In this document: in pieces, positions 1-64,000 of the stretch | Layout: every line of letters begins with the position of its first letter | How positions within the stretch are numbered: the stretch's first letter is position 1 | Source of the DNA: Ignavibacteriales bacterium | GTDB lineage: Bacteria > Bacteroidota > Ignavibacteria > UBA10030 > SZUA-254 | DNA: 64,000 nt | Direction: 5' to 3' | Assembly (NCBI GenBank): GCA_016214905.1 | Contig: JACRMQ010000007.1 | Location: 62,001 to 126,000, forward strand | Made by a program: the position numbers and the translations under genes | Notes under the pieces: model-generated | What the model was told of the DNA's origin: nothing | Seen by the model: only the letters and a program-made list of their open reading frames with translations | Database searches by the model: none

Positions 1-224
1 TTTACTAAATTACGATGAACTAAAAATGCAGAAAATTTATATGAAATTCAAACATTGGAATTCAAGGAGAATGATTTAAAACACCCCTCCCGCATCCGCT
101 TCAGACTAACTTGAATTTCGAATATCGAATAGACGAATTATAAACTCTAATTTAAACTTTCAATAAAGATTTTACGATTTAACGATTAATTAGGATTGAA
201 CTTTCTCCCTGATTATATTTTATT
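1..224. other. Intergenic region upstream of hrpB with degenerate heptamers
   Basis: No gene is visible in this stretch. From 112 to 139 the sequence falls into four consecutive 7-base units of the form nGAATnn (TGAATTT, CGAATAT, CGAATAG, ACGAATT). Looser AT-rich units, including a TTTACGAT/TTAACGAT pair at 171-186, continue towards the hrpB start. The pattern resembles the clearer heptamer tracts on both sides of the GH13 gene. The hrpB promoter should lie here but no convincing promoter motif was recognised. Confidence 0.5.
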
Positions 225-2687
225 ATGACTCAAGCAAAACCGCTTCCAATAGATGCCGTCATCCCTGAACTTCACGCTGCGTTCAAACGCAAACGCAACA
301 TCGTTCTTTCTGCCGATCCCGGCGCCGGAAAAACAACGCGCGTTCCGCTTGCGCTAATAGACGAACCGTGGCTTAACGGGAAAAAAATTATCATGCTTGA
401 ACCGCGGCGTTTAGCGGCTACGCGCTCGGCATCGTTCATGGCACAACAGATTGGGGAGCGGGTTGGCGAAACAATCGGCTACCGGATACGCGGCGAGACA
501 CGTGTCGGTAAATCGACCCGTATCGAAATTGTAACGGAAGGAATACTAACTCGATTTTTGCAGCACGATCCGTCTTTGGCTGATGCAGGATTGGTAATCT
601 TTGATGAATTCCATGAGCGAAGCATTCACGCCGATCTCGGCTTAGCGCTGACTCTCGATGTTCAGGAAAATCTCCGCAACGACCTTCGCATTCTCGTAAT
701 GTCGGCAACACTCGATGGCGTCGCAATCGGTTCGCTTCTCGGCGATTCTGAAATTGTAAAAAGTGAAGGCAGATCGTTCCCCGTTGAAACAATTTATCTT
801 AAACAACAGCACAACGAATATATCGAACCGCTCGTTGCCGCAACAGTTGCGCGCGCGTTGCGTGAGAACTCGGGAGACATACTTGTTTTTCTTCCGGGTC
901 AGCGCGAGATAAGAAGAGTGGATTCCATTCTCAGAGAAAAAAAACTTCCTGAAGATGCTGAAGTTCACCTCTTGTTTGGAGATGCTTCTCCCGCACTTCA
1001 ACAGAAAGCTCTTGCTGCGGGCGTGAATGGAAAACGTAAAGTCATTCTCTCAACAAGCATTGCTGAAACAAGTCTTACTATAGATGGTGTAAGTGTTGTT
1101 ATAGATTCAGGACTTTCACGCGTACCGAAATTCGATCCGAGACGGGGAATGTCGGGACTTGTAACCTTTCCTGTTTCACAAGCCAGTGCCGATCAACGGC
1201 GTGGGCGCGCCGGCAGACAACAACCCGGTGTTTGCTATCGGTTATGGACCGAACGGCATCATCCGCAGTTGCATAAATTTTCACAACCTGAAATTTTATC
1301 TACCGATCTCGCACCATTAGCATTGGAACTTGCACTCTGGGCCACGCCAAACGGAGAAGGACTTCGATTTCTCGATCCGCCACCGACACCGCATTTAAGT
1401 CAGTCTATTACACTTCTAAAAGAACTTGGTGCGGTCGACTCGAAAGGTGGTAAACTTACAAATCATGGCAAGGCAATGAGCGAACTCGGCATTCATCCTC
1501 GTTTCGCGCACATGCTTATTCGCGGTAAAGAGCTTCGCATTGGCGCACTTGCATGCGATGTCGCCGCACTTCTTGAAGAGCACGACCTTTTACGCGGCGA
1601 TGCCGATGCAGAGATTGATTTACATTCGCGATGGGTCGCACTTCACGGTAAACGCGTTAAAGATTCATTCGCCCGTGACCGCGCCCTAGCACAGTCATCG
1701 CGTTTAATGGATTTGTTAGGTGTTCTCAATAAAAATAAATCCGGAGAAAAACTGGGTGTATTATTGGGACTTGCATATCCTGAACGAATCGCAAAACGCC
1801 GTGAAGAGGAAAGTTTGAAGTATCAATTCGCTGGAGGAACCGGAGGTATTTTACCTAAAGGAAGCACGCTTTCGAAAGAAGAATATCTTGCCGTTGCGGA
1901 TGTTGACGGAGCGGGTAGTGAAGTAAAAATATTTTTAGCCGAACCGATTTCGGAAAAAGAAATTTTTGAGAACTTTGCAGAGCTACTTAACGACGAAGAA
2001 GAAATCCGCTGGGATGATCGGCTAGAGATGGTTATCGCGCGGAGAATGAAGAAGTTGGGCAACATCATCATTTCTGAAACCGCGATCAACACCGACTCCG
2101 ACGCTGTACGTTCCGCAATGATCGATGGAATTCGGAGAATGGGTTTCGATTTGCTGCCATGGACGAATCATGCGACCTCGTTAATGGTAAGAAGTGAATG
2201 GCTCAGGAAACAAAATCTGAATAAATTAGATTTGCCAAATCTTGAAAGAGATCATTTGATGAATACAATTCACGAGTGGTTGCCTCCATACCTTGGGGGA
2301 ATAACAAGGAAATCTCATTTATCTAAACTGGATACAAGTCAGATCATTGATTCATTTTTCTCTTACCAACAGCGGCGTGAACTAGACATTCTGGCGCCGA
2401 CACATATTACGATAAAAAATAATAAGCGAATTGCACTCGAGTATCAAATTGGTTCAACACCCGTTCTAGCAGTGCGGCTTCAGGACATGCTGGGAGAAAA
2501 AACAACGCCAACTGTTTGTGGCGGAAAAGTGAAAGTATTGATACATCTCCTCTCACCCGCCCGCCGCCCGATTGCCATCACTCAAGACCTGCCGAGTTTC
2601 TGGAAGAATGCATATCCCGAAGTGCGCAAGCAGATGCGCGGAAGATATCCGAAGCATAATTGGCCCGAGGATCCGGTGAATGGTTAG
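225..2687 (+). CDS. hrpB: ATP-dependent RNA helicase HrpB
   Basis: This is a DEAH-box (superfamily 2) helicase of 820 residues, close to the length of HrpB in E. coli (about 810). The Walker A motif GAGKTT lies at residues 33-38, the DEFH form of the DEAH box at 127-130, the SAT motif at 160-162, and a QRRGRAGR motif VI follows in the second RecA domain. The C-terminal half carries the helicase-associated and HrpB-specific regions. The family is widespread, but its cellular role is poorly defined; RNA remodelling is the usual assumption. The gene stands alone, with a short repeat tract beginning over its stop codon. Identification is by motif order and overall architecture. Confidence 0.93.
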   Translation: MTQAKPLPIDAVIPELHAAFKRKRNIVLSADPGAGKTTRVPLALIDEPWLNGKKIIMLEPRRLAATRSASFMAQQIGERVGETIGYRIRGETRVGKSTRIEIVTEGILTRFLQHDPSLADAGLVIFDEFHERSIHADLGLALTLDVQENLRNDLRILVMSATLDGVAIGSLLGDSEIVKSEGRSFPVETIYLKQQHNEYIEPLVAATVARALRENSGDILVFLPGQREIRRVDSILREKKLPEDAEVHLLFGDASPALQQKALAAGVNGKRKVILSTSIAETSLTIDGVSVVIDSGLSRVPKFDPRRGMSGLVTFPVSQASADQRRGRAGRQQPGVCYRLWTERHHPQLHKFSQPEILSTDLAPLALELALWATPNGEGLRFLDPPPTPHLSQSITLLKELGAVDSKGGKLTNHGKAMSELGIHPRFAHMLIRGKELRIGALACDVAALLEEHDLLRGDADAEIDLHSRWVALHGKRVKDSFARDRALAQSSRLMDLLGVLNKNKSGEKLGVLLGLAYPERIAKRREEESLKYQFAGGTGGILPKGSTLSKEEYLAVADVDGAGSEVKIFLAEPISEKEIFENFAELLNDEEEIRWDDRLEMVIARRMKKLGNIIISETAINTDSDAVRSAMIDGIRRMGFDLLPWTNHATSLMVRSEWLRKQNLNKLDLPNLERDHLMNTIHEWLPPYLGGITRKSHLSKLDTSQIIDSFFSYQQRRELDILAPTHITIKNNKRIALEYQIGSTPVLAVRLQDMLGEKTTPTVCGGKVKVLIHLLSPARRPIAITQDLPSFWKNAYPEVRKQMRGRYPKHNWPEDPVNG

Positions 2688-2730
2688 TGGTAATTAGTTA
2701 TTAGTTATTGGTGATTTGTGATTAGCGATC
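2682..2730 (+). repeat. Degenerate heptanucleotide tandem tract A
   Basis: Seven contiguous 7-base units fill this span. The consensus is roughly RGTKATT; for example AGTTATT occurs twice in a row at 696-709 of the third kilobase (2696-2709), flanked by GGTAATT, GGTGATT and TGTGATT. The first unit overlaps the hrpB stop codon. The phase is kept throughout although the bases drift, which argues for a repeat under slippage rather than chance AT-richness. Confidence 0.7.
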
Positions 2731-2986
2731 CGGAAAAAGTGATCTGCTATAGACACTCTAAATATTCACAGCAGTTGGTTCAGCCAAATGAATAATGCAA
2801 TCCTTTCTGTATTTGCGCAGTTCATTTTTTGTTTACTCACATACTCAACTACTCAACAACTCACATACCTTCCCACTTCTTGCATCTCACCTCCTTTCTA
2901 TGTAATTTTAAATTGAAATAATCGAAATTAGTGAATTGCCATTTTAATTTTCAATTATATCTACAATATCGAACGAACAATATATC
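2688..2986. other. Intergenic region before the GH13 gene
   Basis: This 299-base gap holds no gene. It contains the heptamer tract beginning at 2682, an octamer tract at 2835-2866, and AT-rich sequence with ATCGAAC-like words at 2967-2977 shortly before the GH13 start. No clear Shine-Dalgarno sequence precedes the ATG at 2987, which is common in Bacteroidota. Confidence 0.5.
2835..2866 (-). repeat. Octanucleotide tandem tract
   Basis: Four contiguous 8-base units are seen on the + strand: ACTCACAT, ACTCAACT, ACTCAACA, ACTCACAT. Read on the minus strand they are GT(T/G)GAGT-like words, close to the GGTGAGT heptamers found downstream at 5099-5175. This looks like the same repeat family with a unit one base longer. 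Confidence 0.65.
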
Positions 2987-5098
2987 ATGTCTATTAAAAC
3001 ATTTCTTTTCATATTTCTTATGTCAGCAATAGAAACTATATCAGGTTCCGGGCAAATGTCGGATATGAGCCGGGCAGAGAGAGAAAAATTTTTCGGATCA
3101 CTCTATTCAAAAAAAGAATTAGGATGCATCGTTAAAAAAGACGGAACAACATTCCGGCTCTTCGCGCCACGCGCATCTCAGGTGTGGGTGATAATTTATG
3201 AAAATTACGACGACGAAAAAGGTCAGGAAATTAAAATGGTGCGCGATTCAACGGGTGTGTGGGAATATTATTCGTTCGGCAGATTATACGGAAAACTGTA
3301 CAACTACCGCATCGATGGGCCAAAAGGGAACGGAGAAAAATTTGATTCGCTCGTAACTGTCGGAGATCCATACTCTAAAGCTGTTGTAACTAAGAACAAC
3401 TATCATCATCAGGCAAAGACAATAATTCTCGATACAAAATATAATTGGGAAGGCGACACTTTTATTGTTCCGAAAAATCATAACGAGTTGATTATTTACG
3501 AGGCACATCTGCGCGATCTTACCGCACATCGCTCGTCCGGTATCGATTCGCGCGGAACATTTTTAGGATTGACAGAAAAAGGAAAAACAGGCGGCTTATC
3601 TTATCTGAAGGAATTGGGTGTGAATGCGGTAGAGTTTCTGCCTTTACAAAAGTTCGGAAATATCGAGATACCTTATCGCGACAGCACTGTATTAGAAGAT
3701 GGCGGCGAGTTCAATACATGGAATCCATACTCGCGAAACCACTGGGGGTATATGACGAGTTACTTCTTCGCGCCCGAAAATTATTACGCTTCAGACGGTA
3801 CCATGACGAAAGAAGAATATAACGGAGTAGGCGGCAGAGCGGTTAATGAGATGAAAGATATGATAAAAGCGCTGCACCGCGAAGGAATTGCGGTTATAAT
3901 GGATGTTGTTTACAACCACGTTTCGCAGTACGATTACAATCCTTTCAAGTACATAGATAAGTTTTATTACTTCCATACCGACTCGAACGGAAATTTTTTA
4001 AAAACATCCGGATGCGGAAATGATTTTTACACGTCGCGACCGATGGCGCGGCGACTCATTATTGAAAGTGTAAAGCACTGGATGCAGGAATACCATATCG
4101 ACGGTTTTCGTTTCGATCTCGCAACCATGATAGATTGGGAAACCTGTAAGCAAATCGCCGAAGAAGCGAAGAAAATTAATCCGAATGTAATTTTAATCGC
4201 CGAGGCGTGGGGCGGCGGTAAATACGATCCGCCGGGATTCAGCGATATCGGCTGGGTATCGTGGAACGATCGTTTCCGCAACGGTGTGAAAGGACAAAAT
4301 CCGTACAACGATGCCGGATTCATTTTCGGAAGGTTTCAGGATAAAAATTCCAAGCAATCGGTTATGAGTTTTGTTAACGGAACGCTGCGCGAGGACGGCG
4401 GAATGTATCTTCAAAAAGAACACAGCGTTAATTACCTCGAGTCGCATGATGATAATACGATGGGTGATTTTATTCGCATTGCAACCGGCACCGCGACCGA
4501 AACGACACGTGTTTCAAATCTCGATAAACATGTTAAGTTAACGCCGGTGCAATTAGCGCTCAATAAACTTGCTGCAATGTTCCTGCTAACATCTCAAGGA
4601 CCGACGATGATTCACGAGGGACAGGAATACGCGCGAAGCAAAGTCATTGCACCATCCGGTTCACCCGATCCGCGAATTGGAATGATTGACCGCAACAGTT
4701 ACGATAAAGACAACGAAACAAATTATCTGAATTATCACCATCGCGATTTAAACCGTGAGTTGTTCGATTATTATCAGGGATTGATTGAACTACGGAAACA
4801 ATATCCAATTTTCAGTAGCGCACCTAAAGGAGCGGTTGAATTTTTAAAAAACGATTTTGAGTTTGTGATCGCATTCAAACTCGATTCGAAAAAAGCCGGT
4901 AAGTTTGCGGGCAAAACCGATTTCATAGTAATACTAAACGGAAGTTCCGCAACGGAGACAGTAAATATTCCAAAAGGAAAATGGTCGGTAATAGCAAACG
5001 ATAAAAAGATTTCTCTCAAGAAACCGCTTGCCACAGTATTGAAGAGTGTAACTTTGCCTGCCACATGCGGAATGATACTTATGCAAACTGGAAAATAA
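2987..5098 (+). CDS. Exported GH13 alpha-amylase-family enzyme (isoamylase/pullulanase-like)
   Basis: This 703-residue protein begins with a hydrophobic signal segment (residues 4-20). A CBM48-type N-terminal domain follows (about 45-125, TTFRLFAPRA...WEYY), then a GH13 barrel. The four conserved regions are visible: DVVYNH at 306-311, GFRFD with nucleophile D377, AEAWG with acid/base E406, and ESHDD with stabiliser D488. The CBM48 plus GH13 order fits debranching or branching-type enzymes acting on alpha-1,6 linkages of glycogen or starch. The pullulanase YNWGYDP signature is replaced by NHWGYMTSY, so the exact specificity is open. The signal implies periplasmic or surface action on external polysaccharide. 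It has no T9SS sorting domain and no neighbouring SusC/SusD genes. Confidence 0.85.
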   Translation: MSIKTFLFIFLMSAIETISGSGQMSDMSRAEREKFFGSLYSKKELGCIVKKDGTTFRLFAPRASQVWVIIYENYDDEKGQEIKMVRDSTGVWEYYSFGRLYGKLYNYRIDGPKGNGEKFDSLVTVGDPYSKAVVTKNNYHHQAKTIILDTKYNWEGDTFIVPKNHNELIIYEAHLRDLTAHRSSGIDSRGTFLGLTEKGKTGGLSYLKELGVNAVEFLPLQKFGNIEIPYRDSTVLEDGGEFNTWNPYSRNHWGYMTSYFFAPENYYASDGTMTKEEYNGVGGRAVNEMKDMIKALHREGIAVIMDVVYNHVSQYDYNPFKYIDKFYYFHTDSNGNFLKTSGCGNDFYTSRPMARRLIIESVKHWMQEYHIDGFRFDLATMIDWETCKQIAEEAKKINPNVILIAEAWGGGKYDPPGFSDIGWVSWNDRFRNGVKGQNPYNDAGFIFGRFQDKNSKQSVMSFVNGTLREDGGMYLQKEHSVNYLESHDDNTMGDFIRIATGTATETTRVSNLDKHVKLTPVQLALNKLAAMFLLTSQGPTMIHEGQEYARSKVIAPSGSPDPRIGMIDRNSYDKDNETNYLNYHHRDLNRELFDYYQGLIELRKQYPIFSSAPKGAVEFLKNDFEFVIAFKLDSKKAGKFAGKTDFIVILNGSSATETVNIPKGKWSVIANDKKISLKKPLATVLKSVTLPATCGMILMQTGK

Positions 5099-5175
5099 AT
5101 TAGCCAATATCGAACATCGAACGACCAACAACTAATAACCACTAACTACTCACCACTCACCAACCGCTACTCACC
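5099..5175 (-). repeat. Degenerate heptanucleotide tandem tract B, opposite orientation
   Basis: Exactly eleven contiguous heptamers (77 bases) fill the space between the GH13 stop and the base before the next start codon. On the minus strand the units run GGTGAGT, AGCGGTT, GGTGAGT, GGTGAGT, then AGTTAGT, GGTTATT, AGTTGTT, GGTCGTT, CGATGTT, CGATATT and GGCTAAT. The RGTKAKT consensus is the same as in the tract at 2682-2730 but on the other strand, so the two tracts flank the GH13 gene as inverted copies. Confidence 0.75.
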
Positions 5176-5176
5176 T

Positions 5177-6571
5177 ATGACGATAGAATTCCTCGGAGCC
5201 GCCCGAACTGTAACAGGTTCAATGCATCTTCTTCACGCCAACGGATCGCGCATCTTATTAGACTGCGGATTATTTCAGGGTAAGCGGACTGAAGCAAATG
5301 AACGTAACAGAAATTTTCCGTTCGATCCCAAATCAATTGATGCGGTAATACTTTCACATGCGCATATCGATCACAGCGGTAATTTACCTAATCTTGTTAA
5401 ACAAGGATTTTCCGGTAAAATTTATTCAACCACCGCGACAAAAGATTTGTGTGAAATCATGTTAGCCGATAGCGGGTATTTGCACGAACGGGATGCGGAG
5501 TTCATAAATAAGAAGCACCGGAAAAAGCACGAGCCGCAAGTTGAGCCGTTGTATACGGTTGAAGATGCAGCAGAGACAATGAAGCTGTTTGCCGGAATTC
5601 CGTATGAAAAAGAATTCGCGGTGTTAAAAAATATCACGGCAAAATTCACCGATGCCGGACATATTCTCGGCTCAGCCTCGATAAAAATTATTGCAACGGA
5701 AAAGGGGATCAAAAAAAATATAGGTTACAGCGGTGATATCGGTAGATGGAGCATGCCGATAATCAGAGATCCGCTTCATATGGGAAATGTTGAAGCGTTA
5801 ATTACAGAAAGCACCTACGGCGGCAAATTGCACGATCCGCCCGACGATATGGAAAAACATCTCATCGCCGATCTTGAACGTACCATTAGTCGCGGAGGGA
5901 AAATTTTAGTACCCGCATTCAGTGTCGGCAGAACTCAAGATTTAGTTTACTCTCTGCATAAATTATTTGACGCAGGAAGATTGCCGCGGATTCCGATATA
6001 TATAGATAGTCCGCTTGCGATTAACGCGACCGAAATTTTCAAGAAACATCCTGAATGTTTCGACGAGGAGACATTCAAACATATAGCAGAGCATCACGAT
6101 CCGTTCGGATTCAAACAACTGCAATATGTCCGTACCGCCGATGAATCGAAACTACTCAACGATAAAAAAGAGCCGTGTATGATAATTGCGGCGTCCGGTA
6201 TGTGCGAAGCGGGACGGATACTTCATCATCTTGCAAACAACATCGAAGACGCTCGCAATACGATTATGATGGTCGGTTATTGCGCCGAGCATACTTTAGG
6301 CAAGCGTTTAGTTGATAAAGAGGAATATGTGAATATTTTCGGTGTGCCGCACAAAAGGAACGCGGAAGTTGTGGTACACAATTCATTCAGTGCTCATGCA
6401 GACAGCAATGAGTTGCTAAAATTTATCGACCGTTTTGATAAAAAGCAGCTTCAAAGAATATTTATCGTACACGGAGAGATTGAGAGATCGAACGATTTGC
6501 AGAAAAGCATTGACAAAATCGGGAAGTACGAGAGTAGTATTCCACTGAGGGGAGAAAATATTCAGATCTAA
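5177..6571 (+). CDS. MBL-fold beta-CASP RNA/DNA-processing nuclease
   Basis: This 464-residue protein has the metallo-beta-lactamase fold with a beta-CASP insert, as in RNA-cleaving CPSF73/YSH1-type enzymes. The zinc-binding motif HAHIDH lies at residues 61-66. The TDAGHILGSAS segment supplies the next metal-ligand motif, SGMCEAGR is the beta-CASP motif, and SFSAHAD and IVHGE complete the set. It is predicted to act as a cytoplasmic zinc-dependent ribonuclease; bacterial members of this length have little specific assignment. Its stop codon overlaps that of the convergent mqnC gene within a four-base CTAA/TTAG sequence. Confidence 0.88.
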   Translation: MTIEFLGAARTVTGSMHLLHANGSRILLDCGLFQGKRTEANERNRNFPFDPKSIDAVILSHAHIDHSGNLPNLVKQGFSGKIYSTTATKDLCEIMLADSGYLHERDAEFINKKHRKKHEPQVEPLYTVEDAAETMKLFAGIPYEKEFAVLKNITAKFTDAGHILGSASIKIIATEKGIKKNIGYSGDIGRWSMPIIRDPLHMGNVEALITESTYGGKLHDPPDDMEKHLIADLERTISRGGKILVPAFSVGRTQDLVYSLHKLFDAGRLPRIPIYIDSPLAINATEIFKKHPECFDEETFKHIAEHHDPFGFKQLQYVRTADESKLLNDKKEPCMIIAASGMCEAGRILHHLANNIEDARNTIMMVGYCAEHTLGKRLVDKEEYVNIFGVPHKRNAEVVVHNSFSAHADSNELLKFIDRFDKKQLQRIFIVHGEIERSNDLQKSIDKIGKYESSIPLRGENIQI

Positions 6572-7671
6572 ACGGCTTCCGCGATTTTATAAGATTTAAT
6601 CTTTTCATACAGTGTTGTTCGTTGAACCGGTGTGAACCCTGAATCGTGAATCAATTGAACTACTTCCCCCACTGTCGTTTTATTCACAAAATTGGCTTCG
6701 GCGTGAACGTTTTCTTCCAATAGTGTTCCGCCAAAATCGTCGGCGCCAAAATGCAACGCAACTTGTCCGATTTTTTTTCCTTCCGAAAACCACGATGCCT
6801 GTATATGATCAAAATTGTCGAGGTAAATACGTGCCAACGCAATCATTTGCAAGTAACGTATCGGCGAGGCAAAATGAGGAATAATCTTTTCCAACGGTGT
6901 ATTTCCCGGCTTAAAACTCCACGGTATGAAAGCTGTGAATCCGTGAAATTCGTCCTGAAGTGAGCGTATTCGTTCGAGGTGCTCGATAATTTCTTCGTCA
7001 TTTTCTAAATGACCGTACATCATCGTTGCTGTTGTTTTATAACCTATCTTGTGTGCTTCTCTCATCACGTTAAGCCAATCTTCAGCGGTACCTTTTTTGT
7101 GACCCATTTTTTTACGCACGCGATCCGATAAAACTTCGGCGCCGCCGCCCGGAATTGTCCTCAATCCGGCATCCCAAAGTTTCTGTAACACATCGGGGAT
7201 AGATAAACCTGAAACCTCAGACATTCCGATTATTTCCGTCGTTGAATAAAAATGTGGATGAATTTCGGGAACTTCTTTTTTTGTCCGCTCGATCATTTCA
7301 ATATAATATTCGAAAGGTATTGCCGGATTCACACCGCCCTGCAGCAATACCGTGGTCACTCCGTTTGCTGCCGCTTTTTTAAAATTCTGAATCATCCGAT
7401 CAACGGTATAGGTGTACTCGCCCGATTCACCCGCGTGGCGATAGAAAGCACAGAACACACAATCAACATTGCAGATATTTGTGTAATTTGGATTAGTATC
7501 GATAACAAAAGTCACTTGCGGTGCGGGATTTTTTCTGAAGCGAATTTCGCTCGCTAATTCTCCCAAATCAAGAAGCTCGTTTTTTTGTAATAGATATAAT
7601 CCTTCTTCGCTCGTTATTCGAACTCCGGATTTCACTTTTTCATACATCAATGAGTAATTCATAATTTTCAT
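6568..7671 (-). CDS. mqnC: Cyclic dehypoxanthinyl futalosine synthase MqnC
   Basis: MqnC is a radical SAM enzyme that cyclises dehypoxanthine futalosine in the futalosine route to menaquinone. The 4Fe-4S-binding CxxxCxxC is at C67, C71 and C74 (CNVDCVFC), followed by the FYRH sequence usual for MqnC. The PGGGAEVLS and FGADDFGG segments are shared by MqnC and MqnE; the DFGG (not DIDG) form and the ICNVDCVFC context favour MqnC. The length of 367 is normal. It is the last gene of the menaquinone operon, 29 bases after the mqnE-mqnA fusion. A second in-frame ATG three codons in is an equally possible start. Confidence 0.93.
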   Translation of the reverse strand: MKIMNYSLMYEKVKSGVRITSEEGLYLLQKNELLDLGELASEIRFRKNPAPQVTFVIDTNPNYTNICNVDCVFCAFYRHAGESGEYTYTVDRMIQNFKKAAANGVTTVLLQGGVNPAIPFEYYIEMIERTKKEVPEIHPHFYSTTEIIGMSEVSGLSIPDVLQKLWDAGLRTIPGGGAEVLSDRVRKKMGHKKGTAEDWLNVMREAHKIGYKTTATMMYGHLENDEEIIEHLERIRSLQDEFHGFTAFIPWSFKPGNTPLEKIIPHFASPIRYLQMIALARIYLDNFDHIQASWFSEGKKIGQVALHFGADDFGGTLLEENVHAEANFVNKTTVGEVVQLIHDSGFTPVQRTTLYEKIKSYKIAEAV

Positions 7672-7700
7672 AATAGAGGTACTGAGATCATCCGGAGTGT

Positions 7701-9557
7701 TTACGCTTTAATATTAATCTCGTTAACCAATTTCCGGAAGATCGACATCGCTTCTTTTTCCCGCTCTCCCAACCGGTAGTTGAAACCTTCGAGGTATTCC
7801 TTTGTTTCGTTTGAACTCAGACCGATGGTTCTTCCATGACTGGCTCCGATTTTGTCATATTGAATCTCCGATTTGCTCAATGACGTACAGATCATTTTTT
7901 TTAATTCTTGTTTCCGCTCGGCACTCAAACTTTTTTTACATGCCCAAACGGCGAAAACGAACGGAAGTTTTTGCCAATCGTACCACTCTTTTGCAAGATC
8001 AAAAACGAGTTCGAAGCCATTCAATCCTATCTTGTTATACTTCAATGCATCATCTCCAATCAAGAGGATGGCGTCGTAATATCTGTAATCGTTAACCCCG
8101 GGATGCAGACGAACAAACTCTGTGCGAATATTATATTTCTTCTCTAAGATTACTTTTAACAGATGGACTGATGTTGCGGTATCATCTGTTATTCCAATCT
8201 TCTTTCCATTCAAACCGATCCAACCTTCTTTAGAAAAAAGCATGACACTTTTAACCTGATCTCTCGTCGCTATACACCAATCCAACAACTCAAAACTTTC
8301 TTCTTGATCAAAATAATCGATCAGCGAAAATAGTCCTGTATCAATTTGTCCTTCTTTGCTCAGCATTCCCATCCTGCGCGGTGCGACGGGAAGAATTTTG
8401 AAATCATTTTTTTCTAAATCATTATAAAACGGGACAGAATTCAAATAAGGAATTTTGCCGATAACATTTTGCGTATACGAGTTCAGCGGATTATAAAAAG
8501 CATCTCGTTCAACCGGAATCTTTCCGCCATCTGTTATTATTTTAATGAGTTTATCTTTCGCGAGCTTCATCGGACTGATTGCGCCTGCATCGTGAGCTAT
8601 TCGTTCCTGCCCGACTGTTCCGTCGATATCATCCGCCCCGAAATTTAACGCAACCGATGCCACTTCTTCGGTCAACATTACCCAGTATGCTTTGATATGT
8701 GGGATATTATCGAGCATGAGTCTGGATATTGCAATTGTCTTTAAATCATCGATCGCTGAAGTAAATTGATTTTTGGGTTTAATGCCGGTATCTCCGGGTT
8801 GAAAAGCGAGCGGAATAAAACTCAGGAAGCCGGCTGTTTCATCCTGCGCTTCGCGCAGTTTGATCATATGAATCAAACGTTCCTCGATCGTTTCGATATG
8901 TCCGTAAAGCATGGTGCAATTTGTGGGAATGCCAAGTTTATGCGCAGTCTTGTGAACTTCGAGATATCCTTTTGCTCCGATCTTTTGCGGAAATAAAAGC
9001 TTACGCACACGCTCGGTAAAAATCTCTGCGCCACCACCGGGCATCGTACGTAAACCCGCAGATTGAAGTTGACTCAGAACATCTTCAATCGATAATCTGA
9101 ATTTTTTATGAAAGAAGTCAATCTCGACAGCCGTATATGCTTTTACATCGGCATCGGGAAATTTATCATGAATGCTTTTAACGATATCTATGTATCGGTC
9201 CCATCGCCAATCGCGAGGCATTCCTCCGGTGATGTGAACCTCTTTTATCTCGGGTGTGATTTTTGAAAGAATTTCTTCGGTGGTCATCTCATATGCGTCC
9301 GGTTCACCTTTTTTCTTGGCGAAATCACAGAACTTGCACGAAAGAATACAAACGTTCGTATGCTCTATTTTCTGATTAAGTACGAAGTAAACCGCGTCGC
9401 CGCTTTTTTGCTGCTGAACGTAATGAGCCATTTTACCAAGGGAAATAAGATCGTTCGTATTGAAGAGGATTAATCCGTCTTCAAGCGAGAGACGTTCTGA
9501 CCTGAGAATCTTTTCCCATATAGCGGTTAGTTGATTATCTTTAAACGAAATTATCAT
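7701..9557 (-). CDS. mqnE/mqnA: Fused aminofutalosine synthase MqnE and chorismate dehydratase MqnA
   Basis: The N-terminal part (about residues 1-355) is MqnE, a radical SAM enzyme joining 3-enolpyruvylbenzoate to SAM; its cluster ligands are C70, C74 and C77 (CILSCKFC) and it carries PGGGAEIF, NIPHIKAYW and FGADDIDG. The C-terminal part (about 365-605) is an MqnA domain beginning IGKIPYLNSVPFY, the typical start of chorismate dehydratase. MqnA makes the substrate of MqnE, so two consecutive steps sit on one 618-residue chain. The linker is only about 10 residues and has no internal Met to restart translation. The ATG overlaps the stop of the upstream lipoprotein gene by four bases. Separate genes are the usual arrangement. 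Confidence 0.92.
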   Translation of the reverse strand: MIISFKDNQLTAIWEKILRSERLSLEDGLILFNTNDLISLGKMAHYVQQQKSGDAVYFVLNQKIEHTNVCILSCKFCDFAKKKGEPDAYEMTTEEILSKITPEIKEVHITGGMPRDWRWDRYIDIVKSIHDKFPDADVKAYTAVEIDFFHKKFRLSIEDVLSQLQSAGLRTMPGGGAEIFTERVRKLLFPQKIGAKGYLEVHKTAHKLGIPTNCTMLYGHIETIEERLIHMIKLREAQDETAGFLSFIPLAFQPGDTGIKPKNQFTSAIDDLKTIAISRLMLDNIPHIKAYWVMLTEEVASVALNFGADDIDGTVGQERIAHDAGAISPMKLAKDKLIKIITDGGKIPVERDAFYNPLNSYTQNVIGKIPYLNSVPFYNDLEKNDFKILPVAPRRMGMLSKEGQIDTGLFSLIDYFDQEESFELLDWCIATRDQVKSVMLFSKEGWIGLNGKKIGITDDTATSVHLLKVILEKKYNIRTEFVRLHPGVNDYRYYDAILLIGDDALKYNKIGLNGFELVFDLAKEWYDWQKLPFVFAVWACKKSLSAERKQELKKMICTSLSKSEIQYDKIGASHGRTIGLSSNETKEYLEGFNYRLGEREKEAMSIFRKLVNEINIKA

Positions 9558-10594
9558 TCTACTGATTTGAAAAAAATATCATCGTAAGAGACATAAACAA
9601 TCTGTTTAGAATCGGGAGACCAGCTTCCATCGGTAGTTTGCACTGCGATCTGCTGAGCGTTTCCATCAGATAAATTCATTGTATATAAATATGTTGTGTT
9701 TGAAGATCCGTATAGATAGTAACTTATTTTTTGTCCGTCGGGGGAATACCTCAGAGATGCTATCTGGGTATCGTCCGTAAAATGCAAGCGGCGGATAGTT
9801 GTCGCGGTAAAAACATTCGTCGTATAAACATCCGAATCATAGTTGAGATGTTTGGTGTAAAGAATTGTAGCTCCATCCGGTGACCAGCGGGTTGCATTAA
9901 AAAACGCAGAACTGTCGATAAGCATTTTTCCCGTACCATCGGTGTTAATAACAGCCAAGCCGTTTGTAGAATCACGAGAAAACACATATGCGAGTTGATT
10001 ATTTGCAGACCAAGACACCGAGCCGGTATGTATTGAATCGGGTAGAAACAACGATGACACACCCGTTGATGCATTTACAATATTCAGTGACGGATGAAGG
10101 CGCGATCCGCGCAACGCCGAACAAACGATTTGTGAACCATCGGGCGACCAGTCTGCATCATACGTATACTTGAGCGAATCGGTTTTAATATATAAACCGA
10201 TCGTATCCACTATATAAAGAGTCGACATTCTTCCGCTGTACAAAATAAATTTATCGCCAAGTGGGGACCATTTAATTCTATTCGGAGGCATTACGCGTTC
10301 ATTTTTAAAAAGTTGTTTTAATTTGGTCTCACCGGTATCGGATATAAAAAGGGCATAATCCGGTGGCCGCACATTCTCCGTTACAACGTCTGACCCGCAC
10401 CCCGAAGTGGCACCGATAACTTCATCATACTCGTCTTTAACTATAATGAGTGTATTGTATGAGGTCGTTGACCATTCCGCGGAGGCAACATAACGGAAGT
10501 GTTTATTCTCGCCTTTTTTTCCACACTGAGTAACGAGAAGGGCAATGGTTATAAAAAATATTATCCGTGCCGAATTTTGTTTTATTTTTTCCAT
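9554..10594 (-). CDS. TolB-like beta-propeller lipoprotein
   Basis: This 346-residue protein has an N-terminal hydrophobic segment ending LVTQC, a relaxed lipobox of the Bacteroidota type, so it is probably a lipoprotein. The body contains at least four WD40-like/PD40 blades marked by W-SPDG or W-SP-G repeats (WSPLGDKF, WSPDGSQI, WSPDGATI, YSPDGQKI, WSPDSKQI), as in TolB. The gene overlaps ubiD by 13 bases and mqnE by four, so it is translated within the menaquinone operon. No role in menaquinone synthesis is known for such propellers; co-transcription may be incidental. The propeller identification is solid, the function is not. Confidence 0.8.
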   Translation of the reverse strand: MEKIKQNSARIIFFITIALLVTQCGKKGENKHFRYVASAEWSTTSYNTLIIVKDEYDEVIGATSGCGSDVVTENVRPPDYALFISDTGETKLKQLFKNERVMPPNRIKWSPLGDKFILYSGRMSTLYIVDTIGLYIKTDSLKYTYDADWSPDGSQIVCSALRGSRLHPSLNIVNASTGVSSLFLPDSIHTGSVSWSANNQLAYVFSRDSTNGLAVINTDGTGKMLIDSSAFFNATRWSPDGATILYTKHLNYDSDVYTTNVFTATTIRRLHFTDDTQIASLRYSPDGQKISYYLYGSSNTTYLYTMNLSDGNAQQIAVQTTDGSWSPDSKQIVYVSYDDIFFKSVE

Positions 10595-12429
10595 ATTTTA
10601 TTCCATTTCTCGTCAACTCGTTTAATAATTTCTTCCTTCATTAACAACGGTTCGGGATAGCCGGGTTTCCACGTCGAATCAATTCCCATAATCCCTCTAT
10701 ATATAGGTGATATACCTGCAAGTTTTTGTTCGGTAAAAATAACGTCACGCTCGCAATCAAATCGCGTGAATATACCCCAAATGTAGCTTTCTTTATCGTG
10801 TATTTCGATATCTGAACTGACAATTGCGATCATCTTGATGGTTGATAATTCGGGCAATGAAACAAGTTTTTTTAGAAGTTCTTTTCCTGCAGTATCCTGG
10901 AGTTGAGAACTATTCTTGTCCAGAAAGGGATCCGCCTTCGGCGACGTGTATTGGATTGGCGCGTCAATTTTCACCAATAGTAATGTTTCATCAACTAAAT
11001 TTAGATCAAGAATTCGTTTGTCACTCGCATAGAGTTTAGATCGTATAGCAGGAAGATCAAAAACTCTCCGCTCTCTGCTCTCTGCTTTGTACTTCTTCGT
11101 CGCGTCTATTATCATCTTGCTTCCTAAGTTCATCTTATAACTCGTGAAGTCGAGTGTATCAAGAGGAACTTTTGGTATCATTATGAAATCGAAATGAGGA
11201 TCGAAGTTTTCTTTGATCTCACGAAGTACAGATTTCCAATCACGCACATCGACGCCTGCAGAAACAAGGACGATACATTTAGTAAGAGACAGTTGATCCG
11301 TTCCCATCATTCCGAGCGCAGCTTTAATCGCTTCTTTTTGATATCGTTGTTCAATTGAAGCAACAAGAAGATTATGAAATCCGGCTTCATAGTATGCCCA
11401 AATATCTGTTACTTCTTTGTGAATCAATTTAATCAAAGGACCGAGCATCTGCTGTGTGGCGTCGCCTAAAAATTTATCTTCCATCGGTGGTTTACCCACC
11501 ACGGTCGCGGGATAAATCGGATTGCGCCGATGTGTAATCGTTTTAATTTGAAATATTGGAAATGCGGATGCGGCAGAATAATGCCCGAAATGATCACCGA
11601 ACGGACCTTCCATCTTCCTGATTTTATTCGGGACAATTCCTTCCAAAACAAATTCAGTATCTGCCGGAACATCTATAGAGATCGATTTACCGCGAGTGAA
11701 ATTTATTCTTCGGTTCTGTAAAAAGCCAGCGAAGAGTGCCTCATCGATACCTTCAGGTAACGCGGCAATGGTTGCGAGAGTAAGAGCGGGCGATGTTCCA
11801 AGCGCGACAGCGATCTCAAAATCTCTACCTAATTTTTCAGCGTAATGATAATGGAAACCGCCCCCTTTTTGAATTTGCCAGTGCATCCCTGTTGTAATCT
11901 TATCGAATACTTGCATGCGGTATACACCGATATTTCTTCTTCCATTCATCGGGTGATATGTGATAACTTGCCCTAACGTTAAAAAACGTCCGCCATCTTG
12001 AGGCCAGCAAATTTGAATAGGCAGCAAATCCAGATCGGGCAATTCAACAACTTCTTGAGACTGCGCGGTAAAAACTTGTTTAGGGCGTGATTGCCAAAAT
12101 CTTTTTATCGTATTTTTATTGTTTAAAATTGATTGAAATGTCGGCGGAAATGCTTGTTCAAAAAAGCCTATTAACTCATCGCCGATGCTTTCCGGATGCC
12201 TGCCGAGCGCAAGTTCAATTCGTCGTGCACTTGCAAAATGATTAATAACAAGCGGATAGTTTGAATTTGTGGGATGTTCGACTAACAGAGCAGGTTTGTT
12301 TTCCAGAATAGCGCGGCGTGCGATTTCCGTTAATTCAAGAACGGGATCAATCTCGATTTCAGTTTTATGCAGTTCACCAGCATCTTTTAGCGTTTGTAAA
12401 TAAGATTGTAAATCGTAAGAAGGCATCAA
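10582..12429 (-). CDS. ubiD: UbiD-family decarboxylase (menaquinone late step, MqnL-like)
   Basis: This 615-residue protein matches the UbiD fold, which uses prenylated FMN to decarboxylate aromatic acids. The segment EGPFGDHFGHY is characteristic of UbiD, and the ATVVGKPPMED and MMGTDQLSLTK regions also fit. In the futalosine pathway a UbiD-type enzyme removes the carboxyl group from the prenylated 1,4-dihydroxy-6-naphthoate. Its neighbours are UbiX, which makes the prenyl-FMN cofactor, and the UbiA-type MqnP, so the late-pathway assignment is well supported. The length is longer than E. coli UbiD (about 497) but normal for the menaquinone-type group. Confidence 0.9.
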   Translation of the reverse strand: MMPSYDLQSYLQTLKDAGELHKTEIEIDPVLELTEIARRAILENKPALLVEHPTNSNYPLVINHFASARRIELALGRHPESIGDELIGFFEQAFPPTFQSILNNKNTIKRFWQSRPKQVFTAQSQEVVELPDLDLLPIQICWPQDGGRFLTLGQVITYHPMNGRRNIGVYRMQVFDKITTGMHWQIQKGGGFHYHYAEKLGRDFEIAVALGTSPALTLATIAALPEGIDEALFAGFLQNRRINFTRGKSISIDVPADTEFVLEGIVPNKIRKMEGPFGDHFGHYSAASAFPIFQIKTITHRRNPIYPATVVGKPPMEDKFLGDATQQMLGPLIKLIHKEVTDIWAYYEAGFHNLLVASIEQRYQKEAIKAALGMMGTDQLSLTKCIVLVSAGVDVRDWKSVLREIKENFDPHFDFIMIPKVPLDTLDFTSYKMNLGSKMIIDATKKYKAESRERRVFDLPAIRSKLYASDKRILDLNLVDETLLLVKIDAPIQYTSPKADPFLDKNSSQLQDTAGKELLKKLVSLPELSTIKMIAIVSSDIEIHDKESYIWGIFTRFDCERDVIFTEQKLAGISPIYRGIMGIDSTWKPGYPEPLLMKEEIIKRVDEKWNKIWKK

Positions 12430-12456
12430 TTTTCAAATTTGAATTGGCGATAATTA

Positions 12457-13008
12457 TTATTGAAGCTCATCTTCGCGCCACCCCTTACCGATCTTAAAAC
12501 CCAGTACTCCAAGTACGCGGTTAACGAATCCTTCTACATATTCCGAAACATTTTTCGGAACAAAATAGAGCGGTGGAGATATTGGCATCACGATAGCTCC
12601 GTCTCGTGAAAGCTTAGCGCATTGTTCAAGGGTCACCGTTGAAAGAGGTGTTTCACGCACACAAAGGATGAGTTTATATCTTTCTTTAAGGGCCACTTGC
12701 GCCGTGCGTGTGATCAGTGAATCTCCGATTCCGGATGCAATTTTTCCGATTGTGGAGGTAGAGCATGGAATGATAACGAAAGCATCGAATCGGTTCGATC
12801 CGGAAGCTATTGGCGCGGTGAGGTCGTCGTTCGAAAATTGTTTTTTCACGAAGGGTAGTAAATCATTTTCGCTCATTTTAATTTCATCTTTAATGAGAGC
12901 TTTCCCCCACTTACTTATAATAAGGAATTTATCTGCAGGGCATCTCTTTAAAAAATCTAGCGCATATATTGCACCGGAAGATCCTGTGATAGCTACAATG
13001 ATTCTCAT
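12457..13008 (-). CDS. ubiX: Flavin prenyltransferase UbiX
   Basis: UbiX joins dimethylallyl phosphate to FMN to make the prenylated FMN cofactor used by UbiD. The 183-residue sequence has the N-terminal GSSGAIYA flavin-binding loop, the PCSTSTIGKIASGIGDSLI segment, and the VRETPLS motif near the phosphate-binding site. The gene begins four bases inside the end of mqnP and is followed 27 bases later by ubiD, so enzyme and cofactor-maker are co-expressed. Confidence 0.94.
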   Translation of the reverse strand: MRIIVAITGSSGAIYALDFLKRCPADKFLIISKWGKALIKDEIKMSENDLLPFVKKQFSNDDLTAPIASGSNRFDAFVIIPCSTSTIGKIASGIGDSLITRTAQVALKERYKLILCVRETPLSTVTLEQCAKLSRDGAIVMPISPPLYFVPKNVSEYVEGFVNRVLGVLGFKIGKGWREDELQ

Positions 13009-13937
13009 CGGGCAATAACCCCGGTTATAATCATTGCAAACACAACGAAACCGAGTCCTGCGTTGATTTTAAAGAATGCAAAATCCACATTGCGTGTACT
13101 TCTTTGTTCGAACCAAAGCAATCCTCCTGTTAAAAGAAGGAATGGTGTCGCGTACCATGTACGGATTGTGTTGAAAAAAAGAACGACTAATGCCACAAAA
13201 CCGATGAAATGAAAAATTGCAGAATAGGCCAGAGCTTTTTTCTTTCCGAATCGCGAAACGAAAGAGAAAAGATTTTCTTTTTTATCGAACTCTTCATCAA
13301 GCGTCGCGTAAATTATATCAAAACCCGCACCCCAGAAAATCGTGAAGAGTGAAAGAAGAACAGCGGGAAAAATATTTTCAAAAGAGGGATTCACTGCGAA
13401 CCAACCGCCTAAAGGAGCCATCGCCATGCTAACACCCACGCCAAAATGGGCGAAGGCGGTGAACCGCTTCATGTACGGATAAATAATAAATATTACAATC
13501 GGTATCGGTGAAAGAATTAAGCAAAATGTTGAAATCATCGCAGCGCATACAACGTACAGAGCAAGTCCGAAAATTAAGACAAGAATCGCTTCCGACAATT
13601 TCATTCTGCCGCTGGGAAGTTCTCTGTTTGCGGTGCGAGGATTACGGAAATCGATAGCTCTATCTATGATCCGGTTAAACGCAAAAGCCACTGTTCTAGC
13701 TCCTACAGCTGCAAGTAAAACCAGAGCAAGAATATTAAGCGGCGGAAAATTGTGCGAGCCAAGCATAACTCCGCTGTAAATTAGCGGAAGTGTGAATAAA
13801 GTATGTTCTATTTTGACAAAACTAAAAAACTTTTGCAAGAGAGGATTTCCATAATGATGAACTAAAAAATATATCGAAAAAAGGTATGGTAAACAAAAAA
13901 CAGATGTGAATAGAGCCGTTTTTTTTGATTTTTTCAC
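13005..13937 (-). CDS. mqnP: UbiA-family prenyltransferase MqnP
   Basis: This membrane prenyltransferase should attach the isoprenoid tail to 1,4-dihydroxy-6-naphthoate. The two Asp-rich motifs are present as NRIIDRAID and DIIYATLDEEFD, and hydrophobic helices fill the rest of the 310 residues. As written the start is GTG and adds an extra hydrophobic segment (residues 8-28) before the usual beginning near KFFSFVKIEHTLFTLP. The true start may be an internal TTG closer to 13835. It is the first gene of the six-gene operon. The genes for MqnB and MqnD are not in this window. Confidence 0.88.
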   Translation of the reverse strand: MKKSKKTALFTSVFCLPYLFSIYFLVHHYGNPLLQKFFSFVKIEHTLFTLPLIYSGVMLGSHNFPPLNILALVLLAAVGARTVAFAFNRIIDRAIDFRNPRTANRELPSGRMKLSEAILVLIFGLALYVVCAAMISTFCLILSPIPIVIFIIYPYMKRFTAFAHFGVGVSMAMAPLGGWFAVNPSFENIFPAVLLSLFTIFWGAGFDIIYATLDEEFDKKENLFSFVSRFGKKKALAYSAIFHFIGFVALVVLFFNTIRTWYATPFLLLTGGLLWFEQRSTRNVDFAFFKINAGLGFVVFAMIITGVIAR

Positions 13938-14010
13938 AAATTTTGGTTATACTTTCTATTCAATGTTTAAATTTCCAACCTAATATTTGCAATTGAAAGG
14001 AACTGCATAT
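13938..14010. promoter_or_regulatory. Divergent intergenic region between the menaquinone and PPIase operons
   Basis: These 73 bases separate two operons transcribed in opposite directions and must carry at least one promoter for each unless one is read through. The only clear signal is AAAGGA at 13995-14000, which acts as ribosome binding site for the ATG at 14011 and decides that start over a TTG at 13987. Confidence 0.4.
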
Positions 14011-16023
14011 ATGAAATTCACAATGGGGATATCCATCGTTATTATTATATTTTCGTCTATCTTCGGTTGTTCACCGAAATCGAGTGATCTCTTGGTGCTT
14101 GAAGTAGGTCAACAGAAAATATCACTCGCAGAATATGAAAATTTCTACACACGCAACAGCGGTGGATGGGAGATGGGACAAAAAAGTTCGATTGAAGAAC
14201 GAGAACGGTTTTTAGACCTTCTTACAAATTACAAATTGAAACTCCAATATGCATACGATCATAATCTTTTAAATGATCCGGAAATTATTAACGAATTGCG
14301 CGAGTATAGGGCAACGCTTGCAACAACATTTTTAATCGAAAGAGAAATAACCGATCAGGGCGTTCGCAGATTGTATGATAGGCGACGTGAGGAGATCCGC
14401 GCTCAGCACATTCTGATAAAAATCACACCCGACGCGAAACCGGAAGACACTCTCCAAGCTTATTCTAAAACAATCGATTTGCTGAAACGCTTACAAGCAG
14501 GAGAAAGATTTGATTCACTTGCGCTCCAATATTCTGAAGATCCGTCGGCTAAATATAACAGCGGCGATATTTATTATTTCACCGGTGGACAAATGGTAAC
14601 GCCTTTCGAGAATGCCGCTTTTAACATGAAGAAGGGAGAACTTCTTTCTTATCCTGTCCGTTCGGCATTCGGTTATCATATAATAAAAATTTTAGATCGC
14701 CAACCTGCGCGCGGATCAATCAAAGTCTCGCATATAATGACGCGCTTCCAAAAATCTGCTGCCGACTCTGCGGACACTTCTGCAGCATTGAGCAGGATAA
14801 TAGATTTGCAAGACAGCATCAAAAAAGGTTGGGATTTTCATAAACTCAGTGTAAAATTATCGGAGGATGCGGGCAGCGCCCCACAGGGTGGTGATTTAGG
14901 GTGGTTCGAGAGACGCCGTTTTGTTCAACCGTTTGATGAAGCTGCATTTAAATTATCACCCGGACAAATTTCCCCGGTCATTAGAACACCTTTTGGTTAC
15001 CACCTTATCAAATGCGATAGTGCTAAACCATTTCCATCGTACAAAGAATTACGTGAAGACATTAAAAAAGTTTATCAGCAACAAAGATATAACGAAGATT
15101 ACAATCAGTACATCGCCAATCTTAAAAAAGATTTTGGTTTTATTCTCGATGAAACAGTGTTATCTTCTTTCATATCCGCGCTTGACACGACTAAGACAAC
15201 GGAAGACAGCGCGTGGTCGGCAACCGTTCCGACTGATTTGAGATATAAACCTCTTATGACACTTAACCATAAAGGAATAACGCTCGATACCGTGATATCG
15301 ATTCTTGAAAATAAACCCGAGTATCAAAATACACCGCTTAGAGAAAACGAGTTAAAAACCAAATTAAAGAAAATAACCGAAATAATTCTTTTGGAAGAAA
15401 AAACCATCGGAATGGAACAAAGATCAGCAGAATTTTCTTCTCTCATGAAAGAATATACCGACGGTATCTTACTTTATAAAGCCGAACAAATGGAAGTATG
15501 GAATAAAACTTCGGTTACCGACAGCTCACTTCGCGAATACTTCAAACTTCACTCCGATGATTTTAAATTTCCTGATCGTGTGAACCTGATTGCTCTCATT
15601 TTTGAAACCGACACGACGGCATTTCTGGTTTATGATTCATTGAAAAATGGAGCCGACTTTGCCGAGGCACAGAAAAAATATCATGAAAATCCCGCTCCGC
15701 GTTCCACGGACGGATCTCGCGGTTTACAATCGGTTGAGACTGATGAGATTACTAAGCATGCAAGAACATTGCAGATGGGCGATTTATCGGAGCCATTTGC
15801 GCTTGAAGACGGTTCTTACACCATCGTGAAGGTTGTTGGAAAGGATGATTCACGATTGAAGACTTACGAGGAAGCAGGCGCCGAAGTTTCCAATGCTTAT
15901 CAGGAATTTTTATCCAAACAATTGGAAAAACAATGGCTCGACTCTATAAAGTCGCGCTATCCGGTGAAGCAGTATAAAGAAACACTTGTTAAAGCTTTTA
16001 CTAATCCTCCACAGGATAAATGA
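14011..16023 (+). CDS. Lipoprotein peptidyl-prolyl isomerase with two parvulin domains
   Basis: A signal peptide ending IFGC predicts a lipoprotein facing the periplasm. Two PpiC-type rotamase domains follow, at about residues 123-228 (AQHILIK ... GYHIIKI) and 232-335 (VSHIMTR ... GYHLIKC); each ends in the G-YHIIK motif of parvulins. The C-terminal 300 residues are SurA/PpiD-like helices with a possible degenerate third parvulin-like region. The likely role is folding of outer-membrane and secreted proteins. The ATG at 14011 is chosen because of the AAAGGA ahead of it. It is the first of three related genes with overlapping or near-adjacent ends. Confidence 0.85.
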   Translation: MKFTMGISIVIIIFSSIFGCSPKSSDLLVLEVGQQKISLAEYENFYTRNSGGWEMGQKSSIEERERFLDLLTNYKLKLQYAYDHNLLNDPEIINELREYRATLATTFLIEREITDQGVRRLYDRRREEIRAQHILIKITPDAKPEDTLQAYSKTIDLLKRLQAGERFDSLALQYSEDPSAKYNSGDIYYFTGGQMVTPFENAAFNMKKGELLSYPVRSAFGYHIIKILDRQPARGSIKVSHIMTRFQKSAADSADTSAALSRIIDLQDSIKKGWDFHKLSVKLSEDAGSAPQGGDLGWFERRRFVQPFDEAAFKLSPGQISPVIRTPFGYHLIKCDSAKPFPSYKELREDIKKVYQQQRYNEDYNQYIANLKKDFGFILDETVLSSFISALDTTKTTEDSAWSATVPTDLRYKPLMTLNHKGITLDTVISILENKPEYQNTPLRENELKTKLKKITEIILLEEKTIGMEQRSAEFSSLMKEYTDGILLYKAEQMEVWNKTSVTDSSLREYFKLHSDDFKFPDRVNLIALIFETDTTAFLVYDSLKNGADFAEAQKKYHENPAPRSTDGSRGLQSVETDEITKHARTLQMGDLSEPFALEDGSYTIVKVVGKDDSRLKTYEEAGAEVSNAYQEFLSKQLEKQWLDSIKSRYPVKQYKETLVKAFTNPPQDK

Positions 16024-16868
16024 TTCGGATACTTTGCATACTCTTACTCGCGCTTGCAATTCCAATAGGGTGTCAGCGTGAAAAACCCGATGTTGTTTTG
16101 GCGCGGGTCGGAGATGCAGTATTAACCGAACAAAATGTTCGGAAACATCTTAACGATTTCAAGTCGATAACTGAAACCGAGTTGCGGCAGTATATTCAGA
16201 GATGGATTAACGAAGAGCTTTTGTATCAGGAAGCTTGCAGAAAAGGAATAGATAAAACGGAAGATTACACGGAACAACTCGAGTTGATCAAGCGACAGAT
16301 CGCGGGTCAACAATTATTGGAGAAAGAAATATATTCCGATACTTCCACGATATCAGACAGTGCGACGCAAAATTATTTTGAAAATCATAAAGAAGAATTT
16401 CCGATTCGGGAAGATGTCGTAAAATTACAGATTGCGCATTTTGACGATAGAGATGTTGCCGCGTTTTTTGCGGCCACCCTCGCGCGGGGTGTATCTTGGG
16501 ATAGTGCCGTAACGGTTGTTAATGAAGATGCCGGCAAGAAAAACTTCCTGATTAAGGCAACTCTTCCGGCCTATTATACCGCGCACACATTATTTCCGGA
16601 AGAACTGTGGAAAGTTGCAGCAACACTCAGCCCAAATGATATTTCTTTTCCGATAAAAATATCGGACCGTTATGCAATCATCACTTTACTTGAGAGAAAA
16701 CGTAAAGACGATACACCGACATATGAAGTAGTGCGGAACGAAGTCAGGGAACGACTCAATATTGAAAAACGAAAATACAAGTACTCAGAATTACTCGATT
16801 CTTTACGCAAACGGTACCGGGTGGAAATAAATCTCAATAAAAATCAATTTTCTATAAATCAACAATAA
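16020..16868 (+). CDS. SurA-N-like lipoprotein, probable degenerate PPIase
   Basis: The 282-residue protein has a signal peptide ending LAIPIGC, so it is probably a lipoprotein. The segment VGDAVLTEQNVRKHL and the following helices resemble the SurA N-terminal chaperone domain. The C-terminal half (about 130-270) has the length of a parvulin domain but lacks the canonical GYHIIK ending; YAIITLLERK occupies its place. It may therefore be a chaperone without isomerase activity. The ATG overlaps the preceding stop (ATGA), which indicates translational coupling. Confidence 0.7.
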   Translation: MIRILCILLLALAIPIGCQREKPDVVLARVGDAVLTEQNVRKHLNDFKSITETELRQYIQRWINEELLYQEACRKGIDKTEDYTEQLELIKRQIAGQQLLEKEIYSDTSTISDSATQNYFENHKEEFPIREDVVKLQIAHFDDRDVAAFFAATLARGVSWDSAVTVVNEDAGKKNFLIKATLPAYYTAHTLFPEELWKVAATLSPNDISFPIKISDRYAIITLLERKRKDDTPTYEVVRNEVRERLNIEKRKYKYSELLDSLRKRYRVEINLNKNQFSINQQ

Positions 16869-16878
16869 AATAATTTCC

Positions 16879-18180
16879 ATGATTAATAAAACAATTCGCT
16901 TTTCAATACTGTTTTTCATAGCGTATCTATTCATGCTAACCTATTCAGTTGCACAACCGACGGTTGTCGACCGCATTGTTGCCGTGGTTGGTAAAGAACC
17001 GATACTTTTATCCGACTTAAATGCACAGATAGAATTATTCGTATTTACAAACCGCGTAGATCCGAACATGCCGGGTTTACGCGAACAGGTTCTGGATGCT
17101 TTGATGAACGAAAAACTAATTCTCGCTAAAGCACTCGATGATACAAATGTAGTTGTAACGATAGACGAGGTGAATAACGAGTTAGACGCTCAAATTGCGC
17201 AGCGCGTTCAACAACTCGGATCAGAAAAAAAAGTTGAAGAGGCATTTGGAATGCCGCTCGCCCGATTGAAACGTGAATACCGCGACGGTATGAGGAAGCA
17301 GATTTTGTCTTCGAAACTCTGGGAGATGAAAAAAATGAACATAACTGCGTCCCGCAGAGAAGTGGAAGAATTCTTTACTCAATTCAAAGACAGCTTGCCC
17401 AAAGCACAGGAAGAAGTAGAATTGTACCACATATTCATTGTTCCTAAAGTCAGCAATACCTCAAAAAATTTATTAAAAGCGCAAGCTCAAAATATTTTAG
17501 ATTCCATCTCGAACGGAGGAGATTTTGCTGATTTTGCAAAACGCTACTCCGATGATCCCGGCACCAAAGCGCTTGGTGGAGACCTTGGATTTGTGAGAAG
17601 AGGTGAATTTTTTGCCGAGTTTGAAGAATCTGTATTCTCGTTAAAAGATAAAGAGCTTTCCCAAATCGTTGAAACCCCGATTGGTTTCCATATAATTCAA
17701 CTTCTCGAGCGACGGGGTGAGCAGGTTCACCCGCGTCATATATTGTTCAAATTCAAGCGCGATGTTTCTGAAGCGGATTCAACTATCGCATTTCTGAAAT
17801 CTTTAAAAGACAGCGCAAGTAAAGGAGCGAATTTTTCTGATCTTGCCAAACGTTATTCCGAGGACAAAGAGTCTGCTTCGCTCGGCGGATTTTTAGGAAG
17901 AATCCCGATCGCACAGCTTGATCGAACAATGTCGGATGTGTTGAAGAATATGAAAGAAAAAGAAATCAGCGAACCGTTTGAGTATGTTTCTGAAAAAGCG
18001 CGTGGTTATCAAATCGTTTATCTAAAAAAACTTGTCGCGGAGCATACCTTAAATCTCAGTGACGACTGGTCTCGACTTGAACAACTTGCTACTTCATATA
18101 AAAGAAATGCCGAATATCAAAAATGGATTCAAGAACTTCGCTCTGAAATTTATTGGGATGTACGATTAAACGGAAATTAA
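16879..18180 (+). CDS. surA: SurA-type periplasmic chaperone/PPIase
   Basis: This 433-residue protein matches E. coli SurA in length (428) and order: signal peptide (residues 8-25, ending SVAQ), SurA N-terminal domain starting VDRIVAVVGKEPIL, then two parvulin domains (about 178-277 with LGGDLGFV and GFHIIQL, and about 282-385 with RHILFKF and LGGFLGRI). SurA escorts unfolded outer-membrane proteins across the periplasm. With the two genes before it this gives three folding factors in one run, immediately before a MoxR ATPase. Confidence 0.9.
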   Translation: MINKTIRFSILFFIAYLFMLTYSVAQPTVVDRIVAVVGKEPILLSDLNAQIELFVFTNRVDPNMPGLREQVLDALMNEKLILAKALDDTNVVVTIDEVNNELDAQIAQRVQQLGSEKKVEEAFGMPLARLKREYRDGMRKQILSSKLWEMKKMNITASRREVEEFFTQFKDSLPKAQEEVELYHIFIVPKVSNTSKNLLKAQAQNILDSISNGGDFADFAKRYSDDPGTKALGGDLGFVRRGEFFAEFEESVFSLKDKELSQIVETPIGFHIIQLLERRGEQVHPRHILFKFKRDVSEADSTIAFLKSLKDSASKGANFSDLAKRYSEDKESASLGGFLGRIPIAQLDRTMSDVLKNMKEKEISEPFEYVSEKARGYQIVYLKKLVAEHTLNLSDDWSRLEQLATSYKRNAEYQKWIQELRSEIYWDVRLNGN

Positions 18181-18181
18181 A

Positions 18182-19186
18182 TTGAAAACACAAAAAGAAA
18201 TACAACAACTCACCGACGTTGAAGCGGTCAACGCGCTTAAAAAATCTTTCGATGAAATCAAAAATGAAATCGCCAAGGCGATCGTCGGTCAAAATCAAAT
18301 AGTCGAGCAACTTATCATCTCTCTTCTTGCCCGCGGACACTGTTTGCTTGTTGGCGTTCCCGGGTTGGCTAAAACGCTTTTGATTAAAACTCTCGCGGAA
18401 GTACTTGACTTGAGATTCAGCCGCATCCAGTTTACACCTGATCTGATGCCAAGCGATATAACCGGTACGGAAGTAATAGAAGACGATCGCGCTACAGGTT
18501 CAAAATCATTTCGGTTTGTAAAAGGTCCGGTTTTTGCAAACATTCTTCTAGCTGATGAAATTAACCGCACTCCTCCGAAAACTCAGGCAGCTTTGCTCGA
18601 AGCGATGCAGGAACATCATGTAACTGCCGCCGGACAAAAATTTCTTTTAGAAGAACCTTTTTTCGTACTGGCAACACAAAATCCGATTGAGCAAGAAGGA
18701 ACTTATCCCTTGCCGGAAGCTCAACTCGATCGTTTCATGTTCAATCTCTGGCTCGATTATCCGACTATGCAAGAAGAGGTTCAGATAGTACAATCGACAA
18801 CCAGCATCTATCTACCTTCGCTCATACATATTTTGAATCGAGATGAAATTCTGTTCTTTCAGGAATTGGTGCGGCGAGTTCCTGTTGCCCAAAATGTTCT
18901 TGAATATGCGGTGAACGTTGTTACTAAAACCAGACCCGCCGAACCTGCATCTCCTCAGTTTATAAAAGATTGGCTGCGCTGGGGTGCCGGACCAAGAGCG
19001 TCGCAGTACTTAATACTCGGCGCAAAGACACGCGCGATCTTAGATGGCAGGCACACACCGGATATTGAAGACGTTCGGAAAGTTGTCGCTCCCGTACTTC
19101 GGCACCGTATAGTTCCGAATTTTAATGCTGAAGCTGAAAGTGTAACTCCTATACAAATTATTGAAAAATTACTTCAAGCGGTTTAA
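18182..19186 (+). CDS. MoxR-family AAA+ ATPase
   Basis: MoxR ATPases are AAA+ chaperones that usually work with VWA-domain proteins to mature or activate protein complexes. This 334-residue protein has Walker A GVPGLAKT at 58-65, Walker B LLADE with D125-E126, and the MoxR-typical EGTYPLPEAQLDRF segment. Translation appears to begin at a TTG two bases after the surA stop, as no nearby in-frame ATG fits. It lies two genes from the VWA protein at 21316; a DUF58 partner is at 28805 on the other strand. Confidence 0.9.
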   Translation: MKTQKEIQQLTDVEAVNALKKSFDEIKNEIAKAIVGQNQIVEQLIISLLARGHCLLVGVPGLAKTLLIKTLAEVLDLRFSRIQFTPDLMPSDITGTEVIEDDRATGSKSFRFVKGPVFANILLADEINRTPPKTQAALLEAMQEHHVTAAGQKFLLEEPFFVLATQNPIEQEGTYPLPEAQLDRFMFNLWLDYPTMQEEVQIVQSTTSIYLPSLIHILNRDEILFFQELVRRVPVAQNVLEYAVNVVTKTRPAEPASPQFIKDWLRWGAGPRASQYLILGAKTRAILDGRHTPDIEDVRKVVAPVLRHRIVPNFNAEAESVTPIQIIEKLLQAV

Positions 19187-19202
19187 CAGAGATTTCTGTA
19201 AT

Positions 19203-21311
19203 ATGTCGCAACACCTTCTCAGGTATATTTTTCTATTTGGAATTATTCTCCTGATATTGACTGCAAATGCTTTCGGTCAGAAAGAAAAATATTGGGTTTT
19301 CTTCACGAATAAGGGGTACTCAACTCAATCTACCGGATTGCTTCAAAAAGACTCACGAGAAAATGAAATCGTTGAATCGTATCTCGATAAGCACGCCCTG
19401 GCGCGCAGAGCAAAAACATTACCTGCCGGTCATTTAACAGATGCAGCAGACATTCCTATTTATGAACCATATATAAAATCTATTGAACAAGCGGGAGGTA
19501 TTCTTGCACGCCAAAGCAGATGGCTAAATGCGGCAAGTTTTTATCTTTCATTGACTCTAAAAAATGAAATCCTAAAACTTCCGTTCGTTCAGAAAGTTCA
19601 ACCGGTAATAATATTCCGTGGAAAATCTATTCAACAAAAAATTAGCGATGCTCAATCGGAGATAATGAAACAACAATCTTTTGATTACGGCAGATCGGCG
19701 GCGCAGTTGAATGTTATAAACGTACCGCCTTTACATACACTCGGCTTAACAGGCAAAGGTGTTCGTATCGGATTGTTAGACAGTGGTTTCAGATGGAAAA
19801 CTCATGAGGCATTAAGTTCCCGCAAAATAATCGCAGAACATGATTTTATTTTCAACGATAACAATACAGCGAACGAAAAGAACGACAGCAACAATCAGGA
19901 TGCGCACGGAACGCTCACATTTTCTATCATTGCAGGTTACCAGCTGGGTAAACTTATCGGTGCTTCTTTCGACTCGGAATTTCTTTTAGGAAAAACTGAA
20001 TACATTCCAAGCGAGACAATTCAAGAAGAAGATAACTGGGTTGCCGGAATTGAATGGATGGAATCGTTGGGCGTTGATATTATCAGCAGTTCGGTTGGTT
20101 ACGATATTTTTGATGATGGAACAGGTTATTACTGGGCGAACGGTGATTTTAACGGCAGAACATCACTTGTAGCTCGTGCTGCGGTTCGCGCCACGCAATT
20201 CGGCGTACTCGTATGTACATCAATGGGTAACGAAGGAAATGGAAACGGCACCGAGGGAACTTTATTAACACCGGCAGATGCAGACAGCATTATTTCAGTA
20301 GGTGGTGTTGAGTTCGATAAAAATAACAATTTACATTTATGGCAATCAAGCTCAACCGGACCAACAAACGATGGAAGAATTAAACCCGATGCTGTTGCTC
20401 TCGCAGTTGGTGTATACCACGCCACAGTTCCGGGACCCGCAACATACGGATCATCACAAGGTAACTCAGTGTCAACACCGCTTGTTGCGGGTGCAGCGGC
20501 ATTGATTCTTTCTGCCAGGCCGGAATTAACGCCGATTCAAATTCGCAACGCGATTCGTGAAACCGCCAGACATGTGGACACTCTTAACTATCCTTCTTTC
20601 CCGAACAATTTTCTTGGATGGGGATTGGTAGATGCTTTCCGCGCGGCAACATATTATGGACCGATTTTCTCTAATGAACCATCAGTTATTACACGCTCAG
20701 GAAAGAGTATCGTTTCTGTTCACGCAATCTCATCATACGGTTTGAATCCGGACAGTGTATTAATTCATTTTACTGATGGTAGTAAGGCCGATCGTACATT
20801 AACGATGGTGCTCGACTCATCCGCATATTTTTCTACTTCGGGAAAATACATTATCGAAATTCCCGAAGAACAATTAGGCACAGCGATCAAGTTTTATATA
20901 ACCGCCGTAGACAGTGCCGGAAAATCTTTTCAAACTCCTGCTCCTTCGCAAGATCGGTTTTGGTGGATTTATTATGGAATTCCCGGATTACAATCGGAAC
21001 CTCAAATCGTCAGAACGATTTCGCTTCAGCAGAATTTTCCAAATCCGTTTTACTCGGCTCAAAGTTTTCCGGGTGGATGGATCCCCGGTAATATTACCGT
21101 AATTCCTTTCGAGTTAACGAAAACAGAAAAAGTGATCATAAAAATTTATAATATGCTCGGCGAAGAAATAGATGAAGTAGCAAACGGTATATACGGCGCG
21201 GGCCGCAATTCGGTTGTCTGGAATGCGGCACGATTTCCCTCGGGTATTTATTTTTACAGATTGTCTACTTCTGCCATGAGCACTACAAAAAAAATGGTAT
21301 TTTTGCGATAA
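19203..21311 (+). CDS. Exported subtilisin-like serine protease with T9SS sorting domain
   Basis: From the ATG at 19203 this is a 702-residue S8-family protease. The signal peptide ends near residue 25 (NAFGQ). The catalytic triad is D193 (GLLDSGF), H235 (DAHGT) and S422 (GNSVSTP). The last 90 residues begin LQQNFPNPF and end SGIYFYRLS...KKMVFLR, a type A T9SS C-terminal sorting domain, so the protein should be exported through the outer membrane. An in-frame start at 19161 lies inside the MoxR gene and would place 14 non-signal residues before the signal peptide; the later start is preferred. Substrate unknown. Confidence 0.9.
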   Translation: MSQHLLRYIFLFGIILLILTANAFGQKEKYWVFFTNKGYSTQSTGLLQKDSRENEIVESYLDKHALARRAKTLPAGHLTDAADIPIYEPYIKSIEQAGGILARQSRWLNAASFYLSLTLKNEILKLPFVQKVQPVIIFRGKSIQQKISDAQSEIMKQQSFDYGRSAAQLNVINVPPLHTLGLTGKGVRIGLLDSGFRWKTHEALSSRKIIAEHDFIFNDNNTANEKNDSNNQDAHGTLTFSIIAGYQLGKLIGASFDSEFLLGKTEYIPSETIQEEDNWVAGIEWMESLGVDIISSSVGYDIFDDGTGYYWANGDFNGRTSLVARAAVRATQFGVLVCTSMGNEGNGNGTEGTLLTPADADSIISVGGVEFDKNNNLHLWQSSSTGPTNDGRIKPDAVALAVGVYHATVPGPATYGSSQGNSVSTPLVAGAAALILSARPELTPIQIRNAIRETARHVDTLNYPSFPNNFLGWGLVDAFRAATYYGPIFSNEPSVITRSGKSIVSVHAISSYGLNPDSVLIHFTDGSKADRTLTMVLDSSAYFSTSGKYIIEIPEEQLGTAIKFYITAVDSAGKSFQTPAPSQDRFWWIYYGIPGLQSEPQIVRTISLQQNFPNPFYSAQSFPGGWIPGNITVIPFELTKTEKVIIKIYNMLGEEIDEVANGIYGAGRNSVVWNAARFPSGIYFYRLSTSAMSTTKKMVFLR

Positions 21312-21315
21312 ACGA

Positions 21316-23478
21316 ATGATCCCGGCCAACATCTCACTTGCTATTAACGGAAACATTTTAGTTTTAATCATCGCGCTCATCGTTGCGGTCGCAGCCGGTT
21401 TCTTCTTTTATCGCTACACACTTCCACGTGTTCCTTTAAGCAGCCGGATCTTATTTTCCATGTTAAGATCGTTATCATTAATCTGTTTGATCCTCATGCT
21501 ATTTCAACCGACGCTTCGCTTCAACACATCAAGTAATCAACTCCCGACAGTAGCGATATTAGTCGATGCTTCTCAAAGCATGACTCTGAGCGATAATAGT
21601 GGAAGCAGGTCTGAAATAATTTTGCAATACTTGCAAAGCGATGCGCTCAATGGTTTTCCGAATAATGTTCAGTTGAAATATTATTCATTTTCTTCAACGC
21701 TTCGCTCGATTCCTGACATCTTAAAAAATCCCATTTCATTTTCAGGAGAGGTAACCGATATCGCCTCAAGTATTTTGATGCTGAAAGATTCTTTGCTTAC
21801 TCAAAATATTTCGGCAGTCGTTCTGATCACAGATGGAAATTATACCGAGGGAAAAAATCCGATCTATACAGCGGAAGAAATATCTATACCCGTTTTTACG
21901 GTTGGGGTAGGCGACACAACCGAGAAAAAAGATCTGGTTGTCTTACGTGCTATTACAAACAATATCACATACGCCAATACGAAAACACCCGTCGATATAC
22001 GGATAAAATGTTCCGGTTATTTGGACGAGAATGTGGATGTTGTACTATCGGAAGGATCGAAGATCTTAAACCGCACAACCATTACACTTGAAAAGAACAA
22101 AAGAGAATATCCGGTCCGCTTATATTTTGAACCTGAAAATGAGGGAATAAAAAAATTAACGGTAAAAATATCTAAATTGCCGGGCGAGTTTACCGACAAA
22201 AATAATTCACAATCTTTTTTTGTTAAAGTTTTGAGGAGCAAAATACGCGTGTTGATGATTGCCGGCGCGCCAAGCCCGGATGTTTCGGCGATCCGTCAAT
22301 CCCTGAATGAAAACGATCATTTCCGGGTTGATGCAATTATTCAAAAATCATCGGATGAATATTATGATTCACCAAAACTTAATCAACTTCTCGATAGCGC
22401 AGATTGCATGGTGTCGGTCGGATATCCCCAAGCCGCAACATCCCAAAAATTACTGGCACAAGTTGCCGCCGCGATTGAAAAGCGACGTGTACCGCTGCTA
22501 TTTATCAATGCAAAAAACATTGATTACACAAAATTATCAGGCATAGCGGAATATCTGCCGTTTTCCTGGATGTTAGTAAATAACAATGAAATATTCATCC
22601 GCGGCGTTGTACCTGAGAAAGTAAAAAAGCATACGCTCATTTCTTTGGGAAGCGGAATTGATTATGAATCGTGGCAGAAGATGCCTCCGGTTTATAAAAC
22701 TAAAACAATCTTCAAAGCAAAACCGGAATCGGAAACGATTCTTTCTTGTGAAAACCCGGATATTCAAAATAGTGAACCGCTTATAGGAATCAGGAATATT
22801 AACCATCATAAAGTTATCGGTATAACCGGTTACGGATTATGGCGATGGAAATTACTATCGCAATATGATGAGCGCACCGAAAAATTATTTTCATTATTTT
22901 TAAACAACTCTGTCAGATGGCTTACCACACCCGACGATAATAAGAAAGTTCGTGTAGTCCCGGTAAAAGAATTTCATACGACATCCGAACCGGTTGAATT
23001 TACGGCTGAGGTTTATGATGACCAACTAAGACCGGTGGAAAATGCGAGCGTTATCGTCCGACTGCATCAAGGTGATGAGACGACGCTTAGCTACGTCGGA
23101 AACGGTCGATATGAAGGTTCTTTTGAGAATCTCGGAAGCGGAGATTATTCTTATATCGGAATCGCCGCGAATAACGATTATCAGATTGGGACCGATAGCG
23201 GAAAATTTGCGGTTGGGCAAACCAACGCGGAATACATCGAAATAAAAATGAACAAATCTCTTCTTCAGCAAATTGCATTCAGAACTAACGGCAGTTACAA
23301 CGATATCGAGCAAGTAGAACAGCTTTCATCTGAAATTTCTGAAAAAGTAATATTTGAATCGAAAGAAATAATAAAGACAGATGAAATTGAGTTGTGGAAT
23401 TGGAAATATTTAGCCGGTTTAATAATCATTCTGTTCGCGTTGGAATGGTTCCTTCGTAAGCGGAGCGGGATGATTTGA
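21316..23478 (+). CDS. Membrane-anchored VWA-domain protein
   Basis: This 720-residue protein has two N-terminal transmembrane segments (about 12-32 and 48-66), then a von Willebrand A domain whose MIDAS motif is DASQS at 84-88. A glutamine-amidotransferase-like region (about 310-450) and Ig-like segments follow, then a C-terminal transmembrane helix near 697-714 and a short basic tail. BatA-type and related VWA proteins often partner MoxR ATPases, and one lies upstream with only the protease gene between. The start is four bases after the protease stop, so the two are co-transcribed. Confidence 0.8.
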   Translation: MIPANISLAINGNILVLIIALIVAVAAGFFFYRYTLPRVPLSSRILFSMLRSLSLICLILMLFQPTLRFNTSSNQLPTVAILVDASQSMTLSDNSGSRSEIILQYLQSDALNGFPNNVQLKYYSFSSTLRSIPDILKNPISFSGEVTDIASSILMLKDSLLTQNISAVVLITDGNYTEGKNPIYTAEEISIPVFTVGVGDTTEKKDLVVLRAITNNITYANTKTPVDIRIKCSGYLDENVDVVLSEGSKILNRTTITLEKNKREYPVRLYFEPENEGIKKLTVKISKLPGEFTDKNNSQSFFVKVLRSKIRVLMIAGAPSPDVSAIRQSLNENDHFRVDAIIQKSSDEYYDSPKLNQLLDSADCMVSVGYPQAATSQKLLAQVAAAIEKRRVPLLFINAKNIDYTKLSGIAEYLPFSWMLVNNNEIFIRGVVPEKVKKHTLISLGSGIDYESWQKMPPVYKTKTIFKAKPESETILSCENPDIQNSEPLIGIRNINHHKVIGITGYGLWRWKLLSQYDERTEKLFSLFLNNSVRWLTTPDDNKKVRVVPVKEFHTTSEPVEFTAEVYDDQLRPVENASVIVRLHQGDETTLSYVGNGRYEGSFENLGSGDYSYIGIAANNDYQIGTDSGKFAVGQTNAEYIEIKMNKSLLQQIAFRTNGSYNDIEQVEQLSSEISEKVIFESKEIIKTDEIELWNWKYLAGLIIILFALEWFLRKRSGMI

Positions 23479-23575
23479 AAAATGATACTCTATTCGCATT
23501 AGAATATTTTTTGAGATATTAAAATCTTATTCGGTATTAAATACGATTATTTTTACAATTATTTTGATCAAAGAA

Positions 23576-26446
23576 TCAAAATAATTCCTTTTTCAAAAAT
23601 TGTCCCGTGTACGATTTATTATTCTTTGCCACATCTTCCGGTGTGCCTTGTGCGATGATATAGCCGCCTTCATCTCCCCCTTCGGGTCCGAGATCAATAA
23701 TCCAATCGGCAGTTTTTATTACATCCATGTTATGCTCTATTACAAGAACGGTATTTCCTTTGTCTACAAGTTTATTCAGCACCGAGAGCAGCATGCGAAT
23801 ATCTTCAAAATGCAATCCAGTCGTAGGTTCATCGAGAATGTAAAATGTTTTTCCCGTCCCGATTTTTGAAAGCTCGGTAGAAAGTTTAACGCGCTGCGCT
23901 TCTCCGCCGGAAAGTGTTGTTGCCTGCTGACCAAGGCGGATGTAACCAAGCCCAACATCAAATAATGTTTGGAGCTTCCTCTGAATGCGTGGATTATCTT
24001 TGAAAAATTCGAGCGCATCTTCAACTGTCATATTGAGCAGATCAGCGATCGATTTTTCCTTATATAAAATTTCAAGCGTTTCCCTGTTATAACGTTTTCC
24101 ACCACAAACATCACAAAGAACGTAGACATCGGGCAGGAAGTTCATTTCTATCTTTCTTACACCGTCGCCTTCACATTCTTCACATCTTCCACCTTTTACA
24201 TTGAAGCTGAATCGTCCCTGTTTATAACCGCGCATTTTTGCTTCTGGCAGTTGAGTAAATAAATCTCTTATGAATGTGAACAATCCGGTGTAAGTTGCCG
24301 GATTAGACCGTGGTGTTCTGCCTATCGGCGATTGATCTATATCTATAACTTTATCTATATGCTGAAGACCTTCGATTGATTTATGCGGTAGCGGAACATC
24401 TTTCGAGTGATAAAATTTCCTGGCAAGAATTCTATAAAGAGTGTCGGTGATCAAAGAGGATTTTCCCGAGCCGCTTACACCGGTAACGCATACGAATTTA
24501 CCAAGCGGAACATGAAGATCAATAGATTGCAAATTGTTACCGTTGCAATTTTTAAGTTGAATATTTTTACCATTCCCATTACGACGTATTTGAGGGACTT
24601 CAATTTTTTCTTTGCCGGAAATATAAAGCGCTGTCAGCGACTTTGTACTTTTACCTCTACTTCCATTTTTTACTTTTGAAATTTTATTTTTGAATTGATT
24701 TGGCTTCCCCACCGTAACCACATGTCCCCCATGCTCTCCTGCGCCCGGTCCTAAATCAACAACATAATCTGCGCTCAAGATCATCTCTTTATCATGCTCA
24801 ACAACAATTACTGTGTTACCCAAATCGCGGAGCTCTTTCAAGCTGTTAATCAATTTGATGTTATCACGCTGGTGTAAACCGATACTCGGTTCGTCCAGTA
24901 TGTAAAGGACGCCGACAAGCTGTGTGCCGATTTGAGTCGCAAGACGTATGCGCTGAGCCTCACCACCGGACAAAGTGCGCGCGGAGCGGTCTAACGACAG
25001 ATAATCCAAACCGACGTTAAGCAAAAATTTTAGCCGCTGGTTTATTTCTTTCAATATTTGATGAGCTATCTCTTTCTGTCGTTCGGTGAGCGAAAGGTTC
25101 GAAAAAAAATCTAACGCTTTTTTGATCGAAAAATTTACCGCCGTCTGGATTGTAGTCTCTTTTTTCGTTTTCAAATCGATTAGCTTGATTGCCAAACTTT
25201 CCTTCCGCAACCGCCCGCCTTTGCATTCATGGCATGGTGTGGTGTTCATATAAGCTTCAATCCATTGTCTCATGCCTTCTGATGAGGTTTCATCCCAGTA
25301 ATGTTGAAGCGTTTTAATGATGCCGCTATATCGCTGTTTGTACGTTACCGATCTGCCTGAAGGGTGAGTATATATAATTTCTAATTTTTCGTCACCGGTC
25401 CCATTCAATAATAATTCAATATTTTCTTTGGAGATATTTTTAATGGGAATGTCAAGATCGATATTGTATTTCTTTGCAACCGCTCTCACCTGACTCCACA
25501 ACCATGTTTCGCGCGGCTTACCGATTGGAGCTAATCCCGACTGATTAATAGACAGGTTGCTATCCGGCATAATCAAACGTATGTCGAATTCTCTTGTCTC
25601 ACCAAGTCCGCTGCAAGTTGGGCACGAACCGTAAGGTGAATTGAACGAGAAAGAATTCGGCGCGGGCTCATCGTAGCTAATGCCGCATTCGATGCATGCA
25701 AGATGCTGACTGTAAAGATGATCTGCTCCATCGGCATCGATGATTACGAGTCCTGAACCCATTTGTAGAGCGGTTTCAATAGACCCGGCTATGCGGGATC
25801 GCATATCTGAATTTGTGAAGAGACGGTCTACAACTATTTCGATATTATGAATTTTATATCTGCCCGTCTGCATTCCTTTGGTGATTTCTTTGATCTCACC
25901 ATCAATACGAACGCGAAGAAAGCCGTCTCGCAGAATTTCTTCGAACAACTCTTTATAATGCCCTTTGCGGCCCCGAACAACCGGCGCGAGAATTTGAATC
26001 TTTGTCCCCGATTTGTAACTCATGACCGAATCGATAATCTGATCGACAGATTGTTTTTGTACGATTTTACCGCACTTATAACAATGCTGTACACCCACTC
26101 GGGCAAAAAGAAGCCGGAGGTAATCATAAATTTCTGTAACAGTTCCAACGGTTGAGCGGGGATTATGCGAAACGGTTTTTTGCTCGATCGAGATTGCTGG
26201 ACTGAGTCCATCGATGTAATCGACGTCGGGGCGTTCCATCACACCTAAGAACTGCCTTGCGTACGCGGACAGAGATTCAACATAGCGGCGCTGTCCCTCG
26301 GCATAGATCGTATCGAAAGCAAGCGATGATTTGCCAGAGCCGGAGAGTCCGGTTATCACAATGAGTTGATCGCGCGGCATCTCAACATCTATGTTCTTGA
26401 GATTGTGAACACGCGCCCCTTTAATTATTAATTTATCTTGTTCCAA
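23576..26446 (-). CDS. uvrA: Excinuclease ABC subunit A, UvrA
   Basis: UvrA recognises bulky DNA lesions in nucleotide excision repair. The 956-residue sequence has both ABC ATPase units: Walker A GLSGSGKSSLAFDT near residue 34 and GVSGSGKSSLITDT in the second half, two LSGGEAQR signatures, and LDEPS/LDEPT Walker B sequences. Zinc fingers are seen as CIECG...CPTC and CEEC...CDVC. Translation appears to begin at a TTG (MEQDKLIIKGARVHNL fits the family start) with no in-frame ATG upstream. It stands alone, convergent with the VWA gene. Confidence 0.96.
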   Translation of the reverse strand: MEQDKLIIKGARVHNLKNIDVEMPRDQLIVITGLSGSGKSSLAFDTIYAEGQRRYVESLSAYARQFLGVMERPDVDYIDGLSPAISIEQKTVSHNPRSTVGTVTEIYDYLRLLFARVGVQHCYKCGKIVQKQSVDQIIDSVMSYKSGTKIQILAPVVRGRKGHYKELFEEILRDGFLRVRIDGEIKEITKGMQTGRYKIHNIEIVVDRLFTNSDMRSRIAGSIETALQMGSGLVIIDADGADHLYSQHLACIECGISYDEPAPNSFSFNSPYGSCPTCSGLGETREFDIRLIMPDSNLSINQSGLAPIGKPRETWLWSQVRAVAKKYNIDLDIPIKNISKENIELLLNGTGDEKLEIIYTHPSGRSVTYKQRYSGIIKTLQHYWDETSSEGMRQWIEAYMNTTPCHECKGGRLRKESLAIKLIDLKTKKETTIQTAVNFSIKKALDFFSNLSLTERQKEIAHQILKEINQRLKFLLNVGLDYLSLDRSARTLSGGEAQRIRLATQIGTQLVGVLYILDEPSIGLHQRDNIKLINSLKELRDLGNTVIVVEHDKEMILSADYVVDLGPGAGEHGGHVVTVGKPNQFKNKISKVKNGSRGKSTKSLTALYISGKEKIEVPQIRRNGNGKNIQLKNCNGNNLQSIDLHVPLGKFVCVTGVSGSGKSSLITDTLYRILARKFYHSKDVPLPHKSIEGLQHIDKVIDIDQSPIGRTPRSNPATYTGLFTFIRDLFTQLPEAKMRGYKQGRFSFNVKGGRCEECEGDGVRKIEMNFLPDVYVLCDVCGGKRYNRETLEILYKEKSIADLLNMTVEDALEFFKDNPRIQRKLQTLFDVGLGYIRLGQQATTLSGGEAQRVKLSTELSKIGTGKTFYILDEPTTGLHFEDIRMLLSVLNKLVDKGNTVLVIEHNMDVIKTADWIIDLGPEGGDEGGYIIAQGTPEDVAKNNKSYTGQFLKKELF

Positions 26447-26516
26447 ATGAATAAAAAATGATTTGCTAAAAAATGATTAAAATAAAGTATAAAATGATGA
26501 AGAGAAATACAAAGGT

Positions 26517-27620
26517 TCAGCGCGGTTCGGCTGTGGTAAATTCCAATGTGAATGGGACTAGCGGTTTGCCTGATACCGATCTGATGGATGATGTCAGATT
26601 AATTGTGTACTTGGTTGATGATGCGAACGGCTCGGACTGATTGAACAATATTTTATATGATTTGCCATTGGTTCCCCAAAAATAATACTTGATGGGCGGC
26701 TCTATGATGATTCCATTTTTAATGGATGAAGTGTCGATTGGGGCTGTAAGCGAAAAAGATATTTGTCCCAACGTGATTGGAATATCCGTCGTTCCATTTT
26801 TAATAGATGTTGACGACACTCTATAAGGAATAGTCGTGAATGTCGATTTAAATTCTGTGGCAAGATAGTTACCAAACTTGTCGTGAGCGGAAGGATGTAT
26901 GATGATATTATACTGAGTGTCGGCTTCTAATCGAATGTTCGCAGCTATGGAAGCTACTATTCGAAAATCTGAACTCAAAGACCACTTTAATGCAATCGGT
27001 GGTGTAATAACTATTGATGAAAAAATTGATGAGTCAATTTGACTATTAAAAGTTACACTGATTTTTGGTGTAACACTGGTATTAATCGACATATTCTTTG
27101 GTGTAACAGTGCGAACTCGAAAATATGGTTCGGGCGAGAATGTTGCCGAATATGGCGCCATCAAATGATTGTTATAAATATCACTCGCATCTGTTCCAAT
27201 CCGAATTATGTAAGAGGCGCCCACTTTCCACACAACCGGATTACCCAATGAATCAGCAGCGCTAAAGGTTATAATGTCTCCTCCAACAGTTGAAAAATTC
27301 AATGTGTCCGGCGAAATCATTCCATCAGACGCGGGGAAGGTAATTGCTTTTCGAAGAGAAGTTAAATCCATTATTTTATTGAAACGTATTTGAAATAGAT
27401 TGTAATTGTCGTAAGGACCACGACTATTATTGGAAGGATATGTATAAATCACTCTTGGATGTGTGAACAAATCGGCAAGAGTTTCATATCCTTTTCCATC
27501 GTAACCTTTCGATCCTGCAGGACCTTCAGATTCTTTGCAAGAACTTATAAATAAGAAAGCGACCGCACAAAACACGGCAGCCCAGATTTGCGTTAATTGC
27601 TTATGAGGAGGAATGATCAT
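26517..27620 (-). CDS. Ig-like (Big_5/SbsA-type) repeat lipoprotein, copy 2
   Basis: A signal peptide ending FISSC predicts a lipoprotein. Directly after the cysteine comes a short collagen-like stretch (EGPAGSKGYDGKG). Three Ig-like domains of the Big_5 kind follow, each marked by a FNK-MD or FNS-ID phrase and a YIIRI/YNIII strand. The protein is paralogous to the gene 6 bases upstream; both share VIYT-P, RFNKIMD and PEP-FRV blocks. The function is unknown; related domains occur in cell-surface proteins. Confidence 0.75.
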   Translation of the reverse strand: MIIPPHKQLTQIWAAVFCAVAFLFISSCKESEGPAGSKGYDGKGYETLADLFTHPRVIYTYPSNNSRGPYDNYNLFQIRFNKIMDLTSLRKAITFPASDGMISPDTLNFSTVGGDIITFSAADSLGNPVVWKVGASYIIRIGTDASDIYNNHLMAPYSATFSPEPYFRVRTVTPKNMSINTSVTPKISVTFNSQIDSSIFSSIVITPPIALKWSLSSDFRIVASIAANIRLEADTQYNIIIHPSAHDKFGNYLATEFKSTFTTIPYRVSSTSIKNGTTDIPITLGQISFSLTAPIDTSSIKNGIIIEPPIKYYFWGTNGKSYKILFNQSEPFASSTKYTINLTSSIRSVSGKPLVPFTLEFTTAEPR

Positions 27621-27626
27621 CGATTC

Positions 27627-28694
27627 TCAATATCCTGTGGTAAAGGAAAATATATACGGTTCAACAAGATGTTTGCCTGATTTGGTCCCAAGCGTTGTCG
27701 AAAGAGTTACCGTGTATTTTGTCGAAGCGGTGTATACTGACGTTGGAATAAAAGCAATATTAATTCCCCCCATTATGAAATATCCCTCTAGCGATGGCGA
27801 AATGCTAAAAGCCCCTCTAACTGTATTTGTGTCTATAATTCCATTTAATCCTATTGAGATCAACTGCAATGGTGAGACATTTGTTGACCCGTTTTCAGGA
27901 TATGCTGTTGTAGCGCGAAATGGTTCGGTGTAAAAAGTAGAAGTAAAAATGTTTTGCAGTTTGTTTCCCCGTTTATCCATTGCTAAACTATCGATGCTGA
28001 GATAATATATTGTACCCGGCTCTAATAGTTGCAGGTGGTTAAATGATGTTTGAGTTGAATCGCTATAATAATTAATAAACCAATCGCCTACTAACGGTGG
28101 CGAAATATGTATGTGCGGAAATATCGATGAATCAACAGCACTATTAAAATAGATATCGAAAGAGGAGGAAACATTCACGTTGGATGCAGATGAAGGCGGA
28201 TTTATGTTTTTTACGCGAAACATTGGCTCCGGTAAAAAAGTCATAATATATCTCTGCATCATAGTGTTGCCGTTAATATCTCTCGCGCCCGGCCTTATTT
28301 TGAGAGAACATACCTGACCGATATTCCATCGATTACTATAATTCTGGCCAAGGGAATCAACTGCGTTGAAGGTATAAACATCGCCGCCTATGGTTCGGAA
28401 ACTGTTGGTGTCAGCGAAAATATTTCCAATCGATGAATAAAGTTTGACGTTTCTCCGAATCGAATTGTGATCCATTATTTTATTGAAACGCAGCATAATG
28501 GTGGAATTGAAATCCGTGTAAGGTCCAACGCTGTTTGCCGGCGGATTAGTATAAATAACACTTGGCTGAACAGAAGGATCTGTCAACGATTCTATCGAAT
28601 TATTACCAGAATGACCCGCAGGTCCTTCGGGACCCTTACAACTAAATGTTATAAAAACAGTTATTCCCAGAAAGAAGATAATATGCTGCTTCAT
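27627..28694 (-). CDS. Ig-like (Big_5/SbsA-type) repeat lipoprotein, copy 1
   Basis: From the ATG at 28694 the protein has 355 residues with a signal peptide ending ITFSC and a collagen-like GPEGPAGHSG stretch after the cysteine. Three Big_5-like Ig domains follow in the same order as in its downstream paralogue. A start 18 codons upstream would add a non-signal extension, so the later ATG is preferred. The pair is tandemly duplicated and diverged; both are expected on the periplasmic or outer face of the outer membrane. Confidence 0.75.
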   Translation of the reverse strand: MKQHIIFFLGITVFITFSCKGPEGPAGHSGNNSIESLTDPSVQPSVIYTNPPANSVGPYTDFNSTIMLRFNKIMDHNSIRRNVKLYSSIGNIFADTNSFRTIGGDVYTFNAVDSLGQNYSNRWNIGQVCSLKIRPGARDINGNTMMQRYIMTFLPEPMFRVKNINPPSSASNVNVSSSFDIYFNSAVDSSIFPHIHISPPLVGDWFINYYSDSTQTSFNHLQLLEPGTIYYLSIDSLAMDKRGNKLQNIFTSTFYTEPFRATTAYPENGSTNVSPLQLISIGLNGIIDTNTVRGAFSISPSLEGYFIMGGINIAFIPTSVYTASTKYTVTLSTTLGTKSGKHLVEPYIFSFTTGY

Positions 28695-28804
28695 AAATTT
28701 TCTTTTAATGATAATATGCAAAGTACCAAATGGTAAAGTGAAATGCAAAAGATTAGAGCTGTATGATTCACTAACATCTCGCCAATCCTGAAAAATGTTC
28801 TATT

Positions 28805-29713
28805 CTATCCTATCCGCTGCCGCTTATGCAAATATTCAAAAAGAGCTTTATCGAATGGTGTTGCGGTGTCGAGCAGAACGTAATCTATATTGTGCTCGCG
28901 GCATTCTTTTTTATAATATTCGATGAATTTTCTCATTTCTTCCTGGTAAGCTTTTTGAATATGCCATGGCCGTGTCATCATTTCTTCGCCGGTTTCCAAA
29001 TCTTTGAAGACGGCATCTTTTCCGAACGCAAAATTTCTCTCCAACGGATCGAGTATCTGCATTACAATCACTTCATTTTTCTTGTGCCTGAAATGTCTTA
29101 ATGCCGACATCACCTCTTGTGGATTATCAAAAAAATCGCTGATGATGATTACGAGTCCTCGTCGTTTTATTCTCTCGGCAATTGTATGAAGCGAATTCGC
29201 TGTGGATGTTTTGTTGCTCGCTTTCAATTGAACAAGCTGATGCAGTATTTCTTTAAGATATGATTTTGTTGCGTGAGGTGGCATGTATAACCGCACACGT
29301 TCATCGTAAATTGTGAAGCCAACCGCGTCGCGCTGCTGAACCATAAGCTGCGCCAACGCCGCAGCGATATATGAACCATAGTTAAGTTTAGATATGCGGT
29401 TTTCCGAAGCATACGCCATTGATTTACTTGCATCAAGGATGATGTATGCTTTAAGGTTTGTCTCTTCTTCGAATTGTTTGATATAATAACGGTTGGTGCG
29501 GCCGAAAATTTTCCAATCGATCTGTTTTATCTCGTCGCCGGGCATATACTGGCGATGTTCTGCAAACTCTACGCTGAAACCATGGTACGGACTTTTATGC
29601 AGTCCGGTTATAAAACCTTCCACAACCAAGCGTGCAACCAATTCCATGTTGGCAAGTTTTGCAACAACATCGGGTTGCAAGTACTTAAGATAATCTTGCG
29701 GAAGCTGGTTCAC
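28805..29713 (-). CDS. DUF58 domain protein
   Basis: DUF58 proteins are usually encoded beside MoxR ATPases and VWA proteins. This 302-residue example shows the YRPGD-like block as YMPGDEIKQIDW and a VWA-like metal site DASKS in ILDASKSMAY, with REYY-like FGRTNRYYIKQFEEE. It lacks transmembrane segments, so it should be cytoplasmic and could link the ATPase to a membrane partner. The stop codon of the TPR gene overlaps its start by four bases. The nearest MoxR gene is at 18182, about 10 kb away. Confidence 0.88.
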   Translation of the reverse strand: MNQLPQDYLKYLQPDVVAKLANMELVARLVVEGFITGLHKSPYHGFSVEFAEHRQYMPGDEIKQIDWKIFGRTNRYYIKQFEEETNLKAYIILDASKSMAYASENRISKLNYGSYIAAALAQLMVQQRDAVGFTIYDERVRLYMPPHATKSYLKEILHQLVQLKASNKTSTANSLHTIAERIKRRGLVIIISDFFDNPQEVMSALRHFRHKKNEVIVMQILDPLERNFAFGKDAVFKDLETGEEMMTRPWHIQKAYQEEMRKFIEYYKKECREHNIDYVLLDTATPFDKALFEYLHKRQRIG

Positions 29714-30213
29714 TTCTTTCCGGTCTTATTATCTGTTGACAGTGCTGTTGTTTCGGTGCCGAACGCCTGTCCCGGATCTTTTCCCAGGGTTTCAAGTTCG
29801 AATTTTGCTGAAGCCGCTAGTTCATGCTCGGGATATTTTTGAAGAAAATTTTCGTAAGCAATTTTAGCGCTATCGAGAAGGTGAAGTTCATTATTGTAAA
29901 CGAATCCGGAGAGGAACAGCATAGTTGGTGTGTGTTTGCTCGCGGGAAAAAGAGTTATGAAGCGATGATATGATTGAATCGCTTTGCGTGAATCTTTCAT
30001 GTCATTATTATACATGAACGACAAGCGAAGGAGAGAGCTCTCGGCGTATGCCGTGGTTTGGAAGCGATCGATCGCTTCTTCATAAAGCTGTGCTGCGGTT
30101 TGAAAATCTTTTTTCTCTTCTGCAATTTTGCCTTCATTGTAAAGAGTGCTGTCGTTTTTTTTTGAACATGAAACAATTGCTAATAAAGCTATCATATATA
30201 TAATGATTCGCAT
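29710..30213 (-). CDS. Tetratricopeptide-repeat lipoprotein (BamD/YbgF-like)
   Basis: This 167-residue protein starts with a signal ending AIVSC, predicting a lipoprotein. The rest is TPR-like helical pairs (LYNEGKIAEEKKDFQTAAQLYEEAI, then AIQSYHRFITLFPASKH and AYENFLQKYPEHELA), the pattern of BamD and CpoB/YbgF proteins. It is translationally coupled to the DUF58 gene. The role is not known; TPR proteins commonly join DUF58/VWA/MoxR clusters. Confidence 0.78.
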   Translation of the reverse strand: MRIIIYMIALLAIVSCSKKNDSTLYNEGKIAEEKKDFQTAAQLYEEAIDRFQTTAYAESSLLRLSFMYNNDMKDSRKAIQSYHRFITLFPASKHTPTMLFLSGFVYNNELHLLDSAKIAYENFLQKYPEHELAASAKFELETLGKDPGQAFGTETTALSTDNKTGKK

Positions 30214-30541
30214 ACCAATAAAAACCTTATTTATTTAATAGTTGATGGATTACTTATCTGTAAAGTAACAAATAGGTGGATGCTGGTCAAGTTTACTCTA
30301 AGCTGTCGAGCGCAAACTTCTCTTGTATTTTTCAGTAATTCAAAATCAGTTAACGGAAGATCCAAAAGGTTTTTTTGACCATCTATTTGTAAACTCATTC
30401 TGAATATTTAAAATAGCGGTGATGCTATACTTTAATTTTTGTGAATGTAGCTATTATCCATATTTTAATGCTTTGTTGGTTTTGATTTTTACGATCTATT
30501 TGTTTAAGTTTCTTCTCAATGGATTAAATTAACGGATAGAG
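30214..30541. other. Divergent intergenic region before thiL
   Basis: This 328-base region lies between genes transcribed away from each other, the TPR/DUF58 pair (-) and thiL (+). It is AT-rich and codes for nothing recognisable. Promoters for both sides must lie here, but no tRNA, riboswitch-like sequence or clear dyad was found. Confidence 0.5.
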
Positions 30542-31600
30542 ATGCCCCATACCAAAATTTCATCAATAGGCGAATTCGGTCTTATAGATCGGATAAAGAA
30601 AATTGTCAACATCGAGATTGATGACAGATTGCTTATAGATGATTTATTGGTCGGAATATCCGACGACGCGGCAGTATTCAGACCAAAACCCGGCAAAGTG
30701 CAGCTACTCACTACCGATGCGTTTGCCGAAGGCATCCACTTCGATCTTACATTTACTTCTCTAAAACATCTCGGCTGGAAAGCTATCGCTGCTAACATAA
30801 GCGATATTGCCGCAATGGGCGGAATTCCAAGGTATGCAACGATGGCAATTTCACTTCCGCAAAAAATCTCTGTCGAAATGGTGGAAGAATTTTATCACGG
30901 TGCCGCAGCGGCATGTAAAAAATATTCCTGTAAAATTGTCGGAGGCGACACTGTTGCCTCAATGGCGAACACGATGATTACAGTAAGCATGACGGGCGAG
31001 GCAGATGAACAAAAAATAAAAACTCGCCGCGCTGCCACTCGGGGGCAATATTTATGTGTAACCGGACATTTAGGTGCGTCGGTTGCCGGATTAAAAATAT
31101 TGACGCGTGAAAAGGAACGACTTGAACTTGCAAGCGATAAAGAAAAGTTTTTACCTAATTTAGAACCTTACTCAATCGCATTAGAGAAACATCTGATGCC
31201 GAAACCACGACTCGATATTTCCAAAATACTGACTGAGAAAGTAAAAATCGGCGCTATGATAGATATCAGCGATGGACTTGCCTCGGAAATTCATCATATC
31301 TGCAACAGCAGCAATATCGGAGCTGAGATTTACGAACATAATATCCCTCTTGATTCAATCACACAGAATATTTCGGAAGAATTTGGCGAACCGGCAACAG
31401 ATTACGCGCTCTTTGGCGGCGAAGAATATGAATTGCTCTTCACTATCAGCGATGAAGAGTTTGCAAAACTCGAAAAATTGACAAGCGATGTTACAATAAT
31501 CGGACGGGTTACTGAAAAAGAAAAAGGAATAACTCTTATACGCGAGCAAGGTGAAAAAGAACCGCTCCGATTTGGCGGATGGAATCATTTTGTATTTTAG
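30542..31600 (+). CDS. thiL: Thiamine-monophosphate kinase ThiL
   Basis: ThiL phosphorylates thiamine monophosphate to thiamine pyrophosphate. This 352-residue protein has the family features: an N-terminal GEFGLIDRI, the metal-binding TTDAFAEGIHF, the KVVGGD-like KIVGGDT and MIDISDGLASEIHHI. The length (about 325-350 in the family) is normal. No other thiamine genes and no TPP riboswitch are nearby. Confidence 0.93.
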   Translation: MPHTKISSIGEFGLIDRIKKIVNIEIDDRLLIDDLLVGISDDAAVFRPKPGKVQLLTTDAFAEGIHFDLTFTSLKHLGWKAIAANISDIAAMGGIPRYATMAISLPQKISVEMVEEFYHGAAAACKKYSCKIVGGDTVASMANTMITVSMTGEADEQKIKTRRAATRGQYLCVTGHLGASVAGLKILTREKERLELASDKEKFLPNLEPYSIALEKHLMPKPRLDISKILTEKVKIGAMIDISDGLASEIHHICNSSNIGAEIYEHNIPLDSITQNISEEFGEPATDYALFGGEEYELLFTISDEEFAKLEKLTSDVTIIGRVTEKEKGITLIREQGEKEPLRFGGWNHFVF

Positions 31601-31645
31601 ATTTTGACATTCATTGGAAAAATAACTTTTTAAAAGGGCTCATTT

Positions 31646-32920
31646 ATGATTACAAACCGTAGATCTTTTATAAAACAAGTAACCGGTGGTATTATCGGCA
31701 CATGGGCTTTGGTTTCGGTTCCTGAAATCTCAAAGGCACGGTATATTATTTCGGGTAATCAACAAATCCCAATGGATGATGAACCATTCTGGAAAATTGT
31801 GAGGGACCAATTCCCACTTACACACGATCGTATTTATTTCAACAACGGAACAATGGGTCCTTCTCCTTTCGTTGTCCGAGAAGCAGTGAAAGGATTCATT
31901 GATAATATTGATGTATCCGGCGAGTACGGTGGGTGGGACACAGCACGTCCGAAACTTGCTAAGTTTGTGAACGTTGATGAATCTGAGATATCGCTAACGC
32001 ACAATGTTACCGAAGGAATCAATGTTGTTGCTTGGGGTTTACCGCTGAAGAAAGGTGACGAAGTAATTCTAACCAATCATGAACACGCCGGAAACGCACT
32101 ACCGTGGTTGAACAGGGCAAAGTACGATGATATCATTATTAAGATTCTGAAACCGGCACAAACTGCTTCAGAAAATCTAAACCGCATTAACGATCTGATA
32201 ACAAAAAGAACAAGAGTAATTGCTATTCCTCATATCACCTGTACGATCGGACAAGTATTTCCAGCTAAAGAGATAACGAAACTCGGCCACGATAAACGTT
32301 TGTGGGTTTTCTTCGACGGGGCTCATGGTCCCGGTATGACGATGCTCGATCTCAAAGATATCGGGTGCGATTTTTACGCGACATGTTGTCATAAGTGGAT
32401 GTGCGGACCCAAGGGCACCGGATTTCTGTTCGTTCGCAAAGAGATGTTAGATGTTTTGCAGGCAAAATGGATAGGTGGCGGTTCGGATATCGGTTGGGAT
32501 ATGACCGTTGATCCACCTGAATTCAAAGGATACGTAAACACCGCACACCGATATGATTTTGGAACTCAGAATGCCGCCATTTATCAGGGATTGAGCGCCG
32601 CGACAGATTTTCTTTATCACATAGGAATGGAGAATATTGTTCGCCGTGGAAATGCTTTGTCGGGTTATCTGCAGCAAGAATTGATGAAATTAGAAAAAGT
32701 TGAAATGCTCACACCTGTTGAAGAGCAGTCACGCGGTTTCGTTGTCGGATTCCGTCTGAAGAATATGTCATACGATAAGTTTGGAGAACATGCGACAAAA
32801 AACGGTTTTCGCATCCGGCTCGTTGGAGAGAACAATCTGAATTCTATCCGCATCTCGACTCATATTTATAATAACTTTGAAGAAGTGAATAAATTTATAG
32901 AAGTAGTAAAACAAATCTGA
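31646..32920 (+). CDS. Tat-exported class V aminotransferase-like PLP enzyme
   Basis: The fold-type I PLP enzyme of 424 residues begins with a twin-arginine signal (NRRSFIK followed by a hydrophobic run to about residue 31). The PLP-binding features are VFFDGAH with D224 and the Schiff-base lysine K250 in CCHKWM. The closest recognised group is class V aminotransferase/isopenicillin-N-epimerase-like proteins. A Tat signal implies folding with cofactor in the cytoplasm before export. The substrate is unknown. AAAGGG at 31634-31639 is the ribosome binding site. A hairpin at 42-75 bases past 32900 (32942-32975) follows it. Confidence 0.83.
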   Translation: MITNRRSFIKQVTGGIIGTWALVSVPEISKARYIISGNQQIPMDDEPFWKIVRDQFPLTHDRIYFNNGTMGPSPFVVREAVKGFIDNIDVSGEYGGWDTARPKLAKFVNVDESEISLTHNVTEGINVVAWGLPLKKGDEVILTNHEHAGNALPWLNRAKYDDIIIKILKPAQTASENLNRINDLITKRTRVIAIPHITCTIGQVFPAKEITKLGHDKRLWVFFDGAHGPGMTMLDLKDIGCDFYATCCHKWMCGPKGTGFLFVRKEMLDVLQAKWIGGGSDIGWDMTVDPPEFKGYVNTAHRYDFGTQNAAIYQGLSAATDFLYHIGMENIVRRGNALSGYLQQELMKLEKVEMLTPVEEQSRGFVVGFRLKNMSYDKFGEHATKNGFRIRLVGENNLNSIRISTHIYNNFEEVNKFIEVVKQI

Positions 32921-32941
32921 ACCAGGATATTTTTGATTAGC

Positions 32942-32975
32942 GGATTACCATGATTCTAATCTGTTATGGTGATCC
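32942..32975 (+). terminator. Possible stem-loop terminator after the aminotransferase gene
   Basis: The arms GGATTACCAT (32942-32951) and ATGGTGATCC (32966-32975) pair over ten positions with one G-U. The 14-base loop contains a shorter GATT/AATC pair. No run of T follows, so it may be an mRNA-end hairpin rather than an intrinsic terminator. Confidence 0.3.
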
Positions 32976-33082
32976 TTCTATTAAGATTCGGTCAACGGGG
33001 ATGATGCAACGAATCATCAAATTTATCGTATTAAATGTAAGTTTCTATCATCCATAATAAATCAATATCAAAGGAACATTTC

Positions 33083-34900
33083 ATGAATCGTTCTTTCAAA
33101 ATCTTTCCGTATTTTTATATTCTCACATTTCTTGTATTCCATGATTTTATCATCTCCCAAAATAAATATCATTCGTATGATGAAATGACAAAACTAATCC
33201 ATGCCTCTGTGTCTTCTCACAAAGATATCGCTAAAGTTGAGTCGATTGCGAAAACTATAGAGAACCGAGATATCTGGGCTATCGCTATTGGCGGAAAAGA
33301 CGCAGATAGTCGACATGCGATTTTGGTGTTAGGTGGTGTTGAAGCAGAGCGGATTATCGGAAGCGAACTGTCTGTGAGGTTCATAAACTTCCTTCTTGAT
33401 AATTACGGGAAAGTCGACAGCATTACTCAATTGGTGAACTCATCAACATTTTATATTCTTCCGCGTGTGAACCCTGATGCGAGCGAAGAATTTTTCAGAA
33501 AACCTTTAAATGAACGAACTCTCAATGCTCATCCAACCGACAACGACAGAGATGGGATTCTGGATGAGGATGGATTTGAAGATTTGAACGGAGATGGTTT
33601 TATTACAATGATGCGAGTTAAAGATAATCGTGGTGAATGGATCCCCCATCAGAACGATCCGCGCATTCTGCGTAAAGCCGATCCATCTAAAGGTGAAATC
33701 GGATTATATAAACTTTTCACGGAAGGAATCGATAACGATATTGATGAACAGTGGAACGAAGATGATCGTGGTGGAGTAGATTTTAATCGTAACTTCCCTC
33801 ACAATTATCAATTTTTCAGTAAAGGTGCGGGACCTTATCAAATTTCCGAAGTTGAATCAAGGGCGGTAACGGAATTTTGTTTTTCACATCCTAATATAGC
33901 CGCCGTGTTCACATTCTCATCAAATGATAACTTGATGAATCCTTGGAAAAAAGAACAGAAACAAGGACCTCCCCCTTCAACCGAGGAACGATCCGGACGA
34001 CGAAGAATAATGGATGATGAAGAGTCGGCACCGCGATTGATTACATCTGTGTTGGACGAGGATGAGCAATATTTTAATTTTATAAGTAAACAATATCAAG
34101 AGATAACAAAATTTAAAGGAGCTCCTCAAAGTACGAAAGGCGAAGGCGCATTTAGCGAGTGGGCGTATTACCACTTCGGCAGATGGTCTTTTTCAGTTAA
34201 TCCCTGGTGGATTCCGGAGATCGGGCAGAAGAAAGATACATCAACTGTTGATTCGACAAAGATAAAAAAGGAAAATGACAAAAAGGGAATTGGTGATGAG
34301 AATAAAATAGACCTGAAAAAAGGGAAAGGTACTGATGAGAAACCGGATGAATATACAGGTCAGCTAAACGCGTTGAAATGGCTCGATGCCAATGGAATTA
34401 AAGACGGATTTATTAACTGGACGAAAATAAAGCACAAAGATTTTCCGGATAATGATGTTGAAGTCGGCGGTTTTAAACCGTACATCCAAACAAATCCACC
34501 GGCGGACAGCATTGGAACGATTGCAGAAAAAGAAAACACATTCCTGGCATGGTTGGGTTCTAAATTACCCGCAATTGAAATCAAGGACATAAAAATTAAG
34601 TCGCTTGACAATAAAGTTTACCGGGTTACCGCGTCAATCGTCAATAACGGTTATTTGCCAACAAACAGCGCGATGGGCAGTAAAGCACGTTGGCAGAGGA
34701 ATGTTAAAGTATCAATCGGTTTATCCAAAGATCAAAAACTTTCTGCCGGAAAATTAATTAACATTATTTCCCCTATCAAAGGAAGTGGAGGAAGTCAAGA
34801 ATTAACATGGCTGATAGTTTCTGCCGCAGGAGAGAAGATAACAATATCCGCAGAAAGTCCTGTTTCGGGAAGTTCAATTCAAATTATTACGTTGAAATAA
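33083..34900 (+). CDS. M14 carboxypeptidase-like protein lacking the zinc site (pseudo-peptidase)
   Basis: This 605-residue exported protein (signal peptide residues 8-26) aligns along its length with the intact M14 peptidase encoded next to it. At the zinc site the HGNE of the neighbour is EAER (E87, R90), the third ligand His is S279 (FTFSSND against QTYHNSG), NPDGR is NPDAS, and the SNELW catalytic Glu region is SVNPW. All metal ligands and the catalytic residue are therefore missing. Calcium-loop-like inserts (DNDRDGILDED, DLNGDGF) remain. A lysine-rich low-complexity segment lies near residues 385-425. Function may be binding or regulation, not hydrolysis. Confidence 0.85.
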   Translation: MNRSFKIFPYFYILTFLVFHDFIISQNKYHSYDEMTKLIHASVSSHKDIAKVESIAKTIENRDIWAIAIGGKDADSRHAILVLGGVEAERIIGSELSVRFINFLLDNYGKVDSITQLVNSSTFYILPRVNPDASEEFFRKPLNERTLNAHPTDNDRDGILDEDGFEDLNGDGFITMMRVKDNRGEWIPHQNDPRILRKADPSKGEIGLYKLFTEGIDNDIDEQWNEDDRGGVDFNRNFPHNYQFFSKGAGPYQISEVESRAVTEFCFSHPNIAAVFTFSSNDNLMNPWKKEQKQGPPPSTEERSGRRRIMDDEESAPRLITSVLDEDEQYFNFISKQYQEITKFKGAPQSTKGEGAFSEWAYYHFGRWSFSVNPWWIPEIGQKKDTSTVDSTKIKKENDKKGIGDENKIDLKKGKGTDEKPDEYTGQLNALKWLDANGIKDGFINWTKIKHKDFPDNDVEVGGFKPYIQTNPPADSIGTIAEKENTFLAWLGSKLPAIEIKDIKIKSLDNKVYRVTASIVNNGYLPTNSAMGSKARWQRNVKVSIGLSKDQKLSAGKLINIISPIKGSGGSQELTWLIVSAAGEKITISAESPVSGSSIQIITLK

Positions 34901-34910
34901 GGAGATTATC

Positions 34911-36692
34911 ATGATTGAAAAGATTATAAATATTGGAATAATTTTAACGATAAATTTTGGATTGGTAGTTTTAACTAACTCAATGTCATTCTGTAAGGCA
35001 GAAAAGGAATTAACACAAAGCTCACTCAAGGCTTTGGGTGCGCCTAATAATCCGAAGGTTGAAGTTTTTTGGAATCGCTATTACGACAGCAAGGAGATCG
35101 GCGAGATATGCAAAAGGATTGCAGAAGCATATCCGAAGTTGGCAAAGGTCAGCAGTATTGGCAAATCATATGAGGGAAGAGAAATATGGTTGTTGACTAT
35201 TTCGAATTCAGAAAAAGGAAATCCGGATAAAAAACCCGCAATGTATATTGATGGGAATATACACGGAAATGAAATTCAAGGAGGTGAAGTTTCACTTTAC
35301 ACGGGGTGGTACCTAGCTGAGATGTACGGACACCTTGATTGGATTACACAACTCGTGGATGAGAAAACCTTTTACATCATCCCCACAATCAATCCCGACG
35401 GCAGATATCATTTTATACACGACGCGAACAGTCCGAATTCACCGCGTTCAGGTTTCGATCCGCGCGATGACGACGGAGACGGATTGATTGATGAAGACGG
35501 TGACGATGATCTTGATGGTAATGGCAACATAACACAAATGCGCATTAAAGATCCGAACGGCCGCTGGATAACCGATCCTGACGACCCACGAATTATGATT
35601 CAAGCGAAACCCGACCAAAAAGGAGAGTACGAATTAATTTGGACAGAGGGAATTGATAACGACGGCGACGGTCTGGTGAACGAAGATGATCCGGGTTCAT
35701 ACGATCCGAACAGAAACTGGCACTGGAAATGGGCACCGCAATATGTTCAGTGGGGTGCAGACCGGTACCCCGGCTCTTTGCCTGAAACCAGAGCCGTTGT
35801 TGATTTTGTTTCTAAGCACGACAACATCGCGGCATTTCAAACATATCACAACTCAGGCGGAATGATATTGAGGGGACCGGGAAACAAGGATGAGGTATCA
35901 ACTTACAGGTGGGAAGATTTGCAGGTATACGATTTCCTCGGGAAATTAGGAGAGGAAATCTTGCCGGGTTACAGATATTTGATTGTCTATAAAGATTTAT
36001 ATCCGGTTTATGGTGGTGAACTTGATTTCTTCTATGGTGTGCGGGGTGGTATTACATTTTCAAATGAATTATGGACGTCTTTTGATTATTTCCGAAAAAA
36101 ACAGGATGAAGAGCGCAGTTGGTTCGGCGGACAAAAGGAAACTTACCGGTTTGATAAACTTTTACTTTTCGGTGAGGGGATTGTCGATTGGAAATCTTAC
36201 AATCATCCACAGTTTGGTATGATAGAGATTGGTGGAATAAAAAAAGCGTGGACTCGCACAGCGCCATCGTTTCTTTTGGAAGAAATGTGCCATCGAAATA
36301 TGGCATTCACTCTTTACCACGCATATCACACTCCGCAGGTTCAAGTCGACTCTGTCTTCATAAAGGACTTGAAACAAGGTTTAACAGAAGTAACCGCTGT
36401 AGTAAAAAACTCGCGTATGATTCCAACTCACACATCGCAGGACATAGTAAATAAAATTTCACGTCCGGATTATATTAGTATAACAGGAGGAAAAGTGTTG
36501 TCGGGCGGAATTTTGGAAAATAGATTTACCGGCGAAGTTGTTGAACAAAAACGCAATCCTCAAAGTATCGAAGCAGAGAATATACCCGGGATGGGCGCGG
36601 TTTATGTTCGTTGGATCGTAGATGGTAAAGGGCCGTTTACAATAACCATTGATGCGTCTAAAGGCGGTATCAGTTCTAAAACTGTAAAATAA
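34911..36692 (+). CDS. Exported M14 zinc carboxypeptidase
   Basis: This 593-residue M14 metallopeptidase has the complete site: H118 and E121 (HGNE), H313 (TYHNSG), catalytic E386 (SNELW) and the substrate arginine in NPDGR. Two Asp-rich calcium-loop-like inserts (DDDGDGLIDEDGDDDLDG and DNDGDGLVNEDD) interrupt the catalytic domain. A hydrophobic N-terminus (residues 4-25) predicts export. A C-terminal domain of about 120 residues has a beta-sandwich look. An AAGGAG ribosome binding site lies before the ATG, ten bases after the pseudo-peptidase stop, so the pair is one transcript. Confidence 0.9.
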   Translation: MIEKIINIGIILTINFGLVVLTNSMSFCKAEKELTQSSLKALGAPNNPKVEVFWNRYYDSKEIGEICKRIAEAYPKLAKVSSIGKSYEGREIWLLTISNSEKGNPDKKPAMYIDGNIHGNEIQGGEVSLYTGWYLAEMYGHLDWITQLVDEKTFYIIPTINPDGRYHFIHDANSPNSPRSGFDPRDDDGDGLIDEDGDDDLDGNGNITQMRIKDPNGRWITDPDDPRIMIQAKPDQKGEYELIWTEGIDNDGDGLVNEDDPGSYDPNRNWHWKWAPQYVQWGADRYPGSLPETRAVVDFVSKHDNIAAFQTYHNSGGMILRGPGNKDEVSTYRWEDLQVYDFLGKLGEEILPGYRYLIVYKDLYPVYGGELDFFYGVRGGITFSNELWTSFDYFRKKQDEERSWFGGQKETYRFDKLLLFGEGIVDWKSYNHPQFGMIEIGGIKKAWTRTAPSFLLEEMCHRNMAFTLYHAYHTPQVQVDSVFIKDLKQGLTEVTAVVKNSRMIPTHTSQDIVNKISRPDYISITGGKVLSGGILENRFTGEVVEQKRNPQSIEAENIPGMGAVYVRWIVDGKGPFTITIDASKGGISSKTVK

Positions 36693-36700
36693 ATATATTC

Positions 36701-36752
36701 ACTCGTGAGACGCAGTGTTCATCTCTGCGTCTCGTGGGTGAAGCTCTTTTTT
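36701..36752 (+). terminator. Stem-loop terminator between convergent genes
   Basis: Perfect nine-base arms GAGACGCAG (36707-36715) and CTGCGTCTC (36725-36733) enclose a nine-base loop. The stem extends with G-U pairs to about 36701/36739, and six T follow at 36747-36752. It suits the end of the M14 transcript. It overlaps the 3' end of the convergent pseudouridine synthase gene, whose stop is at 36719-36721. Confidence 0.55.
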
Positions 36753-37405
36753 AGACTGTTAACTTCTGCAATTTTTAACTCCCTAAACTCACCCGGTTTT
36801 AAGTCTTTCAGATTCAAACATCCAATTTTAATCCGGATCAATCGCAATGTGGGATGACCTATTGCCGCAGTCATTTTTCTAACCTGTCTGTTTCTTCCTT
36901 CACGCAATACTATTTCAAGCCAGGCGGTGCCTACATTTTTCCGAAAACGTATCGGGACAGAACGTGGTGGAAAATCAGGTTCTACATCTAACAATCTTAC
37001 CTCAGCCGGATAAGTTTTTCTCTTCTCAATTATTAAACCTTCTCTGAGTTTCGAGATCGATTCTTCGCTCGGAGTCCTTTCGACCTGAACAAGATATGTC
37101 CGAGGGCGGTGGTTTTTTGGATCAATGAGTTGATGTTTCAACAAATTATCATTCGTAAGTAAAAGCAAACCTTCGCTGTCGTAATCGAGACGCCCAACAG
37201 GGTAGACATCTTTAGGAAACGGACCATAATCTGAAAGAGTGTTCCTGCCCTCCACGTCTGTGAATTGAGATAATGTACCAAAGGGCTTATTGAATACGTA
37301 GTAATGATGATATTTTTGCGATAGAGTCAATTTTAATAAACCTGCAAAAAAAATTGAATTTCTTCTCTTTTGAGGTGACTTGACACACCTACGGTGACGA
37401 TACAC
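36719..37405 (-). CDS. RsuA/RluE-family rRNA or tRNA pseudouridine synthase
   Basis: The RsuA-type catalytic motif GRLDYDSEGLLLLTND is present, with catalytic D74 in this reading, along with YYVFNKPFGTLSQF and the REGRNRQVRKM segment. The length and lack of an N-terminal S4 domain resemble RluE of the RsuA/RluB/E/F group, which modifies 23S rRNA. As written the first 30 residues look unlike the family; the true start may be an internal TTG at about 37327 (LTLSQKYHHYY) or another nearby codon. The position of the modified uridine cannot be read from the sequence. Confidence 0.85.
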   Translation of the reverse strand: MYRHRRCVKSPQKRRNSIFFAGLLKLTLSQKYHHYYVFNKPFGTLSQFTDVEGRNTLSDYGPFPKDVYPVGRLDYDSEGLLLLTNDNLLKHQLIDPKNHRPRTYLVQVERTPSEESISKLREGLIIEKRKTYPAEVRLLDVEPDFPPRSVPIRFRKNVGTAWLEIVLREGRNRQVRKMTAAIGHPTLRLIRIKIGCLNLKDLKPGEFRELKIAEVNSLKKSFTHETQR

Positions 37406-37464
37406 ACAGAATACATCGCAGATTTTCTATTTATTGTCATAGAAAATTTACGAAAGCCAAAATT

Positions 37465-37614
37465 ATGAAAGTAAAATATCAATTAAGGAGTACCAATCGG
37501 GAACAAAAGATTATATTCGAGCACTTACTGTTGAACGAAATTGAAAAACAACATTGGTTCTCGGTTGTTTACCTAAAACTCTGGAAATCAGTCGGATTAA
37601 TTTGCACACAATAA
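37465..37614 (+). CDS. Possible 49-residue small protein
   Basis: An open frame of 49 codons starts at an ATG at 37465 and encodes a basic, Lys/Arg-rich peptide beginning MKVKYQLRSTN. No strong ribosome binding site precedes it, and no family was recognised. It may be chance, but it lies directly before the better supported 48-codon ORF at 37629. Confidence 0.25.
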   Translation: MKVKYQLRSTNREQKIIFEHLLLNEIEKQHWFSVVYLKLWKSVGLICTQ

Positions 37615-37628
37615 ATTAAGGAGTCGCT

Positions 37629-37775
37629 ATGAAATTTTGGAAAATTTTTGGTTTCGCGTCGGGCATTTTGTTGATTACAATGTTTGCAAAAAAACACCGT
37701 GAACGATCGTGCTATACCGATGTTTTAGAAAAACGGTACGACACGGAAGATTTAATAACCGATCAAGAGCTTTGA
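37629..37775 (+). CDS. Small membrane-anchored protein of 48 residues
   Basis: A 48-codon frame starts at the ATG at 37629 with TAAGGAG six bases ahead, a strong ribosome binding site. It encodes an N-terminal hydrophobic stretch (FWKIFGFASGILLITMFA) followed by a charged tail with a single Cys, TDVLEKRYDTED and QEL. It could be a small inner-membrane or exported protein. No family was recognised. It ends seven bases before the convergent prohibitin-like gene. Confidence 0.5.
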   Translation: MKFWKIFGFASGILLITMFAKKHRERSCYTDVLEKRYDTEDLITDQEL

Positions 37776-37781
37776 TTTTAT

Positions 37782-38675
37782 TTACTTAGTGTCGAGAATA
37801 ATCGGAAGCCCGTCTTTACCGCTTCCGATGATTACAACTTTAGCGTTTTGCGATTCGGCAATTTTCATCGTAGCTTCAATTCCCTTCCATCTCAACAACT
37901 GATCGCTAATTCCAGTTGCCACTATCTTCTGGAAATCTGCAATACCCTGCGCTTCTATTCTTTTCCTGTCTGCTTCTTGTTTTTCTTTCGTCAGAATAAA
38001 TTCCATTCTCTGGCTTTCTTGATCTGCCCGTTGTTTTTGTTCAATGGCATCGGTGAGTTGTGAAGGAAGACCTACGTTGCGTAACGGTGTGGCTTCAATT
38101 ATAATTCCTCTCGGAGCTACTACCTTTGCAAGCTCTGCCATGATTGCTTCTCCAAGCCGCTCGCGTTCTGTTGAATATAATGCGCTTGCTTGAAAACTTG
38201 CCGTTACCGCACGGCTCATTGATCTGAATTGCGGAATTAAAACAATGGTCTCGTAATCACCGCCAGAAATTGTTTTGTAAACACGTGCGGCTGAGTCCGG
38301 ATTTAATCGGTAAAGGGCACTGATCTCAAGTCCGATAGTCAATCCCTCGCGAGAGAGTACCTGCATAGCTTCTTTATGCTCTTTAGTTTGAATCGAATAT
38401 TTCTGAATCTTCGCCATCGGATTTACGGTATTTATCCCGGCTCCTAACGTACGATCCGAGACAATACCGAAGAAATCGACAACACCTACGTATCCCGCAG
38501 GTATAATGCTGAAAAATTGTGAGAGTGCAAGAATTACGGCAATCGCTGCGATAGTCCCGCTAACCATCATTCCGCTGCGAAACATAATATTGTGTTGTTG
38601 AACTACTTTTTTTCGCGCTGCTATCCACGCGAGTAATGCAACAAATGCTACAATAAGAAAAAATATGAAAAGCAT
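37782..38675 (-). CDS. SPFH/Band 7 prohibitin-like membrane protein
   Basis: One N-terminal segment (two hydrophobic runs, residues 1-20 and 33-60) precedes a Band 7 domain (about 62-250) typical of prohibitins and flotillins, with RAVTASFQASALYSTERERLGEAI and a coiled-coil ending rich in Glu, Arg and Lys. Members form membrane-anchored rings around FtsH-type proteases. A perfect AAAGGAG ribosome binding site precedes the ATG on the minus strand. No FtsH gene is near. Confidence 0.88.
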   Translation of the reverse strand: MLFIFFLIVAFVALLAWIAARKKVVQQHNIMFRSGMMVSGTIAAIAVILALSQFFSIIPAGYVGVVDFFGIVSDRTLGAGINTVNPMAKIQKYSIQTKEHKEAMQVLSREGLTIGLEISALYRLNPDSAARVYKTISGGDYETIVLIPQFRSMSRAVTASFQASALYSTERERLGEAIMAELAKVVAPRGIIIEATPLRNVGLPSQLTDAIEQKQRADQESQRMEFILTKEKQEADRKRIEAQGIADFQKIVATGISDQLLRWKGIEATMKIAESQNAKVVIIGSGKDGLPIILDTK

Positions 38676-38908
38676 GTTTTACTCCTTTATAAGATTAATA
38701 AATGTCCAATCCGTAAGAAGGTAAGAAAGTTACCTCAGATTAGCAATTCGAAAAACATTTTTTAGATATGTGTAATATTATTTTCCATTGTGCAACTGCC
38801 ACAATTCGCTTAGGTTAGATCCACCAAATTTTATTAATCAAATCTTTCGCAATTTATCTCCCCTCTAAAAAGGAAAATTTTTCAAGGATGTAAAAGAATG
38901 AACAGAAT

Positions 38909-38955
38909 AATGTCCGACATTTAGCTTGACTTAAGCGAGATAAATGTCGGACATT
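38909..38955. repeat. REP-like palindrome with 15-base perfect arms
   Basis: Arms AATGTCCGACATTTA (38909-38923) and TAAATGTCGGACATT (38941-38955) are perfect reverse complements, and the 17-base spacer contains a second GCTT/AAGC stem (38924-38927 with 38933-38936). Each arm also holds its own near-palindrome ATGTCCGACAT. It lies ten bases beyond the stop of the giant surface gene. No T-run follows, so it is more like a REP/mobile palindrome or a paired protein-binding site than a terminator. Confidence 0.65.
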
Positions 38956-38964
38956 TATACAACC

Positions 38965-41900
38965 TTACTTTGACAAAACAGTTTTCTTCACGTCAGAATA
39001 TATGCCTGCCCTCATCCGGATAAAATAGATTCCGCTGGGTAATTGTTGTGCATTCCAAGTGGCGGACTTGAATCCGGCAACCTGCAACTCGTCCACAAGT
39101 GTTGTTATTTCCTCACCAAGAACATTATATACCTTTAACGTTACCCAGCTCTCCTTTGGTAATTGATAATTGACAATCGTTGTTGGATTGAACGGATTAG
39201 GATAGTTCTGCTGAATGGCATACTCGGTCGGTATACATATTCCAAGATCTGTCACACCATCACCGAAGTCTGTGAAGAACGAAAATGTATCGGGTGAAGC
39301 AACAACATCATATCCATCGGTTGCTGAAACTGTCCAATTATAATATTGATGCATTTGTAATTGCGCTTCGATATCCATACTCACGGCTGTATCGCTTATA
39401 CCTGTCAGCGTGGTGTCAATTCCAGGTCCTTTAATATTGATAGAGTAAAGAACTGAATCTTCAACGTCTAAATCTATCGACCTATTCCAGATAAATTCAA
39501 TTGGTCCACCGTGTGGCAAGTAGAAAGTTGAGCCGTTACCCGGAAAACTTAAATTAACCGTTGTTGGTTTATGATTTATGATCGAGAATATCATGTTTGC
39601 CGATGTTCCGCCACCCGGTTCCGGATTCACGACCGATATATTTCTATCACCTAACATTGCATTCAGCTCAATAGAAATAAACGCGATAATTGTATCCGAA
39701 CCATTATATGCTGCTGAATCGATTTTCATGCCCGCTCCAGCGTTGATTATTGTTTGACCGGGAATAAAGTTGCTTCCGACTAATACTACTCTCATCATCT
39801 GTCCACGATACCCGGAAGAGGGTATGATCGCAGTAAACGTTGGAACCGGATTCAGAGTAAGTGCGAACTTTACGAAAATTGAGTGATTGGCACTTACGTT
39901 ATAAAATGTATATCCTGAAGTTGAATCCACAACCTCACCATCAACTAAAACCGAATCTACATGATAACCGATCTTAGGTGTTAATATAAATCGTTGGTCT
40001 GATCCATAATTTGCAACAACAACACCATTCGGAGTAATTGTACCGTTAGAATCAGCTGATGCTGTAATCGTAAATTTTGCAATTGAGAAGAATGCCGTTA
40101 TCGAATGATTCGTGGTTATATTTATGAATATATAACTAAATGTAGAATCTACGCGGATTCCATCAACCACAACGCTGTCGAGTCGATAACCATTATTCGC
40201 AGCGATAATGAACTTCTGATCAACTCCTGAGTCTAGCCCTATCGAACCGGATGGACTAATTGTTCCACCTCCTATTGCAGATGCGGTAATTATATATTTG
40301 TTGATTGAGAAATATGCAACAATAAAATGATTAGCAGATACGTTTGTGAATGTATAACTCGCCAATGAATCTACTCGAATCCCATCAACCAAAATACTAT
40401 CTGTTTTAAAATTAAGGTCAGGAGTTATTATAAATTGCCGGGATGAACCGTGAGTTACCCCTACCATTCCTACCGGGCTGATGCTGCCATTCGAACCGGC
40501 TGATGCAATAATAATGTAATTGTTGATAGCAAACTTCGCGTGAATAGTGTGGTTGGCCGTAATATTTGTAAATGTATAACTCGCTATTGAATCTACATGA
40601 TTTTCATCCACGAATAAACTGTCGATGTGGTATCCTGCATCGGGTGAAATAATGAATTTTTGATTAGAGCCGTAAGGAATCGTAATATTCCCCGATGGAT
40701 CTATCGTTCCACCCAATCCAGATGTTGCTGCTATAGTAAAAAGGTCAACCGAAAAGTTCGCAACAATAAAATGTTCCGATATTACATTGTCGAATGTGTA
40801 ACTCAAAGATGAATCGACGCGAGCACCGTCGACCAACAAACTATCGAGATGATATCCGGTGGAAGGAGCGATAGTGAACTGCTGACTTCCTCCATGGTTT
40901 ATTAAAATAGTGTCTGCAGGTGTAATTGAACCATTGCCCAATGCAGCGGCAATTATCCTGTATTTATTGATTGCGAATTTTCCCTCAATCGTATGATTTG
41001 TCGAGATATCTTTGAATGTATAAGAATCACTTGAATCAACAAAGATACCATCAACTAGAACAGTATCAACGTGATAACCATAGTTCGGTGTTAAAGTAAA
41101 TCTCTGAGCCGATCCAAAAGTTACCAGAACAATCCCCATCGGATTTATTGAACCATTTGCGCCGGCAGTCGCCGTGATATTATAGATGTTGATTGAGAAG
41201 TATGCTGTAATTGCATGGTTCCCGGTAACATTATTGAATGAGTAAGTTGAAGCTGAATCAACGTGCAAACCATCGACCAATAAACTGTCAAAGTGATAGC
41301 CGGTATTGGGATTGAAATAAAAATCTTGGTTCGATCCGTACGATGTAATCACCGACCCCGAAGGAGTAATTACACCGTTCCCATTGACAGATGCAGTGAT
41401 TGAATATTTATTGATGGAGTAATATATATGAATTGAGTGGTTCGCTGTGATGTTGGTGAATGTATAATTAGTGCTGGAATCTACAATAGAACCGTCGACT
41501 TTTACACTGTCGAGATGATAACCGAGTCCGGGTGCATATGAGAAAGATTGACTCCCGGCATATGCTACCGAAACAGCACCCGACGGAGTTATTGATCCGC
41601 TACCGGTGATCAACGATGTTATTGTATATTTATCTATTGAAAAGTATGCAGTAATTGTGTTATTGGATGTAACGCCGCTAAAACTATAATTTGATCTTAC
41701 TCCCTGATTCACTCCATTCACAATTACACTATCGATATGATAATGTATTGATGGAGTAATCGTATAACTTTGAGCACCACCGCGAGTAACAAATGTTTCT
41801 CCGGATGGTGTTATTGTTCCGCTTCCAACAGCGGAACTTGTAATTTTCCATTGAGTTAAAACTGCTGAAGTGACTTCATCGGCACCCATATAAGGATATG

Positions 41901-43962
41901 AACTATTTCTAGCTTCTTCATCAAAGTCTGTAGAGACTGCAACAAGCGGCGTGCCTGATAAATTATTATCTCCAATTGAAACGCTGGCAAGATGTAAATT
42001 TCCTATTGCTGCATCTGCAAACGAAACAGGCACATTCATGGAATTAATATCCAAACCCGATCCTGATTTCCACTGTGCGAATGATGCGGCAGTTGTGCCG
42101 CCATCATAACTTCCCAAAATATTCGGATCGGATGAGTACAAAACATTGTAATCACTTGTCAGATTTAGCTGGTTGTTTATCGCGATAGCGGGATGTTTCC
42201 CCGTCCCACCCGAACGAACATTTGAAAAAATATTATTATTCAAAATATTTATACCGGGGTATTCTCGGAAAAACGCCGCCGAGTTACTGCTTCCCGAATC
42301 TACACTACCTCCGATGTAAACGGTATTATAATAGAAGTTGCTATTACCGGACGGCTTATATATTCCGGCGATGTTGTAATTGCCGTTTTCGTACGATCCC
42401 AAACTAATCATATTGTTTATGTAATCACCGAATCCGGCCGCGATCTGAATTCCGTAAATTGTAGAGCCGGGATTGGAGTTTGCAAGTTGGATGTTATAAA
42501 CTTTATTCCTGTCTATTGTAAGTGTTCCACCCGATGTTCCGCTCGATTGTATACCTGAAGCATCAAGGGTGTCGACGCCGGAATTATTCTGAAATAAATT
42601 ATACACAACATTGCGAGAAATTGTTGAACCGCTTTGTAATGGTAAACTCGTCATGATTCCAACCAAACCGGATGTCCGCAAGGAAGAATATGTATTGAGG
42701 TCATGTATAGAATTATTTTCTATTTTATACAAAGATAGACCGCCATTTTGGTAAATTCCACGTGTACCTGAATTGACATGAGAAGAGTTATCGGTAATAT
42801 TGCTGATTGAATTGTTCATTATCCTTATCAAACCACCCGTTCTATTTGCATCACTGTAAATACCAGAAACTCGACACGTAATAATAGTTGGTGCGTTTAT
42901 TAAACTGTCTATGATATTTCCCGATATAGTTCCTATTTCATAATCAGCATTACCACCGGTTACATAAATTGGTCGTAAATCACCGTAACCCGAAGTCCAT
43001 AAAACATTTTTAATAATATTCCCCTGAATAGATGAAGCGATACCGCCGGTTCCGGCATTCAAGTAGATTCCAAAAAAATGTCCGCCCGATTTTGTCCATG
43101 TTCCATTTACGTTTTCAAAACTTCCACCGATTCTATTTCCGGAAATTGTGAAGCTATGTCCTGTATTATTATTGTTGACTGAAAATATTGAATACTGATC
43201 CTGCCCCGAAGTAAACGGACAATAAAAATGATTATTGCTTATAGTATAGTTACCACCCAAATATGCAGATGCTCTGAAATTAATCCCATAATTTGTGAAA
43301 CCGTATATGCGGGAATTAGTGAATGATAGATTATCATTCTCAGCACCTAACGTTCCATCGATGTAAATGGCGTTGTATGGATTTCCACCGCTGCTGTTTA
43401 GAATGTGACAATTGTCGATACTGATGTTATCGTTGCCCGTTGTCCCCGAGCTGTTAGATATGACAATTACCCCAGATGAAGTTGATGTGTTTATTCCCTC
43501 TACAAAGATATAGTTGACCGAGTTATTCAAAGCATCGTTTATAAATCTGATTGTAGGATTAGTCGCGTTAAGATTGTTGAAACGAAGATACATCCCACTA
43601 CCGGAAAACCTGCCATCGATAGTCACATTATCTGCTCCAGAAAAATTCACTAGAGGGGCTGCAACGTTTCCCGAAATTAACCTCTCTGTTGTTCCATCGG
43701 ATGTAATTGTCACCGATGAATAATTCGAACTGCCTGTACCGCTTGCAAAAAGGACTGCAGATCCCGTTTCAGTAATATCGGACGTTATAACCAGATTAAT
43801 ATCACCAGTTAGCGTTCCATTGTTGATAGCGTTAAAAGCCGTCGCTAGTTTTGTGTATGTTTGTCCGGAACCGACGTATGTTTGTGCAGACAAATTTAAA
43901 ACAGCTCCGATGAATATGAACAAAAGCGTAAGAATTTTGATAGTTTTCAAGTTACGAATCAT
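38965..43962 (-). CDS. Large T9SS surface protein: beta-helix plus nine InlB-like repeats
   Basis: From the ATG at 43962 (signal peptide ending LNLSAQ) the protein has 1665 residues. Residues to about 700 hold many short Asn/Gly-rich repeats with phrases like NSISNIT and NNSIHD that suggest a right-handed parallel beta-helix. Nine tandem copies of a roughly 74-residue bacterial repeat follow (41860 to 39855), each with an opening I-ASA-GNGSI-P-G, then YGS-Q-F, GYHIDS and YTF-N-TANH. An IPT/TIG-like domain, a fibronectin-like domain and a T9SS sorting domain (QQNYPNPFNPTT, SGIYFIRM) close the chain. An adhesin or surface scaffold role is inferred. Confidence 0.85.
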   Translation of the reverse strand: MIRNLKTIKILTLLFIFIGAVLNLSAQTYVGSGQTYTKLATAFNAINNGTLTGDINLVITSDITETGSAVLFASGTGSSNYSSVTITSDGTTERLISGNVAAPLVNFSGADNVTIDGRFSGSGMYLRFNNLNATNPTIRFINDALNNSVNYIFVEGINTSTSSGVIVISNSSGTTGNDNISIDNCHILNSSGGNPYNAIYIDGTLGAENDNLSFTNSRIYGFTNYGINFRASAYLGGNYTISNNHFYCPFTSGQDQYSIFSVNNNNTGHSFTISGNRIGGSFENVNGTWTKSGGHFFGIYLNAGTGGIASSIQGNIIKNVLWTSGYGDLRPIYVTGGNADYEIGTISGNIIDSLINAPTIITCRVSGIYSDANRTGGLIRIMNNSISNITDNSSHVNSGTRGIYQNGGLSLYKIENNSIHDLNTYSSLRTSGLVGIMTSLPLQSGSTISRNVVYNLFQNNSGVDTLDASGIQSSGTSGGTLTIDRNKVYNIQLANSNPGSTIYGIQIAAGFGDYINNMISLGSYENGNYNIAGIYKPSGNSNFYYNTVYIGGSVDSGSSNSAAFFREYPGINILNNNIFSNVRSGGTGKHPAIAINNQLNLTSDYNVLYSSDPNILGSYDGGTTAASFAQWKSGSGLDINSMNVPVSFADAAIGNLHLASVSIGDNNLSGTPLVAVSTDFDEEARNSSYPYMGADEVTSAVLTQWKITSSAVGSGTITPSGETFVTRGGAQSYTITPSIHYHIDSVIVNGVNQGVRSNYSFSGVTSNNTITAYFSIDKYTITSLITGSGSITPSGAVSVAYAGSQSFSYAPGLGYHLDSVKVDGSIVDSSTNYTFTNITANHSIHIYYSINKYSITASVNGNGVITPSGSVITSYGSNQDFYFNPNTGYHFDSLLVDGLHVDSASTYSFNNVTGNHAITAYFSINIYNITATAGANGSINPMGIVLVTFGSAQRFTLTPNYGYHVDTVLVDGIFVDSSDSYTFKDISTNHTIEGKFAINKYRIIAAALGNGSITPADTILINHGGSQQFTIAPSTGYHLDSLLVDGARVDSSLSYTFDNVISEHFIVANFSVDLFTIAATSGLGGTIDPSGNITIPYGSNQKFIISPDAGYHIDSLFVDENHVDSIASYTFTNITANHTIHAKFAINNYIIIASAGSNGSISPVGMVGVTHGSSRQFIITPDLNFKTDSILVDGIRVDSLASYTFTNVSANHFIVAYFSINKYIITASAIGGGTISPSGSIGLDSGVDQKFIIAANNGYRLDSVVVDGIRVDSTFSYIFINITTNHSITAFFSIAKFTITASADSNGTITPNGVVVANYGSDQRFILTPKIGYHVDSVLVDGEVVDSTSGYTFYNVSANHSIFVKFALTLNPVPTFTAIIPSSGYRGQMMRVVLVGSNFIPGQTIINAGAGMKIDSAAYNGSDTIIAFISIELNAMLGDRNISVVNPEPGGGTSANMIFSIINHKPTTVNLSFPGNGSTFYLPHGGPIEFIWNRSIDLDVEDSVLYSINIKGPGIDTTLTGISDTAVSMDIEAQLQMHQYYNWTVSATDGYDVVASPDTFSFFTDFGDGVTDLGICIPTEYAIQQNYPNPFNPTTIVNYQLPKESWVTLKVYNVLGEEITTLVDELQVAGFKSATWNAQQLPSGIYFIRMRAGIYSDVKKTVLSK
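39855..41860 (-). repeat. Nine tandem ~222-bp coding repeats (InlB-like repeat modules)
   Basis: The segment encodes nine consecutive modules of about 74 residues that share the same start, GYH-DS core and YTF-N-TANH ending. They have diverged enough that exact DNA identity is not obvious, so the expansion is not recent. Different module counts between strains would be likely. Confidence 0.8.
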
Positions 43963-44357
43963 AATAAAGATTTCAGAATAATAATTGTGAAAAATACGAT
44001 GAGCAGTCAACGGCATCATATCCGTCCGCGTCTCGGGAAATTATGAACCTAATTTAAAAAAACTTTCTATAACTCAAAGTGAAGTGTGTCACCAATCTCA
44101 TGCTTTTGAAATCCTCAAAATCCGACTGATTTCCTATAAAACGGGTCTTTTTATCTTAAAAGAAACTATATCGATATCCGTTCAATCTATAAATTGAGGA
44201 CAGGAAAATAATATTATAAACATAACCACGAACGAATGTCATGAAAATATTTTATGGTAAGGGGTAAAATCTGCTGTCTTATTTGTTAAAGCGGGCACAT
44301 ATGCAAAAATTAAATGTGCGGATGGAACATTCCCGCATATTCAACACTCAAGTAGAA
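43963..44357. other. Intergenic region between the surface protein and efflux operon
   Basis: This 395-base region contains the upstream DNA of the surface-protein gene and the 3' region of the RND operon. A weak stem (GCGG at 44318-44321 with CCGC at 44333-44336, with GGAA/TTCC inside) is followed on the minus strand by T-rich sequence and could end the efflux transcript. No RNA gene was seen. Confidence 0.35.
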
Positions 44358-47300
44358 TTATTTCTCAGAAGCAGTTGCGACTACGTCGGGTACTGTATCG
44401 TTTATTTTTTTCTTCGTTACTTTATTGTAGAATTTTTTAATAAAAGCTGGTACTGTTTCCTTCCACTCATCAACCTTCGTGTACACAACAGGAACAAGAA
44501 CAAGCGTCAACAACAGCGAGCTTGTCAAGCCGCCGATTAACGCCAACGCAAGCCCCGACTTCCACTCAGAACCGGAGCTCAGACTTGTCGCTATTGGAAA
44601 CATCGCTACAATCATGGATGCGGTGGTCATTAGAATTGGACGCAATCGTGTGTTACCTGCTTCAAGCAATGCATCATGAACGGAAAGTTTCTGTTCTTCC
44701 CTCATTTGATTCGTGCGATCAACAAGTAATATCGCATTTTTGCCAACGAGCCCAACAAGCATAATTATACCTAGTATCGTAAAAATGCTTAACGCTTTTC
44801 CGGTCAATGCAAGGGTTAATAACGCTCCGATCATCGCAACCGGAATGGAGAACAGCACGATAAACGGATAAATAAATGAATCGAACAAAGCAACCATAAT
44901 CAAATAAACAAACAATATCGCGGCCATCAATGCCAACCCTAAATCTCCAAAACCCTCGGAACGGTTTTTCTCGTCACCGAGATATGTTACAATAATCTCG
45001 GGTGGTAAACCTTTTCTCGCAATTTCTTTTTTTATGTCGCTTGCAACGTCACCCGCTGGTCTTCCGATTACTTGAGAATAAACTATCACCGAATAATTCC
45101 GATCCTGCCGTTGAAGTTTGGTCGGACCGGTAGTGAGTATGGTTGACGCGAATTGCTTCAACTCAATCATCTGTCCTTTTCTGTTAAGAAACGTCAGGTT
45201 TTGGATATCGCTTGTTTTAGTTCTATCAAACTGATCGAGTATTATTCTAATCGGATATTCGCTTGCACCATCACGGAACTTCGAATCATCGTCACCGTTG
45301 AATGCCGTACGCAAGCCCGCCCCGACTTCTCCGAGATTCAAGCCAAGATCTGCCATTTTTTCTCGGTCAATCTCGATGCGCGTTTCCGGTTTTCCCTCTT
45401 CAGAAGAAAGTCTTACATCTGCCGTACCTCTCACCGATTTAACCATGCTCGATAATTTTGACGCAGCGGCACGAACTTCATTATAATCGGTACCGCTTAC
45501 CGCAATCTGAACAGGAGACTGGTTTGCGGTTCCAAAAATACCAATCGGGCTCACGCGCACTTTCACTCCGGGCATCTTGTAAATCTTACTGCGTATCTCA
45601 CTGCTTATATCATCGGTTGATCTGTTGCGTAACTCCTTTGGGATTAAAGTTACATTGATCTCGGCAACATTATTGGATGATTGTCCAATAAATCCTTCGG
45701 TTGAAACACCTGCATTAACATACATTTTCTGTACTTCGGGGATTGCAGAAACAATTTTTTCCGCTTGCAGGGCTATATAATTCGTATGCTCAAGCGTTGA
45801 TCCCGGCGGGAGTTCCATGGTGACGGTAAATTCACCACGATCGACCGGCGTCATGAATTCAGTTCCGATAAAACCCAAAGGGATAAGAGCGAACGATGCT
45901 ATAAATAATACAAGTGAAATGAGCGCGACTTTTCCACGATGTTTCAATCCCCATCTTAGAATCTTTTGATATTCTTCCGCAAATTTATGATACTGTGCCT
46001 CAAACCAAACAGCAAATTTACCGATAAGATTTGCTCTTGTTTGCCTTTCTAACTTTGCGAAACGCGAAGCGAGCATCGGTGTGATTGTGAACGACACAAA
46101 TAAACTCATCAACGTGGAGAAGACAACAACAAGCGCAAACTCGCGAAGGATATTACCTACGATCCCGGAGACCAAAGCCAGAGGTACGAATACAACCACG
46201 TCTACCAGTGTGATAGACAATGCCGCAAAACCTATTTCATTTCTTCCACGAAGAGAAGCTTTTTTCCGTTCATCACCTTTTTCAAGATGGCGGTATATAT
46301 TTTCCAGAACTACTATCGAGTCGTCGACAAGTATACCAATCACCAATGATAAACCAAGAAGCGTCATCAAATTCAGTGTAAACCCAAAAGCGTAAATAGC
46401 AATGAATGTTGTTATGAGTGATGTAGGAATCGCGATCATAACAATTACAGAGTTTCGAATGCTGTGGAGGAATGCTAGCATTACAACCGCGACGAATATG
46501 ATCGCAAGCATGAGGTCGTGTTTCACCGCATCGGCTGCATCAGTTGTGAAGATAGAGCCATCCTGCGCAATCTCAAATTTTAATCCGATGTTGGTATAAT
46601 CTTTTTCAAGTTTAGCGAGTTCTGCGCGGACAATCTGACTGACTTCTACCGAGTTCGCTTCGCCCTGTTTTTGAACAAGAATACCGATAGATGTTTTACC
46701 GTTTATACGGCTGAGAGTCGAGTAATCTTTCCGCCCATCTTCCACTTCGGCTATATCGGCAAGACGAATATCTCCTCCCTGCTTTGGCTGCCCAACAACC
46801 AATGTGCGCAACTCATCTATTGAATTATATTTACCTGCAAGCCGAACAATATATTGATAATCACCATCTTTTACTTTTCCGGTGGGGAAATCCATGTTGG
46901 ATGATTTTATTAACTGTGTAACTTGCAGTAAAGACAATCCGTACGAACGAAGTTTTTGCGGATCGACATTTACTTTTATTTCACGCTCATCACCGCCAAC
47001 AAGTGTAATTTGCCCAACTCCGGCAAGCTTAGCAAGCCGCGGCTGAATACGATCATCGAGCAATTGATAAAAATCTCTTGATGGCATCCTCGCTGTTACA
47101 CCCATTCTAAGCACGGGAAGTTCGTCTAAAGCAAATTTTGTTATCGACGGAGTTTTCGATCCCGAAGGAAGCAGGTTGGAGACCTCGTTGACTTTACGCT
47201 GAACGTCCTGAAGCGCGACGCTGATGCTCGCCTTCATTGAAAATTCCAAAGATACAATTGAAACACCTTCTTGCGACGTTGCATATACGGTTGAAACTTT

Positions 47301-47525
47301 ATCGATGCCGGATACCGCATCCTCCAATACTTTCGTCACCGATGTTTCTACTTCCTGAGGCGATGCCCCCGGATAAGCTGTTATTATCACCAAAAACGGA
47401 GGTGTAATTTTCGGCAGTAACTCGTATTTCAACTGATTGTAGCTGAATAAACCGAGTACACCTAATATCGTAAACACAACGATGACGAGAGTGGGTCGTT
47501 TAATTGATAATTCAGTAATTGTCAT
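44358..47525 (-). CDS. RND-family (AcrB/HAE1-type) efflux pump
   Basis: This 1055-residue inner-membrane pump has the RND plan of 12 helices and two large periplasmic loops. The proton-relay aspartates appear in LVDDSIVVLEN near residue 402, matching the DD of AcrB, so it is proton-driven. The N-terminus SIKRPTLVIVVF and the C-terminal helices are typical. It is encoded after its adaptor and TolC-like partner, giving a complete tripartite pump. Substrates cannot be read from sequence; the AcrB type usually exports hydrophobic drugs, dyes or detergents. Confidence 0.94.
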   Translation of the reverse strand: MTITELSIKRPTLVIVVFTILGVLGLFSYNQLKYELLPKITPPFLVIITAYPGASPQEVETSVTKVLEDAVSGIDKVSTVYATSQEGVSIVSLEFSMKASISVALQDVQRKVNEVSNLLPSGSKTPSITKFALDELPVLRMGVTARMPSRDFYQLLDDRIQPRLAKLAGVGQITLVGGDEREIKVNVDPQKLRSYGLSLLQVTQLIKSSNMDFPTGKVKDGDYQYIVRLAGKYNSIDELRTLVVGQPKQGGDIRLADIAEVEDGRKDYSTLSRINGKTSIGILVQKQGEANSVEVSQIVRAELAKLEKDYTNIGLKFEIAQDGSIFTTDAADAVKHDLMLAIIFVAVVMLAFLHSIRNSVIVMIAIPTSLITTFIAIYAFGFTLNLMTLLGLSLVIGILVDDSIVVLENIYRHLEKGDERKKASLRGRNEIGFAALSITLVDVVVFVPLALVSGIVGNILREFALVVVFSTLMSLFVSFTITPMLASRFAKLERQTRANLIGKFAVWFEAQYHKFAEEYQKILRWGLKHRGKVALISLVLFIASFALIPLGFIGTEFMTPVDRGEFTVTMELPPGSTLEHTNYIALQAEKIVSAIPEVQKMYVNAGVSTEGFIGQSSNNVAEINVTLIPKELRNRSTDDISSEIRSKIYKMPGVKVRVSPIGIFGTANQSPVQIAVSGTDYNEVRAAASKLSSMVKSVRGTADVRLSSEEGKPETRIEIDREKMADLGLNLGEVGAGLRTAFNGDDDSKFRDGASEYPIRIILDQFDRTKTSDIQNLTFLNRKGQMIELKQFASTILTTGPTKLQRQDRNYSVIVYSQVIGRPAGDVASDIKKEIARKGLPPEIIVTYLGDEKNRSEGFGDLGLALMAAILFVYLIMVALFDSFIYPFIVLFSIPVAMIGALLTLALTGKALSIFTILGIIMLVGLVGKNAILLVDRTNQMREEQKLSVHDALLEAGNTRLRPILMTTASMIVAMFPIATSLSSGSEWKSGLALALIGGLTSSLLLTLVLVPVVYTKVDEWKETVPAFIKKFYNKVTKKKINDTVPDVVATASEK

Positions 47526-47588
47526 AATTTATTTTCCTTGCGTCCTGCCGGTGATTCCAAAAATATCAAGCATAAAACTGGCAGGTGA

Positions 47589-48662
47589 TTATTTAATAAT
47601 TGTTACCGCGACACTATCCTGTAAATTATTCTGTCCATTGGTAACGATAACATCGCCTTCTTTTAAACCTTCAAGCACAGAAATAAAATTTCCGACCTCG
47701 GAACCGGCGACAATATTTCTGATGCGCGCGATGTTTCCCTCTACAATATAAACCTGAGGTGTTTTCATACTACCCACAAGCGCTTCACGTGGAATGGCAA
47801 GAATTTCTGTATTCCCTTTTGATGTAAAAGAAATTCGTCCGAACATTCCTGCTTTCAACGGGTGTTGTTTAGAATTCTCGAGCGTTACTTCGACAGGATA
47901 TGTGTGTGCCTCATCCGCTTTTGAGCTGATAGACTTAATTTTACCCGCATACTTTATTCCAGGATAAACATCGGTACCAACCTGGACTTTATCGCCAACT
48001 TTCAAACAGAACGCGTCACTCTCCGAAACGTTTATTTTTACTTTGAGCCGCGATATATCTACAACATTCGCGACGGGCATATTGTTGGAAACATAAGTGC
48101 CGACATCTACAGTTCTAGAGGTGACAATTCCTGAAATCGGTGTGCTGATTTTTGTATCGTTATATTGCCTGCGTGCCGCGATGTATTGCGCCTCGGCAGC
48201 TTTGATGGCAAGCCGGGCACCTTCTATTTGCTGTTCGGTTGCGGAATTTTGTTTATACAACATTTCAAATCTTTCAAGATCCTTTTTTGCTTTCTCGTAG
48301 TTAGTTTCGGCCGAAATGTATGCGGCTTTTTTTAATTCGTCGTCTACCTGAACTATCGTAGCACCTGCTATAACATGCTGGCCCACTTCGGCATGAACAG
48401 CAATTACTTTTCCCGATGTTTCTGAAATAATTGCTACGTCATTATTAGCGGCAATCGTTCCAACCATCGAACGTGTTGAGGCAATAGTTTGTTTTCCGGC
48501 TTTCGTCACAGATACCGACATTGAGCTTAACATTTCACTTGTCGATTTTGCGGTGCTGCGCGATTTGTTATAAAATAAAATTGCAATGATCGCCGCCAGC
48601 ACAACCGCGGTCACGATTATTATTCTGATATTTTTCATTTTCATTATTCCTTTTGATTTCAA
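47589..48662 (-). CDS. RND efflux periplasmic adaptor (membrane fusion protein)
   Basis: The 357-residue protein has one N-terminal transmembrane segment (residues 11-26), a biotinyl-lipoyl-like hairpin domain (ISETSGKVIAVHAEVGQHVIAGATIVQV), an alpha-helical hairpin, and a beta-barrel domain ending in GLKEGDVIVTNG, as in AcrA/MexA-type adaptors. It joins the pump (63 bases downstream) to the outer-membrane channel whose gene is six bases upstream. Confidence 0.92.
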   Translation of the reverse strand: MKSKGIMKMKNIRIIIVTAVVLAAIIAILFYNKSRSTAKSTSEMLSSMSVSVTKAGKQTIASTRSMVGTIAANNDVAIISETSGKVIAVHAEVGQHVIAGATIVQVDDELKKAAYISAETNYEKAKKDLERFEMLYKQNSATEQQIEGARLAIKAAEAQYIAARRQYNDTKISTPISGIVTSRTVDVGTYVSNNMPVANVVDISRLKVKINVSESDAFCLKVGDKVQVGTDVYPGIKYAGKIKSISSKADEAHTYPVEVTLENSKQHPLKAGMFGRISFTSKGNTEILAIPREALVGSMKTPQVYIVEGNIARIRNIVAGSEVGNFISVLEGLKEGDVIVTNGQNNLQDSVAVTIIK

Positions 48663-48667
48663 TAGGT

Positions 48668-49996
48668 TTACCTACTTTGTCCGATCGCTTTTTGCAGCCG
48701 GGCATCGGCAAGATTGAAGTCGACAAGCGCCTGAATGTAATTCCATTTTGCTTGCATTTGAGCCGCCTCTGCGTCGAGAAGATCGGAATTTAATGCCAAC
48801 CCCGATTTGAACTTATCGTTGGTAATACGATAATTTTCTTCTGCCTGAGAAACACCTTTGTGGGCAACCGAGATTCGTTCTTTAGATTGATTGAAGTTGT
48901 AATAACATTGAGTGATGTCCAGCGTTATCCCGTCTTTAATCTGTGCGTAACTATCGCGCGCTTGAGCAAGCTGTGCTTGCGCCTGATCGGTCTGATGAAT
49001 TGTCGCTCCCCAATTCCAAATATCTAGAGAGGCGGATAGTGAAACATCCCATGTATCTTTGAATTTATCCTGAGCTGGAAAAATTCGCTGGTTGGGTCTC
49101 GCGTAATTGTAATTACCGATGAGGAATATTTGCGGGAACCAACCGGAGCGGGCAATCGATACACCCGTTTCACTTGCCTTCACACGCATATCCATCGCTT
49201 TTAGATCGGAACGGTTTTCAATTCCCTTTCGTATAAGTGAATTTAAATCCCCATATTCGTTTGGTTGATGTTCGGCAGGTGAAGCAATTTCAATATATGT
49301 TTCAAGCGGCAAACCGATAAGACTGTTCAGGGCGATCATCGAAAGCCGAACATTATTCAGCACATCGATTTGCATAACTTGAATATTTGAGAGTTGGACT
49401 TCCACTTTGAGGAGTTCATTTTTTGTGACAATTCCCTGCGCGAAAAAATTCTGCACATCTTTAAGGTGAGATTTAATCTGTTCAACATTTTCATCGATAA
49501 CTTTTTTCGATTCAATCGCTTTGAAAACATTCCAGTATGAATTTTGTATGTTATAAATAAGATCAACTTTATCTTTCTCATAATCTTCCGAAGCCGCATC
49601 AGCGGAATAACCCGCAAGTTTTGAACTGTTAAAGAGTTTCAGACCAGTGAATATCGGCTGCTGAAGTGTAAGCCGCATGGAATAGTTATCGAGCACAGCG
49701 GGAGAAACCGTGATCTTTTGTGGCATTATAGGCCCGAACGGGCCAATTTCAAACGGTGGCACTTCGCTGAGTCGGGTGTATGAACCGCCGAATTTAAGTG
49801 TTGGAAATAACATTCCGGTCACCTCGCTCGATTTTGCATCTGCATACTCAACCTTCATCAGCGATGAATGAAGTGATTTGCTGTTTTCCAAACCCGAAGC
49901 AATCGCCTGCTCAACTGTGAGCTTTACTTTATCTTGTGCGTTTCCCGTGGTGCTAACCGTGAAAATTAGAATAAAAAAGAATATTTTGTTGAACAT
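48668..49996 (-). CDS. TolC-family outer-membrane efflux channel
   Basis: The 442-residue protein has a signal peptide (ending TGNAQ) and the two repeated TolC/OEP domains: LTVEQAIASGLENS at the start of the first and ENRSDLKAMDMRVKASE within the second, with long helices for the periplasmic barrel. It provides the outer-membrane exit for the pump. The gene begins three bases after the TetR stop. Confidence 0.9.
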   Translation of the reverse strand: MFNKIFFFILIFTVSTTGNAQDKVKLTVEQAIASGLENSKSLHSSLMKVEYADAKSSEVTGMLFPTLKFGGSYTRLSEVPPFEIGPFGPIMPQKITVSPAVLDNYSMRLTLQQPIFTGLKLFNSSKLAGYSADAASEDYEKDKVDLIYNIQNSYWNVFKAIESKKVIDENVEQIKSHLKDVQNFFAQGIVTKNELLKVEVQLSNIQVMQIDVLNNVRLSMIALNSLIGLPLETYIEIASPAEHQPNEYGDLNSLIRKGIENRSDLKAMDMRVKASETGVSIARSGWFPQIFLIGNYNYARPNQRIFPAQDKFKDTWDVSLSASLDIWNWGATIHQTDQAQAQLAQARDSYAQIKDGITLDITQCYYNFNQSKERISVAHKGVSQAEENYRITNDKFKSGLALNSDLLDAEAAQMQAKWNYIQALVDFNLADARLQKAIGQSR

Positions 49997-49999
49997 TTT

Positions 50000-50641
50000 T
50001 TATTTCCTTTTCTTTTTAATAATCTTATTATTGCGGTGAAGAAGTTTCGATTTTGTATTTTTTGTCATGATTCCTTCAAAAAATATTTTTACGATAGTTT
50101 CGTAAACCTGTGAAGCGGTAAAAGGTATTTGCGTTAAAACTTCGGGGCTGATAACGTTTTCAATCATGTTATTGTATATCATCAACATTAATTGCTGATC
50201 GATATCCTTTCTGAAAACACCTTTTGCTACCCCCTCTTTTAACAGCTTGCCGAAATCTTCCAAAATTCTTTTCGAACGGAAATCGGATATCTGCTTCCAC
50301 ACGTGCGGAGCGTTTTTTTCAAGATCCTCGATTAACGGTTTTCCCATTTTTGCAATGTGAAGCGCGGCATGCGTCATCATCTGTTGAAGTTTTTCAGCGA
50401 AATCCAATACCGGGTTCTCAATTATTTGTTTGCAGCATTTTTCAACTTCACTGAGAGTTTTCGCCGTAACCGCGCCAACCAAATCATCTTTGCTCGGATA
50501 ATACTTATAGATTGTTTTTTTGCTCATTCCCATCTTTGCAGCAATTTCATCTACGGTAACTCTGCTGAATCCGTGGCTGAAGAATTGATCGCGCGCAGTA
50601 ATTAGAATTCTGTTTTTAATTTCGGCTTCTATATCTGTCAT
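50000..50641 (-). CDS. TetR/AcrR-family repressor of the efflux operon
   Basis: From the ATG at 50641 this 213-residue protein begins with a TetR DNA-binding helix-turn-helix (ILITARDQFFSHGFSRVTVDEIAAKMGMSKKTIYKYYPSK without break). A TetR-type C-terminal ligand domain follows. An alternative TTG start at 50659 has no better ribosome binding site. It is the first gene of the efflux operon, so it should control its own promoter and that of the pump, binding the palindromes at 50688-50725. Confidence 0.9.
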   Translation of the reverse strand: MTDIEAEIKNRILITARDQFFSHGFSRVTVDEIAAKMGMSKKTIYKYYPSKDDLVGAVTAKTLSEVEKCCKQIIENPVLDFAEKLQQMMTHAALHIAKMGKPLIEDLEKNAPHVWKQISDFRSKRILEDFGKLLKEGVAKGVFRKDIDQQLMLMIYNNMIENVISPEVLTQIPFTASQVYETIVKIFFEGIMTKNTKSKLLHRNNKIIKKKRK

Positions 50642-50687
50642 TTTGAGCAATCTGTGCAATTAATAGTCGATTATTTGTGGTATTCTG

Positions 50688-50704
50688 GAAACTTATATAG
50701 TTTC
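50688..50704. promoter_or_regulatory. TetR operator candidate 1
   Basis: GAAACTTATATAGTTTC is a dyad with perfect six-base arms (GAAACT/AGTTTC). It lies 47-63 bases upstream of the TetR start, just downstream of the predicted promoter, a position where binding would block transcription. Confidence 0.55.
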
Positions 50705-50709
50705 TACGG

Positions 50710-50725
50710 TTTCCAATATAGGAAA
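50710..50725. promoter_or_regulatory. TetR operator candidate 2 overlapping the promoter
   Basis: TTTCC (50710-50714) and GGAAA (50721-50725) form a dyad over AATATA. The centre overlaps the predicted -7 element (minus-strand TATATTGG, 50713-50720). The dyad shares the GAAA/TTTC words of candidate 1, which suggests one repressor recognising both. Confidence 0.5.
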
Positions 50726-50744
50726 TTACATACTTAGGAGCAAA
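50713..50744 (-). promoter_or_regulatory. Bacteroidota-type promoter for the efflux operon
   Basis: On the minus strand TTTG (50741-50744) is followed after 20 bases by TATATTGG (50713-50720). This fits the Bacteroidota sigma-A pattern TTTG-N19/20-TAnnTTTG with one mismatch in the second box. The transcript would begin just upstream of operator candidate 1. Confidence 0.5.
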
Positions 50745-50843
50745 TGTTCGATTGGGGAATTATGAATTTTATAGTTATATAAATAGTTGAATATTTGGTT
50801 GCCCCGTTGTGGAATTCACGAATAAAGCTTTTTTTGCAATTAA

Positions 50844-53800
50844 CTACTTATATTCATCCCAGCTCTTTATCGACAATTCACTTGTAGAATATTTGTGAAT
50901 CGCATTTACATATCTCCGCGCAAACTCGATGTTAGTGATCAATGAGATATTAAGGTCGACTGCTTTCCTCCGGATATTATAATCATTCTCCAACGACTGT
51001 GCATCGGCATCTTTCGGAATATTGATGACGAGATCAACTTTACGTTCAGTCAACACGGAAATCACTTCCGATATATTACCGTTGCGTTGCCAGTTTAGCG
51101 GTTCAACCGTAAGGTTATTTTCTTTCAAGAAGTTCGCCGTACCTTCGGTCGCGTAAATCTTTATTCCCATTTCTGCTAATAAGCGGGCTTCACTTAAAAA
51201 GTCGGTTTTGTTTTTGAGCGATCCGGTCGATAGTAAAACAGATTTCGGTGAAACATTCACACCTGTGGAAATCAAACTTTTTAGAAAAGCTTCATCAAAA
51301 TCGTCGCCAAGGCATGCAACTTCCCCCGTCGATGTCATCTCCACACCGAGAGCGGGGTCCGAACCTTTCAAGCGCGTAAATGAAAATTGCGGCGCTTTCA
51401 CACCGACGTAATCCAGATCGAATGCAGAACTTCTGAATTCCGGTACATCGGAATCTATAATTAGTTTTGTAGCAATATCGATGAAGTTGATCTTTAGAAT
51501 TTTTGAAACAAACGGAAAACTTCTCGACGCCCGCAAATTGCATTCGATAACTTTCACGCTGTTCTCTTTCGCTATGAATTGAATGTTGAACGGTCCTGTG
51601 ATTTTTAATTCTTCCGCGATTTGTTTTGTGATCCGCTTAATTTTCCTGATAGTCTCCAGATACGTGCGCTGCGCCGGGAAAACAATTGTTGCATCGCCCG
51701 AATGTACTCCCGCGTTTTCAACATGTTCCGAGATTGCATAGCAAAATAATTTCCCGTTTTGCGCAACCGCATCTATTTCAATCTCGCGCGCGTCCGTAAT
51801 GAACTTGCTGATAACAACCGGGTGTTCTTTGCTGATATCGGAAGCTTTTATCAGATATTGCTCTAATTCGTTTTCGGTCAGAACAATACTCATAGCCGCA
51901 CCGCTTAATACGTAACTCGGGCGAATAAGAACCGGGTATCCTACTTTAACTGCAAACTTTTTCGCTTCCTTCAGATCGGTTAACTCATTCCACGCCGGTT
52001 GGTCAATTTGGAGACGGTCGAGTATTGCAGAAAATTTATGACGGTTTTCAGCGTTATCAATCTGCTCAGGTGAGGTTCCTAATATTTTAACCTTTGATTT
52101 GTTCAGCTTCATAGATAAATTATTCGGGATTTGTCCGCCCATCGAAACGATTACGCCAAGAGGATTTTCTTTCTCATAAATATCCATCACCCTTTCATAA
52201 CTCAACTCTTCGAAGTACAGCTTATCGCATATATCGTAATCGGTGCTCACCGTTTCCGGATTGTAGTTTATCATGGTAGTTTTATATTTCAGCTCGTTCA
52301 GCGTCATAACAGTATTTACGCAGCACCAATCGAATTCCACCGATGAACCGATACGATATGTTCCCGATCCGAGTACAATAATATTTTTTTCGTTTCCCGG
52401 CTGAACATCATCCTCATCGCCGTTGTAAGTCATGTATAAATAATTTGTCTTCGCCGGAAATTCTGCCGCAGTAGTATCGATTTGCTTGACCGAGGGAACA
52501 ATACCGAGAATTTTTCTTTTCACCCTCACGTCAGATTCGGATGAATGTGTCAGCATTCCGATTTGCTTATCGGAAAAACCTTTCTGCTTCGCTTCTTTTA
52601 TGATTGCCGGCGTCAAATTCTCTACTCGAAAATTCATTAGATTATTTTCAACTGCCACTATGTTTTTCATCTTATAAAGGAACCATCTATCAATCTTCGA
52701 TAGCTCGTGTATTCTATCTATAGAATATCCCTCTTTCAGCGCCTCCGCGACGGCAAGAATTCTTTTATCTGTCGGCGATTGAATTTCTTTTTCCAGATCT
52801 TCGAACCGTATATCGTTACAAACGTAACCGTTATAACCGAGATCCAGCATACGCAGCGCTTTTTGTAAAACTTCTTCGAAACTTCGCCCCAAAGCCATCA
52901 CCTCGCCAACCGATTTCATCTCGGAGCCGAGCAACGCGCTAACCTGTTTAAATTTCTGTAAATCCCACCGCGGCATTTTGAGCGCGATATAATCAAGCGC
53001 CGGCTCAAAGCAAGCGGAGGTTTCTTGCGTAACACTGTTCACAATTTCGTGAAGCGCGTAACCGAGCGTCAACTTTGTTGCGATAAACGCGAGCGGGTAT
53101 CCGGTAGCCTTCGATGCGAGAGCCGAACTTCTGCTAAGCCGTGCGTTTACTTCAATGATCCGATAATCATCGGAATTAGGATCAAACGCATACTGGATAT
53201 TGCACTCACCAACGATGCCAAGATGCCTGATGAGTTTGATTCCAATTGAGCGTAGTTTGAAATTTTCTGATGACGAAAGTGTTTGCACGGGCGCAACAAC
53301 AATGCTGTCGCCGGTGTGGATTCCCATCGGATCGACATTTTCCATCGAGCAGACGGTGATGCAGTTATCGAACGAATCGCGGACAATTTCATACTCTACT
53401 TCTTTCCAGCCGCGCAATGATTCTTCTATTAGAATTTGATCGGTAAAAGAAAATGCTCGAGTTGTTTTTTCAACCAATTCCTCTTCATTGTTCACGATGC
53501 CCGATCCAAGTCCGCCAAGCGCATAAGCAATCCGACACATTACCGGATAACCAATTTCTGCCGCCACGTTTATCGCCATCTCAACCGATTCCACCGTTTT
53601 ACTGTTAGGAACTTTCAAGCCGATTTCTTTCACACGCTGTGCGAAAAGAAGCCGGTCCTCCGTATCGATGATTGTTTCAACCGGTGTTCCAAGAACTTCG
53701 ATGTTATACTTTTTTAAAATCCCTTTTTTGAAAAGTTGAACTCCAAGATTCAAAGCGGTTTGTCCGCCGAATCCCAGAAGTATTGCGGATGGTTTTTCTT

Positions 53801-54038
53801 TCTGAATTATTCTCTCCACAAATTCAACGTTCACCGGAAGAAAATAGACTCTATCGGCTAAATGTTCCGATGTTTGAATTGTCGCGATGTTCGGATTGAT
53901 GAGCACGGTTTCTATTTTATCTTCTTTGAGTGCTTTGATCGCCTGACTGCCTGAGTAATCGAATTCACCCGCCTGACCGATTTGCAGAGCGCCTGAGCCG
54001 AGGATGAGAACTTTTTTAGGTCTTTTTCTTTTTATCAT
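50844..54038 (-). CDS. carB: Carbamoyl-phosphate synthase large subunit CarB
   Basis: CarB makes carbamoyl phosphate from ammonia, bicarbonate and two ATP for pyrimidine and arginine synthesis. The 1064-residue chain is two homologous ATP-grasp halves (first from KKVLILGSGALQIGQAGEFDYSG, second from IIVLGSGTYRIGSSVEFDW) and an MGS-like C-terminal regulatory domain. The length is close to E. coli CarB (1073). It begins four bases inside the end of carA. Confidence 0.95.
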   Translation of the reverse strand: MIKRKRPKKVLILGSGALQIGQAGEFDYSGSQAIKALKEDKIETVLINPNIATIQTSEHLADRVYFLPVNVEFVERIIQKEKPSAILLGFGGQTALNLGVQLFKKGILKKYNIEVLGTPVETIIDTEDRLLFAQRVKEIGLKVPNSKTVESVEMAINVAAEIGYPVMCRIAYALGGLGSGIVNNEEELVEKTTRAFSFTDQILIEESLRGWKEVEYEIVRDSFDNCITVCSMENVDPMGIHTGDSIVVAPVQTLSSSENFKLRSIGIKLIRHLGIVGECNIQYAFDPNSDDYRIIEVNARLSRSSALASKATGYPLAFIATKLTLGYALHEIVNSVTQETSACFEPALDYIALKMPRWDLQKFKQVSALLGSEMKSVGEVMALGRSFEEVLQKALRMLDLGYNGYVCNDIRFEDLEKEIQSPTDKRILAVAEALKEGYSIDRIHELSKIDRWFLYKMKNIVAVENNLMNFRVENLTPAIIKEAKQKGFSDKQIGMLTHSSESDVRVKRKILGIVPSVKQIDTTAAEFPAKTNYLYMTYNGDEDDVQPGNEKNIIVLGSGTYRIGSSVEFDWCCVNTVMTLNELKYKTTMINYNPETVSTDYDICDKLYFEELSYERVMDIYEKENPLGVIVSMGGQIPNNLSMKLNKSKVKILGTSPEQIDNAENRHKFSAILDRLQIDQPAWNELTDLKEAKKFAVKVGYPVLIRPSYVLSGAAMSIVLTENELEQYLIKASDISKEHPVVISKFITDAREIEIDAVAQNGKLFCYAISEHVENAGVHSGDATIVFPAQRTYLETIRKIKRITKQIAEELKITGPFNIQFIAKENSVKVIECNLRASRSFPFVSKILKINFIDIATKLIIDSDVPEFRSSAFDLDYVGVKAPQFSFTRLKGSDPALGVEMTSTGEVACLGDDFDEAFLKSLISTGVNVSPKSVLLSTGSLKNKTDFLSEARLLAEMGIKIYATEGTANFLKENNLTVEPLNWQRNGNISEVISVLTERKVDLVINIPKDADAQSLENDYNIRRKAVDLNISLITNIEFARRYVNAIHKYSTSELSIKSWDEYK

Positions 54039-55138
54039 CTCAGGGCCCTTATAAACATATCGAAGATAAATTCTGTATCGTCGGGACCCGGAGATGCCTC
54101 AGGATGAAATTGCGCTCCAAAAAATGGTTTCGATATATGAACAATTCCTTCATTCGATCCATCGTTATCGTTGATAAACCATTCGCGCCAATCTTGCGGA
54201 AGGGTTTCCGCCTTTACAGCGTAACCATGATTTTGTGATGTTATGTAACACCGCTTGGTTCCCGATTCATTGCAAGGCTGGTTTTGTCCGCGGTGACCGT
54301 ATTTCAATTTATATGTATCCGCGCCTGCGGCCAGCGCAAGAATCTGACAGCCAAGACAAATTCCAAGTATCGGAAGGTTAGATCGCAGCGCCCGCCGGGT
54401 GTGTTCAATTGTCGTCTTACACATCTTTGGGTCGCCCGGACCATTCGAGATTACAATTCCCTCAACATCCTCTAACAGAAAATCGTGGTCGTAAGGCACC
54501 CTGATAACTGTGATATTTCGTTTAAGGAATGCCTGAATTATACTGTTCTTCACGCCGCAATCAACAACTGCAATTCTTTTACCCGGTTTCTCATATCTTA
54601 TTTTAGACTGAGTTGAAACTTCGGAAACTAAATCATCCTCATTCGGATTATTAAATGTAGGATCGTTATCTTTTTCGACGATAATTTTCCCGAGCATCAC
54701 ACCCTTTTCCCGAAGTTTCTTTGTAAGTTTCCGCGTATCGATTCCATAAATACCCGGTATGTCATGTTCGGTAAGCCATTCCGACAGTGATCTCGACGCG
54801 TTCCAATGAGAAAATTGTTCAGAATATTCCGAGACTACTAAACCACGAACATGAATCGATTCGGATTCAAAATATTTCAATAAAATATTTTCTTTTTCAT
54901 CGGATGGGATACCGTAATTTCCGATCAACGGGTAAGTCATAACCAGAATCTGTCCGCGATACGATGGATCGGTTAGAGTCTCCGGATACCCAACCATACC
55001 GGTGTTAAAAACAACTTCACCGGATGTATTTCTTAATTTTCCAAAACTCCAGCCGGGAAATTCAGCACCGTCTTCAAGTACAAGTGTCGCTTGTTTCGGT
55101 TGCGGTTTATTCGAGAATATATTTTTGGCTTCTACCAT
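54035..55138 (-). CDS. carA: Carbamoyl-phosphate synthase small subunit CarA
   Basis: CarA hydrolyses glutamine and passes ammonia to CarB. The 367-residue protein has the CarA N-terminal domain (LVLEDGAEFPGWSFG) and a class I glutamine amidotransferase domain with nucleophile Cys in GICLGCQ and His in AQFHPEASPGP. Its start overlaps the nitroreductase stop by seven bases, and its end overlaps carB. Confidence 0.95.
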   Translation of the reverse strand: MVEAKNIFSNKPQPKQATLVLEDGAEFPGWSFGKLRNTSGEVVFNTGMVGYPETLTDPSYRGQILVMTYPLIGNYGIPSDEKENILLKYFESESIHVRGLVVSEYSEQFSHWNASRSLSEWLTEHDIPGIYGIDTRKLTKKLREKGVMLGKIIVEKDNDPTFNNPNEDDLVSEVSTQSKIRYEKPGKRIAVVDCGVKNSIIQAFLKRNITVIRVPYDHDFLLEDVEGIVISNGPGDPKMCKTTIEHTRRALRSNLPILGICLGCQILALAAGADTYKLKYGHRGQNQPCNESGTKRCYITSQNHGYAVKAETLPQDWREWFINDNDGSNEGIVHISKPFFGAQFHPEASPGPDDTEFIFDMFIRALR

Positions 55139-55632
55139 TGCTCTATGTGAATTCTTGATTTGTCGAATCGTTCAGTTTGTTCAACCTGTTCTGCTGGATA
55201 ACCTAACGAAATTATACATAAAGGAATTATATGTTTTGGAAGAGAGAAAAAATCGGTTATATATTTCACCCGGTCTTCACGCGGATAAACACCCACCCAC
55301 ACCGCGCCAAGTCCAAGGTCGGTTGCTTCGATTAAAATATTTTCGGTAGCGGCGGAACAATCCTGCACCCACATACCCTGTTTGATTTCAAGTTCAAGAT
55401 CAGCGCAAACAACTATTGCCGCCTGTGCATCTGAGATCATCGATGCGTTACGATGTGTTTGCGATAATTTTACAAGCTGCTTTTTATCTCGCACAACGAT
55501 AAAATGCCACGGCCGTTCATTTCCCGCAGAAGGCGCGCACATTGCGGCATTTAAAAGTTTATAAATAATTTCATCCGATATAGGCTGGTTGGTGTAACTT
55601 CGTATGCTTCGTCTTCGGATTATGGCGTCCAT
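55132..55632 (-). CDS. Nitroreductase-family flavoprotein
   Basis: The ATG at 55632 gives 166 residues beginning MDAIIRRRSIRSY, the usual nitroreductase start; a TTG 12 codons earlier adds a non-family extension. FMN-binding features include RRRSIRSY, APSAGNERPWHFIVV and GLGAVWVG. The protein is a likely FMN-dependent NAD(P)H oxidoreductase. It overlaps carA by seven bases, so it is expressed with pyrimidine genes, though no functional link is known. Confidence 0.85.
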   Translation of the reverse strand: MDAIIRRRSIRSYTNQPISDEIIYKLLNAAMCAPSAGNERPWHFIVVRDKKQLVKLSQTHRNASMISDAQAAIVVCADLELEIKQGMWVQDCSAATENILIEATDLGLGAVWVGVYPREDRVKYITDFFSLPKHIIPLCIISLGYPAEQVEQTERFDKSRIHIEQW

Positions 55633-55723
55633 AGAATTAAGTGGAAAAGAGTTTTTAAACTTTATCAATATAAAAAGATTTTTTCAATAAAAACAGATGA
55701 ATTAAAATCTTTTTAGCGATACT

Positions 55724-56344
55724 CTAAATCCTCTTCATCGACGCTAACCACGCTTTTACATTTCCTTCCTGACGATTTGTTTCAAAGCGTGCTTCCCTGA
55801 TGTAATTTAATTTAAATCCTTCCCGAAACGAATTAATTATTTCCTCTTGTGTTACTCTACGCGGACCCCATCCCTCCGGTTCATGTTCGCTGAAACAGAG
55901 AAGAAGATATGTTCCCCCAATCCGCAATGACGATTCGATGCTCTTTACGAATTTTAATCGCGCATTGTCTGAAAATACATGAAAGAGACCGGAATCAATA
56001 ATCGTATCGAATTTTATTCCCAGAGTGTCTAAGCTTAAAGCATCTTGAAGAAGGAATAATCCTCTGGCTTTGCGAACCGTTGCTTTCTTTCGTGCTCTGT
56101 CGATTGCGGCAGTTGCTACATCCACGCCAATTACATCGTATCCATTTTTTGATAAGTATAAAGCGTTTTCACCGCTGCCGCATCCGACATCGAGAACCAT
56201 GCCGTGGATCTCACCAGACGCCTCTAACATAACTATCTCACGTTGCGGGCGACCAATTTCCCACGCCGGGGTATTTTTGTACGCCGATTGAAATGAACGG
56301 ACAATATTTTCTTTTGTCGATTTCATATGCCGTTCAAAGACCAA
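55724..56344 (-). CDS. Class I SAM-dependent methyltransferase
   Basis: This Rossmann-fold methyltransferase of 206 residues has motif I VLDVGCGSGENAL, motif II VIGVDVA and motif IV-like DTIIDSGLFHVF. The PAWEIGRPQ start resembles small-molecule or thiol methyltransferases of the Methyltransf_25/UbiE-like class. The substrate is unknown. It follows yceI by one base, so the two are one transcript. Confidence 0.85.
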   Translation of the reverse strand: MVFERHMKSTKENIVRSFQSAYKNTPAWEIGRPQREIVMLEASGEIHGMVLDVGCGSGENALYLSKNGYDVIGVDVATAAIDRARKKATVRKARGLFLLQDALSLDTLGIKFDTIIDSGLFHVFSDNARLKFVKSIESSLRIGGTYLLLCFSEHEPEGWGPRRVTQEEIINSFREGFKLNYIREARFETNRQEGNVKAWLASMKRI

Positions 56345-56345
56345 A

Positions 56346-56936
56346 TTACTTTTTTTCTTTCGTCAACTCAACGCTAATTGCAACTTCAACGTCTTCGCCA
56401 AGAAGCAATCCACCGGCTTCCATGGTTTTATTATAAACAATACCAAATTCTTTTCGGTTTACAGTTGCAGTTGCCTTGAATCCCGCCTTCGTATTACCCC
56501 ACGAATCGTTCATGGTGCCGTTGAATTTTGTATCAAGCACAACCGGCTTTGTAACACCGTGCATAGTGAGATCGCCTGTGATTTTATATATATTCTTTGC
56601 GGTTATTTCAAACGATTTGCTTACGAATGTTATCTCGGGATATTTTTCTGCGTCAAAGAAATCTGCAGAACGGAGATGCTTATCGCGACCTTCGTTATCC
56701 GTGTTTATACTCTTCACTTTGATAGTTGCATTTAACTTGCCGTCAGTAAGATCATCTTTTACGTGAACAAGTACGACATCAAAATCTGTGAACCTGCCTG
56801 ACACTTCCGATATCACCATATGGTTTATGTTAAACGAAACTTTTGAATGTGCCCGATCGAGCTTCCACGTTGTTTGTGCCTGTACACCAAGCACGCTTAC
56901 CGCGAGAAGAATTATGAATATAATATTCCTTTTCAT
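56346..56936 (-). CDS. YceI-family periplasmic protein
   Basis: The 196-residue protein has a signal peptide ending GVQA and the YceI beta-barrel (TTWKLDRAHSKVSFNINHMVISEVSGRFTDFD, then VKSINTDNEGRDKHLRS and LTMHGVTKPV). YceI proteins bind polyisoprenoid-type lipids in the periplasm. It lies 93 bases after the MarR gene. Confidence 0.9.
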   Translation of the reverse strand: MKRNIIFIILLAVSVLGVQAQTTWKLDRAHSKVSFNINHMVISEVSGRFTDFDVVLVHVKDDLTDGKLNATIKVKSINTDNEGRDKHLRSADFFDAEKYPEITFVSKSFEITAKNIYKITGDLTMHGVTKPVVLDTKFNGTMNDSWGNTKAGFKATATVNRKEFGIVYNKTMEAGGLLLGEDVEVAISVELTKEKK

Positions 56937-57029
56937 TTTTTTTCCTTTTTAATTGAATGATATGTTGGTTTATTTTCTGTTATTAATTTTAATAATTCGA
57001 ATATTTCCGTTGTTATTTTTTATAACTGA

Positions 57030-57521
57030 TTAACGTAATTCTTTCTGTTTATTTCTCCGCGGAAACTGCTCCGTCAAAGCTAAACCCAATCTTTTTAAAA
57101 GCGAGGCGAGTTGTTTTTGTTCCTGTTCGTTCAATACCGAGGCTAACTTAGAAATATATTCCGCGTGTTTTGTAAATATAGATTTAAAAAGTTTCTGACC
57201 TTTCGGTGTTAAACGAACCACGATTACCCGACGGTCTTTGTTATTTTTGATTCGTTCAACTAAGTGTTCTTTCTGAAGATTATCGATCACGCACGTAATG
57301 TTTCCGGCTGTGACAATCATCTTTTTAGATAACTCATTAAGTTTTAACGGACCCAGGTGCCCTAAGCATTCAATCACACCGAACTGCGGTTCCGTAAGTC
57401 CGAATGTTCTTATATTTTCAGAACTAAGTTTACCGAATGTGGCTGCCGCTCTGGCTAACTTAACCCAAAGCTGTAAGGCGGTATCTGCTTTTTTACCATA
57501 CTTTTTAGTAAGTTTCATCAA
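57030..57521 (-). CDS. MarR-family transcriptional regulator
   Basis: This 163-residue winged-helix protein has the MarR pattern LTEPQFGVIECLGHLGPLKLNELSKKM followed by VTAGNITCVIDNLQK, the recognition helix, and the wing NNKDRRVIVVRLT. MarR repressors respond to small phenolic ligands or oxidants. It lies upstream of yceI and beside a divergent membrane-protein gene at 57668, with a palindrome between them. Confidence 0.92.
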   Translation of the reverse strand: MMKLTKKYGKKADTALQLWVKLARAAATFGKLSSENIRTFGLTEPQFGVIECLGHLGPLKLNELSKKMIVTAGNITCVIDNLQKEHLVERIKNNKDRRVIVVRLTPKGQKLFKSIFTKHAEYISKLASVLNEQEQKQLASLLKRLGLALTEQFPRRNKQKELR

Positions 57522-57597
57522 TCTTCCTTTAAATTTGAATCATGGCAATTTAATTAATATAACGTACTGCGATTATTATTAGTTTCCAACTTTATAA

Positions 57598-57615
57598 TAA
57601 TGGAACTTTCCATTA
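57598..57615. promoter_or_regulatory. MarR operator candidate in the divergent region
   Basis: TAATGGAACTTTCCATTA is a dyad with perfect eight-base arms around CT. It lies 77 bases upstream of the MarR start and 53 before the divergent gene, with a TATAAT hexamer (57593-57598) abutting it on the + strand. A nearby half-site TTTCCAAC (57582-57590) suggests a second weaker site. Confidence 0.55.
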
Positions 57616-57667
57616 TGAATAAACCTTCTTATATTATCGAAACCATAATCTAATAAGGAGAAATATT

Positions 57668-58243
57668 ATGAAACAACTGCTAATTGCGGCTTTTATTGGC
57701 GGAGTAATTCTTTTCGTATGGGGATGGCTGTCGTGGAGTGTTATCCCGATTCACAACTCGAGCATGAAATCGATTGAGAATGAGGATGCGGTGATTTCAA
57801 CAATGCATGTGAATATGACACAGGAAGGCGTTTACGTTTTTCCGGGTATGCCTGCGACGCAAGATCAAGCGGCAATGGATGAGTGGACGCAAAAATATAG
57901 ACAGGGTCCGATAGGAATGGTTATATATAATCCGGAAGGAAGCGAGCCGATGATGATTAGTCAAATGATAGTTGGAATTATCATCAGCATAATTTCATCC
58001 TACCTCGCAGCATGGTTCCTTTCGCGAAGCACAGCTGCGTCATCAAATTATTTTGCGCGTGTTGCTTATTGCGGAATGTTGGGAATTTTTGTATCTCTGG
58101 TTTCTCATATAGTCAATTGGAATTGGATGGGATACCCCATGGATTATACCGTCTCATGGATAATGGATGCTGTGATTGGTTGGATGTTGGCTGGATTTGG
58201 AATCGGTGCTATTATTAAAACTCCAAAAACCTCAGAAGCATAA
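57668..58243 (+). CDS. Four-helix membrane protein of unknown function
   Basis: The 191 residues have an N-terminal membrane helix (residues 5-25), a short extracytoplasmic segment (about 30-100, containing GVYVFPGMPATQDQAAMDEW), and three further helices. A strong AAGGAG ribosome binding site lies 10 bases before the ATG. No family was recognised. Its upstream region contains the MarR palindrome, so it is a likely MarR target. Confidence 0.6.
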   Translation: MKQLLIAAFIGGVILFVWGWLSWSVIPIHNSSMKSIENEDAVISTMHVNMTQEGVYVFPGMPATQDQAAMDEWTQKYRQGPIGMVIYNPEGSEPMMISQMIVGIIISIISSYLAAWFLSRSTAASSNYFARVAYCGMLGIFVSLVSHIVNWNWMGYPMDYTVSWIMDAVIGWMLAGFGIGAIIKTPKTSEA

Positions 58244-58253
58244 TATTTTATTT

Positions 58254-58284
58254 TTGTAGGTCGATGAATCTCGTCGACCTACAA
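58254..58284. repeat. Inverted repeat with 11-base arms
   Basis: Arms TTGTAGGTCGA (58254-58264) and TCGACCTACAA (58274-58284) are perfect complements around a nine-base loop. There is no T-run after it on either strand, so it is not a classical intrinsic terminator and may be a REP-like element or a protein-binding site. Confidence 0.45.
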
Positions 58285-58298
58285 ACCTATTAAAAATT

Positions 58299-58991
58299 AT
58301 GACCGTAAAGCAAATTCTTTCCCGACTTAAATTCCTCGGCGATCCAAAAAATGTTGCCGGCATGGCGCGTTACGGCATTGTTGCAAAAGATGCTTTTGGT
58401 GTTTCTGCGCCAGATCTTCGCCTGATTGCAAAAGAAATTGGATACCATCATGAATTAGCACGGAAGTTATGGTCGACAGAAATTCTTGATGCCAGGATTC
58501 TGGCGGCATTCATTGATGATCCAAAGCTTGTTACCGAAAAACAGATGGAAGCATGGGTAAAAGATTTCGACAACTGGGCGATTTGCGATGGGATTTGTAT
58601 TCATCTTTTTAGGAAAACTCCTTATGCATGGAAGAAAGCGAAAGAATGGAGCAAAAGGAAAGAAGAATTCGTAAAACGTGCCGGCTTCACACTCTTTGCA
58701 ACCTTAGCGGTTCATGATAAACATGCCGATGATAAGAAGTTTATTCAACTACTTCCGATCATTAAACGTGAATCGACTGATGAACGAAACGGAGTTAAGA
58801 AGGCTGTCAACTGGGCGCTACGCCAAATTGGGAAACGAAATCTTGCCCTGAACAAAGCGGCAATTCAAACCGCGAAAGAGATTAAAAAAACCGATTCACC
58901 TGCGGCGCGATGGATTGCGAGCAATGCGTTGAGAGAATTAATGAGTGATGCTGTTAGAAAAAGATTACTAAACAATGTTAGCCAAAAGTGA
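58299..58991 (+). CDS. AlkD-like DNA alkylation repair glycosylase
   Basis: The all-helical HEAT-like 230-residue protein fits the AlkD/DNA alkylation repair family. The motif DFDNWAICDGICIHLF supplies the catalytic-site Trp and Asp, and the ending VKKAVNWALRQIGKRN is typical. Such enzymes remove alkylated bases such as 3- and 7-methylpurines. It overlaps the following methyltransferase gene by 17 bases. Confidence 0.86.
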   Translation: MTVKQILSRLKFLGDPKNVAGMARYGIVAKDAFGVSAPDLRLIAKEIGYHHELARKLWSTEILDARILAAFIDDPKLVTEKQMEAWVKDFDNWAICDGICIHLFRKTPYAWKKAKEWSKRKEEFVKRAGFTLFATLAVHDKHADDKKFIQLLPIIKRESTDERNGVKKAVNWALRQIGKRNLALNKAAIQTAKEIKKTDSPAARWIASNALRELMSDAVRKRLLNNVSQK

Positions 58992-59751
58992 GAAATCAAT
59001 CGCCGACTCCCTGGAAGTAAACAAGAAGCTGCTTCCTCACATACCATTTCTTTTGCAGGATCTTTGGGTGTTGGGTTGTTCAGAAAATCAGATAATCGAT
59101 GCTGTTGCTTCTCTTAATAGCTTATCTCCTTTAAAGAATATACTTGATATTGGTTGCGGTAAGGGAGCAGTTTTGATTAAGCTTGTTGCAAAACTTGGAT
59201 TTCAAGCGGTCGGAATTGATGCTATGACTCCCTTCCTTAAAGATGCGAAGAAAAAAGCGAGCGAACACAACGTATCGCATTTATGTCAATTTATTAATCA
59301 GGATATATATGAATATGTATCGAATGATCACGATTACGATTTAGTTATACTTGCCGCATTGGGTGGGATATTTGGCTCGTTTAAGAATACTATCGCTAAG
59401 CTGCGAACTCAAATACACACAGGTGGTTTTATAATAATTGACGATGGTTATCTTAAGAAAGATAATCATCTCGACAGAAAAGGTTATGGACATTACAAAA
59501 ATTATGATAATACAATTCAGGAGCTAACTTATTTCGGAGACCGGATAATAAATCAAATCGACACATCGGAAGTAAGTAAAAATATAAATCGAGAATATCT
59601 TGATTTAATTAAAAGACGGGGCGAAGAACTCACATCAAAACACGGTGAGTTAAAAAAAGATATCGACGGTTACATTCAACTTCAAGCCGAAGAGTGTGAT
59701 GTTTTAGAAACTGATATCAAGGGTGAGTTGTGGGTGATTCAAAAAGGATGA
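58975..59751 (+). CDS. SAM-dependent methyltransferase, UbiE/COQ5-like
   Basis: The 258-residue protein has motif I ILDIGCGKGAVLIKL, motif II AVGIDAMTPF, and a methyltransferase core. The N-terminal 50 residues and the C-terminal region (SKHGELKKDIDGYIQLQ) are extra helical parts. The substrate is not identified. It starts 17 bases inside the AlkD gene and ends 12 before the next methyltransferase. Confidence 0.82.
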   Translation: MLAKSEKSIADSLEVNKKLLPHIPFLLQDLWVLGCSENQIIDAVASLNSLSPLKNILDIGCGKGAVLIKLVAKLGFQAVGIDAMTPFLKDAKKKASEHNVSHLCQFINQDIYEYVSNDHDYDLVILAALGGIFGSFKNTIAKLRTQIHTGGFIIIDDGYLKKDNHLDRKGYGHYKNYDNTIQELTYFGDRIINQIDTSEVSKNINREYLDLIKRRGEELTSKHGELKKDIDGYIQLQAEECDVLETDIKGELWVIQKG

Positions 59752-59763
59752 GGATAAGCAACT

Positions 59764-60321
59764 ATGGCTGAGCATGTATGCCCCTGGTGGGTTGGATATT
59801 TTCTGGCAAGTCCGCTAAGAAAATTATTTCATAAACCGGAACAAATCGTATCTCCATATCTGAAAAAAGGAATGACCGTTCTCGAAGTTGGACCCGGGAT
59901 GGGATTCTTCACGCTTCCGATAGCGAAATTGGTTGGTCCGCAGGGTAAAATTGTTTGCGTCGATGTTCAAGAAAAAATGATCAAGAGTTTGATACGGCGT
60001 GGAACCCGTGCCGGACTCTCAGAAAGAATTATCACACGAATTACATCTGGTGATTCGCTACAAGTCAGTGATTTTTTTAACAGAGTTGACTTTGCACTTT
60101 TGTTCGCGGTTATTCATGAGGTTTCTGACCAAGAAAAACTTTTACGTGAAGTGCATGCCTCTCTGAAAGATAAATCACTTGTTCTTATCTCCGAACCTAA
60201 AGGTCATGTAACATCAGATGAATTCAATCAAACTCTGGTAGTCGCAAAATGTGTTGGCTTCGATATTGCTGCTATGCCAGAAATTAAAAGAGGTCGCAAC
60301 GCATTACTTAGAAAAAAATAG
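59764..60321 (+). CDS. SAM-dependent methyltransferase
   Basis: The 185 residues contain motif I VLEVGPGMGFFTLPIA, motif II IVCVDVQEKM, and a post-motif PEVSDQEKLLREVH-like block (IHEVSDQEKLLREV). The short length and the MAEHVCPWW start suggest a small-molecule methyltransferase of the Methyltransf_25 type. It is the last gene of this short + strand run. Confidence 0.82.
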   Translation: MAEHVCPWWVGYFLASPLRKLFHKPEQIVSPYLKKGMTVLEVGPGMGFFTLPIAKLVGPQGKIVCVDVQEKMIKSLIRRGTRAGLSERIITRITSGDSLQVSDFFNRVDFALLFAVIHEVSDQEKLLREVHASLKDKSLVLISEPKGHVTSDEFNQTLVVAKCVGFDIAAMPEIKRGRNALLRKK

Positions 60322-60322
60322 G

Positions 60323-60427
60323 TTGTTCAGAAATGCCCAGCCCTTAAATTACTTGTTGGAGATTTTGGAAGAGGGATATACCGTAGATATTCTTTCGATT
60401 AATCGTCGGAGAGAAGTATACAAGTAA
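60323..60427 (+). pseudogene. Possible protein-coding remnant
   Basis: A frame without ATG encodes a protein-like ending, with ILEEGYTVDILSINRRREVYK followed by a stop at 60425-60427. It starts just after the methyltransferase stop and in a different frame. It may be the leftover end of a lost gene or chance coding appearance; no family was recognised. Confidence 0.2.
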
Positions 60428-60457
60428 TGTGAATATTAAATAATCTTCTTATCTACC

Positions 60458-60496
60458 ACAGATTACACTGAAAAAGCACAGATCCGACACAGATTA
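60458..60496 (+). repeat. CACAGAT short repeats
   Basis: The word CACAGAT occurs three times within about 40 bases, spaced by ACA/GCAC-rich sequence. Such CACAGATTACAC tracts are known as a common intergenic type of simple repeat in many bacteria; here only three units remain. Confidence 0.4.
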
Positions 60497-60568
60497 TTTT
60501 CGTGATCGGCATATTATCAAGCTCCTGTTTTGCGATAAGGCTTTGTTCCGATAACTTTTAGATAGTCG

Positions 60569-60606
60569 AAAAAATAAAAACGCCGCATCAAGTGAATGAT
60601 GCGGCG
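60569..60606 (-). terminator. Intrinsic terminator of the multihaem cytochrome gene
   Basis: On the minus strand a perfect ten-base stem CGCCGCATCA/TGATGCGGCG (60597-60606 with 60581-60590) and a six-base loop are followed by a T-rich run (TTTTTATTTTTT). This is the textbook form and lies about 25 bases after the cytochrome stop. Confidence 0.9.
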
Positions 60607-60631
60607 CTGACTATTTACTTAAGAAATATTA

Positions 60632-63007
60632 TTACCGTCCGTGACATGAAATACACGATTTCCCGCTCTTTGAAGTATGGGCAGTCGATACTGCATCAAG
60701 CTTCGATTGCTTTTTACTTGTTTTAGTGGGATGAGCCAGCGGTGTAACCTTGTATGATGGTTCTGGTGATACCGCCGCGAATGTTGTTTTCCCCAGTATA
60801 GTGCTAACAGTAAGCGATGCTGTTGCCTGTAAAGGAAGTGGATTTTCTGAAACACCAACGCTCAACCCACTTTGTTCGGGGATAATTTTCCCGGTGTGCA
60901 ACCGCGAGTAGGCAGTTCCAGTTCCGGCATACATTGAAAGGAATTGTCCTGTTTGGCTGAATGACCCAATCACGTTACCATTTACTTTGAGTGACCACGA
61001 ATTGACAATACAATAATCCGGACTGCCGGGTGTTGTTGAATTGTCGGATGGCCAGGTATCCCGAATCGTAAGGATCCATGTTCCGGCAATCGATTCACCA
61101 TTAAATATTTGAAGCGACTGAGCTGTTGATCTCGGGCTGGCACTTCCGTGCTGGCTGTTCGGGGATTCGGAATTATACCAGAAGATTAAATTTGCCAACC
61201 AGTCATTCCAATCGAATACTTGAACGTGAACAGTTTTTCCTGTTTCCACGTGTGTCAAATCAAGTTCAATATCACCGCGATAATGATGTGTAATGTTGGC
61301 ATACACATCGAGGTCCTCGATAGTTGTGTTATCTGCAACGGTCATAGTACTTGTTACCGTAATAAGCCCCCAACCACCGTTGCCGTTTGGATCGTAACCA
61401 ATCGAACGATCGAGCGGTATGGGATCGGTTTTGTTATACTGCGATCCGGCACTACCGCCGCTTGTTGCGGCAAAATTCCATTCCGAGAGTTTGTTAACTA
61501 CCGCTTGTGTGTACTGTGTATACGCCGGTGTGACAATCGCATTAAACTGTTGAGCTCCTCCAACTGTAATTGTAGAACTCGCCGGTGTGACTGAAAGCGT
61601 CTTTCCGGTCAGCGAGATCGATGCGAGCGATGGCAATGTTGAAGAATGTGGCAAATGACAATCTGTACAGAGCGCACTCAGAGTTACTCCTGTATGTGTT
61701 GGCGCTGCAACATTGGAACCATTATGACACCTTAGACAGAAATCGTTTCTTGTCCCCGTCCATGGTTGTGTGATATTTTGCGGATCAATCAACAGATTTG
61801 TTGTATGATTAAGCAGATGCGGATCGTGGCAATTGCGGCAGAAAACATGCCCATCGGTTGTGCTGAGACTGTCCGGATCGACGTGGCTCGACCGGCTGGT
61901 AATGCTTCCACCTAAATATGCAACACGAATATTCTCCATATATCTATTGCTGTAGCTGACATTCGCTCCTCCACCATGACATCCATAGCAGTTGTTTTCT
62001 TCATTTCCATCAAGATAGAAATTCGAGAAAAATTTAATCGGTTGTTGATGTCCGTTCGATTGATCGTGGCAGGAATGGCAGCCATCTCCGAGTCCATACC
62101 CAGTATGCGCGTTGGTACTTGTTAAGAATGGACGCTTGTCTGATGCAATTTGTCCGCCGAGGCGATACTGCGAATCGGGATTATTGCCATCGTGGCATTT
62201 CAAGCACCAGGTTGTTCGGTTATTCCCGATAGATGTGGAATCATTTCGTACACCCGCACTGTCCGGTACAGCTCTCAAGTTTACAACTCCATTAGCGTGT
62301 TGGTCGGGATAATCGTTATGACAAATCAAACAATTATTATCGGCGGGTGTAGATAAATTTCCGCTTGAATTGAACGTCAATGGATGATGCGGCTTGCTCG
62401 ATGAGAAATCTGTTCCTATTGGTCTGCGAGAACCCATTGCAGATTGATGACATCCCAAACAATTTGGACCACCCCCCGCGCCGGAGAAGCCCACGTCGTG
62501 CGGATGGCATGTTGTGCAATTTGTGCCGTTGTTATGAGGTTGACCGGTTCCATCTTTTCGGTGATATGCTGTTGTGGTGTGACAAACCTCGCACACACCA
62601 TCGCGTGTTGCGTCGCCATCGGCGAATGAATTTGCACCCGAAGTAGCCATTAGCTTTACCGAACGTCCGTTGATATTCGTTTTAACAAGTTTCGAATATG
62701 CGGAACCGTAGGATCTTTCTTGTTCCTGATGATGCGGATTATGACATGTGGTGCATGCTAATCCGCGATGAGATTCAGCCGCGGGTGCGGTTGAACCGTT
62801 GTGGCAACTTAAGCATTTATCGTTAAGCGTAGCCGGTTGATTGGGCGCATTGTATCCAAAATGGCAATCAGCACAGAGATTTGATAATTTTGTTGAATCT
62901 CCATGCGGCGCATCGACACTTAATATACTGGATGGTGTTTGTGCCAACGCAAATACCGACGCGATAAGGATGAGTGAGCTGATTAAAATTATTCTTCGTG
63001 ATTGCAT
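60632..63007 (-). CDS. Exported 14-haem cytochrome c with a P-domain
   Basis: The 791-residue protein has a signal peptide (residues 4-23, ending ALAQ). Fourteen CXXCH haem-binding motifs are visible: thirteen between residues 45 and 451, and one at the extreme C-terminus (CISCHGR, residues 785-791). Between them lie a Big_2-like Ig region (KTLSVTPASSTITVGGAQQFNAIV) and a proprotein-convertase-type P-domain at about residues 535-675 (NTTIEDLDVYANITHHYRGDIELDL, then NGESIAGTWILTIRDTW). Multihaem cytochromes pass electrons across or beyond the envelope; P-domains bind proteases or other proteins. The gene follows the NHL protein by 11 bases and ends in a strong terminator. Confidence 0.88.
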   Translation of the reverse strand: MQSRRIILISSLILIASVFALAQTPSSILSVDAPHGDSTKLSNLCADCHFGYNAPNQPATLNDKCLSCHNGSTAPAAESHRGLACTTCHNPHHQEQERSYGSAYSKLVKTNINGRSVKLMATSGANSFADGDATRDGVCEVCHTTTAYHRKDGTGQPHNNGTNCTTCHPHDVGFSGAGGGPNCLGCHQSAMGSRRPIGTDFSSSKPHHPLTFNSSGNLSTPADNNCLICHNDYPDQHANGVVNLRAVPDSAGVRNDSTSIGNNRTTWCLKCHDGNNPDSQYRLGGQIASDKRPFLTSTNAHTGYGLGDGCHSCHDQSNGHQQPIKFFSNFYLDGNEENNCYGCHGGGANVSYSNRYMENIRVAYLGGSITSRSSHVDPDSLSTTDGHVFCRNCHDPHLLNHTTNLLIDPQNITQPWTGTRNDFCLRCHNGSNVAAPTHTGVTLSALCTDCHLPHSSTLPSLASISLTGKTLSVTPASSTITVGGAQQFNAIVTPAYTQYTQAVVNKLSEWNFAATSGGSAGSQYNKTDPIPLDRSIGYDPNGNGGWGLITVTSTMTVADNTTIEDLDVYANITHHYRGDIELDLTHVETGKTVHVQVFDWNDWLANLIFWYNSESPNSQHGSASPRSTAQSLQIFNGESIAGTWILTIRDTWPSDNSTTPGSPDYCIVNSWSLKVNGNVIGSFSQTGQFLSMYAGTGTAYSRLHTGKIIPEQSGLSVGVSENPLPLQATASLTVSTILGKTTFAAVSPEPSYKVTPLAHPTKTSKKQSKLDAVSTAHTSKSGKSCISCHGR

Positions 63008-63018
63008 GGGTCCCGTCC

Positions 63019-64000
63019 TTATTTAAGAAATACCATTTTGTTTGTTTGGGAATATTTATCTCCCACCTGAAGGTGATAGAAATATATTCCCGAGGCAACC
63101 TGCGCACCGGCGCTGTTTCTGCCGTTCCACTCTATCGTGTACATTCCGCCTTTATAATCTTCGCTTGCCAGTACAATCACTTCGCGTCCAACGATATCAT
63201 AAATTTTTAATGTTACCCATCCCGGCTCCGGCAGCGAAAATTTTATCTGCGTTGCAGGATTGAATGGATTTGGAAAATTTTGTTCAAGAGAATATTTTTG
63301 AGGTAATCCAGATGGGTCAATTTTAACATCCGTAGTTGTTTCAATCGAATATTCTTTTATGTCGGAACCTGCAGTTGAAGCAATGAATAAATTATTTTTT
63401 TCAGAAATTGTTACACCGGCAGGAACTCTGAATTGAACCGCGTGTTTACCGTCTCTCCCAAGAAATCCAATATGGTTGCCTTTATTGTCAAAAATCTGCA
63501 GGTGGTTCAAACCCGCGTCGGAGATATAAATTCTATCATCACTGTCTGTGGCAATTCCACTCATTCGCGCAAATGTTCCCACAAACTGCCAAACTCCATC
63601 GGTTTGTTTGATGTGTTCACCGAAACCCCTTAAGAATTGTCCGTTTTTCGAAAACACCTGAACCCTTGAATTACCGGCATCAGCAACAAAAATTTCATCT
63701 GCCGTTTTGCTTATAGATATTCCGATGGGAAAACGTAACTGTCCCGGATTGTTACCAATCATTCCGATATAAGATTGAACCTCTCCGGCTGCGTTCATAA
63801 CGGTAACCCGGTGCATTTCACGTTCAACAATAAAAACCGATCCGTCGCCATCTACCGCCAAATCTACAACCGATTGAAATGAGATTCCATGTTGAGAGGA
63901 ACGATCTATTATAGTTCCAGATTGATCCAGCGTGAGAACATCGTTGCTTGTTCCGACAAGAATATTACCGTCGCTTTTAAAGGCAACGCTCGTGGGAGGT
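63019..64000 (-). CDS. NHL-repeat protein with T9SS sorting domain, 5' end beyond window
   Basis: The reading frame remains open to the window edge, so the start is missing; 327 residues are visible. NHL/six-bladed beta-propeller repeats are seen as VFIVEREMHRVTVMN, IFVADAGNSRVQVFSK and IYISDAGLNHLQIFDN. The last 85 residues form a T9SS sorting domain (LEQNFPNPFNPAT, then ASGIYFYHLQV...KMVFLK). The protein should be anchored or secreted at the outer surface. It is co-transcribed with the multihaem cytochrome 11 bases downstream; NHL propellers can dock partner proteins, which fits a shared electron-transfer or surface assembly. Confidence 0.85.
   Translation of the reverse strand, partial: PPTSVAFKSDGNILVGTSNDVLTLDQSGTIIDRSSQHGISFQSVVDLAVDGDGSVFIVEREMHRVTVMNAAGEVQSYIGMIGNNPGQLRFPIGISISKTADEIFVADAGNSRVQVFSKNGQFLRGFGEHIKQTDGVWQFVGTFARMSGIATDSDDRIYISDAGLNHLQIFDNKGNHIGFLGRDGKHAVQFRVPAGVTISEKNNLFIASTAGSDIKEYSIETTTDVKIDPSGLPQKYSLEQNFPNPFNPATQIKFSLPEPGWVTLKIYDIVGREVIVLASEDYKGGMYTIEWNGRNSAGAQVASGIYFYHLQVGDKYSQTNKMVFLK

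Follow-up and report, generated by a model that had tools for sequence, protein, structure and literature searches.

The heterodimeric M16B peptidases (mitochondrial MPP alpha/beta; TTHA1264/TTHA1265 and SPH2681/SPH2682) arise from two homologous genes, neighbouring in bacteria, with the zinc motif present in only one of the two products; in the sources that describe them, the zinc-less half is needed (PMC12731061; PMC11266112). For TTHA1264/TTHA1265, one member alone is reported to be monomeric and inactive, its partner being encoded by the neighbouring gene (PMC12731061). Csd1/Csd2 of Helicobacter pylori (M23B) is likewise described as a heterodimer of a catalytic and a degenerate metallopeptidase (PMC5053510). 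Within family M14, the third domain of carboxypeptidase D is an inactive unit beside active ones and has been proposed to present substrates (PMC11266112). AEBP1/ACLP, CPXM1, CPXM2 and Ecm14 are further M14 pseudopeptidases, all eukaryotic, and the passages that treat them name no adjoining active partner. In the parts of a 2024 review that concern this family, the M14 pseudopeptidases named are from animals (vertebrates) and fungi (yeasts) only (PMC11266112).

The stretch of DNA analyzed here (64,000 nucleotides, hereafter the window) belongs to a 3.3-Mb genome in 10 contigs and carries two adjoining genes for M14 homologues. The upstream protein has a degenerate active site and the downstream protein an intact one, and they are referred to below as the dead and the live protein. 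The features of the locus, in window positions, are as follows.

32942..32975, + strand: terminator-like hairpin between an upstream PLP-enzyme gene and the dead/live pair (consensus match only)
33083..34900, + strand: dead M14 homologue, 605 aa, with an N-terminal hydrophobic (signal-like) segment (ORF, Pfam M14, AlphaFold2 model, fold match)
33341..33352, + strand: former HxxE of the dead protein, E87-A-E-R90 (alignment)
33539..33595, + strand: Asp-rich loop 1 of the dead protein, residues 153–171 (D155, D157 and D167 invariant in the dead set, A3)
33722..33763, + strand: Asp-rich loop 2 of the dead protein, residues 214–227 (alignment)
33785..33790, + strand: retained N235-R236 of the dead protein, at the carboxypeptidase A N144-R145 position (alignment)
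33917..33919, + strand: S279 of the dead protein, at the position of the third zinc His (alignment)
34199..34201, + strand: N373 of the dead protein, at the position of the catalytic Glu (alignment)
34911..36692, + strand: live M14 homologue, 593 aa, with an N-terminal hydrophobic segment and an intact site (ORF, Pfam M14, phmmer, AlphaFold2 model)
35262..35273, + strand: HGNE zinc motif of the live protein, H118 and E121 (phmmer and alignment)
35466..35525, + strand: Asp-rich loop 1 of the live protein, residues 186–205 (alignment)
35646..35687, + strand: Asp-rich loop 2 of the live protein, residues 246–259 (alignment)
35847..35849, + strand: H313, third zinc ligand of the live protein (phmmer and alignment)
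36066..36068, + strand: E386, catalytic Glu of the live protein (phmmer and alignment)

Both open reading frames lie on the + strand with 10 nt between them. Because of this short gap, the hairpin ahead of the dead gene and the absence of a terminator-like hairpin from the + strand between the two genes (by hairpin scan, a weak type of test), the pair is predicted to be co-transcribed. Sequence comparison shows the two proteins to be homologous, with 29% identity across 550 columns (E 3e-44), and both score far above the Pfam M14 gathering cut-off of 21.6 bits (dead, 100.2 bits; live, 143.5 bits). Neither has a Pfam match besides M14 at E 0.1, and neither is placed in M16 or M23 by Pfam or by its best fold matches, which are to M14. 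AlphaFold2 models built with family alignments had a mean pLDDT of 83.4 for the dead protein (51 rows) and 89.5 for the live protein (55 rows); the low-confidence stretches of the dead model include residues 294–317 and 383–420, in the former catalytic half. The nearest solved structures to both models are M14 enzymes, and the dead model matched carboxypeptidase T (6f79) with a Z score of 32.8 and an rmsd of 2.6 over 286 aligned residues. Together with the Pfam score, this bears out the view taken in the preliminary description of the sequence that the upstream protein keeps the M14 fold. Carboxypeptidase T is the nearest, or among the nearest, of the solved relatives of both proteins in sequence and in fold, but it is a single active enzyme of ∼323 residues and thus lacks the long Asp-rich insert and the C-terminal module. 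By a simple hydropathy rule, an N-terminal hydrophobic segment is found in 47/50 complete dead rows and 49/54 complete live rows, and both proteins are probably exported.

By architecture the M14 pair would resemble the M16B heterodimers, Csd1/Csd2 and carboxypeptidase D, and it belongs to neither M16 nor M23. The M16B peptidases differ in family and fold (an endopeptidase clam shell), and a complex of the M14 pair is putative; Csd1/Csd2, as described, has the M23 LytM fold with a dimer held by helical domains, and carboxypeptidase D is one animal polypeptide with transthyretin-like domains rather than the product of two bacterial genes. TldD/TldE also combines active and degenerate peptidase subunits in one complex, with an unrelated fold and in the cytosol.

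In the live protein, H118, E121, H313, N267-R268, Y364 and E386 align with the corresponding residues of carboxypeptidase T by phmmer and alignment, giving an M14 site. Across the live rows, the first His and the HxxE Glu are each present in 56/56 (one further row is gapped at both), the third His in 56/57 (Leu in genome G221), and the Tyr and the catalytic Glu in 57/57. The live protein therefore looks like a working zinc carboxypeptidase and is predicted to be active. In the dead protein, the alignment places EAER (E87, R90) opposite the HGNE motif, S279 opposite the third His and N373 opposite the catalytic Glu, which confirms the loss of all four residues proposed from the window alone; the Tyr248 equivalent is T351. 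Site residues were then counted in 56 dead rows, including that of the window, after removal of fragments of <290 aa (dead pieces of G152 and G221; live pieces of G131 and G300). Not one scorable row has the native residue at the first His (0/54), the HxxE Glu (0/54), the third His (0/55) or the catalytic Glu (0/54). What stands there instead is varied: E 29, K 12, D 9, A 3, T 1 and gap 2 at the first His; H 24, Q 10, D 7, R 5, S 3, V 2, I 2, L 1 and gap 2 at the HxxE Glu; G 25, S 24, T 3, A 1, E 1, N 1 and gap 1 at the third His; and P 34, R 11, N 5, D 3, Y 1 and gap 2 at the catalytic Glu.

Displaced zinc ligands were looked for by screening His, Cys, Asp and Glu residues conserved in at least 70% of dead rows, and no constant ligand set emerged. 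Only two His residues reach this level, H364 (88%) and H451 (98%; equivalent to live H432), which form no motif, and the conserved acidic residues are mostly common to the live clade, in the Asp loops. The dead protein of G156, with E/D/E at the three ligand positions, may bind a metal there. That the old pocket hosts a new chemistry, with a different metal or with none, would fit the residues conserved specifically in the dead clade, and also the fact that the H69 position is acidic in 38/54 rows and the E72 position is His in 24/54, giving a reversed E/D-x-x-H in some lineages. We regard it as very unlikely, given that the three ligand positions show 22 different combinations (three of them with gaps) with no constant set, and that the E/R/S of the window makes no zinc site by known M14 chemistry. 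By sequence, the dead protein is catalytically incompetent, a non-peptidase M14 homologue. The pseudo-enzyme reading first offered for the upstream protein is thus strongly supported, with no intact-site orthologue in the survey and no conserved set of replacement ligands.

The substrate Arg, also listed as lost in the preliminary description, is in fact retained: the motif VDFNRNF of the window dead protein carries N235-R236 at the position of N144-R145 of carboxypeptidase A, residues reported to hold the substrate C terminus (PMC7706225). The placement of the Arg127 counterpart (possibly R145) is ambiguous in the alignment. Among the 56 dead rows, the Asn of this pair is present in 50; at the Arg position, 44 rows have a basic residue (R 26, K 17, H 1) and 12 do not. 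Because of these 12 rows and the loss of the Tyr248 position, the C-terminus clamp is not strictly kept. Ecm14 differs, with reported N144D/R145H substitutions as well as loss of E270 (PMC7706225), whereas the window dead protein keeps both N and R and has lost its zinc ligands.

Residues conserved solely in the dead clade include N237, H364, R367, S369 and W375, and on this basis the region of the old pocket is under a constraint of its own. The catalytic halves as a whole are looser than in the live clade (mean top-residue frequency 0.51 versus 0.68, and 0.47 versus 0.58). The dead protein could instead be a dedicated inhibitor or folding helper with no substrate role, in the manner of a detached prodomain. 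Its gene lies upstream, so that it would be synthesized first, a prodomain is absent from the live protein by Pfam, and in the crystal structure described for Csd1/Csd2 the C-terminal tail of inactive Csd2 fills the groove of Csd1 (PMC5053510). Such a helper has no obvious need of the dead-only H364, R367, S369 and W375 in the former catalytic half, however, and we judge this role distinctly improbable.

The Asp-rich insert is about equally conserved in the two clades (mean top-residue frequency 0.65 in dead and 0.67 in live rows). That the Asp-rich loops are common to both proteins of the window, as had been pointed out, is correct; all of the 10 solo M14 relatives inspected also have them, together with HxxE. 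The loops are thus ancestral rather than a mark of the pair, and they were dropped as evidence for a pair-specific interface.

For the distribution of the pair, the dead protein was compared with 60 relatives, and close relatives (E <1e-160) were found in 10, all with a live gene adjoining on the contig. An 11-row dead profile used at 1e-20, which also matches live proteins, hit 29/391 genomes of the class and 42/395 genomes of the phylum; the live profile hit 28/391 class genomes (E 1e-60) and 36/395 phylum genomes (E 1e-100). All 28 class genomes with a live gene were among the 29 matched by the dead profile, and in the phylum a dead gene was found in 35 of the 36 live-gene genomes, the exception being G494, where the live gene lies at a contig start. 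Seven phylum genomes were matched and have no dead gene, namely G494 and six with solo M14 genes bearing HxxE. In one family, 19/92 genomes match at 1e-60, a patchy occurrence of the kind expected of an accessory trait. Four MAG loci, named as Chlorobiaceae, Bacteroidetes, Bacteroidota and Ignavibacteriales bacterium, were recovered in a contig scan.

At 52 of the 59 fetched loci, as well as in the window, the dead gene immediately precedes the live gene on the same strand, so that these loci share with the M16B and Csd1/Csd2 heterodimers the trait of adjacent homologous genes, one of them degenerate. The gaps of the 52 linked loci run from −544 to 86 nt (≤20 nt in 45/52), the large negative values stemming from use of the first start codon. 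The reverse order (live then dead) was not seen among the 59 loci. Of the remaining seven loci, five run into contig ends (G340, G342, a G356 piece, G330 and G350); the other two belong to G156, a true exception in which the genes sit apart on two contigs and away from contig ends. The loci of G369 and G494, and likewise the new matches of the one-family search, fall outside this count. The arrangement is conserved in dozens of lineages, which places it beyond chance, and a local duplication in one genome was ruled out, as the pair occurs across the phylum. Because the flanking genes vary from lineage to lineage, the two genes alone are the unit. A tricorn-like protease is encoded downstream in G017 (f4, locus L048; Pfam) and a DPP-IV-like peptidase at the G229 locus (f6, L081); other loci are flanked by unrelated genes, and no general signal of function could be read from the neighbours. 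No natural dead–live fusion was seen among the listed open frames of the surveyed genomes. A plasmid search gave one relative, from Halomontanus rarus (96% query coverage), in which HxxE is present; it is annotated without an adjoining second M14 gene and forms a long outgroup branch in the quick tree.

Near-invariable adjacency makes a partner role the natural inference, and it would also be compatible with two independent proteins of one pathway. The dead protein could thus be a stand-alone peptide-binding receptor or scavenger that acts in the pathway of the live enzyme without contact to it: it keeps the fold and, at the site that holds the C terminus, the Asn and basic residue, both genes look exported, and those of G156 are unlinked. 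The constancy of order and adjacency across the phylum, amid changing flanks, nevertheless exceeds what sharing a pathway usually needs, and we consider a stand-alone receptor unlikely.

In the careful tree (66 chosen rows), dead (27) and live (31) rows each occupy one side of a branch with support of 100/99, and eight solo M14 rows form the outgroup with weaker support (94/72). A quick tree of 108 rows, restricted to rows of at least 480 aa, gave the same two clades (52 dead and 55 live rows). Three deep lineages are mirrored in the dead and live halves, and G462 carries two pairs, from two of these three. On the simplest reading of this topology, a single loss of the site would have taken place on the stem of the dead clade, ahead of the divergence of the sampled families.

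Selection was estimated by the Nei–Gojobori method for 11 pairs. For the dead gene, one comparison was saturated, nine of the 10 computable pairs gave dN/dS values of 0.042–0.081, and the tenth (G211/G231) gave 0.228; the live gene gave 0.011–0.057 in the six computable of 11 pairs, in every case lower than the dead gene. Strong purifying selection acts on the dead gene. That it evolves faster than the live gene, and that broken copies exist (in G152 it is split into two ORFs), might point to a decaying relic, but dN/dS of 0.04–0.08, an open frame in nearly all fetched lineages and clade-specific conserved residues make this barely credible; dN/dS and the survey led us to reject it for most lineages. 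Recurrence of the two-gene unit across the phylum argues that the dead twin is a maintained protein, probably the partner of the enzyme.

We therefore favor, as reasonably probable, a conserved two-component and probably exported M14 system. In this reading, for which TTHA1264/TTHA1265, MPP and Csd1/Csd2 serve as precedents, the dead protein would act as a non-catalytic subunit, bound to the live enzyme, and would present or select peptides. An old duplication of an M14 carboxypeptidase that already bore the Asp loops would have produced the two genes; the upstream copy would have lost zinc binding and catalysis at the root and been kept since beside the active copy. The dead protein would then associate with the live enzyme and shape its choice of substrate. 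That it would present or select peptide substrates rather than cut them is suggested by the Asn and usually basic residue at the C-terminus-holding position. The unlinked genes of G156, the lack of a fusion among the listed frames, the faster evolution of the dead gene and a clamp that is not strict would all count against the two-component reading. A stronger form can be put forward only tentatively, and we rather doubt it: an obligate, phylum-wide M14 heterodimer older than the bacterial families that carry it, whose zinc-free twin would use the C-terminus clamp as a substrate receptor and hand peptides to the active twin, as an independently evolved M14 counterpart of the M16B alpha/beta pair.

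The combination had been thought not commonly described. This holds for M14 in the openly licensed literature, where no bacterial M14 dead/live pair was found; it does not hold for the general design, which is known in M16B and M23. For annotation, the family carries a warning, since the dead proteins look like enzymes, 51/51 members of the dead set (A3) matching the Pfam zinc carboxypeptidase model. The pair offers a compact, predicted bacterial operon in tens of natural variants, its active partner is defined, and in the simplest view the site was lost a single time, so that a simple expression system would allow a test of how M14 pseudopeptidases relate to the active enzymes of the family.

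Two further genes were annotated around the window's dead/live M14 carboxypeptidase pair:
31646-32920, aminotransferase-class-V (PLP) protein immediately upstream of the pair, with an RRSFIK Tat-like N terminus
38965-44019, protein of 1684 aa that combines divergent InlB B-repeats with a secretion-system C-terminal sorting domain
The aminotransferase-class-V gene likewise lies upstream of the pair in all three of the other f1 contigs for which the upstream side was visible, and the window's PLP protein has a weak likeness to periplasmic PvdN (141 bits versus a cut-off of 650).

Among the surveyed genomes, two f14 genomes (G152 and G221) carry the dead gene followed by two live copies (locus L098:508-2229). 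By family alignment, the third zinc His of the first live copy in G221 is replaced by Leu, with HxxE, Tyr, and Glu retained; a second loss is perhaps under way in this copy. In genome G462, a second dead/live pair (L175:4944-8854) is deeply divergent from the main pair. Broken copies were also seen:
L091:4234-5864, dead gene of G152, present as two separate ORFs
L087:3737-5566, live gene of G131, interrupted by a stop
L204:498-2172, live gene of G369, fragmented into pieces

Outside the pair, a distinct group of solo M14 relatives (loci L193-L202; motif GRHSGE or NQHDNE) was found both in pair-bearing genomes and in genomes without the pair, and contains the same Asp-rich insert as the pair proteins.

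Downstream of the pair, an f4 genome encodes a tricorn-like protease (L048:10504-13770) and an f6 genome a DPP-IV-like peptidase (L081:8722-11028), neighbors that hint at peptide use.

Follow-up and report, generated by a model that had tools for sequence, protein, structure and literature searches.

What does a P-domain contribute to a multihaem cytochrome, and how do bacteria of the Bacteroidota type place such cytochromes on their surface? Both questions are raised by a gene close to the end of the window, by which we mean the whole analysed stretch of 64,000 nucleotides (positions 62,001 to 126,000 of contig JACRMQ010000007.1, G000:C7:62001-126000, in the Ignavibacteriales bacterium assembly GCA_016214905.1). 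The initial annotation proposed that the product of this gene could form a surface electron-transfer unit together with an NHL-propeller protein. The present analysis favours, with a probability of about 0.55, the explanation that a triad of genes encodes an accessory outer-surface module of a Uet-like porin-cytochrome electron-transfer system. The triad offers a concrete, testable candidate for the surface placement of multihaem cytochromes, which combines an adhesion-type domain on a cytochrome, an operon tie to a propeller that is T9SS cargo, and a synteny tie to a putative porin cluster. The features on which the argument is built are as follows.

60632-63007, minus strand: predicted 14-haem c-type cytochrome with a P-domain, 791 amino acids, with a Sec-type signal peptide at about residues 1-22
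61640-62938, minus strand: haem half of the cytochrome (residues 24-456), 13 CXXCH motifs, about 33 residues per haem
60974-61456, minus strand: P-domain (about residues 518-678, Pfam core 564-673), located by Pfam, alignment and predicted fold
60683-60802, minus strand: variable linker (about residues 736-775) before the last haem, 15-45% identity between orthologues
60635-60682, minus strand: C-terminal haem site (residues 776-791), comprising the invariant H777 and C785-x-x-C788-H789
60579-60608, minus strand (L001 609-580): terminator-like stem of 12 pairs with a T-run behind it, immediately past the end of the cytochrome gene
63019-64000 and on to 64224 (L001:3020-4225), minus strand: NHL beta-propeller protein with a T9SS type A sorting domain, 401 amino acids
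64236-65012 (L001:4237-5013), outside the window and upstream of the NHL gene: tetrahaem cytochrome, 258 amino acids, or shorter if started from an internal ATG

The cytochrome, its P-domain and its operon

The open reading frame at 60632-63007 is complete within the window; the 5' end that had been placed beyond it belongs to the neighbours, as the genes that run past it are the NHL gene (to 64224) and the tetrahaem gene. Fourteen CXXCH motifs are found at residues 45, 65, 85, 139, 164, 183, 226, 268, 310, 340, 390, 424, 447, and 785, compared to a mean of 0.05 and a maximum of 2 in 2000 shuffles of the same protein. The first half gives Pfam matches over the cut-off to Cytochrome_C7, paired CXXCH, and cytochrome c3. 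Comparison of the orthologues described below shows 23 invariant histidines outside the motifs, 17 of which lie in the haem half as candidate distal ligands, while H777 stands beside the last haem; this number would allow each haem to be bis-His ligated. On the basis of the motifs, the candidate distal histidines and the export signal, the product is predicted to bind haem as a multihaem c-type cytochrome, and the numbers of motifs and histidines support the conventional view that electrons pass through bis-His haems. A profile search matched no sorting domain on the cytochrome, whose chain ends in CISCHGR, and no lipobox was found. The haem half returned nothing significant in a sequence search against the PDB, solved filament cytochromes included, and it has no usable model, since the full-length AlphaFold prediction from four sequences reached a pLDDT of only 30.

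The P-domain assignment passes a profile search, with 26.8 bits for PF01483 (P_proprotein) against a gathering score of 21 over residues 564-673, and the predicted fold of residues 518-678 agrees with it. This fold matches the furin P-domain (4omc_B) with a Z score of 13.6 and an rmsd of 2.0 Å over 118 residues, followed by the Kex2 P-domain with a Z score of 12.7, and chains other than P-domain proteases begin at a Z score of 9.7. In the model of residues 455-791, high confidence is confined to the P-domain, with a pLDDT of about 80-96 across most of the domain. The core D-x-N/D-V...H-x-Y-x-x-D-L...F-N-G...G-x-W-x-L...D is common to the cytochrome and to 25 P-domain stretches aligned from other genomes of the phylum. 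Both the fold and the conserved core are like those of the P-domains known from kexin and furin, from secreted bacterial proteases, and from T9SS proteins (PF01483), whereas a protease domain is absent here and the P-domain is joined to a multihaem cytochrome instead. It should be mentioned that a six-frame whole-genome search with PF01483 missed this P-domain, so that negatives from that search are weak for PF01483 and the profile A1 searches are the better test. Of the domain order first described, in which thirteen CXXCH motifs lead through an Ig-like region to a P-domain and a fourteenth motif, the haem motifs and the P-domain are borne out. The Ig-like region is unsupported because no profile exceeded its cut-off there, the only trace being a Big_2 fragment of 14.2 bits against 22.8 that covers 28 of 79 positions.

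Co-transcription with an NHL protein bearing a T9SS signal, which had also been claimed, agrees well with the gene layout. The partner has NHL repeats at 79.7 bits and the sorting domain TIGR04183 at 41.2 bits (cut-off 23), and the same genome encodes the T9SS translocon protein SprA (SprA_N, 176 bits). Reading past position 64000 for further cytochromes, as had been advised, uncovered the tetrahaem gene that completes the operon. Its order is tetrahaem cytochrome, NHL/T9SS protein, and P-domain cytochrome as the last gene, with gaps of 11 nucleotides in between. On the upstream side, a 10-pair terminator-like stem lies between a Spy/LTXXQ-like gene and the tetrahaem gene. Stems of this kind match a consensus and prove nothing by themselves, and shuffled sequence gives about as many, although few this long. 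The short gaps and the terminator-like stems on both sides indicate that the operon most likely consists of these three genes. The upstream gene, which encodes a 172-amino acid LTXXQ/Spy-like protein, was considered as a further member and ruled out by the stem that separates it.

Conservation of the fusion

A peptide-pattern scan with both halves of the protein over 84,980 species identified three orthologues of full length and a single relative that has the haem part alone. The three orthologues are 62-64% identical to the window protein over the full length and have the same domain order, which answers the suggestion that this order be sought elsewhere; each has 15 haems and lies in the same triad with the same gene order. 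In the window cytochrome, a 12-residue gap (at about 61650-61710) removes one haem site; the site is present in all three orthologues, also in that from the same genus, and the window copy is thus read from the alignment as having lost one haem relative to its 15-haem orthologues. Altogether, the P-domain cytochrome occurs in 4 of the 98 genomes searched of the order, and these four separately assembled genomes belong to two families. Among the class (391 genomes) and the phylum (395 genomes), no further full-length match was found; the other matches there cover the P-domain or the haem part alone. The proteins with P-domain matches contain no CXXCH and are secreted proteins of the T9SS or protease type, consistent with the earlier remark that P-domains usually occur elsewhere than on multihaem cytochromes. 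The NHL partner bears its T9SS domain in all four carrier genomes. Taken together, the distribution of the orthologues and the conservation of the triad show that the fusion is genuine, conserved, and confined to few genomes.

Identity to the window protein varies along the chain: it amounts to 66-68% in the haem half and 70-74% in the P-domain, with 42-56% in the stretch between them, and it drops to 15-45% in the linker that follows the P-domain before reaching 44-75% in the last 16 residues. All four orthologues share H777 and the last CXXCH without change. Such a profile points to selection maintaining both the P-domain and the last haem, which would be joined by a tether whose sequence may matter little. 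Modules related to the haem half were also seen in a gammaproteobacterial MAG protein (L005:3-3708), in which MopE-like repeats are followed by at least 20 CXXCH motifs and which is open at the contig ends.

A Uet-like cluster in the carrier genomes

On a different contig from the triad, the genome of the window has a conserved cluster of NHL, tetrahaem, and multihaem genes (contig 8, G000:C8:15000-38000; L032, L031), of a type proposed to move electrons through the outer membrane. It encodes, in order, an 8-haem cytochrome, a 312-amino acid protein, an NHL protein, a tetrahaem cytochrome, a 562-amino acid putative barrel, an NHL protein, a tetrahaem cytochrome, an NHL protein, and a larger multihaem protein, and continues with two cytochromes bearing T9SS signals and a 13-haem protein. 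The two T9SS-signalled cytochromes (L031:6880-8445 and L031:8845-11583) have 9 and 8 CXXCH motifs and T9SS type A sorting domains of 36.9 and 38.9 bits (cut-off 23), and from these domains they look like T9SS cargo. Versions of the cluster are also present in G001, G006, G002, and G030 (among loci L091, L092, L093, L094, and L095). A shorter one in G036 provides the synteny link, as the triad there sits between a 12-haem and a 13-haem gene in a cluster that also holds 8-haem, NHL, tetrahaem, and putative porin genes. In addition, the NHL and tetrahaem proteins of the window operon are distant paralogues of those of the cluster.

The 562-amino acid protein is a putative beta-barrel, judged from its context and from a weak signal of strand periodicity, with 20 peaks compared to 15.4 +/- 2.4 in shuffles. 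It has no Pfam (E 0.001), NCBIfam, or PDB match, and an MtrB-type porin was accordingly not recognised. Of 60 genomes searched, 11 have the putative porin, all four carriers of the P-domain cytochrome among them; this co-occurrence has P = 0.0007 by genome and 0.004 by genus, values from which relatedness is not removed.

Uet, as published, comprises a porin together with tetrahaem, NHL, undecahaem, and trihaem cytochrome components (PMC10734462). The cluster described here resembles the Uet of Tenderia and Gallionella, as outlined there, in that one locus combines NHL, tetrahaem, larger multihaem, and beta-barrel genes with a trihaem gene nearby. A barrel candidate and tetrahaem, NHL, and trihaem genes are present, and neither an 11-haem protein nor a PPIase was seen at the cluster; 8-, 10/12-, 13-, and 14/15-haem proteins and a redoxin-like gene occur instead. 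The likeness is one of gene make-up, and the accessible part of the Uet paper describes neither a P-domain fusion nor a T9SS signal. Loci with NHL and cytochrome genes have also been published for Desulfovibrio ferrophilus (PMC9769857) and for Geoalkalibacter, where mineral binding was suggested (PMC12016550). Like the locus here, they place NHL genes beside multihaem cytochromes thought to exchange electrons extracellularly, but neither P-domains nor T9SS are reported for them in the portions of the two papers available to us. Porin-cytochrome complexes of the Geobacter/Shewanella type have been reported in Ignavibacteria (PMC7399161). These likewise combine multihaem cytochromes with a putative outer-membrane barrel, whereas the barrel candidate here lacks a Pfam family and NHL proteins regularly belong to the locus. 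The literature searched, which leaves most papers in subscription journals outside, yielded nothing that pairs P-domains or T9SS with multihaem cytochromes. Collectively, the parts and the type of gene cluster are known, and the fusion is one for which no report was found.

Placement and possible role of the triad

The claim of a surface electron-transfer unit can be divided into two parts. Electron transfer is supported by the tetrahaem partner, the synteny in G036, and the co-occurrence with the putative porin; surface placement has two indications, namely the T9SS domain of the NHL partner and the kind of proteins in which related P-domains occur. If the triad acts as an accessory outer-surface module, the 13 clustered haems would form a short bis-His electron wire, and the NHL propeller, exported by T9SS, would be a scaffold on the cell surface or bind minerals or a partner there. 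The P-domain could be a rigid structural or docking insert, behind which the last haem, on its variable linker, would act as a tethered contact site that exchanges electrons, in either direction, with an extracellular substrate or a partner. A docking role of the P-domain and the propeller, as first suggested, is plausible. A more specific form, in which the P-domain is a dedicated dock for the exported propeller, the partner carries or holds the cytochrome at the surface, and the last haem makes contacts on a flexible arm, is rather doubtful.

What counts against the outer-surface module is that a cytochrome without T9SS domain and lipobox might remain periplasmic; a search for GspD likewise gave no match above the curated cut-off, with 84.9 bits against 351. 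The lack of family or structure matches for the putative porin, the missing model of the haem half, and the separate contigs of the triad and the main cluster in the window's genome also weigh against it. It is possible, though not probable, that the cytochrome is a periplasmic reservoir or shuttle that feeds the porin complex, with the P-domain as a mere folding cap and the NHL protein alone leaving by T9SS. The signal peptide is in line with this, a periplasmic place in porin complexes has also been proposed for large multihaem proteins (PMC10734462), and the absence of a T9SS domain may be meaningful because two other cytochromes of the same genome do bear one. Set against it are the related P-domains of the class and phylum, which sit in secreted proteins of the T9SS or protease type, and the sorting domain that the co-transcribed partner has in each of the four genomes. 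The isolated C-terminal haem on its linker, conserved in 4 of 4 orthologues, could alternatively bridge to the next subunit of an extracellular cytochrome filament, the P-domain then being a decoration or a polymer contact. An OmcE homologue does lie at a Geoalkalibacter locus with NHL genes (PMC12016550). This explanation is nevertheless very unlikely, as the haem half, for which a usable model is lacking, has no sequence match to solved cytochromes, including filaments of the OmcS, OmcE, and OmcZ type.

A multihaem redox enzyme with a P-domain, such as a nitrite or hydroxylamine enzyme, is brought to mind only by a non-significant phmmer similarity of the haem stretch to hydroxylamine oxidoreductase (E 0.4). 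Carrier-type families are the only ones over the cut-off and the enzyme models fall far under theirs, which makes this highly improbable. The rarity of the protein, in 4 of 98 genomes, might point to a relic or misassembly in which a P-domain was joined to a cytochrome by accident. Such an origin has a negligible probability and is rejected because the same join is shared by four separately assembled genomes from two families, with both parts equally conserved. The outer-surface module in a Uet-like system is retained as the best explanation for the triad.

A second large multihaem locus lies on the same contig as the triad (L033:5631-18676, G000:C7), where proteins with 4, 13, 19, 6, 8, and 11 haems are encoded, and the genes around it read like components of a quinol-oxidising respiratory system.
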